From the NCBI GenBank assembly GCA_004193555.1, contig RPGP01000029.1:390976-454975 (forward strand): a stretch of 64,000 bases of DNA, written 5' to 3'. The DNA comes from Desulfobacteraceae bacterium Eth-SRB1 (lineage in GTDB: Bacteria; Desulfobacterota; Desulfobacteria; Desulfobacterales; ETH-SRB1). Positions 1 to 64,000 of the stretch are shown piece by piece (positions within the stretch are counted from its first letter, which is position 1; the number at the start of each line of letters is the position of its first letter). The position numbers and the translations under genes are program-made. The notes beneath the pieces are model-generated. The model was given only the letters and a program-made list of their open reading frames with translations, had not been told where the DNA came from and did no database searches.

Positions 1-1710
<1,710 letters not shown>

Positions 1711-1744
1711 CCGATTACAATGGATAGTTGATATTGTCAAGATT

Positions 1745-1848
1745 GATGAACTCGTAAAAAAACGAATTCATCAGGTGTTAAGTGTTATGTTAAAGCAATT
1801 GCCTGTTTAATCATATTCTTAACACTTAACACAGTTCGCAAAAAGTCG
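1745..1848. repeat. Dispersed repeat 'gatgaaytcgt-aaaaa-cgaattcatcaggtgttaagtgtt'
   Basis: Related copies at about 4081-4165, 53359-53425 and 57894-58045. Confidence 0.7.
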
Positions 1849-1890
1849 GGTATAAATGCTGAGTAGATAATAAATGCCAATCCGTCGACA

Positions 1891-3210
1891 TTGAAAATGA
1901 CAAGCCTGTTTAAAAAACCCACATCCATGCAGTTGATTGTGGCTGGATTTCTTTTTCTGATTTTTATCGGCGCTTTTCTTCTAACCCTGCCGTCTGCCTC
2001 TTCCAGCGGATATCGCCAATCATTTCTGGATGCCCTGTTTACAGCCGGTTCCGCTGTCACTACAACCGGACTGGTGGTAGTGGACACAGGATCGTTCTAT
2101 TCCCGCTTTGGACAAATAATTATCCTTGCGCTTTTTCAAATCGGCGGTCTGGGATATATGATAATAATAACCCTTATAGTTTTAGGCGTAGGCGGCAGGC
2201 TGTCTATCAGCGGCCAAACTTTGCTGAGACAATCAATAACCCGGCCAACCTCAGTAGATATGATCCGCTTTGCAAAAATTATCCTCCTTTTCACACTTGT
2301 ATTCGAGATGGCCGGAACCATTTTTCTTGGATTTTTCTGGACGCGATTTTTTCCATACGGAAAAGCTTTTTACTTGGCCGCCTTTCACTCGGTGTCTGCG
2401 TTTTGCACCGCCGGATTCTCCCTTTTCCCTGATAGCCTGAAAGCTTATAATGAATGCTTTTCCATCAACCTCATAATCAGCCTTCTTGCCTTGGGCGGTG
2501 GAATCGGTTTTTTTTGCCTGTATGAACTTTTTGTCCTCCTGCCGGAAAAGCGGTTTATGAAACAAACCATAAGATTATCAACACACACAAAAATAGTTCT
2601 CTCCAGCACGACTTTTCTAATATTAGGCGGAGCAGGAATTTTATGGATTGCGGAAAGCGGAGTCAGGGCCTCCATTTTCCAGGCAGTCTCCGCCTCAACA
2701 ACCACCGGCTTTAATACAATCGAAATCGGAAATATGCATACATCCGGTCTCTGGATTATCCTCTTTCTCATGTTTGTTGGAGCTTCACCCGGAGGCAGCG
2801 GTGGCGGCATCAAAACCGTCAGCTTTGTCTTGCTTCTGGCATTTATACGTTCCTACCTTTCCGGCAGAAATGACGTTTTTATTTTTAAAAAGCGCATTCC
2901 ACAGAAAACCATGCAAAAAGTTTTTGCCATAATCATCATGGCGATACTGTGGGTTTTTACAGCCACCGGAATACTCATGCATACGGAAAAAGCAGCTCCT
3001 CTGGATATTCTTTTCCAGGTAATTTCCGCTCTGGGGACAGTGGGACTTTCAACAGGAATAACCCCGGACCTGAGTTCGGCAGGAAAGGTGGTAATCATTC
3101 TTTCAATGTTTATCGGACGTGCAGGGCCTCTTGCCATCGCACATTCTCTAATGGGGCGCCCAAAACCTGCTTCATTTACTTATCCTGAAGCGGATATAGT
3201 GGTAAGTTAA
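1891..3210 (+). CDS. ktrB: TrkH/KtrB-family potassium transporter membrane subunit
   Basis: Multi-TM protein with repeated pore motifs (SAVTTTGLVVVDTG, STTTGFNTIEIG, GTVGLSTGITP); ktrA-like gene follows. Confidence 0.88.
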   Translation: MKMTSLFKKPTSMQLIVAGFLFLIFIGAFLLTLPSASSSGYRQSFLDALFTAGSAVTTTGLVVVDTGSFYSRFGQIIILALFQIGGLGYMIIITLIVLGVGGRLSISGQTLLRQSITRPTSVDMIRFAKIILLFTLVFEMAGTIFLGFFWTRFFPYGKAFYLAAFHSVSAFCTAGFSLFPDSLKAYNECFSINLIISLLALGGGIGFFCLYELFVLLPEKRFMKQTIRLSTHTKIVLSSTTFLILGGAGILWIAESGVRASIFQAVSASTTTGFNTIEIGNMHTSGLWIILFLMFVGASPGGSGGGIKTVSFVLLLAFIRSYLSGRNDVFIFKKRIPQKTMQKVFAIIIMAILWVFTATGILMHTEKAAPLDILFQVISALGTVGLSTGITPDLSSAGKVVIILSMFIGRAGPLAIAHSLMGRPKPASFTYPEADIVVS

Positions 3211-3233
3211 GTGAGAATTGACTGCTCAGGGGA

Positions 3234-3406
3234 TAGGCTGTAGGCATTTAGGCTGAAGACTGTTAGTTGCTTTGGTGGATTCGTCGCTTACGCTCCTTTA
3301 ATCCACCCTACGATTTAATAGATGGAAATGATTGTAGGGTGGATTAAGCGAAGCGAATCCACCAAAACGAAATACTAACAGCCTTTAGCCTACAGCCTAA
3401 ACAACC
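3234..3406. repeat. Nested inverted repeats between ktrB and ktrA
   Basis: Outer arms taggctgtaggcatttaggctg / cagcctttagcctacagccta; inner arms TTTGGTGGATTCG..CTTACGCTCCTTTAATCCACCCTAC / GTAGGGTGGATTAAGCGAAGCGAATCCACCAAA. Confidence 0.85.
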
Positions 3407-3432
3407 TGAATAGTTAAGGGAGAATATTAAAT

Positions 3433-4083
3433 ATGAAATATTTCGTTGTTATAGGTCTGGGAACTTTCGGACAAAACACAGCAATAGAGTTGGAAAACCT
3501 TGGTCATCAAGTACTCGTCATTGACCAAGACGAAAAAAGGGTAACTGCAATAAAAGATCTGGCAACTGAATCGATTATCGCCGATGCCACCGATAAAAAG
3601 GTTTTATCTGAATTTGTAAATAAAAATGTGGATGCGGTCATACTTAATATGGGCGACAATCTTGAAGCTAATGCTTTGACCACTCTTAACCTGATAAGCA
3701 TTGGAGTTAAACGGATCATTATCAAAGCAAAAAATGATGCTTTCGGCAAAATATTGACCGCTATTGGGGCGACAGATATCATTTACTCTGAAAGAGAAGG
3801 AGCCAAACGGTTAGCTCAAAAACTCCATACTCCCAATCTGATCGAACACATTCCTCTCTCCCCTGAATACGAAATCGTTGAACTTGCAGTGCCTGACAAG
3901 TTCATAGGCAAAACACTTGACGAGCTTAAAATACGAAATAAATATAAGGTGGTAGTTATTGCTGTAAAAGATATTCTATCGAACGAATTTCATCTGATTC
4001 CGGGCGCTGATTTCGAGTTTTGTCAGAATAGCGCCATGATTATCATCGGCAAAACTTTTGATATTGATCGGTTAAGCTTTTGA
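3433..4083 (+). CDS. ktrA: TrkA/KtrA-family potassium uptake regulatory protein (RCK_N, RCK_C)
   Basis: N-terminal GLGTFGQNTAIELENLGHQVLVID Rossmann motif; C-terminal TrkA_C-like region. Confidence 0.9.
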   Translation: MKYFVVIGLGTFGQNTAIELENLGHQVLVIDQDEKRVTAIKDLATESIIADATDKKVLSEFVNKNVDAVILNMGDNLEANALTTLNLISIGVKRIIIKAKNDAFGKILTAIGATDIIYSEREGAKRLAQKLHTPNLIEHIPLSPEYEIVELAVPDKFIGKTLDELKIRNKYKVVVIAVKDILSNEFHLIPGADFEFCQNSAMIIIGKTFDIDRLSF

Positions 4084-4243
4084 TGAATTCGTAAAAAATC
4101 GAATCCATAAGGTGTTAAGTGTTAGGTGTTGAGTGTTAGGCTAAAGCAATTATCTGTTTAAAATTTAGGAATTGGAAAATTTAGGGATTCAGGAATTGAA
4201 GGTATTCTGCTGATTTTAATCCCTTAATCCCTAATCCTCAACC

Positions 4244-4699
4244 TTACTCGACCAAAAATCGCAACAAATCGATTAGCGTAATATCGGCGATCACCCTTTT
4301 TTTATCATCTACAACAGGGAGCTCATGCACATTGGTCCTGATCATTTTCTTCAATACCATCCCCACCTGTTCATTTTCAGTCGCCACCACTGTTTTTCTT
4401 TTCATTATGTCTTTTGCTGTTTCAGCGGTAATCATACTGATTAAAAACCTTGGGTGGATTTGTGGCTCATGGCTTGGAGAAAATACGTGTTTTGCAAGAG
4501 ACTTTAAAGAAATGCGGCCGACAAGTTTTTTTTCATCATCCACCACATAAAGAAGATGCCCGGGCTCAAAACTGATCATGATGTCGACCACCTCTTTAAT
4601 GCCGGCATTTTCATGAATAATCGGAATCCTTCTCTTTTTAAGAAGAGCAACCAGTTCAGCCACCTTTGTGTTTTCTGTAACTTTTTCAACACGCTTCAT
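4244..4699 (-). CDS. CBS domain-containing protein
   Basis: Two CBS-like segments (VAELVALLKKRRIPIIHENAGIKEVVDIM; VGMVLKKMIRTNVHELPVVDDKKRVIADITLIDLL). Confidence 0.8.
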   Translation of the reverse strand: MKRVEKVTENTKVAELVALLKKRRIPIIHENAGIKEVVDIMISFEPGHLLYVVDDEKKLVGRISLKSLAKHVFSPSHEPQIHPRFLISMITAETAKDIMKRKTVVATENEQVGMVLKKMIRTNVHELPVVDDKKRVIADITLIDLLRFLVE

Positions 4700-4782
4700 G
4701 CTCTATCCTCCGAACCCCGCCAGACTGACGGCAGGCAAGCTCTGATCTCTGATCCCCCAATCCGCAACGAGTAACAAACAAA

Positions 4783-5190
4783 GATGAACGTCCAACATCG
4801 AACGTATTAAAAGATGAACGTCCAACATCGAACATTGAACATCGAACGTCGAATAATGATGTCGCTCCGCTCTTCAAAATATTTTAAAATCGAATAAAAA
4901 ACAAACACCCAATACCGAACATTAAGCAGCTATTTTTGTTTTTTTCATATGTTCATCTTTTTCCATTCAACATTCGATGTTGGACGTTCGATGTTCGACG
5001 TTCATCTTTTTCTCTTCTCACCTTCTCACCTTCTCACCATCTCAACCTCCGATCTCCGGCATCGATTTCCACGTCTGAAAGCCGCTCCTACTCGACTACT
5101 CGACTAATCTCCGACCTTTGGCTTCTGTTTTTTTGTTGTTCATTCGACGTTGAACGTTCGATGTTCGATGTTGGACGTTCATCTTTTTCT
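4783..5190. repeat. Cluster of 'gaacgtccaacatcgaac'/'gttcgatgttggacgttc' repeats
   Basis: Many direct and inverted units; a related copy lies at about 49378-49460. Confidence 0.8.
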
Positions 5191-5251
5191 CTTCTCACCT
5201 TCTCACCATCTCAACCTTCGATCTCCTACCTCTGACCCCTGACCCCTGCAT

Positions 5252-6475
5252 TTACGCTTCCCCTGCCCTTCTAAGTGAAAACCGGACAAAAAATGGCGTC
5301 ATTAGTTCATTGATTATTACCGATCCCAATACAGCGTTTACCATTATGTCCGACAGATATGTATCTCCAAATACTACTCTGGCTTCCAGCACAAGACCAA
5401 GAGTCACGCCGGCTGTTGGCAAAAGAGACAGGCCAAAATATTTTTTAACCGCCTCAGGCGCACCGGATATTTGAGCTCCTAAACAGCTCCCTAACAGCTT
5501 TCCGGTAAAACGCCCCAGAACAATAACCAGGGCGATCAATCCAGCAGTCTGCATTACCTTAAAATCCATATGAGCCCCTGCCAGTGTAAAAAACATTCCG
5601 AATATAGGCTCCTCTATGCTCTCCACTACTGCAAAAAGATCCTCATGGTGCTTTACAAAATTGACCACCACAAACCCAAGCATCATATTGGCAAGCAAAG
5701 GAGATGCCTTAAGGCTTATTGCCAGTCCGCCTGCTAAAAAAATGGCTCCTATTAACACTCCAAGAATTGCCTCCTTTCGCAATACAAAACCAATCAGTTT
5801 CCAAAGGCAGATTCCCAACACGCCTCCAATAAACAGGGAAAGAAGAATGGAAAACATGGGAGAAAAAATCAGGTTGGTAAAAGATGCGGCCTGTTGGTTT
5901 ACGAGGAATTGGGCCATGGTAAAAGCAAAAGCGGCAAAGAGAATCGTAAGAGCGTCATCCAGTGCGACCACACCTAACAGTATGGTAGTAAACGGCCCCT
6001 TTGCCCTGTATTCATGAACGATTGCCATAATTGCGGCAGGAGCTGTAGCAGCGCTGATAGCGCCGATCACAAACGCCATGGGAAAATATAATGTCCGGAA
6101 AGATGACTGAATCGCTCCCAGGCTGTGAATAAAATAAAAAAACAGGGAAAGCATCAGCGTCGTGGAGATGAAAGCGCCAAAAGCCTGCGTAAATGTAATC
6201 CAGAAAATATGCTTTCCAAGCTTTTTCAATTTTATCAGGCTGAGAGATCCACCGATAGAAAAGGCAATTATCGACAAAGCTATATCTGTAATTATACTCA
6301 GTTCTTCTTTAATTAGGCTCTCATGGAACAGCCCTAAAAGCGAGGGGCTGAGCAGCATTCCAATTACAAGATATCCTGTCACACGAGGCGCTTTAAAGTA
6401 GTTTGCTGCTTTTCCGCCTGCATAGCTCAAGAGAAGAAGCAGGCCTATGTAAACAAGTGGATGGATTGTTTCCAT
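5252..6475 (-). CDS. Cation:proton antiporter (Kef/CPA2-type)
   Basis: About 12 TM segments; GKAANYFKAPRVTGYLVIGMLLSPSLLG and AISAATAPAAIMAIVHEYRAKGPFTTILLGVVALDDALTI motifs. Confidence 0.85.
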   Translation of the reverse strand: METIHPLVYIGLLLLLSYAGGKAANYFKAPRVTGYLVIGMLLSPSLLGLFHESLIKEELSIITDIALSIIAFSIGGSLSLIKLKKLGKHIFWITFTQAFGAFISTTLMLSLFFYFIHSLGAIQSSFRTLYFPMAFVIGAISAATAPAAIMAIVHEYRAKGPFTTILLGVVALDDALTILFAAFAFTMAQFLVNQQAASFTNLIFSPMFSILLSLFIGGVLGICLWKLIGFVLRKEAILGVLIGAIFLAGGLAISLKASPLLANMMLGFVVVNFVKHHEDLFAVVESIEEPIFGMFFTLAGAHMDFKVMQTAGLIALVIVLGRFTGKLLGSCLGAQISGAPEAVKKYFGLSLLPTAGVTLGLVLEARVVFGDTYLSDIMVNAVLGSVIINELMTPFFVRFSLRRAGEA

Positions 6476-6476
6476 A

Positions 6477-7451
6477 TTATTGAACGATCCAGATAGTTAA
6501 ACCGCTTGAGTTAACCAAAACTTTACTGGTTACACTGCCCATGAAAAGTTCCTTTATTTTCGAAAGCCCCCTGCGTCCCAACACAATTGTTCCAAAACCG
6601 TTTTCACGCGCCTCTTTGAGAATATCGTCAGCAGCAGACCGGCTGCCGTCTATTACTTTTGTGGCGATCTGATCCTCGGAAAGCCCTGCATCAAGAAGTA
6701 TTTCTTTTGCCTTTTTCATATACGGAGCAATCTGCTGACCTGCCTTATTCCGCCAGAATTCTTCAAGATCAGGAGCCTCTTCAAGGGTCTCCAGAGGAAC
6801 AAAGCGTCTCAAATCTCTCATTGTATAAAAAATAGTTGCCTTGCAATCGGTTCCGGAAAGCATAAAACCGGCATGGTCAACGGCTCTCAGGGCATTGTCG
6901 GAGCTATCCACGGCGATGAGCGCCTTTTTTGAACGAACACCGCCCCCCACTATCCACAGGGGGCAATCCCTGCAGTACTCTACAAGCCTTGTGGAAATAG
7001 CGCCCATGATAAAAGGTTTGAAATCGGTTCGTCCCCGCCTGGACATCAGAATAGTATCCGCCCTTTTATTTTTTGCCCAAAAGCGAATATCTCTGGCAAT
7101 AGTACTTTCGCATTGCCGGTAATGCGGTTTGACATTCTCTTCAGCAAAACCTTTATCAATAAGAATTTTCACAGCTTCCGCTAAAACCCGCTCGGCTATT
7201 TCTTTATTCTTTCTTTTAACTGAAGCCAGCGCCGACCTGAGCTTCCTGTCCATTGTTTTATCGTCTGTTAACAGCGGCGGCAAAGAGGGCATGACATACA
7301 GAAGATGGATATGCATTTTATGCTCAGCGCCAAACATAAGATAAAGATAATCCAATGATCTCAACGAATTTTTAGATCCATCAAGCGGTATGACAATGCT
7401 TTTTTTCAACTCCATAATATTCTCCTTGACTGACAGGTTGGCTATATGCAC
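6477..7451 (-). CDS. Universal stress protein, tandem UspA domains
   Basis: Two UspA domains ending with G(x2)G(x9)G-type motifs (MSRRGRTDFKPFIMGAIS; LGRRGLSKIKELFMGSVTSKVL). Confidence 0.88.
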   Translation of the reverse strand: MHIANLSVKENIMELKKSIVIPLDGSKNSLRSLDYLYLMFGAEHKMHIHLLYVMPSLPPLLTDDKTMDRKLRSALASVKRKNKEIAERVLAEAVKILIDKGFAEENVKPHYRQCESTIARDIRFWAKNKRADTILMSRRGRTDFKPFIMGAISTRLVEYCRDCPLWIVGGGVRSKKALIAVDSSDNALRAVDHAGFMLSGTDCKATIFYTMRDLRRFVPLETLEEAPDLEEFWRNKAGQQIAPYMKKAKEILLDAGLSEDQIATKVIDGSRSAADDILKEARENGFGTIVLGRRGLSKIKELFMGSVTSKVLVNSSGLTIWIVQ

Positions 7452-7825
7452 TATTTCCTGGGGAAATACTTTACCCCTGCGATATTTTTAAAATCTGAAT
7501 CCTGAGTCCAGAGTATGGCTTCGAATGCCTTCGCTGTTGCGAGAATAATACTGTCTGCCATTGGAAGAGCAAGTTCTAAACTTAGCTTTGAGGCAGCAAT
7601 CGCTAACTGGGCTGTCAGATCCACAACCGTTCCTTTTTGCATAGCAGCGGCCGCCTGAAGGGCTTCATTCTCACTTGATTCCCGAAGAACGACCTTGAAG
7701 ACCTCATAGATCGTTATCGCTGGGACAACAAGCGAAGGCGTATCTTTCAAAGGGGTTACGAAGCGCTTTGCATTCAGCTCATCTGCAAAGTATGCAAGCC
7801 AACCGGAAGAATCGACGATATTCAT
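7451..7825 (-). CDS. PIN-domain ribonuclease toxin (VapC-like)
   Basis: MNIVDSSGWLAYFADE ... ADSIILATAKAFEAILWTQDSDF acidic PIN residues; coupled to an AbrB-type gene. Confidence 0.88.
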   Translation of the reverse strand: MNIVDSSGWLAYFADELNAKRFVTPLKDTPSLVVPAITIYEVFKVVLRESSENEALQAAAAMQKGTVVDLTAQLAIAASKLSLELALPMADSIILATAKAFEAILWTQDSDFKNIAGVKYFPRK

Positions 7826-8028
7826 ATTCTATCTTCCTCACGTTCGAATTCCGTATTTATGCCTTTGAGGAATCCGCGAAGCTCTGTAATATCTCGTTCA
7901 GGAATAAACTCGATCCGACCGTCATATTCTACAACATGCATTTTTTGACCAGGACGAAGACGTAAAGATTGTCTTACTGTTTTGGGAATAACAACTTGAA
8001 ATTTTGGTGATACAGTGACTATTTGCAT
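7822..8028 (-). CDS. AbrB/MazE-family antitoxin (VapB-like)
   Basis: TVSPKFQVVIPKTVRQSLRLRPGQKMHVVEYDGRIEFIP; overlaps the PIN gene start by 4 nt. Confidence 0.88.
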   Translation of the reverse strand: MQIVTVSPKFQVVIPKTVRQSLRLRPGQKMHVVEYDGRIEFIPERDITELRGFLKGINTEFEREEDRI

Positions 8029-8228
8029 AACAATACCTCCATCGATACTAATAAATATTACAATATCATGATCGATTGGATTTTGTCAAGCGAGATAGGG
8101 GGTGAGGCAAAACCTCCCCTACCCACAATTTATAAGAATGCTTTTCGGTAGCGGATGATATATGAGGAAATGATTTGCACCGGTACATTGTTCAAGGAAT
8201 TAACCGGTGTTTCATATTCAGACATTAA

Positions 8229-8418
8229 ACCCTATAGTTGCATAAAAAATAGCACTATTTCAATTAGAAAGTCTCTATTGTTATCAATTGCTATCCCTGA
8301 TGAAAAATTCTGGAATTCACCAATGGTGAATTCCAGAAAACAACCACGACATCCATGAAAGCCATATTTAACGTAGTTTTTGAGATCAATTACTTAATTC
8401 TTTATGCAACGTTAGGGT
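8229..8418. mobile_element. Short degenerate element with TIRs ACCCTATAGTTGCATAAAAA / TTTATGCAACGTTAGGGT
   Basis: Same TIR pair seen at 46272-46562; contains a 31-bp palindrome at 8308-8338. Confidence 0.6.
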
Positions 8419-8517
8419 AAACTATGCATTTCTCATAGTGTCATGTCAACGATACTCTGTCATTTCGAAGGAGTTTTACTTTTTAGATCAGATGCTATTT
8501 AACAATCAAATTGCTGT

Positions 8518-8988
8518 TTGAAAAGCCAGAACTTTTTGATGGTGCTGGCATCCGGTTTTATGATTGAAACCACCAATACCGACACCTTTTGCGTCAGTTG
8601 TCACGTCATGGCACCTTTCCGGACGTCATGGCAGGATGCAGTTCACGGCGGCCAGAATCCCCAAGGCTTTGCTGCCCAGTGCGTCGATTGCCACTTACCC
8701 CATGGCGACTTTTTCCAGTTTTTAACGGTTAAAGCCATAACAGGCACAAGCGATCTCGTACACAACCTGTATATTGATCCGAAAACTTACGACTGGGCTG
8801 GCGCGTCGGAGAAAAATCGCCTGAAATTTACTTTTGACAATGCCTGCCGCCGCTGCCATCATACTTCGGTCACCTTCTCGAAGCTCGGATTGCTCTTCAG
8901 CGTAGGCCTATCCTCCGGAAGAATAAATCTAAAAAACATAATGGAATTCATTTTGCAAGTGTTTTTTAATGAATTTAATGAGTTATAA
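8518..8988 (+). pseudogene. NapC/NirT-like multiheme cytochrome c fragment
   Basis: CVSCH, CVDCH, CRRCHH heme motifs; no N-terminal membrane anchor and an unrelated C-terminus. Confidence 0.65.
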
Positions 8989-9339
8989 GAGATTAAAAAC
9001 GGGAATTTTAATTGTCGTTATAGGAAAATAATATTTGTCGTTGATCAGCTTTACAATCCCCATAGATAATGGTAGGTAATTAGATGCTTGATCGGAGCGG
9101 CCCCGTCCAACCAAGTTTTATCCATCATCCCGCCAGGAAAACGTATCGTCCGAGCTTTTCAAACTATTTCCGCCAGACTGGTCTTTCCAGCATTCTTGTA
9201 CTGCGGGACAATGGATAAAACTCTATACGTTATTTTCTTAATGTATATATTTGCTTGGCGATTTGCGAAGCTGCAGACTCGTTTTTCCTCCAACAAGGCA
9301 TACTGTAAGATATTGAACAATTGAGGAAAGGATATAAAT

Positions 9340-10206
9340 TTGAAGCATAACTGCTCTAATAATGAACGTGTGACCACAGCATTACTTCTTGCAGCCGGCA
9401 TAGGCAGCCGCCTGTATCCCTTGACGCAGAATGAGCCTAAATGCCTGACAATAGTCAATGGTATGTCGATACTTGAACGGCTGATCTCCAGTCTTAATCA
9501 GCATGGTTTCAAACGTCTTGTTGTAATCACAGGACATCTTGAAAATCATATAAGGGATTTTCTGGGAAATCAGGCAGGTGACATCACAATTGATTATATT
9601 TTTAGTCCGGTATATAAGACGACCAATAATATCTATTCTCTCTGGATGGCACGTGAAGTTATCAATGAGCCATTTCTGCTGCTCGAAAGTGATCTTGTTT
9701 TTGATGAATCACTTCTGGATACCATGCTGTATCCTGACAGAATAGCTGTTGCAAAGATGCAACCCTGGATGGATGGGACATGTGTTACAATAGATCAATC
9801 TCAACGGGTTAAAGCATTTTGGGCGGGCAAAGCATACTCTTTTGGTGCGATCAAATATAAGACCGTTAATATTTACAGCATTTCACTTAATTCGTGGCAT
9901 TGTATTGTAAAAAAATTAGACCAGCATATTTCAGAGGGCAAAGTAAATGACTATTACGAAACCGTATTTGCAGAAATGATTGCTGATGGCAGCCTCTTTT
10001 TTAAAATTGTCTCTTTTGACGGCAAGCCATGGTATGAAATAGACACCATTGAAGATCTGGCAGAGGCTGAAAAACTATTTTCATCAGACAATTATACGTG
10101 TACGAAAATTATTGCTCTTTCTCAGCCCGATTTTTTAAACATTCAATTGATCAATGCTGTAAGATCTCCCCGGGAAGCAACAGGAACCTTAAGTGTCGCA
10201 AAATAA
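9340..10206 (+). CDS. Sugar/alcohol-phosphate nucleotidyltransferase (LicC/PntC-like)
   Basis: TTALLLAAGIGSRLYPLTQNEPKCL N-terminal motif; conserved C-terminal WYEIDTIEDLAEAEKLF. Confidence 0.8.
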   Translation: MKHNCSNNERVTTALLLAAGIGSRLYPLTQNEPKCLTIVNGMSILERLISSLNQHGFKRLVVITGHLENHIRDFLGNQAGDITIDYIFSPVYKTTNNIYSLWMAREVINEPFLLLESDLVFDESLLDTMLYPDRIAVAKMQPWMDGTCVTIDQSQRVKAFWAGKAYSFGAIKYKTVNIYSISLNSWHCIVKKLDQHISEGKVNDYYETVFAEMIADGSLFFKIVSFDGKPWYEIDTIEDLAEAEKLFSSDNYTCTKIIALSQPDFLNIQLINAVRSPREATGTLSVAK

Positions 10207-11326
10207 TTATAAGACTCAATCTGAAAAATACGAATTTATCTCTAATCAACACGGTGGTTACTATCGGCACAATTTTATAGATCATGCCTATCTTTATAAT
10301 CTTTATTTCCCGCCAGAGGCTATTTTTACAAGTCTTAAAGAGCAAATTCACGACATTGTTCTGAATTATCCTATGGCTCAGGATGCTCTTGCCGGACTTA
10401 TCGGCAAACTAATTGACCAACCTGCTGAAAGAATTGTTGTGGGAAATGGAGCTGCTGAATTAATAAAAATAGTATCCGGTCACATATCAGGCAAGTTAAT
10501 CGTTCCCGTGCCTTCTTTTAATGAATATGCCAATGCTGCGCCTTCAGGCCAGGTAACCGAATTTTCGCTTGAGTTCCCATCGTTCCAGTTGGATGTAGAT
10601 AAATTTGCTGCGGAAGCGATCAGAGTAAAAGCTGATATAGCTGTTGTAGTAACGCCTAACAATCCAACATCTATTTTAATTCCCAAACAGGATCTCATTC
10701 GGCTTGCAAAAAAACTTGAAACTCATGACTGTATTCTGATTATTGATGAATCATTTATAAATTTTGTAGAGAACCATGATCAAATAAGTCTGGAACAAGA
10801 AATCGAAAATTACCCCAATATGGCTATTTTTAAAAGCATGAGCAAAGCCTACGGTATCTGTGGGCTTAGGATCGGTTATATGCTGACTGCAAATTCAAAA
10901 TTTGCTGAAGCTGTAAGAAACGGCGTGCATATTTGGAATATTAACGGATTTGCAGAAGAGTTTCTGCGGCTTTTACCCGATTACAAACAGGAATTTATTG
11001 AAAGTTGTAAACAAGTTCGAACCGACAGAGACAGCCTGTATAAAAAGCTTTGTGAAATAGAAGGTATGACTGTTTTCAAACCTGATGCAAACTTTATTTT
11101 TTGTCGTTTGCCTGATTCTGCGCAAAGTGCTCCGGAAATCACGAAAAAATTATTTATTGAACATAATATATATATAAAAGACTGTGTGGGCAAAACTCAG
11201 CCGGATTCTGACCGTTATATTCGGATTGCCAGCCGTACAGAAGCAGAGAATTGTAAACTGGTTGAGGCATTAATTGATGTAATGGACTTAGCGCACCTTC
11301 GGTGCGGACATAAGTGCCTAAAGTGA
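10193..11326 (+). CDS. Class I/II PLP-dependent aminotransferase (HisC/CobD-like)
   Basis: VTPNNPTSI, IIDESFINF and SMSKAYGICGLRIGY PLP-lysine motifs; overlaps the upstream gene by 14 nt. Confidence 0.85.
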   Translation: MSQNNYKTQSEKYEFISNQHGGYYRHNFIDHAYLYNLYFPPEAIFTSLKEQIHDIVLNYPMAQDALAGLIGKLIDQPAERIVVGNGAAELIKIVSGHISGKLIVPVPSFNEYANAAPSGQVTEFSLEFPSFQLDVDKFAAEAIRVKADIAVVVTPNNPTSILIPKQDLIRLAKKLETHDCILIIDESFINFVENHDQISLEQEIENYPNMAIFKSMSKAYGICGLRIGYMLTANSKFAEAVRNGVHIWNINGFAEEFLRLLPDYKQEFIESCKQVRTDRDSLYKKLCEIEGMTVFKPDANFIFCRLPDSAQSAPEITKKLFIEHNIYIKDCVGKTQPDSDRYIRIASRTEAENCKLVEALIDVMDLAHLRCGHKCLK

Positions 11327-11458
11327 GCTAAAGTGCCTAAAATGCCTAAAGTTTAAGGAATGCACCTTCGGTGCTGCCAATTGTATATAAATTAATGGAG
11401 CGAAGCGACTCCTTAACTTTAGGCACTTTAATATACTTTAGCTCATTTTAGGCACTTC
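11288..11458. repeat. 'taaagtg' inverted-repeat element, copy A
   Basis: gcgcaccttcggtgcggacataagtgcctaaagtgagctaaagtg ... ccttaactttaggcactttaatatactttagctcattttaggcac; copies at 35522 and 54351. Confidence 0.85.
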
Positions 11459-11525
11459 ATATTTCCGGTCAAAACTGTAAAATTTCTCAAGAAAGTGTAA
11501 ACTGGCAAATAAAGGAAGCCAAATA

Positions 11526-12179
11526 ATGACAAATCACGAACCTAAACAACCACATCAGCCCACAATGCTTTCTTTTGCCAGGGATCTTCCTAATATCTGT
11601 TCGCTCGCAGGCCTGTTATGTGCGGTGCTTGGTATTTACTACGCTATTTTGGGCATTTTCCCTCTCGCAATCATTGGAGTTCTTTGGGCTGTTTTATTTG
11701 ACTGGGCTGACGGAATCATTGCTCGACAAATGACGGGACGAACAGATCACCATCGAGCTTTTGGGGGGCAGCTTGATTCACTGATAGATATTGTAAGCTT
11801 TGGAGTATTTCCTGCTGTTTTTCTTTTAAGCTATGGTAAGTTCAGTCTATGGTTCATGCCGGGAGCATTTCTTGTTGTTGCTGTCAGTGCTATCCGATTG
11901 AGTTATTTCAACATTTTTGGCTTGATTGACGATAAAACCTACATGGGAATGGCATTAGACAACAATGTTATTATTTTTGCTTTTGTGTTTTTGTTTGAAG
12001 GCTTTTTTAATCATACAGTTTTTTCAATAATCCTTTATGCACTATGGATGGTATTTCTGGTGTTTAATTTAGCCCCTGTACGAACGCCTAAATTTGCGGA
12101 CAAATGGTTTTATGTTCTTATAATCTACACCTTGGTATTGACAGTTATCTACGGTTGGATGCAGTGGAACAGAGCTTAA
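11526..12179 (+). CDS. CDP-alcohol phosphatidyltransferase
   Basis: Motif DWADGIIARQMTGRTDHHRAFGGQLDSLIDIVSFG matches D(x2)DG(x2)AR(x8)G(x3)D(x3)D. Confidence 0.88.
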   Translation: MTNHEPKQPHQPTMLSFARDLPNICSLAGLLCAVLGIYYAILGIFPLAIIGVLWAVLFDWADGIIARQMTGRTDHHRAFGGQLDSLIDIVSFGVFPAVFLLSYGKFSLWFMPGAFLVVAVSAIRLSYFNIFGLIDDKTYMGMALDNNVIIFAFVFLFEGFFNHTVFSIILYALWMVFLVFNLAPVRTPKFADKWFYVLIIYTLVLTVIYGWMQWNRA

Positions 12180-12244
12180 CAAAATAGAATATCACACCTG
12201 CTTCCAATCAAGACTATTATAAGAAATGCGCTTGCTGTTGCGGT

Positions 12245-13186
12245 TCAAGCAGGATAGGGGATTTTCACCGGAATCTCAGCATAGTCATCAGTATCAACAT
12301 CACCATTTGCGTAAGCCTCGTGCCATCCTTCCGGCACCGGCATCTTGTCGTACAGGTAATCCCGCCATGCTTCTAAAAAAAGCCTGCGACATCCTATAAA
12401 ATCAGCCGCACATATTACCTTATCACCTGTTGAAGATGCAAGATTGTCCAACCAGCGAATTCCTTCCTCTGAACGGAGAAGATGGTGGTCGATAATTAAT
12501 GTTCCAACGCTTCCGGCAAGGCGGACAGCATTGCAATGTGCTCTTTCCTTCTGTTCAGATGTCAGGAATGACAGATATAATGGCGGGCCCGATACGAGTA
12601 CAATATCAGGTTTCCAATTCAATATATAAGATATAGAATCATCATAAAGAAGCTGGATATCAGAGGCATGGACAAAAACTTCCTTACCGTCTTGAATACG
12701 TGTCATCATGACCATTCCAAGAGCGCTGTCCTTTTCACCGTGCGGCTGGGGGTCAGAGAAAGTCATCAACCCTTTTGTTTGTCCTTCAACAACAGGAAGT
12801 TCCATGTTCAGTAATCTGGACAGATCATAGTAGCGCATAGATATTTTGTCGGAAGAATCACCAGGATCTTTGCACCAGAAACGGGTGTTCCGGCATGGTT
12901 CAATAACCATTCGTTCATTGAGTTGATAAGGATTGGCATTCATTAGGGGTATATGGTCACCGTGATAATGGCTGATGACCACATCGGTGGCGCTTTTAAG
13001 TGACTCAATTATTTTTTCTCTGATCTTTGCACCTGCAGCAACCTGAAAAGGATGCGGCAGCTTACCGTGGCGACTATAACCTAAAGCTACGCCGGGATCG
13101 ATAATGATTTTACGATCCTTTACTGTTACCACTACGCAAAGCCCGCGAACCCCAAGAGATTCTGTGCCGATTATTTCAATTTGCAC
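12245..13186 (-). CDS. MBL-fold metallo-hydrolase
   Basis: VISHYHGDHIPL (HxHxDH-like), later conserved Asp/His residues. Confidence 0.8.
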   Translation of the reverse strand: MQIEIIGTESLGVRGLCVVVTVKDRKIIIDPGVALGYSRHGKLPHPFQVAAGAKIREKIIESLKSATDVVISHYHGDHIPLMNANPYQLNERMVIEPCRNTRFWCKDPGDSSDKISMRYYDLSRLLNMELPVVEGQTKGLMTFSDPQPHGEKDSALGMVMMTRIQDGKEVFVHASDIQLLYDDSISYILNWKPDIVLVSGPPLYLSFLTSEQKERAHCNAVRLAGSVGTLIIDHHLLRSEEGIRWLDNLASSTGDKVICAADFIGCRRLFLEAWRDYLYDKMPVPEGWHEAYANGDVDTDDYAEIPVKIPYPA

Positions 13187-13388
13187 GAGTATTTTCCTGC
13201 CACATCCAAATCTTCCGGAATAATATTGCGGATAAAATTAAATACTTCCTGTTCTTTTTTATACCTGCGTTGAGCGATTTTTGGGGAAGAAATGTGCTGA
13301 GATCTTTAAAATTGATTTTTTAGCATAATCTTTCTATAAGTGTAAACGTTTTTCCCTTCAAAAAAATGCCAAAAGGGTTTGAACAAAA

Positions 13389-14348
13389 ATGAATCAGGCC
13401 ACCATAGTCTTCTCCAGCCACCGACCAGAGACTTTGGGCTTTGCGTCCCGTGCCATGCGCTGCCATGACGCAATCTTTCTGGAAGAGCCGCCTGCGCCAC
13501 AATTTCACCGCATGCTTGAAGGAGACATTACAATTGAGGATTATCTGCTTGAAAGAGACTTTGAATTTCCTGAGTTCAGCTATAAAATGTGCCGGCTGTT
13601 CCGCGACCTCAAGAAAGAGGGAAAGATATTTTATCAAGTAGAACCATTTTTAGATATTCTTGGGGGCATTCACGAATTCTTTGCTAAGGGAGGAACCTTT
13701 AGGGACTTTGATCCACATTCAATGCAATTCCAGGTTTACATGGCAGAAAAGAGAGCAACCAGGGAGCTTCTGAATTATTACCAGATAGTATTGCATGGGT
13801 CTTTTGAAGCCACCTTAGAGGCAGTAAAACAATTTGCCAGGGCCGATGCGGCAAGGATTGTCTTGCGCGACAAAATGCGCGCAAAAGCTCTAAAACCCCT
13901 CCTGTTAGCCTTTTCCCCGGCTTATGTCGAAGCTGGTTATATCCACTTCGCCCTTTGGCGAGAACTCAAAAGGAGACTTTCCGATCAGGTCTGCCTTAAG
14001 CGCGTCTTTCTTATGGCCCCAATAGTAAAACCTCTCATGGGAAAGCGTCAGGCGCTCGGGCCGGGAGATATCCTGACACTACTTTATATATTTCATCCCA
14101 ATATCCAGGGAAAGCGGATAGACCTTCTCGCTGCCAGGAGCCTGGTGTTTATAAAGCTCCTGGAAAAAAAAGAGATGACAGAAGGGGAGGGGCGCTATCC
14201 CCACATTCGAAATGAGGTGGAAACTATTCAAAAGGTAGAAAATCTATCGTTCAATGACTGCAAAACTCTCTTCCCGGAAATTCGCCTGGTTAAAACAGAA
14301 AAAGCCATGTCAATTATGGAAGCATATATTTCCACTTCGACCTCCTGA
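13389..14348 (+). CDS. Conserved hypothetical protein
   Basis: Long intact ORF; no motif assigned with confidence. Confidence 0.6.
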   Translation: MNQATIVFSSHRPETLGFASRAMRCHDAIFLEEPPAPQFHRMLEGDITIEDYLLERDFEFPEFSYKMCRLFRDLKKEGKIFYQVEPFLDILGGIHEFFAKGGTFRDFDPHSMQFQVYMAEKRATRELLNYYQIVLHGSFEATLEAVKQFARADAARIVLRDKMRAKALKPLLLAFSPAYVEAGYIHFALWRELKRRLSDQVCLKRVFLMAPIVKPLMGKRQALGPGDILTLLYIFHPNIQGKRIDLLAARSLVFIKLLEKKEMTEGEGRYPHIRNEVETIQKVENLSFNDCKTLFPEIRLVKTEKAMSIMEAYISTSTS

Positions 14349-14398
14349 CTTTTGAGGATGATATTGATCTAATCACAAAGGAAGGTATCAGGATATGT

Positions 14399-14902
14399 TC
14401 AGCCACGACCTTTTCCTCTACCTCTACCACACTTTCCCATACCTTTGTCTCTTCTTCTGCCTCTTCCGCCGCAACTGCCGCCACTTTGCGATTGGCCCAG
14501 CCTCCCTTGCTCAATCCCGGTCTTTACCTCTGCCACTACACTTTGAAATAATGAAGAAAGGCAGGACCACAGGCTTAAAGCAATGCCTGTGCCTGCTTCA
14601 ACCACAGCTTCTGTTTTATCATATGCTGCGGCATCGGGTTGGGCAGTCTCAGTCTTGACATTAGCTTCAGCCTTTTCCTGCTTTGGCTCCATCCGTTGTT
14701 CTGAGGACAAGTAGGAGTTCAATGTGTCATATGCCACATTCACCTCTTTCAATTTCTCCTCAGCCTTTTGTTGCAGACGAGAATTGTTGGGAAACCGGTC
14801 CGGATGCCAAACAGTGACTATGTCTTTATAGGACTGTTTGATCTCATCTGTCGATGCACCACGATCCAATTCAAGTATCTCAAATGATTGTTTAATATCC
14901 AT
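14399..14902 (-). CDS. J-domain (DnaJ-like) protein, C-terminus possibly frameshifted
   Basis: MDIKQSFEILELDRGASTDEIKQSYKDIVTVWHPDRFPNN with HPD motif; Gly/Arg-rich tail, while the alternative frame gives an acidic tail (EEAEEETKVWESVVEVEE). Confidence 0.75.
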   Translation of the reverse strand: MDIKQSFEILELDRGASTDEIKQSYKDIVTVWHPDRFPNNSRLQQKAEEKLKEVNVAYDTLNSYLSSEQRMEPKQEKAEANVKTETAQPDAAAYDKTEAVVEAGTGIALSLWSCLSSLFQSVVAEVKTGIEQGRLGQSQSGGSCGGRGRRRDKGMGKCGRGRGKGRG

Positions 14903-15221
14903 TTTTATTTCCCCTCGGATAAAGCAGTGTCTTGGGACCGAGTTTGATCTTTTCCATTTTATTTTTTCCTTACAAAGATGGTTTCTGGTTTAGCCACTTA
15001 TCTATAACTATTTCCCTGACCTTGAGCAAGTCTCAATTTACAGGTTTCATGTAATGTCTTCCATAAAACCCCGAGGATAACAACAACAATGGGGTTATGC
15101 AAAGGTCTCACAACATGATAATTAGTCTTGTGCTTAATGGATAGTCTTGGCCGAGTTTCAAAATCTCCTTGAGAATTGCAGAAAAAAGATTAGACGGAAA
15201 AAGTGGGACGGGAAAAAACGG

Positions 15222-15743
15222 GGTTGAAATTACGCGTTTCTATCCTTTCAGGGACAAGAATTGATCGACGATCAGTTTTTGGCCTCTATTGGCTGCTCGA
15301 CTGACAGCGGATTTGCTCAGCCCGAGGTACTTGCCAACCTCCGTCGCAGTCAGGCCCAGATCTCGAATCGCCCAGCAGGCCAGAACACTACGGGCACGTA
15401 CCCGATCGGGCTGTTTTCCGGCGACAACCATCTGGTCTTTTTCAATGCCAAAGATTTCTGCAACCCTTTTGGTAATCTTTGGCAGCGTCCATCCTTTTGC
15501 AGTTCCAGAAGGTAAGTGTTTTCCTGACACAAAATCGAGTCTTTCCAGAAACCGGTTTCGATCTGTATTGTCTTTAAAAATATTTCGTCGCTCGATACCC
15601 CTGCATATGATATGATGCAAGACACCCGGCGCCTGCCCGCCATCGTGAGCTCAAGCGAGGCGGGCGGGCATCTATTCTGGCTTGACGTGGCATGTGACTT
15701 CATTACCTCAAACAAATGAAAAAAGAAACGCCTAATTTCAACC
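15222..15743 (-). mobile_element. RAYT-derived element copy 1 (Y1-transposase remnant) with TIRs
   Basis: TIRs ggttgaaattacgcgtttc / gaaacgcctaatttcaacc; ORF 15240-15620 joins RAYT N-terminus (HHIICRGIERRNIFKDNTDRNRFLERL) to a C-terminal HTH. Confidence 0.8.
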
Positions 15744-15749
15744 GTCCCT

Positions 15750-16161
15750 TTGTTCCCCATCTCAATGGCCTCTCTCCGGCTACAACGAAATTCAGGATCC
15801 CAGAAGGAAAAATGTTCCGATAAATTATGAAAAGCTGAGGGAAATGCTGTCTATGGATTTCTATGATCTGGTGAAAGAGTATCACAAAGGGTGGGTGGAA
15901 GCGTATCTGGATAACGGGAGTAACAGCCGGGGTAACAAATGGACAAAAAGTATTGCGGTCGGCAGCAAAGGATTTATTGAGGAAGTAAAATTATTGTTGG
16001 ACGCAATGGCAAAAGAAAGAAAGAATCTAAAAACAGCGGAAGGCTATCATCTGCGAGAGACTTCCGCGCCCTATAGCGCTCATCTTGACATCAAAAACGA
16101 AGATATAGGTGCAAATAACACCTACTATTGGGATATAAATGATGAGTATTCAACAAGATAG
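15750..16161 (+). pseudogene. C-terminal fragment of another REP-associated transposase-like protein
   Basis: GNKWTKSIAVGSKGFIEEVK ... YHLRETSAPYSAHLDIKNEDIGANNTYYWD resembles RAYT C-termini. Confidence 0.65.
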
Positions 16162-16378
16162 CGTGGCCCGACCCCGAGGATCGGATCTCCCACAGTTTGT
16201 CCGATATTGCGAGTTATCTTCCTGTCACCTTCAATTTGAACTGTTGCAAGATGTGTGTGCTGGGGAAATATTTTCTGCCTGCGATTCCCGCGTTGCGTTA
16301 TATGATGCGGATATCCGGAAACGACGATTCTTGCTTAGGCGTACCATAAATAAATAATGTCATTATTGACATAAATTG

Positions 16379-16603
16379 TCAATAATTTAGTATTGTGTCC
16401 CCAGAATTACCGTATTTGATTACAGAGATTGTCGCAATCGGTTCATCGCCCAAAAGCCACATGAAGAAACCATTCGGATCAGCTGAATAAAAACAATCCG
16501 CATCGTGAATGCCTGGGTTCCAGCCCTCCTTTGCTGCCCATTCAATGGCAAAGTCAACTTCCTTTCGGTTCATTGTTCTGATTCTGTAGTTTTTATCCTG
16601 CAT
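16379..16603 (-). pseudogene. GNAT acetyltransferase N-terminal fragment
   Basis: YRIRTMNRKEVDFAIEWAAKEGWNPGIHDADCFYSADPNGFFMWLLGDEPIATISVIKYG, then truncated. Confidence 0.7.
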
Positions 16604-16722
16604 AGTAAACTCCTGAAAAAAATATCGCTATTTGGTTCGGGTTGGCTGAGGGGCGCGCGGCCCACTCCAGCCAAAGGTTATGTCTTTCACTTTCAATAGA
16701 TACATGGATTCAAGAAATCTGA

Positions 16723-17610
16723 TCAGTCTGAATAAACTCCTGCACCTACAAGAAAGCTTTCTTCACCGTGTTGCGCTTTCATAACGAAAGTAAGTTTTTT
16801 CGATGGGTTAGATGCACCGAGCCTTGGCCACATGTATTCAATCCAACCCGAGCCATTTTTCTTAATAATATCCAACATCTCACGCACAATGTATTTTCCG
16901 TTACTATCCTGAAGATCAATGATATCTTTGCCTTCAATCCAGGAAAATGCAGGATTCACCATTTCCTTGCCATTCATGTCGTCCACAAAGATATATATAT
17001 CTTTGCATATGAACTTTCCCGACTTATCCCTCAAAATGGAGAACGCTTGTCGGCCAATCTTTTCGATGAGTTCAACAGCTTCGGTGACCTTCTCATAGAC
17101 GAACATTTTCTCCATTTTCATGTCGTAGAGGCCACTTCCAACAACATAGAACTTCCCAGATGGAGCTTTTGCTCGCCTTACAAATGTACTCTTCCACGTT
17201 GGCAGTATACCCCCTTGTTTGTACCACATATAGTGAACCCAGCCCCTGTAGTTATGGTTGGAACACGATGCTTTATTGATGTACAAGTAAACCATTTTCT
17301 TCCCAGTGGCGTCTTCAAGATCGATAAGGTTCTTGCCCACAAGCTCGGGAAATGCAGGATTCACGATCTCCACACCTGTCATATCATCAACAAATATGTA
17401 GGTGTCGTCAGTGAGCCACTTGCTGTCCTTTTTCCCGAATTGCTCAAATGCTGCTTCACCTTTCTTCTCAACAAGTGCAACCGCGTCGTTCACGAGCTTC
17501 ATTAGTTGCTTTGTTTCCTTATATTGAGGTTCTATTTGCTTCCAGGATTCTGCGCCGGCAATGGATACCACCATAAATACGACACATACGGTAAGTAGTA
17601 CTGTTCTCAT
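16723..17610 (-). CDS. Secreted tandem Cache-domain protein
   Basis: Signal peptide; two repeats of (D/C)xYIFVDDM(T/N)GxExVNPAF...LxDxxGK...GWxxYMW. Confidence 0.82.
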   Translation of the reverse strand: MRTVLLTVCVVFMVVSIAGAESWKQIEPQYKETKQLMKLVNDAVALVEKKGEAAFEQFGKKDSKWLTDDTYIFVDDMTGVEIVNPAFPELVGKNLIDLEDATGKKMVYLYINKASCSNHNYRGWVHYMWYKQGGILPTWKSTFVRRAKAPSGKFYVVGSGLYDMKMEKMFVYEKVTEAVELIEKIGRQAFSILRDKSGKFICKDIYIFVDDMNGKEMVNPAFSWIEGKDIIDLQDSNGKYIVREMLDIIKKNGSGWIEYMWPRLGASNPSKKLTFVMKAQHGEESFLVGAGVYSD

Positions 17611-17674
17611 TGTTTTCCTCCTCTTCTGATATTTTTTTTTCGGCCCTGCTGACTTTTAACAAACCAATCAATAT

Positions 17675-17842
17675 TTAATCTGCAAATACACCCCCCCTTT
17701 CTTTTTCAAGTATAATGTATGTTTCGCCCGGGCTGACAGGTGCGCCGTCTTTTGGGCGCATCCTTGTCCAGCCCGATATTATATTCACCAGCCTCACTTT
17801 TGTTCCGCCCTTTAGACATACACATACTTCATGCGGATCCAT
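17675..17842 (-). CDS. Possible 55-aa small protein
   Basis: Reverse-strand ORF MDPHEVCVCLKGGTKVRLVNIISGWTRMRPKDGAPVSPGETYIILEKERGGVFAD*, in the gap between two genes on the same strand. Confidence 0.45.
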   Translation of the reverse strand: MDPHEVCVCLKGGTKVRLVNIISGWTRMRPKDGAPVSPGETYIILEKERGGVFAD

Positions 17843-17858
17843 TTTACTCAGACCTTAC

Positions 17859-18644
17859 CTACTTGCTTAATTGGTTGTCCCATTCGGCCTGGGACAAGAT
17901 CAGCAATGTTTGCACGGTACCGTTTTTGACCATGTCCTGTATTTTTTCGCTGAAAATGCGGTGGTACTTGGCATAACATGGCGATTTTTTTGAAAACGCC
18001 ACATACATTTTGAAAGCCTTCAACTGTTTGGGAAGGGTCTTGATCTTGTTCCAGGCTTTCATTTTCTTTGCTTCGGCCATGCCTGGATACAACCCGACAA
18101 TCATATATTCTGCCTTACCCTGTAGAAGTATTTCGAAGCACTTTTCTATTCCGTCGCCTCGTATTACATCCAACTTATCGGCTGTATATGCATCGAATTC
18201 GGATCCGTAGCTTTCTCCTTTATTAGTCACACCCTCTTTCCCGATGAGATCAGACCACTTTGTAAAGCTGAAGGCTTTTCCCTTGGGAACCATCAGTACA
18301 ACCGGGTCCAGCATGTACGATGGTTTAATATAATTCATATATTGGGCGCGAACATCGTTATAATAAATACCAAAAATAACATCAGCAGCTCCTGTCTTAA
18401 CAGCGTTTTGGGCATTTGCCCACGAGCCCATGGATTTCGATTCAACAGTTAAACCCAAATCCTGGGCTATCAATTCGATCATTTTGGTAGAGGCTCCTAT
18501 AATGGCTCCGCCTTCCTCCCATGCCACCGGTGCATAGGACGTATGGCCGGTGATAATCAGCTTTTCGCAACTCCCTGCGATTGCTACTTCAGACATCAAT
18601 AGTAAAAAGATCATCAGTAAATTTATCAGCGCATATTTTTTCAT
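17859..18644 (-). CDS. Periplasmic substrate-binding protein, family 3
   Basis: Signal peptide; CEKLIITGHTSYAPVAWEEGGAIIGASTKMIELIAQDLGLTVE; SBP_bac_3-like. Confidence 0.82.
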   Translation of the reverse strand: MKKYALINLLMIFLLLMSEVAIAGSCEKLIITGHTSYAPVAWEEGGAIIGASTKMIELIAQDLGLTVESKSMGSWANAQNAVKTGAADVIFGIYYNDVRAQYMNYIKPSYMLDPVVLMVPKGKAFSFTKWSDLIGKEGVTNKGESYGSEFDAYTADKLDVIRGDGIEKCFEILLQGKAEYMIVGLYPGMAEAKKMKAWNKIKTLPKQLKAFKMYVAFSKKSPCYAKYHRIFSEKIQDMVKNGTVQTLLILSQAEWDNQLSK

Positions 18645-18848
18645 AATAATCTCCTAATGTTACTTGCTTGTTTTTAATGTTTAACATAGATCGTGCATAC
18701 TCAACGTTGCCTTGGGAAATAATCTTGTAATTTTAGTTGGTTGCCTCTACTGTATAACAACTGAAGGAAAAATTTGTTTGCCCCGAAATGTGCTTTTTAT
18801 TGAAATTTTATAACGTTACCATTCCTGAAGGGCATGAGTTCTAATTTT

Positions 18849-20633
18849 TTAAAAGTCATCTTTCACATGCGCCAGTGCCAATCTGACTTCGGTGCCGTGC
18901 ATGGCGATAGTTGTCCAAATTATTTTCTTTTCGACGGTTTTATCCAATTTTTTATCTAAGAATGAGTACCCACCACTTCCATGAGGAGTGATCGACATTT
19001 CTATAGCTAACTTAATCAAGGATTTGTATGGCGCGTAGATCTCGTCTGTAAAAAGATTTTGGCCAATTTCTTCTTCATTGACGTCATAGATAACTGTTCC
19101 GTCTTTTTGCATTATCCACATTTCAACAGGGAAGTTTGCTACTTTTTGGCTGATTATTCTATCAAAAAAATTTGGTTCGGTAAGAACACTTAAAGAGCCG
19201 ATAAATTCACCGTTTTCATCAAAAATTGGATGTTCAAGATCGAAGCCTAAGAATCCTTCCACAGTATCGATTGCCTCGCTGACAACCGGTTCATTAGTTT
19301 TATGCAATCTCGCTATTTGAGGTTGTTTGCTGATATCCGCACCGATAATTTTTTCGTATTTTTTAGGATAAACGTTTTTAATTATTCCCTTAGCATCAAT
19401 AGTGGTGCAGTCGTAAACATACTCGTTTCGCTCAAACAGATTTTGCAAAGCTTTGTTTACCTCTTTACCTGTAAGACCATAGACAGATAATTTTTCAGAT
19501 GTTTTTTTCACATCTTGGTCAATGTGTTGGAAAATCTTATTGATTTCCTGCCTGGCGTTTTCCAGTAGCAAAGAATATTGAAAATTGGCAGTTTTGAATT
19601 TTCCATCGGAAATTTCTTTATACATATAAGGATAGTTGGCATCGCCATTTTCATCAAAATGAACTTCGCCCAAAGCTCCGATGTAAGTTCTTCCTGCATA
19701 CCAATCGAAGAGCGCTTCAGTGGAATGATTTCCTTCTTTGGCTGCTGTGAGCAAGCTTTTCATAGAATCGTAAGCTTCCACAGCGAAGACGGTGGGAGGG
19801 TTGCCGTATTCTTTGGTGTATTTGGCAATCATCGGATGGTATCTATCGTAAGAAGGATAGGTGTAAACCAAACCGTCTGTGTATTGGGCTTCTTGCAAAA
19901 GTTCAGAGCGCTCAATGGGACGGGTTCCTACAAATTTAGCCGTGATGCCAAGTTCCCGAGCTTGTTTGGCAATGATGGCAGCATTACCTGCGCTAAGCAA
20001 AACCAAAACATCTGGATTTGCCTTTTTGATCTCCGCCAGGTCATCTTTAAAATCTTTATTTTGGGGATTATAGGCAATTGCTTTTACAATTTTATCGCTC
20101 AGGTTCTGTTCAATAGTTTTTTTCCAATTATTTCCATAACCATTATCCATGTTGTAAATGGCGATTCGGTTGAATTTTATTAGATAGTTTGCCAATTGCT
20201 TTTCTTCTTGATTTGCATCAAGGGTGAATCTGACAGTATGTTTGGGCTGAGTTCTTTCAATGATTGCACTTCCAATTACAATGTGGAAAATATTTTCTTT
20301 TGCAGACAGGGGATGCAAAGCTGTTGCTACCCAGCTGGCACAACTGATAATAGCAAAAGGCGAATTTTCCATGTTTGTGAATTTGTTGAAAGCTTCAATA
20401 GCTCCTGCTTCATCACTTTTGCTGTCTTCGTAAATAACTTTTATGTCATCAAACTCTTTAACTGCCAATTCAATAGCATTTTTCTGCTCGTTAGCAATAT
20501 TGACAAATGCTGAAGAAAAGGGTAAAATAACTCCTACTAATTTCTGATCTTTACTATTTGCTTTAGCGCTAATTGTATTAAAAACCGAAAATAAAACTAC
20601 TAAACAGACGATCATCCTAATAAATTTTTTCAC
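18849..20633 (-). CDS. Branched-chain-type periplasmic binding protein fused to a Cache/PDC-like sensor region
   Basis: N-terminal Peripla_BP_6-like region (VGVILPFSSAFVNIANEQKNAIELAVKEFD); C-terminal NEPVVSEAIDTVEGFLGFDLEHPIFDENGEFIGSLSVL. Confidence 0.82.
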   Translation of the reverse strand: MKKFIRMIVCLVVLFSVFNTISAKANSKDQKLVGVILPFSSAFVNIANEQKNAIELAVKEFDDIKVIYEDSKSDEAGAIEAFNKFTNMENSPFAIISCASWVATALHPLSAKENIFHIVIGSAIIERTQPKHTVRFTLDANQEEKQLANYLIKFNRIAIYNMDNGYGNNWKKTIEQNLSDKIVKAIAYNPQNKDFKDDLAEIKKANPDVLVLLSAGNAAIIAKQARELGITAKFVGTRPIERSELLQEAQYTDGLVYTYPSYDRYHPMIAKYTKEYGNPPTVFAVEAYDSMKSLLTAAKEGNHSTEALFDWYAGRTYIGALGEVHFDENGDANYPYMYKEISDGKFKTANFQYSLLLENARQEINKIFQHIDQDVKKTSEKLSVYGLTGKEVNKALQNLFERNEYVYDCTTIDAKGIIKNVYPKKYEKIIGADISKQPQIARLHKTNEPVVSEAIDTVEGFLGFDLEHPIFDENGEFIGSLSVLTEPNFFDRIISQKVANFPVEMWIMQKDGTVIYDVNEEEIGQNLFTDEIYAPYKSLIKLAIEMSITPHGSGGYSFLDKKLDKTVEKKIIWTTIAMHGTEVRLALAHVKDDF

Positions 20634-20747
20634 TTTGTCCCCTTCCTAATTTTTTATTAATTCACTCATGGAAATTTCTCATCAAGATTGAGCATAATAA
20701 ATTCAGAAAGTATATCGTGACACAGAAAGGCATAGAAAAACGGGGAT

Positions 20748-21168
20748 GTTGAAATTACGCATTTCTATGCTTGCAGGGACAAGAATTGATTGACGATCAG
20801 TTTTTGGCCTCTATTGGCCGCCCGACTGACAGCGGATTTGCTCAGTCCGAGGTACTTGCCAACCTCCGTCGCAGTCAGGCCCAGATCTCGAATCGCCCAG
20901 TAGGCCAGAACACTATGGGCATGTACCCGATCGGGCTGTTTTCCGGCGACAATCATCTGGTCTTTTTCAATGCCAAAGATTTCTGCAACCCTTTCGGTAA
21001 TCTTTGGCAGCGTCCGTCCTTCCGCTTTTAACCGATACCGTTGTTCCATTTGCTCTGATGTCTGGCTCAGACTTTACATGCAAGGCACCCGGCGCATCTA
21101 TTCTGGCTTGACGTGATATGTGACTTCATTACCACAAACAAATGAAAAAAGAAACGCCTAATTTCAAC
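20748..21168 (-). mobile_element. RAYT-derived element copy 2 with TIRs
   Basis: TIRs gttgaaattacgcatttc / gaaacgcctaatttcaac; encodes the C-terminal HTH; lacks the GC-rich palindrome of copies 1 and 3. Confidence 0.78.
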
Positions 21169-21276
21169 GCCCCCCTTTGTTCCCTTATCAAAATAATTCG
21201 ACACCACGACATTGTCAGGATTCATATGCCACAATGGGGCAATGCGGAGTGCCGGATCAATCATAAATCGACAATC

Positions 21277-22362
21277 CTATGGCTTCCCCATATCCGCTTT
21301 TGCCTTTTCATACAGAGCTTTCCCAACCTTGGGAATCCATTTTTCATACAGGGGTTTTGTGGCCTCTATAAACGCGTTTCGCTCCGCATCCGAAAGAAAG
21401 GTGACGGTCATACCCTTACTCTCCGCATATTTAACTGGATTGGGGACCTTCATGGTATAATTAAACTCATTCTTCAGGATGTTTAAGGATTTGTCCCCGT
21501 CAAGCCCTGCACGACAGAGAGCCTTTTCGAACCGGGCCGATTCCACAGCGGCCTCCCGAATCGCTTTTTGAATATCCTTGGGGAAAGCGCTAAACTGTTT
21601 TTTGTTCCAATAAACAATCACAGGATCCACAAGATAGTTCCAGAAGGTTGCATATTTGTGGTACTGCCAGATCTGTACCGGAATAAGGACGCCAACAGGA
21701 TTCTCCTGGCCATCTACCACACCCTGCTGGAATGCGGTCACCGCGTCGCCCCAGTTCATATTGACCGGATCAGCGCCTAATTGCCTGAAAGTATCAATAA
21801 AAATAGGGCTTCCCACAACACGGAGCCTCAGACCTTCCAAATCCTGGGGACTTCGTATAGCCCTTTTGCTGTTGGTGACCTGCCTGAATCCGTTTTCTGC
21901 CCATGCAAGCCCCACTAGGCCATTCTTATCCATGACCTCGAAGATGGCCTTTCCTGTCTGTCCGTATTCCATCTTATCAAGGTTTTCAAAGTTGTTGATG
22001 AAAAACGGAAGAGAAAAGATGTTCATTTCCGGCATGACCGGAGAGGAATTGATTGTGGATTCATATGCACAATCAATCACGCCAGTGGCCACGATTTGGG
22101 GTGACTTTAATTGCGCCCCTTTAAGAAGAGCGCTCCCATAATAAGGCTTGATATTAATCTGGCCGTTTGTCTTTTGCTTTACCAGTTCAACAAATTTGAT
22201 AGCCCCCATTCCCCAATAAAATTGAGGACCTACATTTAGTGTCATCTTGTACTCTTTCTTAAATTTGCCTGCCTGGCCCGGAGCTGCGAAGACAAAGACC
22301 ATAGAAAGAGCTATTACTGAAACCAACGCATACTTTAGATACAGAGAAAATTTTTTCATCAT
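21277..22362 (-). CDS. TRAP transporter substrate-binding protein (DctP family)
   Basis: Signal peptide; LEGLRLRVVGSPIFIDTFRQLGADPVNMNWGDAVTAFQQGVVDGQENP is a DctP signature. Confidence 0.9.
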   Translation of the reverse strand: MMKKFSLYLKYALVSVIALSMVFVFAAPGQAGKFKKEYKMTLNVGPQFYWGMGAIKFVELVKQKTNGQINIKPYYGSALLKGAQLKSPQIVATGVIDCAYESTINSSPVMPEMNIFSLPFFINNFENLDKMEYGQTGKAIFEVMDKNGLVGLAWAENGFRQVTNSKRAIRSPQDLEGLRLRVVGSPIFIDTFRQLGADPVNMNWGDAVTAFQQGVVDGQENPVGVLIPVQIWQYHKYATFWNYLVDPVIVYWNKKQFSAFPKDIQKAIREAAVESARFEKALCRAGLDGDKSLNILKNEFNYTMKVPNPVKYAESKGMTVTFLSDAERNAFIEATKPLYEKWIPKVGKALYEKAKADMGKP

Positions 22363-22705
22363 AACCTCCTTCCTTATTTATTTTGTCCTGAAAAACCTGG
22401 TCCTTTGGGCCAGGTCAGAGATAGATGGCTTTGCCTTGGATTTTTGTGTCTAAAATCACAAATTACAAGCGTCAAATCTCAAATAAATCTCAAATTCCAA
22501 TATTCAATGACCAAAACCCTCCAGAACTACGCTATGGCGTGGTTTAGATTTTCGAATTTCGGTCATTGGAAATTGTTTGTAATTTGCAATTTGATATTTG
22601 GGATTTCGATAAATCAATGAACTGCCAACAAAGCAAATCCCCTCTGGGGTTAGCCAAAGCCTGGTCCTCTGGGCCAGGATTCTTTACTATCTATTTTTGC
22701 CGAAA

Positions 22706-22935
22706 TTGTTTTAACCGGTACCGTCGTTCCATTTGCTCTGATGCCTGGCTCAGAACTTTTTCGACAAAATTACTGTCCCTTAAAATGCGCTCATCTCCCT
22801 TTATATGATGCAAGGCACTTGGCGCCTGCCCGCCATCGTGAGCTCAAGCGAGGCGGGCGGGCATCTATTCTGGCTTGACGTAGCATATGGCTTCATTACC
22901 TCAAACAAATGAAAAAAGAAACGCCTAATTTCAAC
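22706..22935 (-). mobile_element. RAYT-derived element copy 3, truncated
   Basis: Shares the 'tctattctggcttgacgt...gaaaaaagaaacgcctaatttcaac' end with copies 1 and 2. Confidence 0.7.
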
Positions 22936-23402
22936 CCCCTTTGTTCTCCTGAACTAAGAGAAGCACTTAGGATCACGTTGAAAGATGGTAAACAAGGGTT
23001 AAACGACGCTGGCGAAGATTGTGATATGAAATCCATTTTCAATAAGGTAGATGAATTTATTGGTAAGTATAAATCGTCAGAAAATAAATATCTCAAGTTT
23101 CGCACCCTTTAATCTATCCAAAGCGTTAGACGGTAAAAGCTAAAAATAAATTTTAAAGCGAAATATACTGCCTGTGGTTTTTACAACGGCGCCAATCAAT
23201 AAATATAAGATTGATGCCTGGCACTTTATTAAATTCAATAAGTTATATCTCCTTTGCGCCTGTCTGCGTGCGGTTACGCACAGGCAGGCCTGATCGTAAT
23301 CTATGTTGCACTTAGATGTTGTTTACAAAATATAAGCAAATGATTTCGCTGTAAAAATGTTATTTCCAACCCTTACCGTCTTGATATTGATAGAAATCAA
23401 GG

Positions 23403-24125
23403 GTGCGAAACTTGAGTAAATATTATAAGAAAATGATTAAGCAGATAATAAAATATTATAAGAAGTTGTTTGCAGGTCCAATTAAGATCATGATAGATGG
23501 AAAGGAGATCTTGATACAACACCAACGAACGAATAATGTGATGGAGCAATTTTTTAGGTATTTGAAAAGATTATTACGAAAAAGAAGTGGAAACATTTCT
23601 GTGAAAAGATCATTAACTTCAATGTTACCTGGTACTGTATTGGTTAAAAACCTTGATAAGAAAGACTATCTTGAGTTACTGCTTGATGGTACGAGCGGTT
23701 TGGAAGAAAGGTTCTCACAAATTGATAGTCGTTTATTCTTACAAGAGTTTTCAGAAATGAAATCACATAACGGGAAAATTCCAGCGGATGCAAAAAAACT
23801 TATAAAAGAGGAGCAAGCACTGGATAAAATTGAAAAACTGTTTTTAGCCTCTGCAATAGAATATCTCAGAGTATTAGCTCTCAGCAGGCTGGTTCTGGAC
23901 AATATCTCTAATATCCAGGCATCATGGGTAACACAGGGGGATAAGATCGCCCAGGTTGCTCTTGCATTCGGGGCAAACGATCTCGGAAGCACAATGATAG
24001 AAGAAAATGTGGTGGCAGCCGCAGAAGCCAAATTCCGGCTCCCAAAAGAGGAAATGATACGCCTGATACAGGATGCAGGATACAAGGCGGTTCAAAGAAA
24101 TTGTTATTATAATTCTGTTAATTAA
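23403..24125 (+). pseudogene. Chimeric ORF: transposase C-terminal fragment joined to MqnC C-terminal fragment
   Basis: N-terminal part QRTNNVMEQFFRYLKRLLRKRSG transposase-like; from about 23859, EYLRVLALSRLVLDNISNIQASWVTQGDKIAQVALAFGANDLGSTMIEENVVAAA matches dehypoxanthine futalosine cyclase. Confidence 0.72.
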
Positions 24126-24360
24126 GATGGCTTAGTAAAAAGTCGAAAAGTTCTCCTTTCCGTCATTCTGTCCTCGCATCAAATGCGGGATAAACTCCAG
24201 CAGGACACGTAGTGAAGCGTTAGCGCTATCCAGTAAATTCAATGCGTTCTGGATACCAGATCAAGATTATTTTGATGTGCAAATCATCATTTCCTGAAAA
24301 AGGTTCTGGAGGACTCTAAATTTTTTCTTATTGGAGATGAGCATGAACTTGCAAAACTGA

Positions 24361-25389
24361 TTGAATAACGGCTTCATGAAATACATATTTTGTCTACTGG
24401 GAGTTTTTCTCGCCTGCGGGATTTCCTTTGCCGAACAGCTTCCTTCGTCCTTTGATCTTCGAGATATCAATGGCCATTCGTATATCGGCCCGGTCCGGGA
24501 TCAGGGAGACTGCGGCAGTTGCTATTCGTTCGGCGCTTCTGCCGCTGCCGAGAGCGTCTATAATCGGTATCATGGCCTTTATGACGATGCAGCAGTCGAC
24601 CTTTCCGAATCCTTTATCATCTGGAGCCTTAGCCCACTGTATGAAGAATTTGCTGGTTGTGATGGAGCCAGCTGGGATTATGAAGAACTAACTGCAATTG
24701 TGGAACATGGGGTGCCTCTGGAGGCAGACTTTCCTTATGTCATCACCGATCCCGGCTCGAATAACCACCACTGGGATGCGCCACGCATAGGTTTTGCTGA
24801 ATGGTATCGCATACCTTCCAATGATATCGAGACGACCAAGCGAATCATCCAGAGGTTCAGCGCGGTTGATGCCGCCGTCTTTGCAGATGATGACTTCAGG
24901 CGCTATTCAGGAGGCATCTTTCAGAACACGGACACTTCGGTCGATTGTATTTGGCCATACTATAGCAGTACAAACCATGCAATATCCCTGGTAGGCTGGG
25001 AGGACAATCCCGATGACGGCAGGATGGGATACTGGATCCTCCGCAATAGCTGGGGCTCAGACTGGGGAAAAGATGGTTATATGTGGATCCGGTACACCTC
25101 CGCCAAAGCAAGCATGGAGGGGACTTATATTCTCTATGAACCCTGGGGCGGGGAAAACGTGCGCTGGAAGAATGCGGGAGAGGTTTATGCCGTTCCCTGG
25201 AGCGCAGGCGGGACCATGAACGCACATGCCGTAGATATTTGGACAGGCGTAGGAAGTTCCGTGATCAACACCGGTATCTTATCCGCAACTGCGTCGGCAG
25301 ATGCTGATTTGGCCACGGCCAGATCCTTGCAAACTCGTCGAGCACGTCCGCAACAGGAGTGTTACTCAGCGGCGGACCCGCGATCATGA
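24361..25389 (+). CDS. Papain-like (C1A) cysteine protease passenger of an autotransporter, first segment
   Basis: GPVRDQGDCGSCYSFGASAAAES, NHAISLVGWED and WILRNSWGSDWGKDGYMWI catalytic motifs; signal peptide. Confidence 0.88.
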   Translation: MNNGFMKYIFCLLGVFLACGISFAEQLPSSFDLRDINGHSYIGPVRDQGDCGSCYSFGASAAAESVYNRYHGLYDDAAVDLSESFIIWSLSPLYEEFAGCDGASWDYEELTAIVEHGVPLEADFPYVITDPGSNNHHWDAPRIGFAEWYRIPSNDIETTKRIIQRFSAVDAAVFADDDFRRYSGGIFQNTDTSVDCIWPYYSSTNHAISLVGWEDNPDDGRMGYWILRNSWGSDWGKDGYMWIRYTSAKASMEGTYILYEPWGGENVRWKNAGEVYAVPWSAGGTMNAHAVDIWTGVGSSVINTGILSATASADADLATARSLQTRRARPQQECYSAADPRS

Positions 25390-26753
25390 CCAACACTGGC
25401 CGCATCGAAGCCGCGACGAGTGAGGGAAGAGCAATTGGGATAGCCGCGTTCGCAGACACAACAATTATAAACAGCGGCAGTATCCTGACGTCAGGACCTG
25501 TTCCATGCTCTATCTACTCTATTAGCGCTTACAACACACGGTTGATTCTCCAGACGGGTTCGGATCTGTCGGGAACGGTAAATCTTGAGGGAAATAGCGA
25601 CTATTTGGAACTGCAGGGTACCTGCATCGAGGATGAGAAATTCCTGGACGTTGAAATACTGGAAATGAACGGTGTGGACTGGTCCTTGACTGGCACTTCA
25701 TCATTTGGTTCTATTGACATCCAGTGTGGTCGGCTTCGTCTCTCCGGGCTGACAACAATTGAGGGGCAAGGCACGCTGGGGGGATCCGGGACACTGACTG
25801 GCAATGTCCTTAACCAGGGCATGGTAACACCTGGCAACTCCGTCGGCACCCTTACCATTGACGGGGACTACACCCACGCTGTTGGCGCGATTCTGGAAAA
25901 CGAGGTGGGCAACGGCGCCTCCGACCTCCTGGCGGTCACAGGCACAGCCGATATTCAGGGGGGCACATTGCAGGTTGTGCCATACGGTTATGCTACTGCA
26001 GGCAATTATTCCTTCCTGACCGCAGGCACACTCCAGGGGGTCTTTGACCGGATTGACACCCCGGCAGTACTGAATGTCGCATTGAGCAGTCCAACCCCCG
26101 ATACTTTGTCCATGAGCATCACCCGTAACACCTATCAGTCACTATCGGCGGATCAGGACCAGATTAGAGTAGGCAGTGTCCTGGACCAGGTACGCCCTTC
26201 GTCTGCCGGCGACATGGCCGATATTCTCAATCAGGTTGACACAATGAAGCTCGGAGGTGTTCAAATGTCCATGGACCATCTGATGCCAAAGCTTAATGCT
26301 GCGGCAAGCGCCATGGCAATGGACAATGCCCACAGGAGCATGAACCATATTCGTATTCGCGGAAGAAACCTGCGGATTTGCCATAATCTAAAGTCAGATC
26401 AAACACACATCGAGAGGGTGATGTTGGCTTCTGCCGACAATTTGGCGCCGGTTATGGGACTTCTGGAAGAGCCGGAAAATAACAACAACGCCAGAAAAGC
26501 TTCTTTGACACCCAATGCCGGCATGTGGATAAACTCTTGTGGGTCCTATGCCAAGTACAGAAAGACCTCCGAGAACCCTGCCTTTCGGGAAAAGATGTGG
26601 GGCTTGATGATGGGGCTTGAATACCGGATCAGTGACAGCCTGCGAGGTGGTGTTGCAGGTGTATTTACCCACGCACGCCTTGATGATACAGACTCATGGA
26701 GCAACGGAAAGAATGACGCATATCATGGGTCTGCTTTACGCCTTGTGGTATGA
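25359..26753 (+). pseudogene. Autotransporter passenger and start of beta domain, second segment (shifted frame)
   Basis: GTLGGSGTLTGNVLNQGMVTPGNSVGTLTIDGDYTH and beta-domain start GMWINSCGSYAKYRKT...; continues the upstream ORF in another frame. Confidence 0.8.
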
Positions 26754-27354
26754 TACCGCTCAAAGTGAGGGATACTATGTGGAGTCGGTGCTTGGCTTCG
26801 GGCAAAACCGGTTTGAGTCGGGACGTTCAATTGCTTTCCTGGGCCGAACCGCCATAAGCAAACATGACGGACAAGACTGTTTCGTTTCCATAAATGCCGG
26901 GCATGACTGGGTCATTGATCGCTGGCGATTCGGCCCGACCACTGGGATAGAATATGTCTTTCTTCACGAGGAGGGTTATGAGGAACACGGTGCGTGTGCA
27001 GCAGACCTGAAGATTGATTCACGTAATTCAGATTCACTGCTGAGCCTGCTGGGATTTCACCTTACCCGATCATTTCAGCTTGAAAAATCTGTTCTGACCG
27101 CGGAATTACGGGCCCGGTGGGATCATGACTACCTGACGGATTCGGTACCAGTTCATTGCCGATTCATCGCTGCCGGATCTTCCTTCGATATTTCAGGCCG
27201 GGATGCAGCCAAAGACTCAGTACTCCTGGGTACGAGTCTTAAAGCCGTATTTAGTAAAAATATAACAGGCTATCTTGATTATGACTGCATGCTCCAGAAC
27301 AGCGATGGGTATAAATCGCATATGTTCAATGTCGGCCTGAAGGTATTGTTTTAG
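26617..27354 (+). pseudogene. Autotransporter beta-barrel, third segment (frame restored)
   Basis: LLYALWYDTAQSEGYYVESVLGFGQNRFES ... MFNVGLKVLF with C-terminal Phe. Confidence 0.8.
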
Positions 27355-27521
27355 GGGACTTGCGAGCCTCTCTCTGAACGCCTGTGCTGGATAAGGAATA
27401 ATTGGCAGGCATGTAAATACATAGGATACCGGCGCAGCCACACAGAGATTTCGCCATCTCATCGCTTTATCCTACGCCCATACCTCAGTCAAATATTCCG
27501 GGTTGAGATAGTTTCAGTCCT

Positions 27522-29948
27522 CTATTCTCCATATGAGTCTGTGGAAAAAGCATTCAGTTTCTCAACTACCCTGACTGCCTCCACACCGTCTTTGGCATAA
27601 TGAGCGCTAATCGACTTCGCGTAGGCCTTTGTTACCACTGCTCCGCCCACCATGAATTTACAGTCAAGAGACTCCCTCTGTGCAAGTTCTATCACCTCTT
27701 TCATATTTACCATGGTGGTGGTCATCAGGGCCGACAGGCCGATAACGGAGGGCTTGAGCCGGACGGCCTCCCGTATAATTATCTCGGCAGACACATCCTT
27801 ACCCAGGTCAACCACCTCAAACCCGTGATTCCTCAGCATCAGCGCCACTATATTTTTCCCAATATCGTGAACATCCCCTTTTACCGTCGCGATGATGATA
27901 ACTCCCTTCTGTTTTTTCTCCAGCTTGCTATCCCCGAGCCACGGCACAAGAAAGGCAATACCCTTCTTCATCGTTTCAGCGCATGCTATCAACTGTGGAA
28001 GAAAATATTCCCTCCTGTCAAACAGCGCGCCAACTTCCGTGATCGCAGGGATCATGCTTTCGTCAACCATTCTCTGTGCATCCATCCCTGAGTCCATCGC
28101 AACGGAAAGCAGTCGCTCTATGTCCTCCCTGTTCCCTTCAAGAATGGACTGAAACATCTCGTCTTCAGGCGCCTTATGAGAAGGGGCATCTTCCTGTTTC
28201 ACCTTTGTGGACATTTGTGAGAAATGGCTTATATACTTTGAGGCATCCATGTCCCGGCCGGCAAGCACGTCACCCGCCAATTTGGTGTTCACCAACTCCT
28301 CCACCCCGGGATTGGCAATCGCCATAGTCAGGCCCTTCGACACGGCCATGGCAAGAAAAGCCGCGTTCAGCCACTTGCGCTCCGGCATACCGAAAGATAC
28401 ATTGGAAAGGCCGACAATCGTATTGGCCCCGAAGACATCGCTGCTCCATTCAATCGTCTTCAGGGTCTCCGCAGGCGCCTTAAAGTTGGACGACGCAGCC
28501 ATGACAAGACCATCAATGACTATATCAGACTTCGTAAAGCCCAGAGCCGCAGCCTTTTTGAACACATCTTCTATAATCTTCTTTCTCTTCTCCGCCGTTT
28601 CAGGGATATCGCCATCCGCAAGTGGGAGAAGTATGAACATGGCACCATATTTCGCGGCTACAGGAAGAAGCCTAATTAGCTTCTCACTCTCCCCGGAGAT
28701 AGAGTTGATAAGCGCGCGGCCCGGATATAACCGGAGAGCCGCTTCCATCACATCGATATTTGAGGAATCGATAACAAGGGGCAGGTCAAAGGCCACAGAA
28801 AGGTTTCCGATTACGTCCAGCATTGTCTCTTTTTCATCAATGCCAGGCATGCCCATATTGACGTCGAGAAGCGACGCACCAAATTTTTCCTGTTCTTTCG
28901 CCATGGTCCGCACAATGGACATCCTGCCTTCAAGGAGTTCCTGCTGAAGCGCCTTCTTCCCCGTTGGATTGATCCGTTCCCCGACAATTGAAAGAGGTCT
29001 CTCCCCTTCGAAAATAGCTGAAGCCCTCGCAGAGCTTACGGCGCTGATTGAATCTCTCACCGGTAAGACCGGCTTTCTGCCGGCAACGCTCTCCTTCAAC
29101 ATTCTGATATGATCAGGGGTTGTCCCGCAACACCCGCCTATGAGATTGACCCCCTTTGAGACAAAGTCCGCCCCGAATGAGGCGAATGTGTCCGCCCCCA
29201 TACTGAACACGGTCTTGCCATCGACAAGTTCCGGCATGCCCGCGTTCGGTTTTGCCACCAATGGAATTGTGGCCCAGGGCTTCATCGCCTCAATCAGCCC
29301 TGTCATCTCTTCCGGCCCGGTGCAGCAGTTACAGCCAACGGCATTCGCTCCGAGACTCTGCAACGTGATCAGGGCGGTCACGGGATCCGTGCCGTTAAGC
29401 GTTCTGCCATTTTCTTCATACGTCATAGTCACGATGGTAAATTTGTCTGTCAGCTCCTTTACGGCGATAAGGGCCGCCCTGGTCTCCTGGATATCCATCA
29501 TGGTCTCTATGACAAAGAGATCGACTCCACCTTCGAGAAGTCCTTTTACCTGTTCTTTGTAGACATCAATGGCCTCCTCAAAATCCAGATCGCCGAAGGG
29601 CCTGACAAATCGCTCTGTGGAACATATATCACCCGCGAGGAGAACATCCGTTCCCACCGCGCGCCTTGCCAGCAGTGTAAGCTCCCTGTTGATCTCAACC
29701 ACATCGTAAGAACCGTACTGGCTCAGCTTGATGCGGTTCGCCCCGAATGTGGCCGTGTAAACAATATCCGCACCCGCATCTCGATAACCGGCATGCACAT
29801 CGCTGATTATGTCGGGATTCTTTAGACACCAGATCTCCGGGCATACACCCGCAGTCATTCCCCTCTTCTGCAGCTCAGTACCCGTTGCGCCATCCAGTAT
29901 GATTATTTTCTCTCTGATCCTGTTCTTCAGTGGCATCTTCTTTACCAT
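27522..29948 (-). CDS. metH: Methionine synthase, cobalamin-dependent, lacking C-terminal activation domain
   Basis: Hcy-methyltransferase (GGCCGTTPDHI), pterin-binding (ERINPTGKKALQQEL) and B12-binding (KGDVHDIGKNI) domains. Confidence 0.9.
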   Translation of the reverse strand: MVKKMPLKNRIREKIIILDGATGTELQKRGMTAGVCPEIWCLKNPDIISDVHAGYRDAGADIVYTATFGANRIKLSQYGSYDVVEINRELTLLARRAVGTDVLLAGDICSTERFVRPFGDLDFEEAIDVYKEQVKGLLEGGVDLFVIETMMDIQETRAALIAVKELTDKFTIVTMTYEENGRTLNGTDPVTALITLQSLGANAVGCNCCTGPEEMTGLIEAMKPWATIPLVAKPNAGMPELVDGKTVFSMGADTFASFGADFVSKGVNLIGGCCGTTPDHIRMLKESVAGRKPVLPVRDSISAVSSARASAIFEGERPLSIVGERINPTGKKALQQELLEGRMSIVRTMAKEQEKFGASLLDVNMGMPGIDEKETMLDVIGNLSVAFDLPLVIDSSNIDVMEAALRLYPGRALINSISGESEKLIRLLPVAAKYGAMFILLPLADGDIPETAEKRKKIIEDVFKKAAALGFTKSDIVIDGLVMAASSNFKAPAETLKTIEWSSDVFGANTIVGLSNVSFGMPERKWLNAAFLAMAVSKGLTMAIANPGVEELVNTKLAGDVLAGRDMDASKYISHFSQMSTKVKQEDAPSHKAPEDEMFQSILEGNREDIERLLSVAMDSGMDAQRMVDESMIPAITEVGALFDRREYFLPQLIACAETMKKGIAFLVPWLGDSKLEKKQKGVIIIATVKGDVHDIGKNIVALMLRNHGFEVVDLGKDVSAEIIIREAVRLKPSVIGLSALMTTTMVNMKEVIELAQRESLDCKFMVGGAVVTKAYAKSISAHYAKDGVEAVRVVEKLNAFSTDSYGE

Positions 29949-29956
29949 TGACTCCT

Positions 29957-30586
29957 TTACGCGAGAATCCCCACTACTGCTGTAACAGACTTTTCCGGCA
30001 TGAGAATAAAGTTTTCGTTTATCGTAACTCCTATACGATAAAGCTTCAGCATATCATACATCATCTTCTGATTTTCAAGCAGAAAATCACCATACCCGGC
30101 AGAGAAGCGTTTCCTGGTGAGACGGGCGTTCTCCCTGGCAAGCAGGCGATTAAAAAATCCAATAATCCAGTCAAGCGCCGCATCCGTCATTTCACTTGCC
30201 ACCGCATCGATGACCACACCGCGAGTCATGTCGCCACCTTCGGTATCTTCAAGTATGGCGTCCATTACCACGCTTCCAGAGGTTGACCCAATAAAGAGGG
30301 CCTCTTTGCATCCATTCAGTAATCCGGCGAGTCTCACGCTTCTTACATCAGCGCCAGTCTTGAGGACAATCAGCGGCGGATCCACACGTTCCAGTGGAAC
30401 CCGAATACCGGCCCCCTTCAGCGAGACAAGAGAGGCCGCATATTCTATATACTGTCCTACCTCTTCCCTTTTACGCTCGTTAACCTTTGTTACACCCCTC
30501 TTGTACCCGAGACGCCTGTAAATGGCGCCCATAGGCAACGGAATATTTATTGATGGAAAGATCTGTAACAAGGGAACACTTCCCAT
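29957..30586 (-). CDS. MetH activation-domain-like protein (stand-alone)
   Basis: RKRFSAGYGDFLLENQKMMYDMLKLYRIGVTINENFILMPEKSVTAVVGI; directly upstream of metH. Confidence 0.82.
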   Translation of the reverse strand: MGSVPLLQIFPSINIPLPMGAIYRRLGYKRGVTKVNERKREEVGQYIEYAASLVSLKGAGIRVPLERVDPPLIVLKTGADVRSVRLAGLLNGCKEALFIGSTSGSVVMDAILEDTEGGDMTRGVVIDAVASEMTDAALDWIIGFFNRLLARENARLTRKRFSAGYGDFLLENQKMMYDMLKLYRIGVTINENFILMPEKSVTAVVGILA

Positions 30587-30677
30587 ATTAATTCGCCTTC
30601 TTCTTTTCTTTAACGATTCTTGCGCGCAAAGGATTTAAATCAATGATACAAGGTGAGACCCACCTCCTTTACCGCTT

Positions 30678-30851
30678 TCAAGAGGAGGTTTTACAGGAGG
30701 CGGCATAAGATTTTGAAAAGTATTTATGGTCCGATTCGTAATGACATTTCTTGTATTTCCTACCGCTTCCACACCAGCAAATGTCATTACGTCCCAGTTT
30801 CATAGCACTTTCAGGAGGACGTTCCGGGAATAGCTTCTTAAAAAAATTCAT
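30678..30851 (-). CDS. Small SEC-C motif protein (57 aa)
   Basis: [57 protein letters not shown]; CxCGSGxKYKxCH zinc motif. Confidence 0.75.
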
Positions 30852-31006
30852 TCGCCTTTTCTCTTTAAATTTGATTTAGCGTTATATGTTTCATGCATAA
30901 TCTTAAACCACCGAAAGCTGAACATCAATTTTAGTATATCATTGATACGGCTTACCGGATACAATGTTTGGCCATACCAGTCAATAAATTTTAATCCCCA
31001 AGTTGG

Positions 31007-31332
31007 GGGACATCCTATAATCCTTCTGTCAAGCATAAAGTATGCGCTTTCAATAAACCAATTAATTCAGTAAGATAGAAAAGCGGCTGATTTCTGTGCG
31101 TACTTCTCCTTACGGTTTGTTAAAAAAATTTTCGGCGAATCTCCCACTATTGCGAACCACGCATCTGATCGTTACGATTATCCAGTATGCCGCAACTAAA
31201 TGCTGCTGCTAATCATCCCTTATCCAGAGTCAAAAGTTCAGTGAGAGGCCCAGGATTGTCCCTCCAGAGGTCTTTTTGCCTCGACGCCCATGAACGGGCT
31301 CTCTCGCCGAAGGTGTAAAATCGTCTATTCTA
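31007..31332 (-). repeat. 327-bp inverted copy A, adjacent to IS110-like transposase 3' end
   Basis: Reverse complement is near-identical by eye to 46563-46889. Confidence 0.85.
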
Positions 31333-31600
31333 TATTTAGATAATCAGGGTTAAATACTTCCCTTTTTTTCATTAAGGTCCAGGCGATCACCAGCATTTTT
31401 GCAGCCAGCTTAACATGCATCTTTGTTTTAATTCCACGCTCACGTTCTCTTCCAATAAGAAGTTTGGTAAAGTATGCTCTGAATATATCAACTTTTGAGG
31501 CTGCTACATTAGCTGCCTGGTACAAGGCATAGCGAAGCTCGCTGTTGCCTTTTTTGGATATTACCGGAAGAGCCTTGTCACTTGTTCTTCCGCTACGATT
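31325..31600 (-). pseudogene. IS110-family transposase C-terminal fragment
   Basis: ...SDKALPVISKKGNSELRYALYQAANVAASKVDIFRAYFTKLLIGRERERGIKTKMHVKLAAKMLVIAWTLMKKREVF. Confidence 0.8.
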
Positions 31601-31620
31601 TGAAGATCAACAGTCAAGTA

Positions 31621-31639
31621 CCTCCGGCATAGCCGGAGG
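31621..31639. repeat. Hairpin CCTCCGGC-ATA-GCCGGAGG
   Basis: 8-bp stem, 3-nt loop; counterpart at 31895-31913 with a compensatory pair change. Confidence 0.7.
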
Positions 31640-31894
31640 CTTGATGGTTACGCCCTCAAAGGGCGGCTGGGTACCCAGGTACTCCAGTTATTGGTTCTAA
31701 AATCCGAATCCATTTCTGAAACACAATACTCGGATTCTCAAAATACTGATGGGTTGCTATTGTCGAAATTTAAACGTGTCCCGAATACCTTTCTGATACC
31801 CGTGATTACTTTTGTTATTTGGTCTATTAATTATTTACCAGAGATTGAGTTGTCTACCGCCTGATTATTCCAGGAACTGTCAAACTCTGGGAGT

Positions 31895-31913
31895 CCCCCG
31901 GCATAGCCGGGGG
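31895..31913. repeat. Hairpin CCCCCGGC-ATA-GCCGGGGG
   Basis: 8-bp stem, 3-nt loop. Confidence 0.7.
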
Positions 31914-32043
31914 TTTACCATGGTTAATTATTTCAAAATACGGGTAATTCCTGTGTTTTTTTGTTTGAGCATTTAACATTACTTTAATATGTTAAATGTT
32001 ATCTGCAAAATCAGGAAAAAATAATTAGAGAACTTTTTAAGAA

Positions 32044-32358
32044 ATGAGCAAGAAGAAACTTGTTTTTAAACTGACCTGTGAATATTGCAAATTCTATCAT
32101 TTGCATGTCTGCAACGCATTCGGAGAACAGGTTGAAGGCAGCAGCTCTGCCTGCAATAATTTTGAAATGGCAGACAAGTTCTGGTGCGACAAGAACGACT
32201 ATCAGATATCCACTGCTGCCTGCCTAAACCGTCAGGACCATAAACATTCTGGATGTGTACGTTGTTTACAGGGGAACGGTGCGCGAGGGCTCACACGCCA
32301 GAGGCAGTTAGCGCTTTTTGACAGATTTTCATCACAAAGGATGGAAGCAAATGGATAA
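32044..32358 (+). CDS. Cys-rich small protein
   Basis: CEYCKFYHLHVC ... CDKNDY ... CLNRQDHKHSGCVRC spacing suggests metal binding. Confidence 0.55.
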   Translation: MSKKKLVFKLTCEYCKFYHLHVCNAFGEQVEGSSSACNNFEMADKFWCDKNDYQISTAACLNRQDHKHSGCVRCLQGNGARGLTRQRQLALFDRFSSQRMEANG

Positions 32359-32962
32359 TAACATTATAGACATTACTCCTTGCAACGTATTACCGATGCC
32401 TGCTGTACTTAAAACCGCTAACGGTCAGGAGATTAAATATATACGCAGGGATGAGGTACAGCGTATCATGTCGGTTCTTGAGGGCAGGGATCGTTCTGGT
32501 TGAGACTCTGTGGATGGAATACGGGGGCAGGATCAGTGAAGTGCTGGAACTTACGTCACAGACAATTAACTTTGATAACGGAACCATTACTATACGAACG
32601 CTGAAGAAAAAAAAGACCCCCTGCCTGCTTACAGAACAGTGCCAATACGGGCAGAGCTTGCTGGAAGCATAGCCGCGTATTGCATGAAAACGGGAATAAA
32701 GGAAAATAACAGAATATTTCCGGTTACACGCATAAGGGCATATCAGATAATCAGCAAAGCTGCGGAAAAAACGGAAATAGAAAAAGATAGACGACACCCC
32801 CATGTATTCAGACACGGGTTTGCGGTTAATGCCGTGCTGTCCGGTGTGCCTCCCATGGTTCTCAGACGGTGGATGGGGCATGCCGGCATTGATACAACAC
32901 TCATTTATACCAAGATCCTGGCGCAGGACACGAAGGAATATTTGAGAAGGATGAAATTTTAA
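32351..32962 (+). pseudogene. Short tyrosine recombinase/integrase split over three ORF segments
   Basis: WMEYGGRISEVLELTSQTINFDNGTITI ... HPHVFRHGFAVNAVLSGVPPMVLRRWMGHAGIDTTLIYTKI (R..HxxR..GH..Y); frame changes at about 32480-32500 and at an A8 tract 32607-32614. Confidence 0.8.
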
Positions 32963-33240
32963 TAAAACCTGGGAGAGATCGTCAGACATGCGGGAAGGTG
33001 AGTATCGAGTAGCAAAAGAAGAAGAACCCGCTGAAAAAGTCATGAATTCGCATACTGTAATGATATTTCTTGCAACAAGCTGGTTTGTAATCCTTTTGCT
33101 TGGGTTGTAACTATTTTTCTTGTAAGGACGCTGGTTCTTCGATGAGGCGGTTGGTTATCGGTAGTTCATTAGAGGGCATCAAAAAGAATAGGGCGATCCA
33201 TGTGGCATTAAAATGTCAAACAAACCGCCCTTTATATTAT

Positions 33241-33513
33241 TTAGACAGCCTCTTTAAGTTTCTTTCCCGCCTTAAATGTCACGGCATTCCTTGCTTTAAT
33301 TTTAATCGGCTCGCCTGTTTGGGGATTGCGCCCTTTACGAGCTTTCCTGCGCACTTTTGCAAAAGTACCAAATCCAACCAGCGTTACCTTTCCATCTTTT
33401 CCCTTGAGAGCCTTTGTGACATTGGCCATAAAAGAGTCCAGCGATGCTCCTGCTGTAGCCTTTGAAGTTCCCGCATCTTTTGCCATTTGCTCAATCAATT
33501 CCGTTTTTGTCAT
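33241..33513 (-). CDS. hup: HU-family DNA-binding protein
   Basis: MTKTELIEQMAKDAGTSKATAGASLDSFMANVTKALKGKDGKVTLVGFGTFAKVRRKARKGRNPQTGEPIKIKA. Confidence 0.93.
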   Translation of the reverse strand: MTKTELIEQMAKDAGTSKATAGASLDSFMANVTKALKGKDGKVTLVGFGTFAKVRRKARKGRNPQTGEPIKIKARNAVTFKAGKKLKEAV

Positions 33514-33600
33514 ACGTTTTCCTCAGTTTTCTTTTTGTGCCGTTTCTGCATAAAAGTAAAAACAGGCCCACCTGAGCAGGCTCAACTTCTATATATCACA

Positions 33601-33705
33601 GCTCATCAATCAGCAAACAATCATAATTTGCAATCGTCTTGATCATTTTTGCTTCGGTATGATCAGCAACTGACCTGTACGGTATTTCCATGAGGAGATC
33701 AGGAT
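33601..33705 (-). pseudogene. IstB (IS21) ATPase fragment
   Basis: Reverse strand DLLMEIPYRSVADHTEAKMIKTIANYDCLLIDEL resembles the IstB Walker B region. Confidence 0.55.
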
Positions 33706-33736
33706 AAAGAGGGTGCGAAATTTGAGTAACCACCTT

Positions 33737-34270
33737 TTACAAAGTAGTATTATTGAAGCCGGTTATTGAGCCTTCCGCAAGTATAGGCGAGGCATCTATT
33801 TTTTCTGCCGCCATCATGTGGACAACTCGTTTCATGGCGCTTAAAATCATTAATTGTTCCCACTCCTCCAAGTTTGAAAACCGCTTTATAAATGTTTCCT
33901 GCAAAGGAGGCGGGGCTTGCTCAAGAATTTGAAGGCATTTCTCAGAGAGCTGTATTATTATCCGCCGCTTATCTTGATCACTGCGTATTTTTGTTAAAAG
34001 CTCTCTTTTTTCCAGTCGGTTTATAATGTCAGTTGCAGTAGCTTGGCTCAGGCTGATCGATTTGGCCAAAGCTGTAACCGAAATTTGGCCGTGGTTTGAA
34101 ATTTCCTGCAAAACTATCAACTGGGGCCCGGTTATCCCATATTTCCGGTTCAGATCTTTAGAGTGAAGACTTATTGCCCGAATAATCTTTCTCAGAGACA
34201 AGAGCAATTCACTGCATCGCAACTCTGTTGTTATTTTTTCTACCTGTGGTATTGTCTGTTCCTGTTTCAT
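33737..34270 (-). CDS. MarR-family transcriptional regulator
   Basis: GQISVTALAKSISLSQATATDIINRLEKRELLTKIRSDQDKRRIIIQLSEKC wHTH. Confidence 0.9.
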   Translation of the reverse strand: MKQEQTIPQVEKITTELRCSELLLSLRKIIRAISLHSKDLNRKYGITGPQLIVLQEISNHGQISVTALAKSISLSQATATDIINRLEKRELLTKIRSDQDKRRIIIQLSEKCLQILEQAPPPLQETFIKRFSNLEEWEQLMILSAMKRVVHMMAAEKIDASPILAEGSITGFNNTTL

Positions 34271-34411
34271 TTTTTTCTCAAAATCGGTTAAAGTCGTATG
34301 ATGGAAATGCAGCAGTTTTATAGCAAAAAAGCTGTCAGCTTATTACTTTAATTCCCACGATAAATGCAATATTTATTTGATATCCTATCCTATTATGCCT
34401 TAAGATATTTT

Positions 34412-34427
34412 ATATAACACGTACTAT
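34412..34427. promoter_or_regulatory. Candidate operator half of a divergent intergenic pair (ATATAACACGTACTAT)
   Basis: Related inverted sequence at 34704-34721 (ATATAGTACACGTTATAT) in an AT-rich gap next to the MarR gene. Confidence 0.4.
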
Positions 34428-34703
34428 TTTATGCAAAATTCATCCTTCTATTCCATACTATTATATATTTTACAATACAAACCCAATTTTAGCAAAAAGT
34501 GGGGAATACCATTTACTCTGTAAGGGTTCAATAATTAGCGCCCAGAAATGCAACAATATAACACGCTGGTATAACTCCATAAAGTTTAATCAAAGACGGG
34601 ACTTGTCAGCGCCAAATGCCGGATAAATTTAACTTTTTACAAGCTTATCAATAGCGCATATTAAATTATTATTCCAATATTTTTGTTTTTTCCTTGTTAT
34701 TTT

Positions 34704-34721
34704 ATATAGTACACGTTATAT
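34704..34721. promoter_or_regulatory. Candidate operator ATATAGTACACGTTATAT
   Basis: Near-palindromic; about 100 bp upstream of the 34819 CDS. Confidence 0.45.
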
Positions 34722-34818
34722 AGAATAATTAATAAAATTTGATGTACTGGAAAATTTATATTTCAGTATCAAAGTGTAAATTGCGACTGAACAATATGAA
34801 GATTTAGGAAATAGGCCT

Positions 34819-35502
34819 ATGGTTATTAACAATTTTCAAATTGAGGTGGACAATGAAAGACTTTTGCGGTTTTTGGGGTCATCCGGCAATAAGAATGTAT
34901 CGCCTGCTGTTCAGCAAAAAATTGACCGGTTTTCAGATCGTCTGGAAGAGCTGGTAGCGCCGCAAATAAACTTCAATGTAAAGCCTCTCGCCTCGGTAAA
35001 AAAAGGTGGAGTCCTCTTACAGGATCAAACATGGCTGAAAAGTCCGAAGCTTTCCCGAACTTTCCGTACGGCAAAAAAAGTATGTTTTTTTATCGCAACT
35101 ATCGGCTCTGGTTTAGAGCGAACAGTAAGCAAGTGTATGGAAAAGAATCGATACGCAGATGCATACGTTCTCGATACCATGGGGTCTCTTGTTGTGGAAG
35201 ACGTTACCAATCAATTTCATCTTCGCATGGAACGTCATTACCAGGCCAGAAGCCAAGCCGTAACGCTGCGGTTCAGTCCGGGATATTGTGACTGGTCTCT
35301 CCGTGAACAGTCCGCTGTTTTCAATCAGTTCAAAGATTCCAAAAGTCTTGGCGTAACACTCAGCGATTCCTGCCTTATGACACCCCGCAAGTCCGTTTCA
35401 GGCGTTTTCGGGATCGTACCAAAGAACGGCAACCAAACAATTGCCGATTATAATCCTTGCATTAACTGTTCGAAAACCGATTGTATCGCAAGGAGAAAGT
35501 AA
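34819..35502 (+). CDS. MetH activation-domain-like protein (second stand-alone copy)
   Basis: ATIGSGLERTVSKCMEKNRYADAYVLDTMGSLVVEDV and LRFSPGYCDWSLREQSAVFNQF; C-terminal Cys motif CINCSKTDC. Confidence 0.8.
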   Translation: MVINNFQIEVDNERLLRFLGSSGNKNVSPAVQQKIDRFSDRLEELVAPQINFNVKPLASVKKGGVLLQDQTWLKSPKLSRTFRTAKKVCFFIATIGSGLERTVSKCMEKNRYADAYVLDTMGSLVVEDVTNQFHLRMERHYQARSQAVTLRFSPGYCDWSLREQSAVFNQFKDSKSLGVTLSDSCLMTPRKSVSGVFGIVPKNGNQTIADYNPCINCSKTDCIARRK

Positions 35503-35521
35503 TTGCCCTGCCTTTTTTAAA

Positions 35522-35765
35522 TTAGCGCACCTTCGGTGCGAACATAAGTGCCTAAAGTGAGCTAAAGTATATTAAAGTGCCTAAAGTGAGCTAAAGTATA
35601 TTAAAGTGCCTAAAGTTATGGTACGCCTTCGGCGTGCTAATTGATAACACAATACCACAAGAGTCTGTCCCAATTGTATATTAATGACTTAAGAAACCTA
35701 TATCAAATGGCAGAATTCCTTAACTTTAGGCATTTTAGGCACTTTAATATACTTTAGGCACTTTT
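35522..35765. repeat. 'taaagtg' inverted-repeat element, copy B
   Basis: Contains an exact tandem 29-mer cctaaagtgagctaaagtatattaaagtg at 35551-35579 and 35580-35608. Confidence 0.87.
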
Positions 35766-35871
35766 CGGCCAGCAATCCATCTATCTTATCATACCGAATT
35801 TATTAGGCAAAAAATGAAAAATCCTATACTATTAAAATAAATAAAACAACGGAAGACAGGAGATCGAAAGA

Positions 35872-37329
35872 ATGCGTAGAGGACTTTCCGGAGGCTTGTA
35901 CAAGCCTTTGAATAAAGAAGGTATTCAAAAGATTCACAAAACAGTGCTCAAAGTATTTGCCGAAGTCGGCATCCAGGTTAATCATAAACAAGCCTTTGAG
36001 ATGTTCAAAAAGGCTGGCGCAAACGCAGACTCGGACAGTAAAATTGTAAAATTTTCGCCGGACATGGTAATGGAGCTTGTGAAAAAGGCGCCGTCTTCCG
36101 TCAACCTCTGCGGCCGCGAGCCTGACGAGTCCCTGGATTGCGATATCGGAGGAACCAGGGTTTATCTCGGAACCGGCGGCACAGCTCTCAATGTGCAGGA
36201 TCCTGGCAGTAATGATTCACGTCGGTCCGAACTTAAGGACATCATGAACATGGCCAGGGTTGTAAGCAACCTTGAAAACATTCATTTTTACATGCTTAAT
36301 GTTTTTCCTCACGACGTTGATTACGCCAACATAGACGTAAATCGTTTTGGCGCTGCCTTAAATCGCACAAAAAAACACATCATGGGCGGTGTCTATACTG
36401 TGGACGGGGTTCGCAATGTGATCAGGATGGCGGAAATGATTGCAGGATCGCGGGAAAAACTTCGAAAACGGCCATTTATATCAATGGTCGCCTGCGTAAT
36501 CAGTCCTTTTAAGCTGGACGAAGACTATGGAAAACTGGCCATGGAGGTTGCCGGAAACGGCATCCCGCTGGTTGTGCCTGCGGAACCGTTATGCGGCGCT
36601 ACCTCGCCCGTCAGCCTGGCCGGGACACTGGTTGTAGAGTGTGTGGACACGCTTTGCGGCGTCATGCTGGCCCAGTTGACAAACCCGGGCACGCCGGTCA
36701 TTTTTGGCTGTGTTGCATCCTCAACTGATCTTAGAGACATGAAGTATCTATCCGGCGCGGTTGAAATGGGTCTGATAAACGCGGCTGCCTCACAGATGGC
36801 ACAGTTTTACAAACTTCCCATTTATGCCACGGCAGGCATGTCCGATGCCAAGGTAAACGATGCGCAGACAGGTTATGAATCCGCCATTACCAGTCTTCTC
36901 GTGGCGCTGGCCGGCGGCAACTTTATCCACGACGCTGCCGGATTCCTGGAGTTCTGCATGACAGCCTCTTTTGATAAACTTGTGATCGACAATGAGATTA
37001 TCGGTATGGTCATGCGTGCCGTTGAGGGGATTCGTGTAGATGAAAGCACACTGGCTTTTGATGCTATTAAAAAGGTCGGCCCTGGCGGGCATTTTGTTTC
37101 TTCGCGACACACGCGGCGGCACATGCGTGGCGAGCAATACATGCCTCAGTTAAGCAACAGGGAGAACAGGGACACATGGAAGGCCATGGGAGCCAAAGAT
37201 ACCCGGGCCCGAGCTAAGGAGAGAGTTTTGCAGATTTTAAAGCAACCGCCAAAATCTTTGATCAGTGAAGATATTCGACGTCGTATCAAAGAAGAAATCC
37301 CTGGAATTCACGCATTCTTAATGGAATAA
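35872..37329 (+). CDS. MttB-family (trimethylamine/glycine-betaine-type) methyltransferase, non-pyrrolysine, paralog 1
   Basis: Full-length MttB-like protein (VYLGTGGTALNVQDPGSNDSRRSELKDIMNMARVVSNLENIHFY); no in-frame amber. Confidence 0.88.
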   Translation: MRRGLSGGLYKPLNKEGIQKIHKTVLKVFAEVGIQVNHKQAFEMFKKAGANADSDSKIVKFSPDMVMELVKKAPSSVNLCGREPDESLDCDIGGTRVYLGTGGTALNVQDPGSNDSRRSELKDIMNMARVVSNLENIHFYMLNVFPHDVDYANIDVNRFGAALNRTKKHIMGGVYTVDGVRNVIRMAEMIAGSREKLRKRPFISMVACVISPFKLDEDYGKLAMEVAGNGIPLVVPAEPLCGATSPVSLAGTLVVECVDTLCGVMLAQLTNPGTPVIFGCVASSTDLRDMKYLSGAVEMGLINAAASQMAQFYKLPIYATAGMSDAKVNDAQTGYESAITSLLVALAGGNFIHDAAGFLEFCMTASFDKLVIDNEIIGMVMRAVEGIRVDESTLAFDAIKKVGPGGHFVSSRHTRRHMRGEQYMPQLSNRENRDTWKAMGAKDTRARAKERVLQILKQPPKSLISEDIRRRIKEEIPGIHAFLME

Positions 37330-37368
37330 CGTCCAACCGTTAAAAGCGCCTTAGGAGCAAAACAACTT

Positions 37369-38169
37369 ATGATTATTATTGGAGAGCAGATTAATGCAAC
37401 CCGATCCGACATAAAACGGATTGTCGAAAATCACAGGGAAGATAAGCTTATAGAACTGGCCCAAAAACTGGCAAAAGCCGGCGCAACTTATCTTGACGTG
37501 AATATCGGCACTGGCAAAGGAACCAGTGATGACGAAGCTGATGACATGCGATGGGCGGTAAAAACCATAGGCGACAAGATTGACATTCCGCTTTGCCTTG
37601 ACAGCGCGGATGCGGCTGTGATCGAGGCAGGTCTCGAAGCCCGTGAAAGCAAACCGGCCATGATCAATTCAACCAAAGCAGAAAAAAAACATCTGGAACG
37701 TATTGTGCCCCTGGCCAACAGATACAATGCTCAACTGGTGGCCTTGGCCATGGACGAATCCGGCATCCCAAAAACACCTGAAGGACGACTGACGGCATGC
37801 AGAAAAACAGCTGATTGGTGCGCAAAATGCGATGTGCCCATGGAAAATGTGTTTTTTGATCCCCTGGTTTTGCCGGTAAGCGCCGGTCCGATGCAGGGTC
37901 TGCTGACTTTAAACACATTGGTGATGATAAAAAAAGAATTTCCAGAGGCCAGAACCGTTATTGGACTTTCTAATATATCCTTTGGAATGCCTGCACGAGC
38001 CATACTCAATACGGCATTTTTGCAAATGGCCATATATGCCGGACTTGATGCAGCCATTATGGATCCGTTAAACGAAACCCTGATGCAGGCGATTCGAACA
38101 GGCGAGGCGCTTGTCGGAAAAGACAGGCATTTCCGCAAATACAGCCGGAAATTTCGCAGGAAAAATTAA
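37369..38169 (+). CDS. Pterin-binding methyltetrahydrofolate:corrinoid methyltransferase (MtgA-like)
   Basis: MIIIGEQINATRSDIKRIVENHREDKLIELAQKLAKAGATYLDVNIG and VIGLSNISFGMPARAILNTAFLQMAI. Confidence 0.88.
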   Translation: MIIIGEQINATRSDIKRIVENHREDKLIELAQKLAKAGATYLDVNIGTGKGTSDDEADDMRWAVKTIGDKIDIPLCLDSADAAVIEAGLEARESKPAMINSTKAEKKHLERIVPLANRYNAQLVALAMDESGIPKTPEGRLTACRKTADWCAKCDVPMENVFFDPLVLPVSAGPMQGLLTLNTLVMIKKEFPEARTVIGLSNISFGMPARAILNTAFLQMAIYAGLDAAIMDPLNETLMQAIRTGEALVGKDRHFRKYSRKFRRKN

Positions 38170-38187
38170 ATTAAAAAGGAGAAAAAT

Positions 38188-39732
38188 GTGAGTGAGCTGT
38201 TTCGTGAAGGAACCATTGTTAAACCCTATGAACGTCTGAGTCAGGAGCAGATACTACGGTTGCACAAGGCATCGCTGAGTATTTTGAATGACCCTGGTAT
38301 CTGGTGCTACAACGAACGGGCTGCCAAGCTGTTTGGCGACCACGGCGCAAAAGTATGGGAAGAAATCGAACAGGGCAAGACGCTTTGGCGGGTACAATTA
38401 CCTGCCGGCCTGGTGGAAGAAGCGGTTGAAAAAGCGCCGTCACGCTTTTTTTTAGGCGCCAGAAATCCTAAAAACCGGCTTTTGCTGGATTCTCAAATTC
38501 CGCGTATTTATTTTGGCACCGGTTCAGAAACCAATACCTGGATCGAAACAGCAATGGAACAATTTGTCAGCACAGGCAGGCAGGATGTTGTCATCCAGGC
38601 TCCCCGCTTCACTGAGCTGCGGGGTAACACGGAACTGTTGGGTCGCGCTGCGCAACTCTGCGAAAATCTTGAAAATCTCGATTTTTTTATCCGTCCTGTC
38701 AATATTCAGGACCCGGATGTAACCGAAGATAATCACGACGTCAACAAGTTCTTTACGAGTTTAAACAACATTACTAAGCATGTACAGGCCGGGCTAACCC
38801 GGCTGGACAGGCTCGACGATGTGGTGCGTATGGCGAAAATCATCGCAGGCGGCAAAAAAGCTCTGCGGAAAAATCCCATCATTTCCTTTATTGCCTGTGT
38901 GTTTAAAAGTCCGCTGCAATTCGTGAAGGATACTGCCGATAAGGTTTTTGCCATAGTAGAAGCCGGTCTTCCTCTGGTTATTTCTTCCTCTCCCCAGGGT
39001 GGTTCCTCCGCTCCGGTCCAGGAGGCGGGCATGGTAGCCCAGATTAATGCGGAAATTTTGGCAGGTATTACTTTTACCCAGCTTATCCGGGAAGGAGCGC
39101 CGGTTTTATACGGCAGTGTGCCTGTAAGGGCACGTATGGATGATCTGCACGATTTTTACGGATGTCCCGAGTTTAATCAGTATAATATTGACTGCGCCCA
39201 AATGGCCCGTTTTTACAAGGTGCCATGCTATAGCACAGCCGGGGTTGGCGATGCCAAAGTTCCCGGCATGCAGGCGCTGTTTGAAAAACTGTTTACACAC
39301 CTTTACGTAGCCATGAGCGGCGCTCAGTACATTCACTATGCTTTTGGATTGCTGGACCGGACAAATTCGTTTTGCCCTGTCCAGGCTGTGCTTGATGACG
39401 AACAGATTGGCAAGATCAAACATTGCCTGCGTATGCCCAAAGTGAGCCAAACAGATGTGGATGACGCGGGTAAGATGATCGCCAGGGTCATGGCTTCAAG
39501 CCACCGTCTGTTTGCCAGACACGCGCGCAAGGCTATCCATGCCGGAGATGTCTCTAAGCCATATCGGTTCGAGTCCAGAGGCATGTCAGACCGTGTCATC
39601 GAACAGGCTGTGAATAGACTTGCCGAAATCGAATCGCGGCCTGCGCCTCATCTATCGGTAGATGTTCTTGACAAGGTGTATGATGAAATTCCCGGTCTGC
39701 TGCCCCGTTTACGACATGAGCAGAGCATTTAA
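38188..39732 (+). CDS. MttB-family methyltransferase, non-pyrrolysine, paralog 2
   Basis: MttB-like architecture (IYFGTGSETNTWI ... SQTDVDDAGKMIARVMASSHRLFARHARKAI); no in-frame amber. Confidence 0.87.
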   Translation: MSELFREGTIVKPYERLSQEQILRLHKASLSILNDPGIWCYNERAAKLFGDHGAKVWEEIEQGKTLWRVQLPAGLVEEAVEKAPSRFFLGARNPKNRLLLDSQIPRIYFGTGSETNTWIETAMEQFVSTGRQDVVIQAPRFTELRGNTELLGRAAQLCENLENLDFFIRPVNIQDPDVTEDNHDVNKFFTSLNNITKHVQAGLTRLDRLDDVVRMAKIIAGGKKALRKNPIISFIACVFKSPLQFVKDTADKVFAIVEAGLPLVISSSPQGGSSAPVQEAGMVAQINAEILAGITFTQLIREGAPVLYGSVPVRARMDDLHDFYGCPEFNQYNIDCAQMARFYKVPCYSTAGVGDAKVPGMQALFEKLFTHLYVAMSGAQYIHYAFGLLDRTNSFCPVQAVLDDEQIGKIKHCLRMPKVSQTDVDDAGKMIARVMASSHRLFARHARKAIHAGDVSKPYRFESRGMSDRVIEQAVNRLAEIESRPAPHLSVDVLDKVYDEIPGLLPRLRHEQSI

Positions 39733-39767
39733 AAAATGTTGAATCAAAATAAAAGGAGAAATCGGAC

Positions 39768-40451
39768 GTGAATGAACAGGAGTTAATTGAAAAAATAGCA
39801 TATAATGTAATTCAGGGCCGCGTTGTAGCAGAAGACGAAGGGTTTGATGAAGGCCTCGAAGGAGAACCCGCAGTGACAGAATTGATGGAACAGGCGGTTG
39901 AGCAAAATATTGACGCAAAAAAACTGGTGGTGGAATGTCTCACCGGTTCCATGGAAGATGTGGGAGAAAAGTACGATAAAGGCATATACCTTATTCCTGA
40001 CATGCTCGCATCCGCCGAATGTGTTGGCGCGGCAATGGATATTTTAGGTCCCCGTCTGGCCAAAGCAGGCATAGAAACCAAAGGCAGGTTTATCCTCGCT
40101 ACTGTTGCAGGAGACCTGCACGACATCGGCAAAAACATTGTCGGTATCATGCTTAAAGGAGCCGGTTTTGAGGTGATCGATCTGGGCAATGATGTGCCGG
40201 CTGATCGTATCGTGGAAGAAACCAGGAAAAACAACGCACAGTTTGTGGGCCTTTCCGCGCTTCTGACAACCACCATGCGCGAGATGGAAAAAGTGGTAAA
40301 GTCGCTTCAAAATGTAGGTATTCGCGACAAGGTGCGTGTGCTCATCGGCGGGGCGCCGACATCTGATAAATTTGCCGAGCAGATCGGCGCTGATGCTTAC
40401 TGCAGGGATGCTTTTCATGCGGTTGATGTATTACGAAAAATGAATATATAA
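39768..40451 (+). CDS. Corrinoid (B12-binding) protein
   Basis: DLHDIGKNIVGIMLKGAGFEVIDLGNDVPADRIV with DxHxxG motif. Confidence 0.92.
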   Translation: MNEQELIEKIAYNVIQGRVVAEDEGFDEGLEGEPAVTELMEQAVEQNIDAKKLVVECLTGSMEDVGEKYDKGIYLIPDMLASAECVGAAMDILGPRLAKAGIETKGRFILATVAGDLHDIGKNIVGIMLKGAGFEVIDLGNDVPADRIVEETRKNNAQFVGLSALLTTTMREMEKVVKSLQNVGIRDKVRVLIGGAPTSDKFAEQIGADAYCRDAFHAVDVLRKMNI

Positions 40452-41722
40452 TGGAGAGAATAATGGCGGAAGAGACAGCTTATACACAAGCGGCGACCTC
40501 TGGAAAATACGACAAGACCTCAGGTCTTCTGAGAAAGTATGACAATGTTCGCCGGTTCTGGGAAGACCAGTTGACCAGTACGTTTTTACGCCCCGCGTTA
40601 AACAAGCTGGTTCAACGAAAATCCAAACTTTTGAAACGTATCCGCGTCCTGGACATGGGCTGCGGCAGCGGAGACGGCTACGATCTTATCATGGGCGTCA
40701 ATACAAAAAATCCGGGCATATACGATTACACAACAGCGGCGATTATTCCTGACATGCTGAATGCCTATGTGGGTGTGGATATCAACGAAGATCTGTTGCG
40801 CCAGGCAAACGAATGCTACGGGAACAATCCCAAGTTCAGTTTTTTGCGCGAGGATCTTTCAAACGGTTTTACCAGCAAAATAAATGCCCAGGACCCTTTT
40901 GATCTCTATTTTACGTCCTACGGCACGCTGTCACATTTTCACGACCAGCAATGCGTCAGGCTTATCGCTGATATCTGCCGGCACAGTTCGGACCAGGCAA
41001 TCTTCGTGGGAGACTGGCTGGGTCGTTATTCCTACGAATGGCAAGATCTTTGGGACAACCCTGTTGATGAAGAATATTTCATGAATTACCGCATATCCTA
41101 TATTTACCCCGAGGCAAAACAGGATCATGTTGATATCGCTTCCTTTCCGCTGCGGCTGCTTACAAAAAATGAAATCATGAAAATTATCAAGCAGGCGGCA
41201 AAGGAGTCAGGCGTTCAAATTAAACCTGTTACCCTTTTTGACCGGTCAATATTTATCGGCAGACATATGGATACAGGTGACTACAATGTCAACTGCCCCA
41301 GGTTGAGATTTCCGGTTAATTCGCTTTTTGAAGGATATGTACGCACCGATCTTGAAAGCCTTCTGGTGGATTACATTCCCAAGTCCGGATTTGATCATCT
41401 GAACAATTTTTTTGAAATGCTCTTTATGTCCTGGAATACCCTGGTGAATCATACTATATCCCTGCTTGGCAACTATGACGTAGAAAAATGCGCTTTTGGC
41501 GCTATCCCTGAAATTCTTCCCTTTTATCCGGAACCGCTCAAGGAGGCCATGGAAACCATGCAAAGAGTTGTTGAGGGGGTCGGCTGGGTGCCGTGGGGAG
41601 ATGTCAGGGCCAATGTAATTGAGCCGCATCTTGGTTATTCCCTTCGCAAGCTTGAAATTGATCTTCAGCCGGGAACCGGTGTCGGACACGGGCTGGTCGG
41701 AGTTTTTGAGATTCGCAAATAG
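40451..41722 (+). CDS. Class I SAM-dependent methyltransferase
   Basis: IRVLDMGCGSGDGYDLI motif I; start overlaps the end of the corrinoid protein gene. Confidence 0.8.
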   Translation: MERIMAEETAYTQAATSGKYDKTSGLLRKYDNVRRFWEDQLTSTFLRPALNKLVQRKSKLLKRIRVLDMGCGSGDGYDLIMGVNTKNPGIYDYTTAAIIPDMLNAYVGVDINEDLLRQANECYGNNPKFSFLREDLSNGFTSKINAQDPFDLYFTSYGTLSHFHDQQCVRLIADICRHSSDQAIFVGDWLGRYSYEWQDLWDNPVDEEYFMNYRISYIYPEAKQDHVDIASFPLRLLTKNEIMKIIKQAAKESGVQIKPVTLFDRSIFIGRHMDTGDYNVNCPRLRFPVNSLFEGYVRTDLESLLVDYIPKSGFDHLNNFFEMLFMSWNTLVNHTISLLGNYDVEKCAFGAIPEILPFYPEPLKEAMETMQRVVEGVGWVPWGDVRANVIEPHLGYSLRKLEIDLQPGTGVGHGLVGVFEIRK

Positions 41723-41787
41723 GCGCCTAGCCTGGATGTGTCACACAAACATAAGCGGGAACATATATCGGGAAAAAGGAAATTTTA

Positions 41788-43326
41788 ATGAGTGGCTTTG
41801 CGGTAACTTTTAATAACAACGACTGTTCGGAACTGGAAGATATGATCAAACGGATCGATTATCGCGGTCCGCATATCTTCGGGAAGTTTGAATACAGCCG
41901 TATCATGATGGCCCAGAAATACCTTCGCGCTGATATTGCTTTGGAAAAAGAAAATATGTCGGAAACATGGAATTACATGGTTCCGGCCTTTGACCAGGAT
42001 TTTCCGGAGTTGAGGATATGCTACGACGGCCAGATGGGAAACTGGGAAAAGTATGCCAAAGCCTGCGGCGTTCCAAACGGCACGTTTAGAGAAGATCGCC
42101 TTTTTTTACGCCTGTATAGAGAACACGGGATAAAGATGTTCGATTGTCTGGACGACGCTATTTTTGCATTCGTGATTTCTGACGGCAAAAAGTTCTTTGC
42201 TGCGAGGGACCTGCTGGGAATCAAAACGCTTTTTTACGGAAAAAAAGATAACATACTTTATCTTGGTTCCGAACTTAAAAGTATCATTGGATTCACCGAT
42301 GAAGTTTATGAGTTTCCTCCCGGGCACTACATGGATCAGACAGGACGAATCACCTGTTTTGCAAAATTGCCCGACGCGTCGCCTGTGCCTGTGCGTACGA
42401 ATATTGACGAAATAACCACAGCGATCAGAGACATTATTAATCGAAGTTTCCGCAACCGTATCGATTTCAGCGTAGAAACAGGGAGTCTTCTTTCAGGCGG
42501 AATCGACAGCAGCGTCGTTACGGCCATTGCCGGCAGGGCATACCGCAAAAAATTCGGTAAAAATGCTCGTATTAAAACCTTTGCTCTTGGTGTGGGAGAA
42601 AGCGAAGACATAAAATGTGCCAGAGTAATGGCCGATTTCATTGGTTCGGACCATCATGAACTGATCGTTGATCTTGAACAGATGATGGATGTCCTGCCTG
42701 AAGTGATTTATTATCTTGAGTCGTTTGATCCTTCGCTGGTCAGAAGCTCTGTGCCAAATTATCTTATTTCCAGGTATGCAGGAAAAAAAGACATCGAGGT
42801 TCTGCTATCCGGTGAAGGCGGCGATGAAATCTTTTGCGGATACCGGTATTTTAAAAATTTTTCTGCGCAAGAGCTCTTTGCACGCCAGATGGAATGTATC
42901 GGCTTTCTGCACAACAACGCTTCTCTACGGCTGGACAGGATGAACCTGTGCAATTCCATTCGTGTGATTACTCCGCTTATATCCGGTGAACTGCTGAATT
43001 ATTCTATGTCTATTCCGCCTGAGTATAAACTAAGGCCTGATGGAAAACAGAAGATCGAAAAGTGGATTTTCAGAAAGGCATTTGAAGATGTTTTGCCAAA
43101 AGAAATCGTTTGGCGGCTGAAACAGGAGTTTTCACAGGGGTCTGGGGCGGCGGATGTGCTTTCCACTCTCTTTGAAGAACTCATCACGGATGACGAGTTC
43201 AGCGCTGCCCAAGAAAAACATCCTGTTGTGCGAAGCAAGGAGGAGCTTTTCTATTTCAGAATCTTTGCCGAAAATTTCGGGACAGGGAAGGCAGTCGAAA
43301 CTGTCGGACAGTGGATTGCCCTGTAG
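41788..43326 (+). CDS. Asparagine-synthetase-like protein lacking the N-terminal catalytic Cys
   Basis: GSLLSGGIDSSVVTAIAGRA PP-loop, LLSGEGGDEIFCGYRYF; N-terminus MSGFAVTF instead of MCGI. Confidence 0.87.
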   Translation: MSGFAVTFNNNDCSELEDMIKRIDYRGPHIFGKFEYSRIMMAQKYLRADIALEKENMSETWNYMVPAFDQDFPELRICYDGQMGNWEKYAKACGVPNGTFREDRLFLRLYREHGIKMFDCLDDAIFAFVISDGKKFFAARDLLGIKTLFYGKKDNILYLGSELKSIIGFTDEVYEFPPGHYMDQTGRITCFAKLPDASPVPVRTNIDEITTAIRDIINRSFRNRIDFSVETGSLLSGGIDSSVVTAIAGRAYRKKFGKNARIKTFALGVGESEDIKCARVMADFIGSDHHELIVDLEQMMDVLPEVIYYLESFDPSLVRSSVPNYLISRYAGKKDIEVLLSGEGGDEIFCGYRYFKNFSAQELFARQMECIGFLHNNASLRLDRMNLCNSIRVITPLISGELLNYSMSIPPEYKLRPDGKQKIEKWIFRKAFEDVLPKEIVWRLKQEFSQGSGAADVLSTLFEELITDDEFSAAQEKHPVVRSKEELFYFRIFAENFGTGKAVETVGQWIAL

Positions 43327-43366
43327 AAGGGTAGGTTAGTGATTCTCTGAATATCGGAGAAAAAGT

Positions 43367-43528
43367 GTGATACTTGCCATAGGCGAAATACTTTACGATA
43401 TATTTCCTGAATACAAACGCTTAGGCGGCGCGCCTTTCGATTTTGCCTTTCATTTAAAAAATCTTGGGATGCCGGTTTGCTTTGTTTCAAGAATCGGCAA
43501 TGACCTTGAGGGGAATTACAATATGTAA
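43367..43528 (+). pseudogene. PfkB-family carbohydrate kinase N-terminal fragment
   Basis: GTG-start VILAIGEILYDIFPEYKRLGGAPFDFAFHLKNLGMPVCFVSRIGNDLEGNYNM*. Confidence 0.75.
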
Positions 43529-43689
43529 GAGTTATATACTATTTTCGGATTTTTCCCCGCCGCAATAGCACCTTCGTTCAACAAGTCGCCGGAGGCGGAC
43601 ACTAAAAACAACGGCGATAAATCAACTCAACCTTCGTAGTAGCTTTTGGCGCAAGTCAGCTAAATCGAACCATAGGAAAAGGAGTAAAA

Positions 43690-44994
43690 ATGATTTTTAC
43701 AGAAAACCAACAAGATATTGCAGAAAAGATTGATTCGGATGTTTCCAAATCAACTTGGAAGGAGTGGAAATGGCAGACAAGTCATCGTATAAAAACAATA
43801 GATGCTTTGGAGAAAGTTCTTGATGTAAATTTACATAAAGAGAAGAAAGTAGAATTACAAAAAACAATTGAAAAATTCCCGATGTCTATTACGCCGTATT
43901 ATTTATCCCTTATTGATACGGATAATTTAGAAAATGATCCTATTTTTAGACAATCTGTTCCATTTATTCACGAACTATATTCTTCACGTTCGGATATGGT
44001 AGACCCATTACATGAGGACAAAGACAGTCCTGTGCCAGGAATTACGCATAGGTATCCTGATCGTGTTTTGTTTTTGGTAAGTAATGTGTGTGCAATGTAT
44101 TGTCGTCACTGCACCAGAAAAAGGCGGGTGGGGGATATAGACAATATCCCAACTAAAAAAGAGATACAAGTTGGAATTGAGTATATTCGCAACACCCCCA
44201 AAGTTCGAGACGTTTTGTTGAGTGGAGGAGATCCATTTTTGCTATCAACTGATTATTTGGATTGGATATTAACAGAACTTCAAAAGATAGAGCATGTTGA
44301 AATAATTCGTATTGGAACTAGGACACCTGTTGTTTTGCCTTACCGAATAACTGATGAACTTGTGGCAATGTTGAGAAAACATCATCCCTTATGGATTAAT
44401 ACGCATTTTAATCACCCTCGGGAAATAACTTCATCTTCCAGAGAAGCTATTGCTAAACTTGCGGATGCTGGGATTCCTCTTGGCAATCAATCGGTTCTGC
44501 TTTCTGGCGTAAACGATTGTCCAAGAATCATGCGATCTCTTGTCCACAAACTCGTTGCAAACAGGATTAGACCTTACTATTTGTATCAGTGTGATCTTTC
44601 TGAAGGATTAGCTCATTTCAGAACCCCTGTTGGCAAAGGAATTGAAATTATAGAAAGCTTGATTGGACATACAACCGGATTTTGTGTGCCAACCTATGTG
44701 ATTGATGCGCCTGGAGGCGGTGGCAAGATCCCTGTTATGCCAAATTACCTTATTTCATGGTCTACCAATAAAGTAGTTTTGAGAAATTATGAAGGAGTCA
44801 TAACAACCTATAAAGAACCTGATTCTTATGAACCAACTTTTTGTGATAGAAACTGCGATCAATGTAACTTGTTACTTCCCTTGGAAGATGCACCTGAATA
44901 TCGGGCAGTTGGAATCGAAAAACTGTTAGCAGATTACGATGATACTATAGCACTTGTTCCTGCAGAAAATGAACGAATAGAAAGGCGTGACTGA
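43690..44994 (+). CDS. ablA: Lysine 2,3-aminomutase (radical SAM)
   Basis: [17 protein letters not shown] radical SAM motif; [15 protein letters not shown]; followed by an AblB-like gene. Confidence 0.92.
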
Positions 44995-45839
44995 TGTTGA
45001 CTCAAGATAAAATCGAAAGTTATAAGGGGAGTATTATTCAACATGGGCACTATAACGACCGTATTTACCTGATGAAAACAACATCATTTCCGTCAGCAGG
45101 GCTACCTTATGAACTTATTGAATTGGCTAAAACAAATGGATACTCAAAGATCTTTGCAAAAGTTCCAAAGAATGTTGCAAAGTTCTCTTTTTTCAATGCC
45201 GGTTTTTTAGAAGAAGCCAGAATCACGGCTTTTTTTTCAGGAAAGCAAGCCGCTGTATTTATTGGGTATTATTTAAACGCCGAACGTACCAAGGAACCCG
45301 ATATTGAAAAAATGGAAAATATTTTAAAGATTGCTTTTGGAAAAAGATCAACAGATAAAGTACAGCCTTTGGCGGATCGGTTTGTTTTACGCAAGTGTAA
45401 TAAAACAGATGTAGCTGTTATGGCAAAAATATACCAAGAGATTTTCCTTTCCTATCCATTTCCGATCCACGATCCTGACTATCTTTTAAAAACCATGCAA
45501 AGTCATATTGATTATTTTGGTATTGAAACAGAGGGCGGATTGGTAGCTGTTTCATCGGCGGAAGTAGACAAAGAAGCCGCTAATGTGGAAATGACAGATT
45601 TTGCAACACTACCAGAATGGCGAGGAAATAATTTTGGCCAACAGCTTCTTGCTCGAATGGAGAATGAAATGAAGAAGAAAAATATCAAAACTGCATATAC
45701 AATTGCTCGAGCAATGTCGCCTGGAATGAATGTTACGTTTAGCAAAGCAGGATACCAATTTGGCGGTAGGTTAAAAAATAATACAAATATTTCTGGAAGA
45801 ATAGAGAGTATGAATGTTTGGTATAAGTCACTCCATTAG
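44994..45839 (+). CDS. ablB: Beta-lysine N6-acetyltransferase (GNAT)
   Basis: Follows ablA with overlapping start/stop; C-terminal GNAT fold LPEWRGNNFGQQLLARMENEMKKKNIKTAYTIARA. Confidence 0.88.
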   Translation: MLTQDKIESYKGSIIQHGHYNDRIYLMKTTSFPSAGLPYELIELAKTNGYSKIFAKVPKNVAKFSFFNAGFLEEARITAFFSGKQAAVFIGYYLNAERTKEPDIEKMENILKIAFGKRSTDKVQPLADRFVLRKCNKTDVAVMAKIYQEIFLSYPFPIHDPDYLLKTMQSHIDYFGIETEGGLVAVSSAEVDKEAANVEMTDFATLPEWRGNNFGQQLLARMENEMKKKNIKTAYTIARAMSPGMNVTFSKAGYQFGGRLKNNTNISGRIESMNVWYKSLH

Positions 45840-46271
45840 TAGCTAACATCTATATGGCCTTCGGTTGTCAAGGGGAAAACTACTCATACTATATCGGAAA
45901 ACTAAAAGTGATGAATAATACTTCCGTCTTCGAATCAGATTTCTTGACAAACGACTCCTTTGTTCCGGGTTTTATCTTCTGTCGTAAAAGTCAGAGCTTA
46001 ACGCGTATGCACCAAACATCTATAGAAACTAACTGAACACTCAAAAAGGAGCTTTAACAATCAGCATGCCGCATTCGGCAGCTTCAGAATATATTTTTCG
46101 GTATCCTTATTGCGGCGCAATCAAAGCGAGTCGGCTTGTCTGCCAGAGGCAAAACATCCAGTTAGGGTGTCACTCGGAAAAGGGGCAGAACACGATCATT
46201 ACATATCAATACATCCGTATATTGGGTTGGAGCTGGAAAATACCGCTAATCAAGCGCGGCTTTGTGTATTT

Positions 46272-46562
46272 ACCCTGTAGTTGCATAAAAATGTATAAGA
46301 AAGAGAAGTAAAAAGCTTGCGGAGACCTATTGAATAGGGGTATAAAGAGATTGTCTTTCAAACAATCACCCTAATCCAGGAGGCCACCGCAAGTGAAATC
46401 CAGTATAGCACAAATTACGGCAAAATTCCATAAAATTCCAATGATACGAAATGAGTGCCAATCAGGCTGTACGCCGAGATATTCTGCAATTTCTCGATGT
46501 GTTGCAAAAAGCAGCGTGATCCAAGGGTAGTAAAATGTCAAATTTTTATGCAACGCTGGGGT
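46272..46562. mobile_element. Short element with TIRs ACCCTGTAGTTGCATAAAAAT / ATTTTTATGCAACGCTGGGGT
   Basis: Same TIRs as 8229-8418; abuts 327-bp repeat copy B. Confidence 0.65.
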
Positions 46563-46889
46563 ATAGAATAGACGATTTTACACCTTCGGCGAGAGAGCCC
46601 GATCATGGACGTCGGGGCAAAAAGACCTCTGGAGGGACAATACTGGGCCTCTCACTGAACTTTGAAATCTGGATAAGGGATGATTAGCGGCAGCATTTAG
46701 TTGCTGCATGCTGGATAATCGTAACGATCAGATGCGTGGTTCGCGATAGTGGGAGATTCGCCGAAAATTTTTTTAACAAACCGTAAGGAGAAGTACGTCC
46801 AGAAATCAGCCGCTCTTCTATCTTATTGATTTAATTAGTTTATTGAAAACGCATACTTTGTGCTTGACAGAAGGATTATAGGATGTCCC
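46563..46889 (+). repeat. 327-bp inverted copy B
   Basis: Inverted relative to 31007-31332, only scattered differences by eye. Confidence 0.85.
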
Positions 46890-46953
46890 ATAAGGAAGCA
46901 TCAGCGCTAACCGTCAGCGCTATTTGGGCAAAAGGGGGCGTTTTGCAAAGGTC

Positions 46954-48135
46954 TCATATCAGCATAGAAGTAATGCTGTCCGCAAACAGCATTCCCTTGC
47001 GTGTAAGTGAGCATCGGTTTTCAGTTAGCTTGATTAACCCGTCTTCTTCAAGACGCGCTATTGTTTCGGCAAATATTTTTTTAAAGCTTACATCAAACTT
47101 TTCATTAAAAATATCCACATCTATTCCATCTGTCCTCCTTAGCCCAACGTAAATCGCTTCCATTATTCGCTGTTCTTTATTTAACAGTTCTTTTCCTGTT
47201 AGCGGCAGCCGGCCGGCATTTAATTCTTTAATATACTTATTCACACTGCGGCAGTTCCAGCAGCGCTCAGACTCGACAAATGAATGAGCCGAAGGTCCAA
47301 GCCCGATGTAGGGAACAAACGACCAGTATTTCTGATTGTGTCTGGACTTAAAGCTCTTTAATCCATCAGATCCTGAACGCGCAAAATTTGATATCTCATA
47401 CTGCGCATACCCGCTGGAATTTAAAAGATCTATGGTTGTTTCAAACATATCGCAAACATGACTATCAGGCGCCGGCCAGAATATGCCTTTTTTCCTGTCC
47501 CTGTCCATTGGAGTGCCGGATTCATACGTAAGCATGTAACAGGAAATATGTTCCGGCTCTAATTCAACAGCCCGCTTAAGATCCAAGAGCCAGGATTTTA
47601 TTGTCTGACCAGGAATGCCGTAAATAAGATCAAGGCCGATATTATCAAATCCAGACTGACGCGCCCATCTGATCGCAAGCTCCCCTTCTTTGCCTGAATG
47701 AATCCTCCCTAAAAAATCAAGATTTACGTCCTGCAACGACTGAACTCCGACATTTACGCGGTTTACGCCCGCGCCCCTATAGCCTGCCAGTCTCTTGCGG
47801 CTCACAGTGCCGGGGTTTGTTTCTATGGTTACTTCAGAATCAGGAAGAATATTAAATAAGCTGTATGCTGTTTCAATTATCCTGCCGATACATACCTCAT
47901 CAAAGACAGATGGTGTGCCTCCTCCAATATACAGGGTGTCAAACAATAAAGAGCCGCCGGAAACCATATGCATCTCAGAAATCAAAGCCTTAAGAAATGC
48001 CTCTTTAAGCGACAGATCGGTTATCGAATAAAAATCGCAATAAGAGCATTTCTTTATACAAAAAGGGATATGTAAATATAACCCTGCATTTTCAATATTT
48101 TTGGCGGTATCCATCAATTCCTCAATCCCATCCAC
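46954..48135 (-). CDS. hemW: HemW-like radical SAM heme chaperone
   Basis: GLYLHIPFCIKKCSYCDFYS; GGGTPSVF; VNRVNVGVQSLQD. Confidence 0.9.
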   Translation of the reverse strand: MDGIEELMDTAKNIENAGLYLHIPFCIKKCSYCDFYSITDLSLKEAFLKALISEMHMVSGGSLLFDTLYIGGGTPSVFDEVCIGRIIETAYSLFNILPDSEVTIETNPGTVSRKRLAGYRGAGVNRVNVGVQSLQDVNLDFLGRIHSGKEGELAIRWARQSGFDNIGLDLIYGIPGQTIKSWLLDLKRAVELEPEHISCYMLTYESGTPMDRDRKKGIFWPAPDSHVCDMFETTIDLLNSSGYAQYEISNFARSGSDGLKSFKSRHNQKYWSFVPYIGLGPSAHSFVESERCWNCRSVNKYIKELNAGRLPLTGKELLNKEQRIMEAIYVGLRRTDGIDVDIFNEKFDVSFKKIFAETIARLEEDGLIKLTENRCSLTRKGMLFADSITSMLI

Positions 48136-48205
48136 AGATTACGCCGATTTCCGCAGATTGTGTAAACATTTTGTTCATCCAATCATCCCATTCCAGCATT
48201 TCTTT

Positions 48206-49357
48206 TCAAATAAATCTCTTCATCAGCTCATCAATTGTCTCATCCACATTTTCCTGCGTAACTCCAAGCTCATTGCAAATCTTTTCAACCTTTGCCATCC
48301 TGCGGGGACTATCCATATCGCCAAGGCTGTGGAAAATTCCAAGCCTTCTGCCAACCTGATACAGACATTGGCTTTTCGGGTTCATTGAAAGAAAATTTCG
48401 TATTACTGTCAGCATATGCTCCTTGTCATCCGGCAAAACTCCTTCTACTTCCTCAAAAAGATTCAGGATATGATCACTCTTGATAATGCTTGTAATCCCT
48501 TCCAGCCTTTCCATAAGCATCAGAATCTCTTTTGCCGTCATAAGGTCTGTGCATTTTTCAAATCGACCGGAAGCATAATCCTGATAAAGGGGAATATTAT
48601 TCGGAATAGCAAGGGTTCTCATCCGTATGAAATCAGGATTTATCCGGTTTAAAGCATCTGCGGTTTCCAGCGCATGGATATTTGAATATTTTCTTCCTCC
48701 AAGACCCGGCATTATATATTCTGAAAGCTCCATTCCCGCTTTTTTTACCTTGAGCCCTGCTTTGATATGAATTTCCTTTGTAACGCCTTTTCTGACCATT
48801 TTTAGAACATGATCGGAGCCGGATTCAAGGCCGATATGGATCCTGTTTAGGCCGGCATCTCTTATCGCTTTTAAATCCTGGTCTTTTTTCCGCGCAATAG
48901 TGTGCGATCTTGCATAAGATGTTATCCTTTCAACCCAGTAAAAACGCTTTTTCAGGTGTGTAAGTATTTCCACCAGATCATAAGGTTTTATAATCAGGCT
49001 GTTTGCATCCTGTATAAAAATTGAATTCATGCCGCCTTTAAACCAGTTAAAAGCCGCACTTAATGCCTGCATATCAACAGGATTAATACTTTCGGCTATT
49101 TTACCGGCTTCGACATGGCTTACCCTCCCCGATTCGTCAGCCATCTGTCGCAAAATATCAACATATCCCCAAACAGCATCAATATCCCTTTTAATATGTT
49201 CTACCTTGCGCATAGAAAAACTGGCTGCCTTGTATACAGGGCAAAAAGCGCAGCGATTCCAGGGACAGTTCCTTGTAACACGTATCAAAAGGCTGTACGC
49301 TTCGCTTGGAGGCCGTATGGGCCCCTGCTCAAAACCATTATATTCAGACGATATACT
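48206..49357 (-). CDS. Radical SAM protein
   Basis: RVTRNCPWNRCAFCPVYKAASFSMR cluster motif; start placed at MSISSEYNG because the longer ORF runs into a dispersed repeat. Confidence 0.82.
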   Translation of the reverse strand, partial: SISSEYNGFEQGPIRPPSEAYSLLIRVTRNCPWNRCAFCPVYKAASFSMRKVEHIKRDIDAVWGYVDILRQMADESGRVSHVEAGKIAESINPVDMQALSAAFNWFKGGMNSIFIQDANSLIIKPYDLVEILTHLKKRFYWVERITSYARSHTIARKKDQDLKAIRDAGLNRIHIGLESGSDHVLKMVRKGVTKEIHIKAGLKVKKAGMELSEYIMPGLGGRKYSNIHALETADALNRINPDFIRMRTLAIPNNIPLYQDYASGRFEKCTDLMTAKEILMLMERLEGITSIIKSDHILNLFEEVEGVLPDDKEHMLTVIRNFLSMNPKSQCLYQVGRRLGIFHSLGDMDSPRRMAKVEKICNELGVTQENVDETIDELMKRFI

Positions 49358-49377
49358 CATTAGAAGAACAAAATAAA

Positions 49378-49460
49378 AGATGAACGTCCAACATCGAACG
49401 TTGAACATCGAACGTCGAATAATGATGTCGCTCCGCTATTTAAATTATTTTAAAATCAAA
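49378..49460. repeat. 'gaacgtccaacatcgaac' repeat copy
   Basis: Matches the 4800-4880 region including 'gaataatgatgtcgctccgct'. Confidence 0.8.
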
Positions 49461-49698
49461 TAAAGAAAACATAATTTTCTACAATAAAAAAACCGTATTG
49501 GATTTTATCTATTTCGTCCAATACACCTTTGACAACTCAACGATGTTTGGCATAGAATGTAATTCACGACCGTTGGCTAAAAATAGCTTACACTTTTTAT
49601 TTTTCAAACCGCAGAATATTGAATCAGGCCATAGGCGTGATCGAAATGATACCTTCGAAATTCTGCGGTTCGATATTCAAAATGGAAATTATTTTATT

Positions 49699-50703
49699 TT
49701 GAAAAAATTAGTATTAATCATTTCAATATCTCTGTTTGTATTTTTTTGCGTCATTTCATGCCTCCTTCTTGACCTTTTGCAATATGCTGAAATGCCCGCA
49801 AATTCAAATAAAACAGATAGCATTGTTATGATAAAACCAGGACAGAGATTTACAGCTACCTTGAATGGCCTGAAGAATGCCGGAGTCATTAAAAATCCGA
49901 TTAAATTCGAGATGCTTGCCCGTATTAAAAGGTATGACAAAAAAATAAAAGCGGGTGAATATCTCCTTTCTTCATCAATGCCCCCTATTAAAATTCTTGA
50001 GACATTGGCGAGCGGAAAGGTTCGTCTCTATAAGATGACTGTACCGGAAGGTTACAATATGCGCCAAATAGCATCAATTGTCGCCAGAGCAAAATTCGCA
50101 ACCGAAACAAATTTTTTAAGCGCTGCAACCGATTCATCATTTGTTCACGAACTGGGTATTGATGCCGAAACCCTTGAGGGATATCTTTTTCCGGACACCT
50201 ATTATTTCCCCAAAAACATAACATCCAAAAAAATAATTACCACAATGGTTAAGCGGTTTCGATCAATATTTACTCCTGAATTCAACAAACAGGCAAAAAA
50301 ACTCAATCTAACGATTCATCAGGTAGTGACCCTGGCATCCATTATCGAAAAAGAAACAGGCGCCTCTTTCGAGCGTCCGATTATCTCCTCGGTTTTTCAC
50401 AATCGTTTAAGAAAAAGGATGCGTCTTGAAAGCGATCCAACAGTCATCTATTGCATAAAAAACTTTGACGGCAATATAACCCGAAAACATCTCTCTGAGC
50501 AGACACCCTATAATACATATCAAATCAGAGGACTTCCACCGGGCCCAATCGCAAACCCAGGGCTCAAAGCAATAGAAGCCGCTCTTTTTCCTGAAGACAC
50601 GAACTTTTTATATTTTGTCTCAAAACGGGACAGGACTCACAAGTTTTCGACAAACATCGCAGACCATAACATTGCTGTAAAAAAGTATCAACTGCGTAAA
50701 TAG
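49699..50703 (+). CDS. mltG: Endolytic transglycosylase MltG (TTG start proposed)
   Basis: LEGYLFPDTYYF, VTLASIIEKETG, LESDPTVIYC, YNTYQIRGLPPGPIANPGLKAIEAAL. Confidence 0.92.
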   Translation: MKKLVLIISISLFVFFCVISCLLLDLLQYAEMPANSNKTDSIVMIKPGQRFTATLNGLKNAGVIKNPIKFEMLARIKRYDKKIKAGEYLLSSSMPPIKILETLASGKVRLYKMTVPEGYNMRQIASIVARAKFATETNFLSAATDSSFVHELGIDAETLEGYLFPDTYYFPKNITSKKIITTMVKRFRSIFTPEFNKQAKKLNLTIHQVVTLASIIEKETGASFERPIISSVFHNRLRKRMRLESDPTVIYCIKNFDGNITRKHLSEQTPYNTYQIRGLPPGPIANPGLKAIEAALFPEDTNFLYFVSKRDRTHKFSTNIADHNIAVKKYQLRK

Positions 50704-50791
50704 TAGCCGTTCACGGCTTGAAACTTGAAATTGGAGATTTGGGAAACCTGTTAATAAAAACGCACTATTAACTAATTGGAGGAGCGTCGAT

Positions 50792-51286
50792 ATGAAACTT
50801 ACAGATATTGCGCCGATAGAAACATGGCAGCAGATGGCAAAAGAGATTTATGAAAAGTTAGGAGTCAACTTCGGCGTGCTTGACACAGATAATGTTGTTG
50901 TTCAACCGCCGGTTGGTTGGGCCAATAAAGCCTGTCCCTTAATAAAGGGTAATGAAAACAGCCGCGTGGTTTGCGCATCCGCTCAACAGGATATGTCCCT
51001 CAAAGCACGTGACACTAAAAAGACCGTTATCGACAGATGCGATGTGGGCTTTACAAAATTCGTTATACCGATATTTGATAATGATGAATTCCTTGGAACC
51101 ACGGGTGGATGCGGCGTGCTTCTTGAAGGTGATGAACTGGATGGCTTTTATATTTCAAAAATTCTCAATATATCTGAAAAAGAAGCCGAAGAGCTTATAA
51201 AAAATGTAAAGATACTTTCTGCTGATGATCTTGAAAAAGATGTCGACTACTTGGAAAAAGCGCTATTTAAAGTCATGTCTCGTTAA
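50792..51286 (+). CDS. PocR-domain sensory protein (stand-alone)
   Basis: Cys-containing PocR-like region DRCDVGFTKFVIPIFDNDEFLGTTGGCGVLLEG; no output domain. Confidence 0.75.
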   Translation: MKLTDIAPIETWQQMAKEIYEKLGVNFGVLDTDNVVVQPPVGWANKACPLIKGNENSRVVCASAQQDMSLKARDTKKTVIDRCDVGFTKFVIPIFDNDEFLGTTGGCGVLLEGDELDGFYISKILNISEKEAEELIKNVKILSADDLEKDVDYLEKALFKVMSR

Positions 51287-51350
51287 TAATGGTTTTCCCG
51301 TTAAATAAAATAATAATCAGCTCAAAGCTGTTATAGGCATAAGTAGTTAA

Positions 51351-51385
51351 AAAAGGTTTACAATTTAATGGTCTGTAAACCTTTT
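51351..51385. terminator. Terminator-like hairpin
   Basis: aaaaggtttaca ... tgtaaacctttt perfect stem. Confidence 0.65.
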
Positions 51386-51393
51386 GGAAAAAA

Positions 51394-51471
51394 TGGTGCG
51401 CCCGGCGTGATTCGAACACGCGACCTACGGATTCGTAGTCCGGCGCTCTATCCGGGCTGAGCTACGGGCGC
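51394..51471 (-). tRNA. tRNA-Arg (ACG), CCA encoded
   Basis: Reverse strand gcgcccgtagctcagcccggatagagcgccggactacgaatccgtaggtcgcgtgttcgaatcacgccgggcgcacca; loop CTACGAA. Confidence 0.95.
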
Positions 51472-51562
51472 ACATGAAATATTATAAAATTCGATTGATT
51501 TTTAAGCCATACTAATCTGTATGTCAATAACAAGTTACACCAATACATGAGACAAATTTACT

Positions 51563-52036
51563 ATGAATATTAATCATGCTGAATTTATGAAAGCGGCGTT
51601 AAATGAGGCTGTAAAAGCTAAAGCAAAAAATGAAGTTCCCATTGGAGCGGTTATTGTTGCGGAATCCGGCGATATTATTTCATCCGCATATAATCAAACC
51701 ATAACACTTGCCGATCCAACAGCACATGCAGAAATATTGTCATTACGTAATGCAGCTCAAAAGTTACTGAATTACAGGTTGTTGAATACAACTATATATG
51801 TTACAATTGAACCTTGTATTATGTGTATGGGCGCTATTATTCACTCCAGGGTGTCAAGACTGGTTTTTGGCGCAAATGATCCAAAATGGGGCGCAGCCGG
51901 TTCATTGTACAATTTTGCCCGAGACACAAGGTTGAATCACCGACCTGAAATTATTAATGGTGTGCGTAAAAATGAGTGCAGGGCTTTGATTCAGGCTTTT
52001 TTCAAGGAAAAGAGGAATAAAATTTCGATCATTTAA
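51563..52036 (+). CDS. tadA: tRNA-specific adenosine deaminase
   Basis: TAHAEILSLR and PCIMCMGAIIHSRVSRLVFGA zinc motifs. Confidence 0.92.
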   Translation: MNINHAEFMKAALNEAVKAKAKNEVPIGAVIVAESGDIISSAYNQTITLADPTAHAEILSLRNAAQKLLNYRLLNTTIYVTIEPCIMCMGAIIHSRVSRLVFGANDPKWGAAGSLYNFARDTRLNHRPEIINGVRKNECRALIQAFFKEKRNKISII

Positions 52037-53350
<1,314 letters not shown>

Positions 53351-53470
53351 AAGGCGCTTTAACCTAACACCTAACACTTTACACCTAACACCTGATGAAT
53401 TCGTTTTTTTACGAATTCATCATTATCAATTGACATATAAAGATTATTGGAATAAAAAGCTGTCAAAAGT

Positions 53471-53547
53471 CGGGACGTGGCTCAGCCTGGTAGAGCACAG
53501 CGTTCGGGACGCTGGGGTCGCTGGTTCAAATCCAGTCGTCCCGACCA
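53471..53547 (+). tRNA. tRNA-Pro (CGG)
   Basis: cgggacgtggctcagcctggtagagcacagcgttcgggacgctggggtcgctggttcaaatccagtcgtcccgacca; loop TTCGGGA. Confidence 0.95.
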
Positions 53548-53563
53548 GATAATAACAAAAAAA

Positions 53564-53592
53564 GGCCGCACCTTAACAATGCGACCTTTTTA
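53564..53592. terminator. Terminator after tRNA-Pro
   Basis: aaggccgcaccttaacaatgcgacctttttat hairpin plus T-rich tail. Confidence 0.6.
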
Positions 53593-53645
53593 TTCTGCAG
53601 GATTCTTTTAAAAACCGTGAACCATGAACTGTAAACCGTTAACAA

Positions 53646-54341
53646 TTACAAAACCGGCACTGTTTCTAAAATCGCCTTTGCAAGCTCTAAATCTTCCCTC
53701 GTTGTAATCTTAATATTGTGTTTGCTCCCTCTGATAACTTTAACATTCCCCCCGAGCAGTTCCACAAGCATAGCATCATCAGTGCCTGAAAAATCTTCCT
53801 GCCTTGCCTTATCGTGAGCTTTAATTAACAGGCTGTACTGGAAAGACTGCGGGGTCTGCGCAAGCCATATCGCATCTCTTTCAATTGTTTTATCAATATA
53901 GCCTGAATTATTAACCTGCTTTAAAGTACTATCTGCAGGGATACCAAGAATACAGGCTCCATACTCTTTTGCGCCGATTATACATGCCGTCAACTGTTCG
54001 GGAGATATAAACGGCCGCACACCATCATGAATAACAACTATATTCGCAGATTTACTATCTATAGCCAGGAGTCCGTTATAAACAGAGTCCTGACGCTTTG
54101 CGCCGCCAGGAACGAGAGTTACATTATTTCTGAGCCTAATGGGCGAAAGTACATTTTCAGTACAATAATCAAAGTCCTCTTTTGGAACAACAAGAATAAT
54201 ATTTTCTATCAAACTACATGCATCAAACACCAGAAGCGTATGTGCTAAAACAGGACGACCAGCAAGCAAAAGATACTGCTTGCGCAAACTGTTTTTCATT
54301 CTCATACCCTTGCCGGCAGCCACAATAATTGCTGAAATCAT
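53646..54341 (-). CDS. ispD: 2-C-methyl-D-erythritol 4-phosphate cytidylyltransferase
   Basis: SAIIVAAGKGMRMKNSLRKQYLLLAGRPVLAHTL; VVIHDGVRPFI; TDDAMLVELLGG. Confidence 0.93.
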   Translation of the reverse strand: MISAIIVAAGKGMRMKNSLRKQYLLLAGRPVLAHTLLVFDACSLIENIILVVPKEDFDYCTENVLSPIRLRNNVTLVPGGAKRQDSVYNGLLAIDSKSANIVVIHDGVRPFISPEQLTACIIGAKEYGACILGIPADSTLKQVNNSGYIDKTIERDAIWLAQTPQSFQYSLLIKAHDKARQEDFSGTDDAMLVELLGGNVKVIRGSKHNIKITTREDLELAKAILETVPVL

Positions 54342-54350
54342 GATTTATAA

Positions 54351-54576
54351 AAAAAGTGTCTAAAGTATATTAAAGTGTCTAAAATGCCTAAAGTTGTGGT
54401 ACGCCTTCGGTGTGCTAATTGATAACCATAATGCTTCTATGAAGCTGTCCGAGAATTATGTTCGTAACGAAAAAGTGTGAAAGCGAAACCAAATTTTTTG
54501 GAAATTAGCAGCGCCAAAGGCGCATTCCTTAACTTTAGGCACTTTAATATACTTTAGCTCACTTTAGGCACTTTTT
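54351..54576. repeat. 'taaagtg' inverted-repeat element, copy C
   Basis: gtctaaagtatattaaagtgtctaaaatgcctaaagt ... ccttaactttaggcactttaatatactttagctcactttaggcac. Confidence 0.85.
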
Positions 54577-55880
54577 TATCTAAGATACTTCAGCTCATCT
54601 GGAAGCGGAATTCCTTTACCCATTGAATCCTCACCGTAATTAATACTTGCGAGCTTTTCAATATCCTTTAAAGCTCGTACATCGCCTTCAAAGGTGACTT
54701 CCGTAATATTTTCCTTCTGGATTTTACCGCCTGCCCATTGGATATCGAGCACGCTGCTTGCATCAAACTTGTCTTCTCCAACACATAGTTCCATCTGTCC
54801 GCCATAATGCTGGACAATTTTGGCGACGAGAAGACTGGGCCTGCTATGAAAACCAAGTTTTACAGGAATGCCCACAGCAATAGAAGAACGTTCGATATTC
54901 TCATTCAGTATCTCGCGGGCCAGGCTTTTACCGGTTGAAAGAAAATGACAACTATAATAAAGGCCATAATTCACAGTACGATCAAGAATAATCTCAGGAT
55001 TAATAATGGATGCCAACCGGTCTCGAACCTTTTTGTATATGCTTTTATAGCCTGCTTCATGGAGATGGCGCTCATAAAAATGGAGGAGCCTGCCCATCAT
55101 CTGAAGAAGATGAAATACTATCGAAATATAGCCGCGAAGCTGTTTGAGTTTTCTTCTACCAAACCTGAATCCTCCGTGAATTACATATGTGTCAAATGAA
55201 GACTGAAGGCTATGAACGAGCATTTCGCATCGCCTGATCTCAACCTCGTTAATCTTGTCCGGCACAATAGCCATCAACTCTTCTAAATCATATGGTTCAT
55301 AAAAACTAAACTGGTCAAAGCTTCCGGCTATGGCAATAAATTCACTTGCGATTTTAACGATATTTTTTTGCTGCTGCTCCTTCTCCACATCATCAATATC
55401 GTAATCAAGCATATCGCTTGTGGGAACACTGGGGAAATCAGCGGGATCATAATTTCCTTCCGGCACAGGTATATTAAGACGCCGCGCTTCATCAAGTATT
55501 ACAGGCGCCATATTTATAAGGGCGCGGGTTAAAAAATTAAATGTTACCTTGCCTTCTCTTTCAAAATCCTCTGTATCTACAAGGTCATAAAATAAAAGAC
55601 GGTTTGATATATGCTTGTATGAATAGCTGCTTATGCTCAAATGTCTGACGGCGGCCGTAAGCTCTCTGTAGAAATACCAGTTCTTATTGTTTTTTGCTCC
55701 ATGAAAATCGAGAAAATTTTCAAGAAGCTGAGATGAAGATACAAGTTTTGAATAAAGCTTTTTTGAGAAAAAGTTTTGAGAAAAATCGGAACCTGAAATG
55801 TAAGTGCAGCACAATAGATAATCATGAGAAAATATCCGGGCTTTTTCAGCAAAAGAAAAATTATTTGATGCTCCCTGCAC
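54576..55880 (-). CDS. Conserved protein with C-terminal HPr-like domain
   Basis: C-terminal VGIPVKLGFHSRPSLLVAKIVQHYGGQMELCVGEDKFDASSVLDIQWAGG is PTS-HPr-like. Confidence 0.65.
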   Translation of the reverse strand: MQGASNNFSFAEKARIFSHDYLLCCTYISGSDFSQNFFSKKLYSKLVSSSQLLENFLDFHGAKNNKNWYFYRELTAAVRHLSISSYSYKHISNRLLFYDLVDTEDFEREGKVTFNFLTRALINMAPVILDEARRLNIPVPEGNYDPADFPSVPTSDMLDYDIDDVEKEQQQKNIVKIASEFIAIAGSFDQFSFYEPYDLEELMAIVPDKINEVEIRRCEMLVHSLQSSFDTYVIHGGFRFGRRKLKQLRGYISIVFHLLQMMGRLLHFYERHLHEAGYKSIYKKVRDRLASIINPEIILDRTVNYGLYYSCHFLSTGKSLAREILNENIERSSIAVGIPVKLGFHSRPSLLVAKIVQHYGGQMELCVGEDKFDASSVLDIQWAGGKIQKENITEVTFEGDVRALKDIEKLASINYGEDSMGKGIPLPDELKYLR

Positions 55881-55949
55881 TTAACTTGGCTCCTGGATTA
55901 CGATTTGAAACCTCCGACCTCTGGCTTCTGACTTCCGACCTCTGCACTT

Positions 55950-57134
55950 CTACATCATATCATTCTGAGTTTCTGAAATAGCTATATCAAGCTTCTTTTT
56001 CAAACCAGCAGGCAGCCCCTTAATATCGACGTTTAAAAATCCTCGGACAATTGTAGATACAGCCTCATCCTCATCAAGCCCTCTTGCCATGAGATACTCT
56101 ATCTCACGCTGGTCAATCTTGCCTACTGCGGCCTCATGAGACATTTCAACACCTGGAACATATCCTCTGAGTTCAGGAATTGCATGCATCAATCCATCAT
56201 TCAATATCAGCCCTTTACACTCAAGATGCGCCTTGATGCCTGCAACTTTGCCTGTCAAATCACCCCTGGCAATAATCGTTCCTCCGGTTGTAATCGCACG
56301 TGATATTATCTCGGCACGCGAATCGGCTGCACCCAGAACAATACGCGAACCCACATCCATATGGGTCCCCCTGCCGGCTATCAGAATGCTGTTAAAAGTG
56401 GCTACCGCTCCTTTGCCATCTAAGTACGCAACCGGAAACATCTGAAGTGAACCCACGGGTTTTAATAAAATATAATTAGAAATTATTACTCCGCCTTCTT
56501 CAACATGGATTGCGCTTCTTGGCCTGACATTTATCTTTTCACCCCAGTCGTGGATCATTGTAAATGTAAGTTTTGCTCCTTTTTTTACATAAAATTCAGA
56601 AACTCCAATATGCAGTCCTGACATTACATGGGATGCTGTAGCGCATCCTGTAATAATATGCAGCTCCGAGCCTTCTTCGGCAATTACAATATTGTGAACG
56701 TTTTGCGAAAATCCCTCTTTGGCCATATAAAGACAAGACTGCACAGGCTTCTCTACTTTAACCCCCGGAAGGGAGCGTATAAAATACCCCTCATGAGGTT
56801 TTTTCATTACCTGAGATGTAAACTTATCGGTGCCCGGAGATATACTTTTCCATAAGTAATCTTTAAGCCATTCATGTTTTTCCAGGCCCTCTGATATACT
56901 CATAAGCTCAATACCATCCTGCCTTGTCTTGCAGTGTATGATCGATTTATCTTTTTGTATAAAGGTTCCTGAACGATCGCTTTCTGATGTATCAATACCG
57001 ACATCCAAAAGCTGCTCTGTATCTGTTGACTCTATCTTCGACAACTCGTCAACATATTCATGATCTTCTGCATCAACCTTGTAATCTTCGAGATTAATAT
57101 CACCTGTAGTATCTATATCGCGCATCTTACACAC
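55950..57134 (-). CDS. SufB/SufD-family Fe-S assembly protein
   Basis: C-terminal HECKGLILNDGLMHAIPELRGYVPGVEMSHEAAVGKIDQREIEYLMARGLDEDEA. Confidence 0.9.
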   Translation of the reverse strand: MCKMRDIDTTGDINLEDYKVDAEDHEYVDELSKIESTDTEQLLDVGIDTSESDRSGTFIQKDKSIIHCKTRQDGIELMSISEGLEKHEWLKDYLWKSISPGTDKFTSQVMKKPHEGYFIRSLPGVKVEKPVQSCLYMAKEGFSQNVHNIVIAEEGSELHIITGCATASHVMSGLHIGVSEFYVKKGAKLTFTMIHDWGEKINVRPRSAIHVEEGGVIISNYILLKPVGSLQMFPVAYLDGKGAVATFNSILIAGRGTHMDVGSRIVLGAADSRAEIISRAITTGGTIIARGDLTGKVAGIKAHLECKGLILNDGLMHAIPELRGYVPGVEMSHEAAVGKIDQREIEYLMARGLDEDEAVSTIVRGFLNVDIKGLPAGLKKKLDIAISETQNDMM

Positions 57135-57871
57135 TCCTCATACCCGTATTCTCTAATCCACTTCAAGATCTCTCTTGCATTTCTCGAGCAGCATAAAACT
57201 CCATTATAAAGAACCTGCCCCTTATCAGCCGTAATATAATCAAGTATATATCCTGTATGGGTGATAACAAGCGCTGATTTTGACCGGTCTTCAACAATTT
57301 CCTTGTGTGGTCTGTACTCAGGATACTTGATTCCTCTTCGCATAAGAGTATTGATAGTGTCGCCAATCAGGACAATGCTTTCAAGATCTACACCTGATTC
57401 CGGCTCATCGAGGAGTATGAGGTCCGGCTGTTGCGCCAAAAGCTGAAGTAGTTCAGAACGTTTTATTTCACCACCTGAAAAATTATGGTTTACATCTCTG
57501 TCAAGAAAATCGGTAAAATTAAGCTGCTCTGCCAGTTCTTCAATATCCATCGACGGATTTTTCTTACAGATTTCAATAATTGATCTTGTCTTTAAGCCGT
57601 TTATTGTTGGCGGCCTTTGAAAAGATACGCCGATACCAAGGCGGGCACGCTCGTGAATTGGCATGCTGGTTATATCTTCGCCCTTGAAAGTTATCTTTCC
57701 ATGTATAATTTTATAGCCTGAAAAACCCATCAATGTCATCATAAGACTTGTTTTTCCGGATCCGTTTGGTCCGAAAAGTATATGTGTTTCCCCATCAGGG
57801 ATCTCCATGTTGACATTTTTGAGTATCGTCTTTCCGCCGACTTCTACTCTAAGCTCTTCAATAGATAGCAT
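57113..57871 (-). CDS. sufC: SufC-like ABC ATPase
   Basis: GPNGSGKTSLMMTLMGF, FSGGEIKRSELLQLLAQQPDLILLDEPESGVD; overlaps the SufB-like gene. Confidence 0.9.
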   Translation of the reverse strand: MLSIEELRVEVGGKTILKNVNMEIPDGETHILFGPNGSGKTSLMMTLMGFSGYKIIHGKITFKGEDITSMPIHERARLGIGVSFQRPPTINGLKTRSIIEICKKNPSMDIEELAEQLNFTDFLDRDVNHNFSGGEIKRSELLQLLAQQPDLILLDEPESGVDLESIVLIGDTINTLMRRGIKYPEYRPHKEIVEDRSKSALVITHTGYILDYITADKGQVLYNGVLCCSRNAREILKWIREYGYEECVRCAI

Positions 57872-57893
57872 TTTTATTAACCTCTCAAATATG

Positions 57894-58045
57894 ATGAATC
57901 CATAAAAAAAACGAATTCATCAGGTGTCAGGTGTTAAGTGTTAGGTGTTAAGATAAAATATTTAACTGTCATATCAAGCTCTTAACACCTGACACTTAAC
58001 ACGTTTTGTAAAAAGTGGTTTTTCGACTTTTTACGAAACCGTCAA
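57894..58045. repeat. Dispersed 'gaattcatcaggtgtcaggtgttaagtgttaggtgtt' repeat
   Basis: Inverted arms aggtgttaagtgtt / aacacctgacacttaacac. Confidence 0.7.
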
Positions 58046-58100
58046 ACATAATAATCTAATTGAGCCAATGTTTAATCAAGAAAACAAATGTATACGGTCA

Positions 58101-58487
58101 AAGCAGACCATAAGCCGAATTTTGTGCCTGGTTCGGGTTGCCCCTTACCAGATAACGATCATTCATCTCTGGATGCCGGTTACCCGACACCTCTTGCGAC
58201 CTACCCGGGAGCTCGGACGGGCCATCCTCAAACACTCCCCTATTTGGTCTTGCACCGGGTGGGGTTTACCGAGCTTCCACGGTCACCCGGGAAACTGGTG
58301 CGCTCTTACCGCACCTTTTCACCCTTACCCTGCGCTCAATTTTCATAAAATGAAAACTGAGCGCCAGGCGGTATTCTTTCTGTTGCACTTTCCTTCACGT
58401 TGCCGCGACTCCACGTTATGGAGCACCCTGCCCTGCGGTGTTCGGACTTTCCTCTGGATAAAATCCAGCGATCGTCTGGTCTGCTTC
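58101..58487 (-). ncRNA. rnpB: RNase P RNA, bacterial class A
   Basis: Conserved ends gaagcagaccagacgatcgctgg ... aattcggcttatggtctgctt on the reverse strand. Confidence 0.92.
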
Positions 58488-58674
58488 AACCATATTTAAA
58501 CGTTCACAGAACGTTGAAATTGGAAATTAGAAATTTGGCCTTCATGCTTCTGTACTGTTCTTTCCAATTTCTACTTTCCAATTTCAAGTTTCAAGCCGTA
58601 AACGGCTACTATATTTTCAGATGTACATCCCTTGCTGACTTCTGTTCTCCGAGCTCTGACCTCTGCTCTCTTCC

Positions 58675-59385
58675 TCATTGCTGCCAGTAAATCATTCTCT
58701 GACAGTTCGGACAAAACATTAAGCTGTCACAACGTTGCAGTTCATTATACATCTGAGGAGGAATATTCATATTACATCCACCGCAAACAGCATCATTTAC
58801 GGGGACTATTGCCATTCCTCTTTTCTGCTTCTTTACCATTTCGTATTTATCTAACAATTCCGGCGTAATCCTGCCGGACACATCATTAAAATCCATATCA
58901 AGCTGGGCAAGCCTTTTGTTCCCATGCTCTGTTTCCTGCTTAATCATCTCCTTATCACTCATAATTCTATCTTCAAGCATGGAATATTCATTCTTTTTAG
59001 CTGCAATGTTACTTTCTGCCTTATCCATACGATCCAAAAATTCTAACATCTCATCTTCGATTCGAACATTTTTTACATTAAATTCATCAATCTGTTTTAA
59101 TAATGACTGGTATTCTCTGTTTGTCTTAATAGTCCTAAGGCTTGCCTGGCTCTTTTTAATATGTTCAAGATTCATCTGCACATCGGATTCGTATAAACGA
59201 TACTGTTTTTTCAACTCATCAAGTAAAAACACTTCATTATCAATGTTTTGCCCAAACTCCCTGAGCTCGGCATCAAACGCGTCATATTTCTTAGCAACAT
59301 TATTTAGTGTCGACTTGAGTCCGCGAGCCTCTGTTTCAATCTTCTGGAGTTTTACCAGAATAAATATCTGTTCTTTAATATCCAT
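58675..59385 (-). CDS. C4-type zinc-ribbon coiled-coil protein
   Basis: Coiled coil followed by NDAVCGGCNMNIPPQMYNELQRCDSLMFCPNCQRMIY. Confidence 0.85.
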   Translation of the reverse strand: MDIKEQIFILVKLQKIETEARGLKSTLNNVAKKYDAFDAELREFGQNIDNEVFLLDELKKQYRLYESDVQMNLEHIKKSQASLRTIKTNREYQSLLKQIDEFNVKNVRIEDEMLEFLDRMDKAESNIAAKKNEYSMLEDRIMSDKEMIKQETEHGNKRLAQLDMDFNDVSGRITPELLDKYEMVKKQKRGMAIVPVNDAVCGGCNMNIPPQMYNELQRCDSLMFCPNCQRMIYWQQ

Positions 59386-59557
59386 ATTTTATTATATTAT
59401 ACCCCATTAAGATAATTATCACAAAAAGTTTATCATCTTCCCTGAAAGCGGCCAAATCATAAATATTGGGTTACATTCCCCAGGCATTATTGATATCGAC
59501 TGAATGAAAAAGGCTTAAGCCGCTGATGCGCAAAAGCCATAACTGATTTTAAAACAG

Positions 59558-60367
59558 CTACAGTATTACAAAAGGATCAGTTTCAAATCCACAGGCTTTA
59601 ATTTCAATATCAATTCCTGTTTTAACCAGCAACCTTTTAAGCCTCTCTGCAATGGTTTCAACAATCAAATGTTCTGAAGTAAAGTGCCCTATATCTATAA
59701 GACCCACTCTTGCCGCTTCTGCCGCCCTGGCATCGTGATATCTTAAATCACCACTTATATAAACATGAGCTCCGGATGAAAAAAAATTGTCCATCAAGCT
59801 GGAACCGCTGCCAGCGCAAACAGCGACTTTCTTTACAGGCATATCCGGTTTTCCTGCAACTTTTACGGTTTTAATCCCAAGACTTTTTTTTATCTCTGAC
59901 GCAAATGATACAAGCCCTATGCTCTTTTCAAGTTCCCCAATCCGTCCAAAACCCTGTATTTTGTCGTCCGATTCTCTATCTTTTGCCAGCACTTCCAGGT
60001 TCTTCAATCCGATCCTGTGGGCAAGAACATCATTAACACCATCAGCTACCTTGTCAAGGTTGGTATGCGCTGCAAATATTGCCATCCTGTGTCTAATCGC
60101 CATATTGATTATTGAGCCGACAGGAGTGCCAAAATCGACAGATTTTAATGGTTGAAATATCAGGGGATGATGTGTGATCAAAAGATCAACGCCATCGCTG
60201 CACGCAGCAGCCACTACATCAGGAAGGGGGTCCAAGGCAACCTGTATGGTTCTGACAGGCCAGTCTTTTTGGCCGACCTGCAGCCCGACATTATCCCATT
60301 CTTCAGCCAGAAATGTAGGAGCAATGGACTCCATTAAATTAATTATATCAGATATTGTCGCAGGCAT
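59558..60367 (-). CDS. Nif3-like dinuclear metal centre protein
   Basis: AEEWDNVGLQVGQ; LLITHHPLIFQPLKSVDF; AAHTNLDKVADGVNDVLA. Confidence 0.92.
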   Translation of the reverse strand: MPATISDIINLMESIAPTFLAEEWDNVGLQVGQKDWPVRTIQVALDPLPDVVAAACSDGVDLLITHHPLIFQPLKSVDFGTPVGSIINMAIRHRMAIFAAHTNLDKVADGVNDVLAHRIGLKNLEVLAKDRESDDKIQGFGRIGELEKSIGLVSFASEIKKSLGIKTVKVAGKPDMPVKKVAVCAGSGSSLMDNFFSSGAHVYISGDLRYHDARAAEAARVGLIDIGHFTSEHLIVETIAERLKRLLVKTGIDIEIKACGFETDPFVIL

Positions 60368-60401
60368 AAAGGTCGTAAAATCGAATGAAGGGATTTATGT
60401 A

Positions 60402-60474
60402 TGGGCCCACCTGGGATCGAACCAGGGACCTACCGGTTATGAGCCGGTGGCTCTGCCAGCTGAGCTATGGGCCC
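60402..60474 (-). tRNA. tRNA with CAT anticodon (Met, or Ile if lysidinylated)
   Basis: Reverse strand gggcccatagctcagctggcagagccaccggctcataaccggtaggtccctggttcgatcccaggtgggccca. Confidence 0.93.
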
Positions 60475-60532
60475 TCAACTTTTAGGTATTAGCAACAGAT
60501 TTTTTAACTTTTGAATATAGTTTTGTCAAGCG

Positions 60533-62461
60533 TTAGGTTTCAATAAAACTTTTTAGTTTTCGACTTCTCGTTGGATGCCTGAGTTTTCTCAAGGCTTTGG
60601 CCTCTATCTGTCTGATACGCTCACGTGTTACTGTAAAATCCTGTCCGACTTCCTCAAGTGTATGGTCAGCCTTTTCGCCGATTCCGAATCTCATGCGCAA
60701 CACTTTTTCTTCACGCGGAGTCAATGTCGCAAGAACTTTTCTTGTTTGTTCGGCAAGGTTTAAATTTACAGCTGCATCTGAAGGAAGCATAATTTTTTTA
60801 TCTTCTATAAAATCACCCAGATGGCTATCCTCTTCTTCACCAATGGGTGTCTCAAGCGAAATAGGCTCTCTGGCGATTTTTAAAACCTTGCGAACCTTAT
60901 CAAGCGGAATTTCCATTTTTTCAGCTATTTCTTCGGGCTTGGGCTCGCGGCCAAGCTCCTGAACCAGGCATCTTGATGTGCGAATGAGTTTATTTATTGT
61001 TTCAATCATATGAACCGGAATTCTGATTGTCCTTGCCTGATCTGCAATTGCCCTCGTTATGGCCTGACGTATCCACCATGTAGCATAAGTGCTGAATTTA
61101 TAACCACGGCGATATTCAAATTTATCCACAGCCTTCATAAGACCTACATTACCTTCCTGGATTAGATCCAGAAACTGCAATCCTCTGTTGGTATACTTTT
61201 TGGCGATACTGACAACCAGGCGTAAATTGGCCTTAATAAGTTCTCTCTTTGCCATTTTAGCCTTAAAGCGGCCTTCTTCAACGCAAGTAATAATTCTTTT
61301 TAAGATTCTGCTATTAGATTTTATACTGATTTCTTTTTCCTCTATCTGCTTTAAAATCCTTTTAACCTCAGCAAATAGAACAACCAGCTCATCTTTTGAC
61401 AAATCACAGCGACGATGAGCCCACTTAACAAACATCTTCTCTGTTTTTATATTATCGCGAAGTTCCGTAACCAATGCATTTACTTTATCCGCACACATAG
61501 TAAGATTTATATTCGCAGTATCGAACCAGTCAATGTTTTGTCTGATTTTTATTTCGATATTATTTATTATACCGGCTTCAAAACGCCATTGCTTAAGCAA
61601 ATCGAAAGTTTTATTATTCCGTCGAGAAATATTTCTCCTGATCCGTCTTTGTTCTTCGGCGCTCAGATCAGATAAAAACAGCTTGTCTCGATACGCTATG
61701 GTCTCATTATATATTTCCTTTATCGAACTGATCACATTTAAGAACTTTTCAATCTGAATTACTTCGTCAACATAAGTATCGCCCTCATCGACATCTCTTA
61801 ATATATGCTTTAGACGAATATCTCCATTTTTAATCTGTTTTTCTGTCTCCAGAATACATTCTATGCCTATCTCTGTATCAACGAACGCCCTTAAAATCTT
61901 CAGTTCACCAGATTCAATATCTTTGGCTATTTCGACCTCTCCTTCCCTGCTTAAAAGGGTAACAAGACCCATCTCACGCAAATACATTTTGACCGGATCG
62001 GCTACAGTGCCAAACTCAATAGCAGCCATCTTCTCTTTAAATGTTTTACCAGTAGACCTTTTATCAGCTTCTTTTCCGTCATTACCTTTATCCACGACAT
62101 CAATGCCAACGTCATTAAACATTATTAAGGCTTCATCAATTTGATCCGATGAAAATATATCATCATTTAATACTTCGTTAATTTCGTCATAAGTTAAATA
62201 ACCTTTCTTTTTCCCCTTTAAAATCAGACCATTTAATATCTTCTTACTGACTTTTGACGCACGTTTCTGTTTTACTGCAGGCTTATCCACCGACGCTTTC
62301 CTCCCGGCCTTTGACGCACGTTTCTGTTTTACTGCAGGCTTATTCACCGACGCTTTCCTCCCGGCTTTTGACGCACGTTTCTGCTTTACTGCAGGCTTAT
62401 CCACCGACGCTTTCCTCCCGGCTTTAACTGCGCCTAGATTTGCATCTGATTTTTTTGTCAT
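60533..62461 (-). CDS. rpoD: RNA polymerase sigma-70 factor
   Basis: [86 protein letters not shown]. Confidence 0.97.
62253..62423 (-). repeat. Three tandem 57-bp units inside rpoD 5' region
   Basis: 'tttgacgcacgtttctgytttactgcaggcttatycaccgacgctttcctcccggc' begins at 62253, 62310 and 62367. Confidence 0.92.
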
Positions 62462-62536
62462 AAATTTACTCCTCCAACAGACTCCCGGTTATCTATTTTG
62501 TTTCTTTATAATGTTGAGCAATTTTTGGGCCGCTTC

Positions 62537-64000
62537 TCACGCTTTTGCAGTAGAATCAGAATTTTCAGACAAGCTCCCGGCCTGAATCTGCTTTTTTCTC
62601 AACAGTTGCAAAACCAGTTCATAGTCATTATGCTTTTCAGCCGCCTTTATTTCCTGTAATAAAGTCTTTTCACGACGATTTCTACTTGACTCAAATTGCG
62701 CAATACGCTTTAAACACTTATCACGATCCCACAACTCATCTTCCATTGATAGAGATGCTACAATGTTGCTTTTTTCTATGTCGTCAATCATAGATATAAT
62801 CTCAGCAACCCCTCTGTCCAAAAAATCCTTGCGGTTTAAAATAAACAGTCCAATCGATTTCAATATATCATCCTCGAAAAGATCGAGTATATTGCGATCC
62901 CCTATTTCAGACAATATTTGTGGGAATTGAAGCATCATTGCAATTATCTGTCTCTCCATCCAGTTTTCTCTTGTTTGAAGCCAATTCCCATTAACCATGT
63001 TCGTTGCATATGAATCATAAGAATCTCGTGCATAAACATGGTTTTGTTTTTGCATCACTCTGCCTTGTGTATTTTTCCCCCTGGAGACTTCTCTAACCTT
63101 TTCCAGAATCGCTGCTTCATCAATACCAACACACTCTGCAAGATTCTTGACATACAATGATCTCGCTACATTATCCTTAATAGCAGCCAAAGATTCTTTC
63201 ATGTCCGAAATAATATGAATTTTACCTTCCGTTGAAAGGCCGTGCTTTTTTACAGCAGAGTCTATAAGAAAAGAAATGACCCCTTTTGCTTTACTCACTG
63301 TATTTACAAAGGATTCAGAACCAAACTCAAAAAGATATGAATCCGGATCATACCCGGAAGGCAATACGACAATTCCTGCATCTGCATATCCTTTGTCAAA
63401 CACGTCTATGCTTCGCCGTGCAGCCTTTATTCCCGCTGTGTCTGAATCATAAACAAGAATAATCCTGCCTGACTTGCCGACAAATCCTTTAAGAATACGC
63501 ACATGTTCAGGAGTCAGCGCAGTTCCGAGAGTTGCAACGGAATTTTGTATGCCATGCTGATGAAGCGCTAAAAGATCAAAATACCCTTCCGCAACATAAA
63601 CCGATTCACTCTCTCTGCATTTCCCTTTTGATAGATGCAGGCCATAGAGTAAACGACTCTTGTTATAAAGAGGCGTCTCAGGAGAATTAAGGTATTTTGG
63701 CATGGAATCATCCATGACACGTCCGCCAAATCCAACAACCTGCATTGCAATATCAAAAATTGGAAATATGATGCGGCCCCTGAAACGATCATAATAACCA
63801 TCTTTGTTTTTTCTTTTAATAATCAAACCGGATTTTTCAATAAGTCCTTGCGGTACTTTTTTCTTTGAAAAATAATTTGCCAGCTTATCCCAGGCTTCCG
63901 GTGAATATCCAAGATGAAATCTATCAATTATCTCTTTTGTCATCCCCCGTTTAATCAGATACTCCATTGCCTTTTTGCCGGAAACGCTGTCATGAAGGGC
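62537..64000 (-). CDS. dnaG: DNA primase, partial (5' end beyond window)
   Basis: FRGRIIFPIFDIAMQVVGFGGRVMDDSMPKYLNSPETPLYNKSRLLYGL; VAEGYFDLLALHQHGI; LVYDSDTAGIKAA. Confidence 0.95.
   Translation of the reverse strand, partial: ALHDSVSGKKAMEYLIKRGMTKEIIDRFHLGYSPEAWDKLANYFSKKKVPQGLIEKSGLIIKRKNKDGYYDRFRGRIIFPIFDIAMQVVGFGGRVMDDSMPKYLNSPETPLYNKSRLLYGLHLSKGKCRESESVYVAEGYFDLLALHQHGIQNSVATLGTALTPEHVRILKGFVGKSGRIILVYDSDTAGIKAARRSIDVFDKGYADAGIVVLPSGYDPDSYLFEFGSESFVNTVSKAKGVISFLIDSAVKKHGLSTEGKIHIISDMKESLAAIKDNVARSLYVKNLAECVGIDEAAILEKVREVSRGKNTQGRVMQKQNHVYARDSYDSYATNMVNGNWLQTRENWMERQIIAMMLQFPQILSEIGDRNILDLFEDDILKSIGLFILNRKDFLDRGVAEIISMIDDIEKSNIVASLSMEDELWDRDKCLKRIAQFESSRNRREKTLLQEIKAAEKHNDYELVLQLLRKKQIQAGSLSENSDSTAKA

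Follow-up and report, generated by a model that had tools for sequence, protein, structure and literature searches.

A conserved corrinoid methyltransferase operon with a core SAM methyltransferase: a candidate route to betaine-type osmolytes in anaerobic bacteria

We describe a corrinoid methyltransferase operon in a 64,000-nucleotide stretch of DNA from Desulfobacteraceae bacterium Eth-SRB1 (contig RPGP01000029.1; hereafter the window), whose arrangement recurs in relatives from several phyla. Tentatively, and with somewhat less than even confidence, we infer that the operon serves osmoadaptation in anaerobes with a Wood-Ljungdahl pathway by making a betaine-type compatible solute, glycine betaine being the simplest case; the same tentativeness applies to the direction of the pathway, its substrate and product, and the role of an AsnB-like synthetase encoded at its end.

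The six genes of the initial annotation all lie on the forward strand, and their coordinates and families were borne out by the ORF list of the window and by the Pfam and NCBIfam profiles on which our assignments are based. MttB1, a non-pyrrolysine MttB homologue (35872..37329; PF06253, E 9e-109), is followed by an MtgA-like methyl-THF:corrinoid methyltransferase (37369..38169), a divergent MttB homologue that we call MttB2 (38188..39732; PF06253, E 4e-60), an MtgC/MtbC-like corrinoid protein (39768..40451; PF02310 and PF02607), a class I SAM methyltransferase (SAM-MT, 40451..41722) and the AsnB-like synthetase (41788..43326). The intergenic gaps are 39, 18, 35, -1 and 65 nt, the SAM-MT gene overlapping the corrinoid protein gene by 1 nt; alignment of relatives suggests that the true start of SAM-MT may be an in-frame ATG at 40463. 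The unit has an additional upstream member, absent from the original six: a stand-alone MetH activation-domain-like protein (MetHact, 34819..35502, forward strand; PF02965, E 7e-8), which is the first gene of the unit in 29 loci. Between it and MttB1 is a spacer of 369 nt (35503..35871, forward strand) with 29-nt direct repeats and 24-27-nt inverted repeats. Because the closest relatives (L012 and L013) have only about 60 nt at this position, the spacer is probably an insertion in this genome. A MarR-family regulator gene (33737..34270; PF01047, E 2e-16) is on the opposite strand in the window; about 15 relatives also have a MarR-like gene immediately before the unit, mostly in the same orientation. 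Promoter and terminator scans of the operon gave scores at the level of shuffled sequence, and Rfam detected no riboswitches in or near it, the sole matches there being to PYLIS_3 within mttB coding sequence that lacks the TAG. Downstream, 363 nt beyond the AsnB-like gene, the window encodes lysine 2,3-aminomutase and AblB of the N-epsilon-acetyl-beta-lysine pathway (43690-45839). We rejected these as part of the system: they exceed the cut-off in only 3 of 15 carrier genomes, and in the two carriers besides this one they are not next to the operon.

Relatives were located by searching genome contigs with a profile of SAM-MT, which yielded 56 further loci in seep, marine and soda-lake Desulfobacterota, Nitrospirota, Syntrophomonadaceae, Peptococcaceae, Actinomycetota and Phycisphaerae; one distant locus among the profile matches belongs to the Armatimonadetes, and no relative of SAM-MT was found in viral contigs. 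ORF mapping of these loci revealed that Desulfobacterota hardly depart from the order MetHact-MttB1-MtgA-MttB2-corrinoid protein-SAM-MT-AsnB, which Nitrospirota also keep apart from the orientation of AsnB. This conserved order supports the earlier description, in which a SAM methyltransferase and an AsnB-like enzyme extend a corrinoid methyltransferase operon. Clusters in Firmicutes and Actinomycetota retain MttB2, the corrinoid protein and SAM-MT, and these three form the conserved core. AsnB is kept in 42 loci and is missing from the Firmicutes, Actinomycetota and Phycisphaerae clusters and from L049, all of which have the methyltransferase core; it is an accessory gene, confined to Desulfobacterota and Nitrospirota. 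Among 395 Desulfobacterota genomes, SAM-MT occurs in 12, and an MttB2 orthologue occurs in exactly the same 12 (54-100% identity, the next matches being at most 38%). If the two genes were scattered independently, the probability of this co-occurrence would be about 1e-22, a figure weakened by phylogeny, although 10 genera are involved. Pairwise divergence also correlates with that of SAM-MT for MttB1 (0.94), MttB2 (0.92), the corrinoid protein (0.87), MtgA (0.86) and MetHact (0.86); in this comparison, made among operon genes only, AsnB follows less well (r 0.62). The arrangement is far from chance. Co-conservation of the last two genes with the methyltransferases had been named beforehand as a test of the annotation, and it was found, both in the gene order and, for SAM-MT, in the 12 of 395 genomes. 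What found no support is the notion of SAM-MT and AsnB as a single extra module: one is core and the other restricted to two phyla. The genes are common to salt-dwelling anaerobic bacteria of several phyla as an eight-gene block that is almost unchanged.

Both MttB1 and MttB2 belong to the MttB superfamily (364 and 204 bits against a PF06253 cut-off of 25), and both match the TIM-barrel homologues 2qne and 9yce in the PDB. The pyrrolysine codon, an in-frame TAG, is absent from each: alignments place an ATG at this site in MttB1, where the Rfam PYLIS_3 match also begins, and a valine codon in MttB2. The model for the pyrrolysine trimethylamine methyltransferase, TIGR02369, stays below its cut-off. 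To our knowledge, all characterised non-pyrrolysine MttB enzymes demethylate quaternary amines, and we know of none with N-methylase activity; we counted this against synthesis. Demethylation is the known direction of MtgB, MtpB, MtcB, MtyB and MthB (PMC8604678, PMC12155760), which favours the main rival explanation. This holds that imported betaine-type osmolytes are demethylated stepwise for catabolism, with methyl groups passing from MttB1 and MttB2 to the corrinoid protein and on through MtgA to THF, where they would feed the Wood-Ljungdahl pathway or methionine synthesis; SAM-MT would have a secondary function, for instance restoring methyl groups whenever the osmolyte is required. We consider it unlikely, though to be taken seriously. 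One point against it comes from the residues proposed to bind glycine betaine in MtgB, namely Y94, N199, R309 and H345, which were predicted by docking and without a ligand-bound structure (PMC6855144). In our alignment, none of the four is kept in any MttB1 (0/39) or MttB2 (0/48) sequence, a result that lends no support to the glycine-betaine demethylase pair that the initial annotation implied. Instead, each set has its own near-invariant residues at these positions: G, C (35/39), Y and D/E in MttB1, and T/S, A/T, Y and Y in MttB2, although whether C and A differ at the second of these positions depends on the alignment.

The MtgA-like protein passes the curated MtgA/PRK07535 cut-off (NF005719; 286.7 against 259 bits). 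The corrinoid protein satisfies general B12-binding domain models and falls below the curated MtgC cut-offs (NF047996, E 3e-56, 190 against 370 bits; NF047995, 171 against 310 bits). Together with MetHact, these proteins correspond to modules of MetH. The MtgABC glycine betaine:THF methyltransferase of Desulfitobacterium hafniense, like the MtgBCDE of marine bacteria (PMC12478193), is likewise built from an MttB-family protein, a corrinoid protein and a methyl-THF:corrinoid methyltransferase, modules of a split methionine synthase in both systems. Demethylation systems likewise combine MtgA with MetHact (PMC12478193), which fits the catabolic explanation; against this, the clusters of Syntrophomonadaceae and Actinomycetota showed no MtgA next to them. 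Unlike MtgABC, the operon described here has two dissimilar MttB paralogues that lack the four predicted betaine residues; it adds an obligate SAM-MT, an AsnB-like ligase and a stand-alone MetH activation domain, and its direction is probably reversed.

SAM-MT is a protein of 423 aa, which exceeds the PF13649 cut-off and otherwise has general domain matches only. Its AF2 model (pLDDT 87) contains a standard class I domain. Foldseek matched this methyltransferase domain alone, found no counterpart among solved structures for the C-terminal half and pointed to no informative substrate class; when PDB sequences were searched with the profile of SAM-MT, generic methyltransferases alone were returned. 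Glycine betaine biosynthesis by GSMT/SDMT, in Methanohalophilus, Ectothiorhodospira and others, makes a betaine osmolyte by SAM-dependent N-methylation, as is proposed here. In contrast to those enzymes, SAM-MT has its unmatched C-terminal half; GSMT (5h02) ranked only 32nd in the Foldseek search, and there is no particular likeness to known glycine or dimethylglycine methyltransferases. The lack of such likeness was also counted against synthesis. As far as we know, GSMT/SDMT systems have no corrinoid components.

Apart from L058 and L067, all loci for which the upstream sequence is present have the SAM-MT gene after that of the corrinoid protein. This position could mean that SAM-MT acts on the corrinoid protein, priming or repairing Co(I) as has been guessed for CpaM (NF043040), another class I SAM methyltransferase that occurs with corrinoid proteins, and that the operon is an ordinary demethylase. 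We judge this very improbable, and the weakest of the rival explanations. Two distant SAM-MT members do match CpaM, yet weakly, far below the cut-off and in a way that is generic for class I methyltransferases. The identification of SAM-MT as CpaM was rejected: the window protein gives no match, the best member scores 24.5 bits where 180 would be required, and the model spans 216 positions against 423 aa here. Moreover, MetHact would already provide SAM-dependent reactivation in 29 loci, and priming would not need the MetK and AhcY that some operons encode.

Pointers to an osmolyte come from neighbouring genes. Genes for an osmoprotectant ABC transporter (OsmF-type binding protein, ProV and ProW-family permeases) stand beside or inside the cluster in 19 of the 56 loci, which belong to Desulfobacterota, Nitrospirota, Syntrophomonadaceae and Phycisphaerae; they are often divergent from a MarR gene and, in L049 and Syntrophomonadaceae, lie within the cluster. 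They are likewise present in two loci of other genomes (L081, L082). The Desulfobulbales operons run on into genes for a bifunctional homocysteine methyltransferase/MetF, MetK and AhcY, which implies that SAM is used stoichiometrically. The transporters and the SAM-cycle genes, found in different lineages, thus suggest an osmolyte and a stoichiometric demand for SAM, and they support the compatible-solute link that had been proposed from the window alone. This association with osmoprotectant transport genes and with those of the activated methyl cycle is seen in relatives and not in the window, whose neighbourhood has neither set of genes; for this genome, the osmolyte reading therefore rests on orthology, which we also weighed against synthesis. 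Transporters in the cluster fit uptake for catabolism equally well. Catabolic demethylation nevertheless leaves unexplained both the invariant SAM-MT and the operon-encoded MetK, AhcY and homocysteine methyltransferase. That the operon serves methionine synthesis and nothing else was rejected: only the Desulfobulbales have a homocysteine module with the operon, and a separate MetH is encoded in the window (27522-29948).

The carrier genomes agree with this picture. Acetyl-CoA synthase is present in 14 of 15 carriers, which implies a supply of methyl-THF, and ectoine synthase exceeded its cut-off in none of the 15. One genome with the operon (G249) appears to be that of Desulfurivibrio alkaliphilus AHT2; the genome paper on this species describes a haloalkaliphile with a transporter and without genes for ectoine or betaine synthesis (PMC5016858).

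The synthesis that we favour would proceed as follows. Methyl groups from methyl-THF would be loaded by MtgA onto the corrinoid protein, which MetHact would reactivate with SAM. MttB1 and MttB2, with their two different invariant pockets, would then pass the methyl group from the corrinoid to an amine acceptor, opposite to the known MttB enzymes. Methyl transfer from methyl-THF is downhill to primary and secondary amines and uphill to a tertiary amine; SAM-MT would take at least the last, energetically uphill step, from tertiary to quaternary amine. Uptake or recovery of the solute would fall to the neighbouring OsmF/ProU transporters, and the AsnB-like ligase may add an amide to it. Methylation by SAM is in effect a one-way reaction toward the methylated product; this property, and the place of SAM-MT in the invariant core, speak for synthesis. 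Two MttB enzymes, a methyl-THF:corrinoid transferase and a single SAM-MT fit a sequence from glycine through sarcosine to dimethylglycine by methyl-corrinoid, and from dimethylglycine to betaine by SAM, which would be the most economical reading of the enzyme set. The more specific proposal, a corrinoid-dependent anabolic N-methylation in which the two MttB enzymes methylate glycine and then sarcosine from methyl-THF and the new SAM-MT performs only the last endergonic step, strikes us as rather doubtful. The thermodynamic argument draws on general background values, a further point counted against synthesis.

The AsnB-like protein (PF00733, E 4e-63) shares with asparagine synthetase B (PRK09431 / TIGR01536) a two-domain architecture, SGGIDSS and SGEGGDE motifs and a C-terminal EKWIFRKAFE..RxKxEFSQG, but falls below both curated cut-offs. 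The ATP pyrophosphatase motifs, SGGxDSS and SGEGxDE, are kept, whereas the glutaminase nucleophile, Cys1, is absent: the window protein and 32 relatives start with MSG, MAG or MGG, and all 33 of the 33 members compared in this subtype have Ser, Ala or Gly for Cys1 and RVVxPLIS for ExRxPFLD. Because both features are lost, the enzyme is, judged by its motifs, not a normal asparagine synthetase; it probably uses ammonia or another amine, rather than glutamine, on an altered acid substrate. Further AsnB-family genes lie elsewhere in the same genome, including a full-length homologue; one gene is over the TIGR01536 cut-off. In other lineages, a genuine, Cys1-bearing AsnB fills the same operon slot, and in L050 and L053 the two subtypes stand in tandem. 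Such retention, like that of AsnB in 42 loci, accords with the earlier idea of a methylated amide or amino-acid solute, in which AsnB would make asparagine or an aspartate-derived amide that SAM-MT and MttB then methylate. Its whole basis is the AsnB gene, and we think it improbable, one of the two weaker rivals: clusters with the methyltransferase core and no AsnB, and the looser tracking of SAM-MT divergence by AsnB, both argue against it.

In the open-access literature, we found no description of the gene combination, of the co-occurrence of MttB2 and SAM-MT, or of the Cys1-less AsnB subtype, in line with the original remark that the pairing was not recognised as a described pathway. The component families are already known; their combination extends the known corrinoid methyltransferase systems, and there is a fair chance that it represents a new anabolic pathway. 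For the question of how low-energy anaerobes, such as methane- and ethane-seep sulfate reducers and soda-lake sulfur disproportionators, meet the cost of organic osmolytes, the operon offers a concrete candidate, present in a cultured genus. If the proposal is true, it would be the missing osmolyte route of Desulfurivibrio and of seep sulfate reducers. If MttB-type enzymes methylate amines from methyl-THF, a large superfamily regarded as demethylating only would gain an anabolic role, and metagenomic surveys that count mttB as a marker of methylotrophy or of methane formed from betaine would be partly in error.

The MttB1 gene (35872-37329, + strand), which encodes a non-pyrrolysine MttB homologue, matches the Rfam family PYLIS_3 at 36838-36937, with a score of 62.9 bits against a cut-off of 38. 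Despite this match, MttB1 contains no TAG; the same combination, a PYLIS_3 match without TAG, was found in all seven relatives scanned. We conclude that the PYLIS_3 family picks up mttB coding sequence rather than pyrrolysine insertion.

Between MttB1 and the stand-alone MetH activation-domain gene, MetHact, lies a repeat-rich insert (35503-35871) with 29-nt tandem copies and 24-27-nt inverted repeats. It is absent from the closest relatives, and may separate MetHact, the operon's first gene, from the remaining genes. In some relatives (loci L017, L019, L023, L035, L040, L054 and L056) the operon is flanked by another corrinoid cluster, or by as much of one as the contig includes, sometimes on the opposite strand. 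This cluster comprises an MtgA-like gene and a corrinoid protein, and its fuller copies add two more MttB paralogues (31-39% identity).

The window's own MetH (27522-29948, - strand; 808 aa) matches TIGR02082 over positions 2-857, with homocysteine, folate and B12 modules present and the activation domain absent. Judged by eye, the adjoining 209-aa ORF (29957-30586, - strand) resembles an activation domain encoded on its own; a family match was sought and none was obtained. In nine genomes with the operon (G007, G012, G015, G037, G166, G168, G243, G266 and G424), no homocysteine-binding MetH module was found at E <= 1e-10.

Downstream of the operon, a 53-codon frame (43367-43531) resembles by eye a truncated sugar-kinase N-terminus and has no Pfam match. 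A radical SAM protein (48206-49408, - strand) shows weak similarity to PhpK P-methyltransferases. Lysine 2,3-aminomutase and AblB (43690-45839; 784.6 and 344.6 bits, each above cut-off) adjoin the operon in the window and are not conserved with it; this pair belongs to N-epsilon-acetyl-beta-lysine synthesis.
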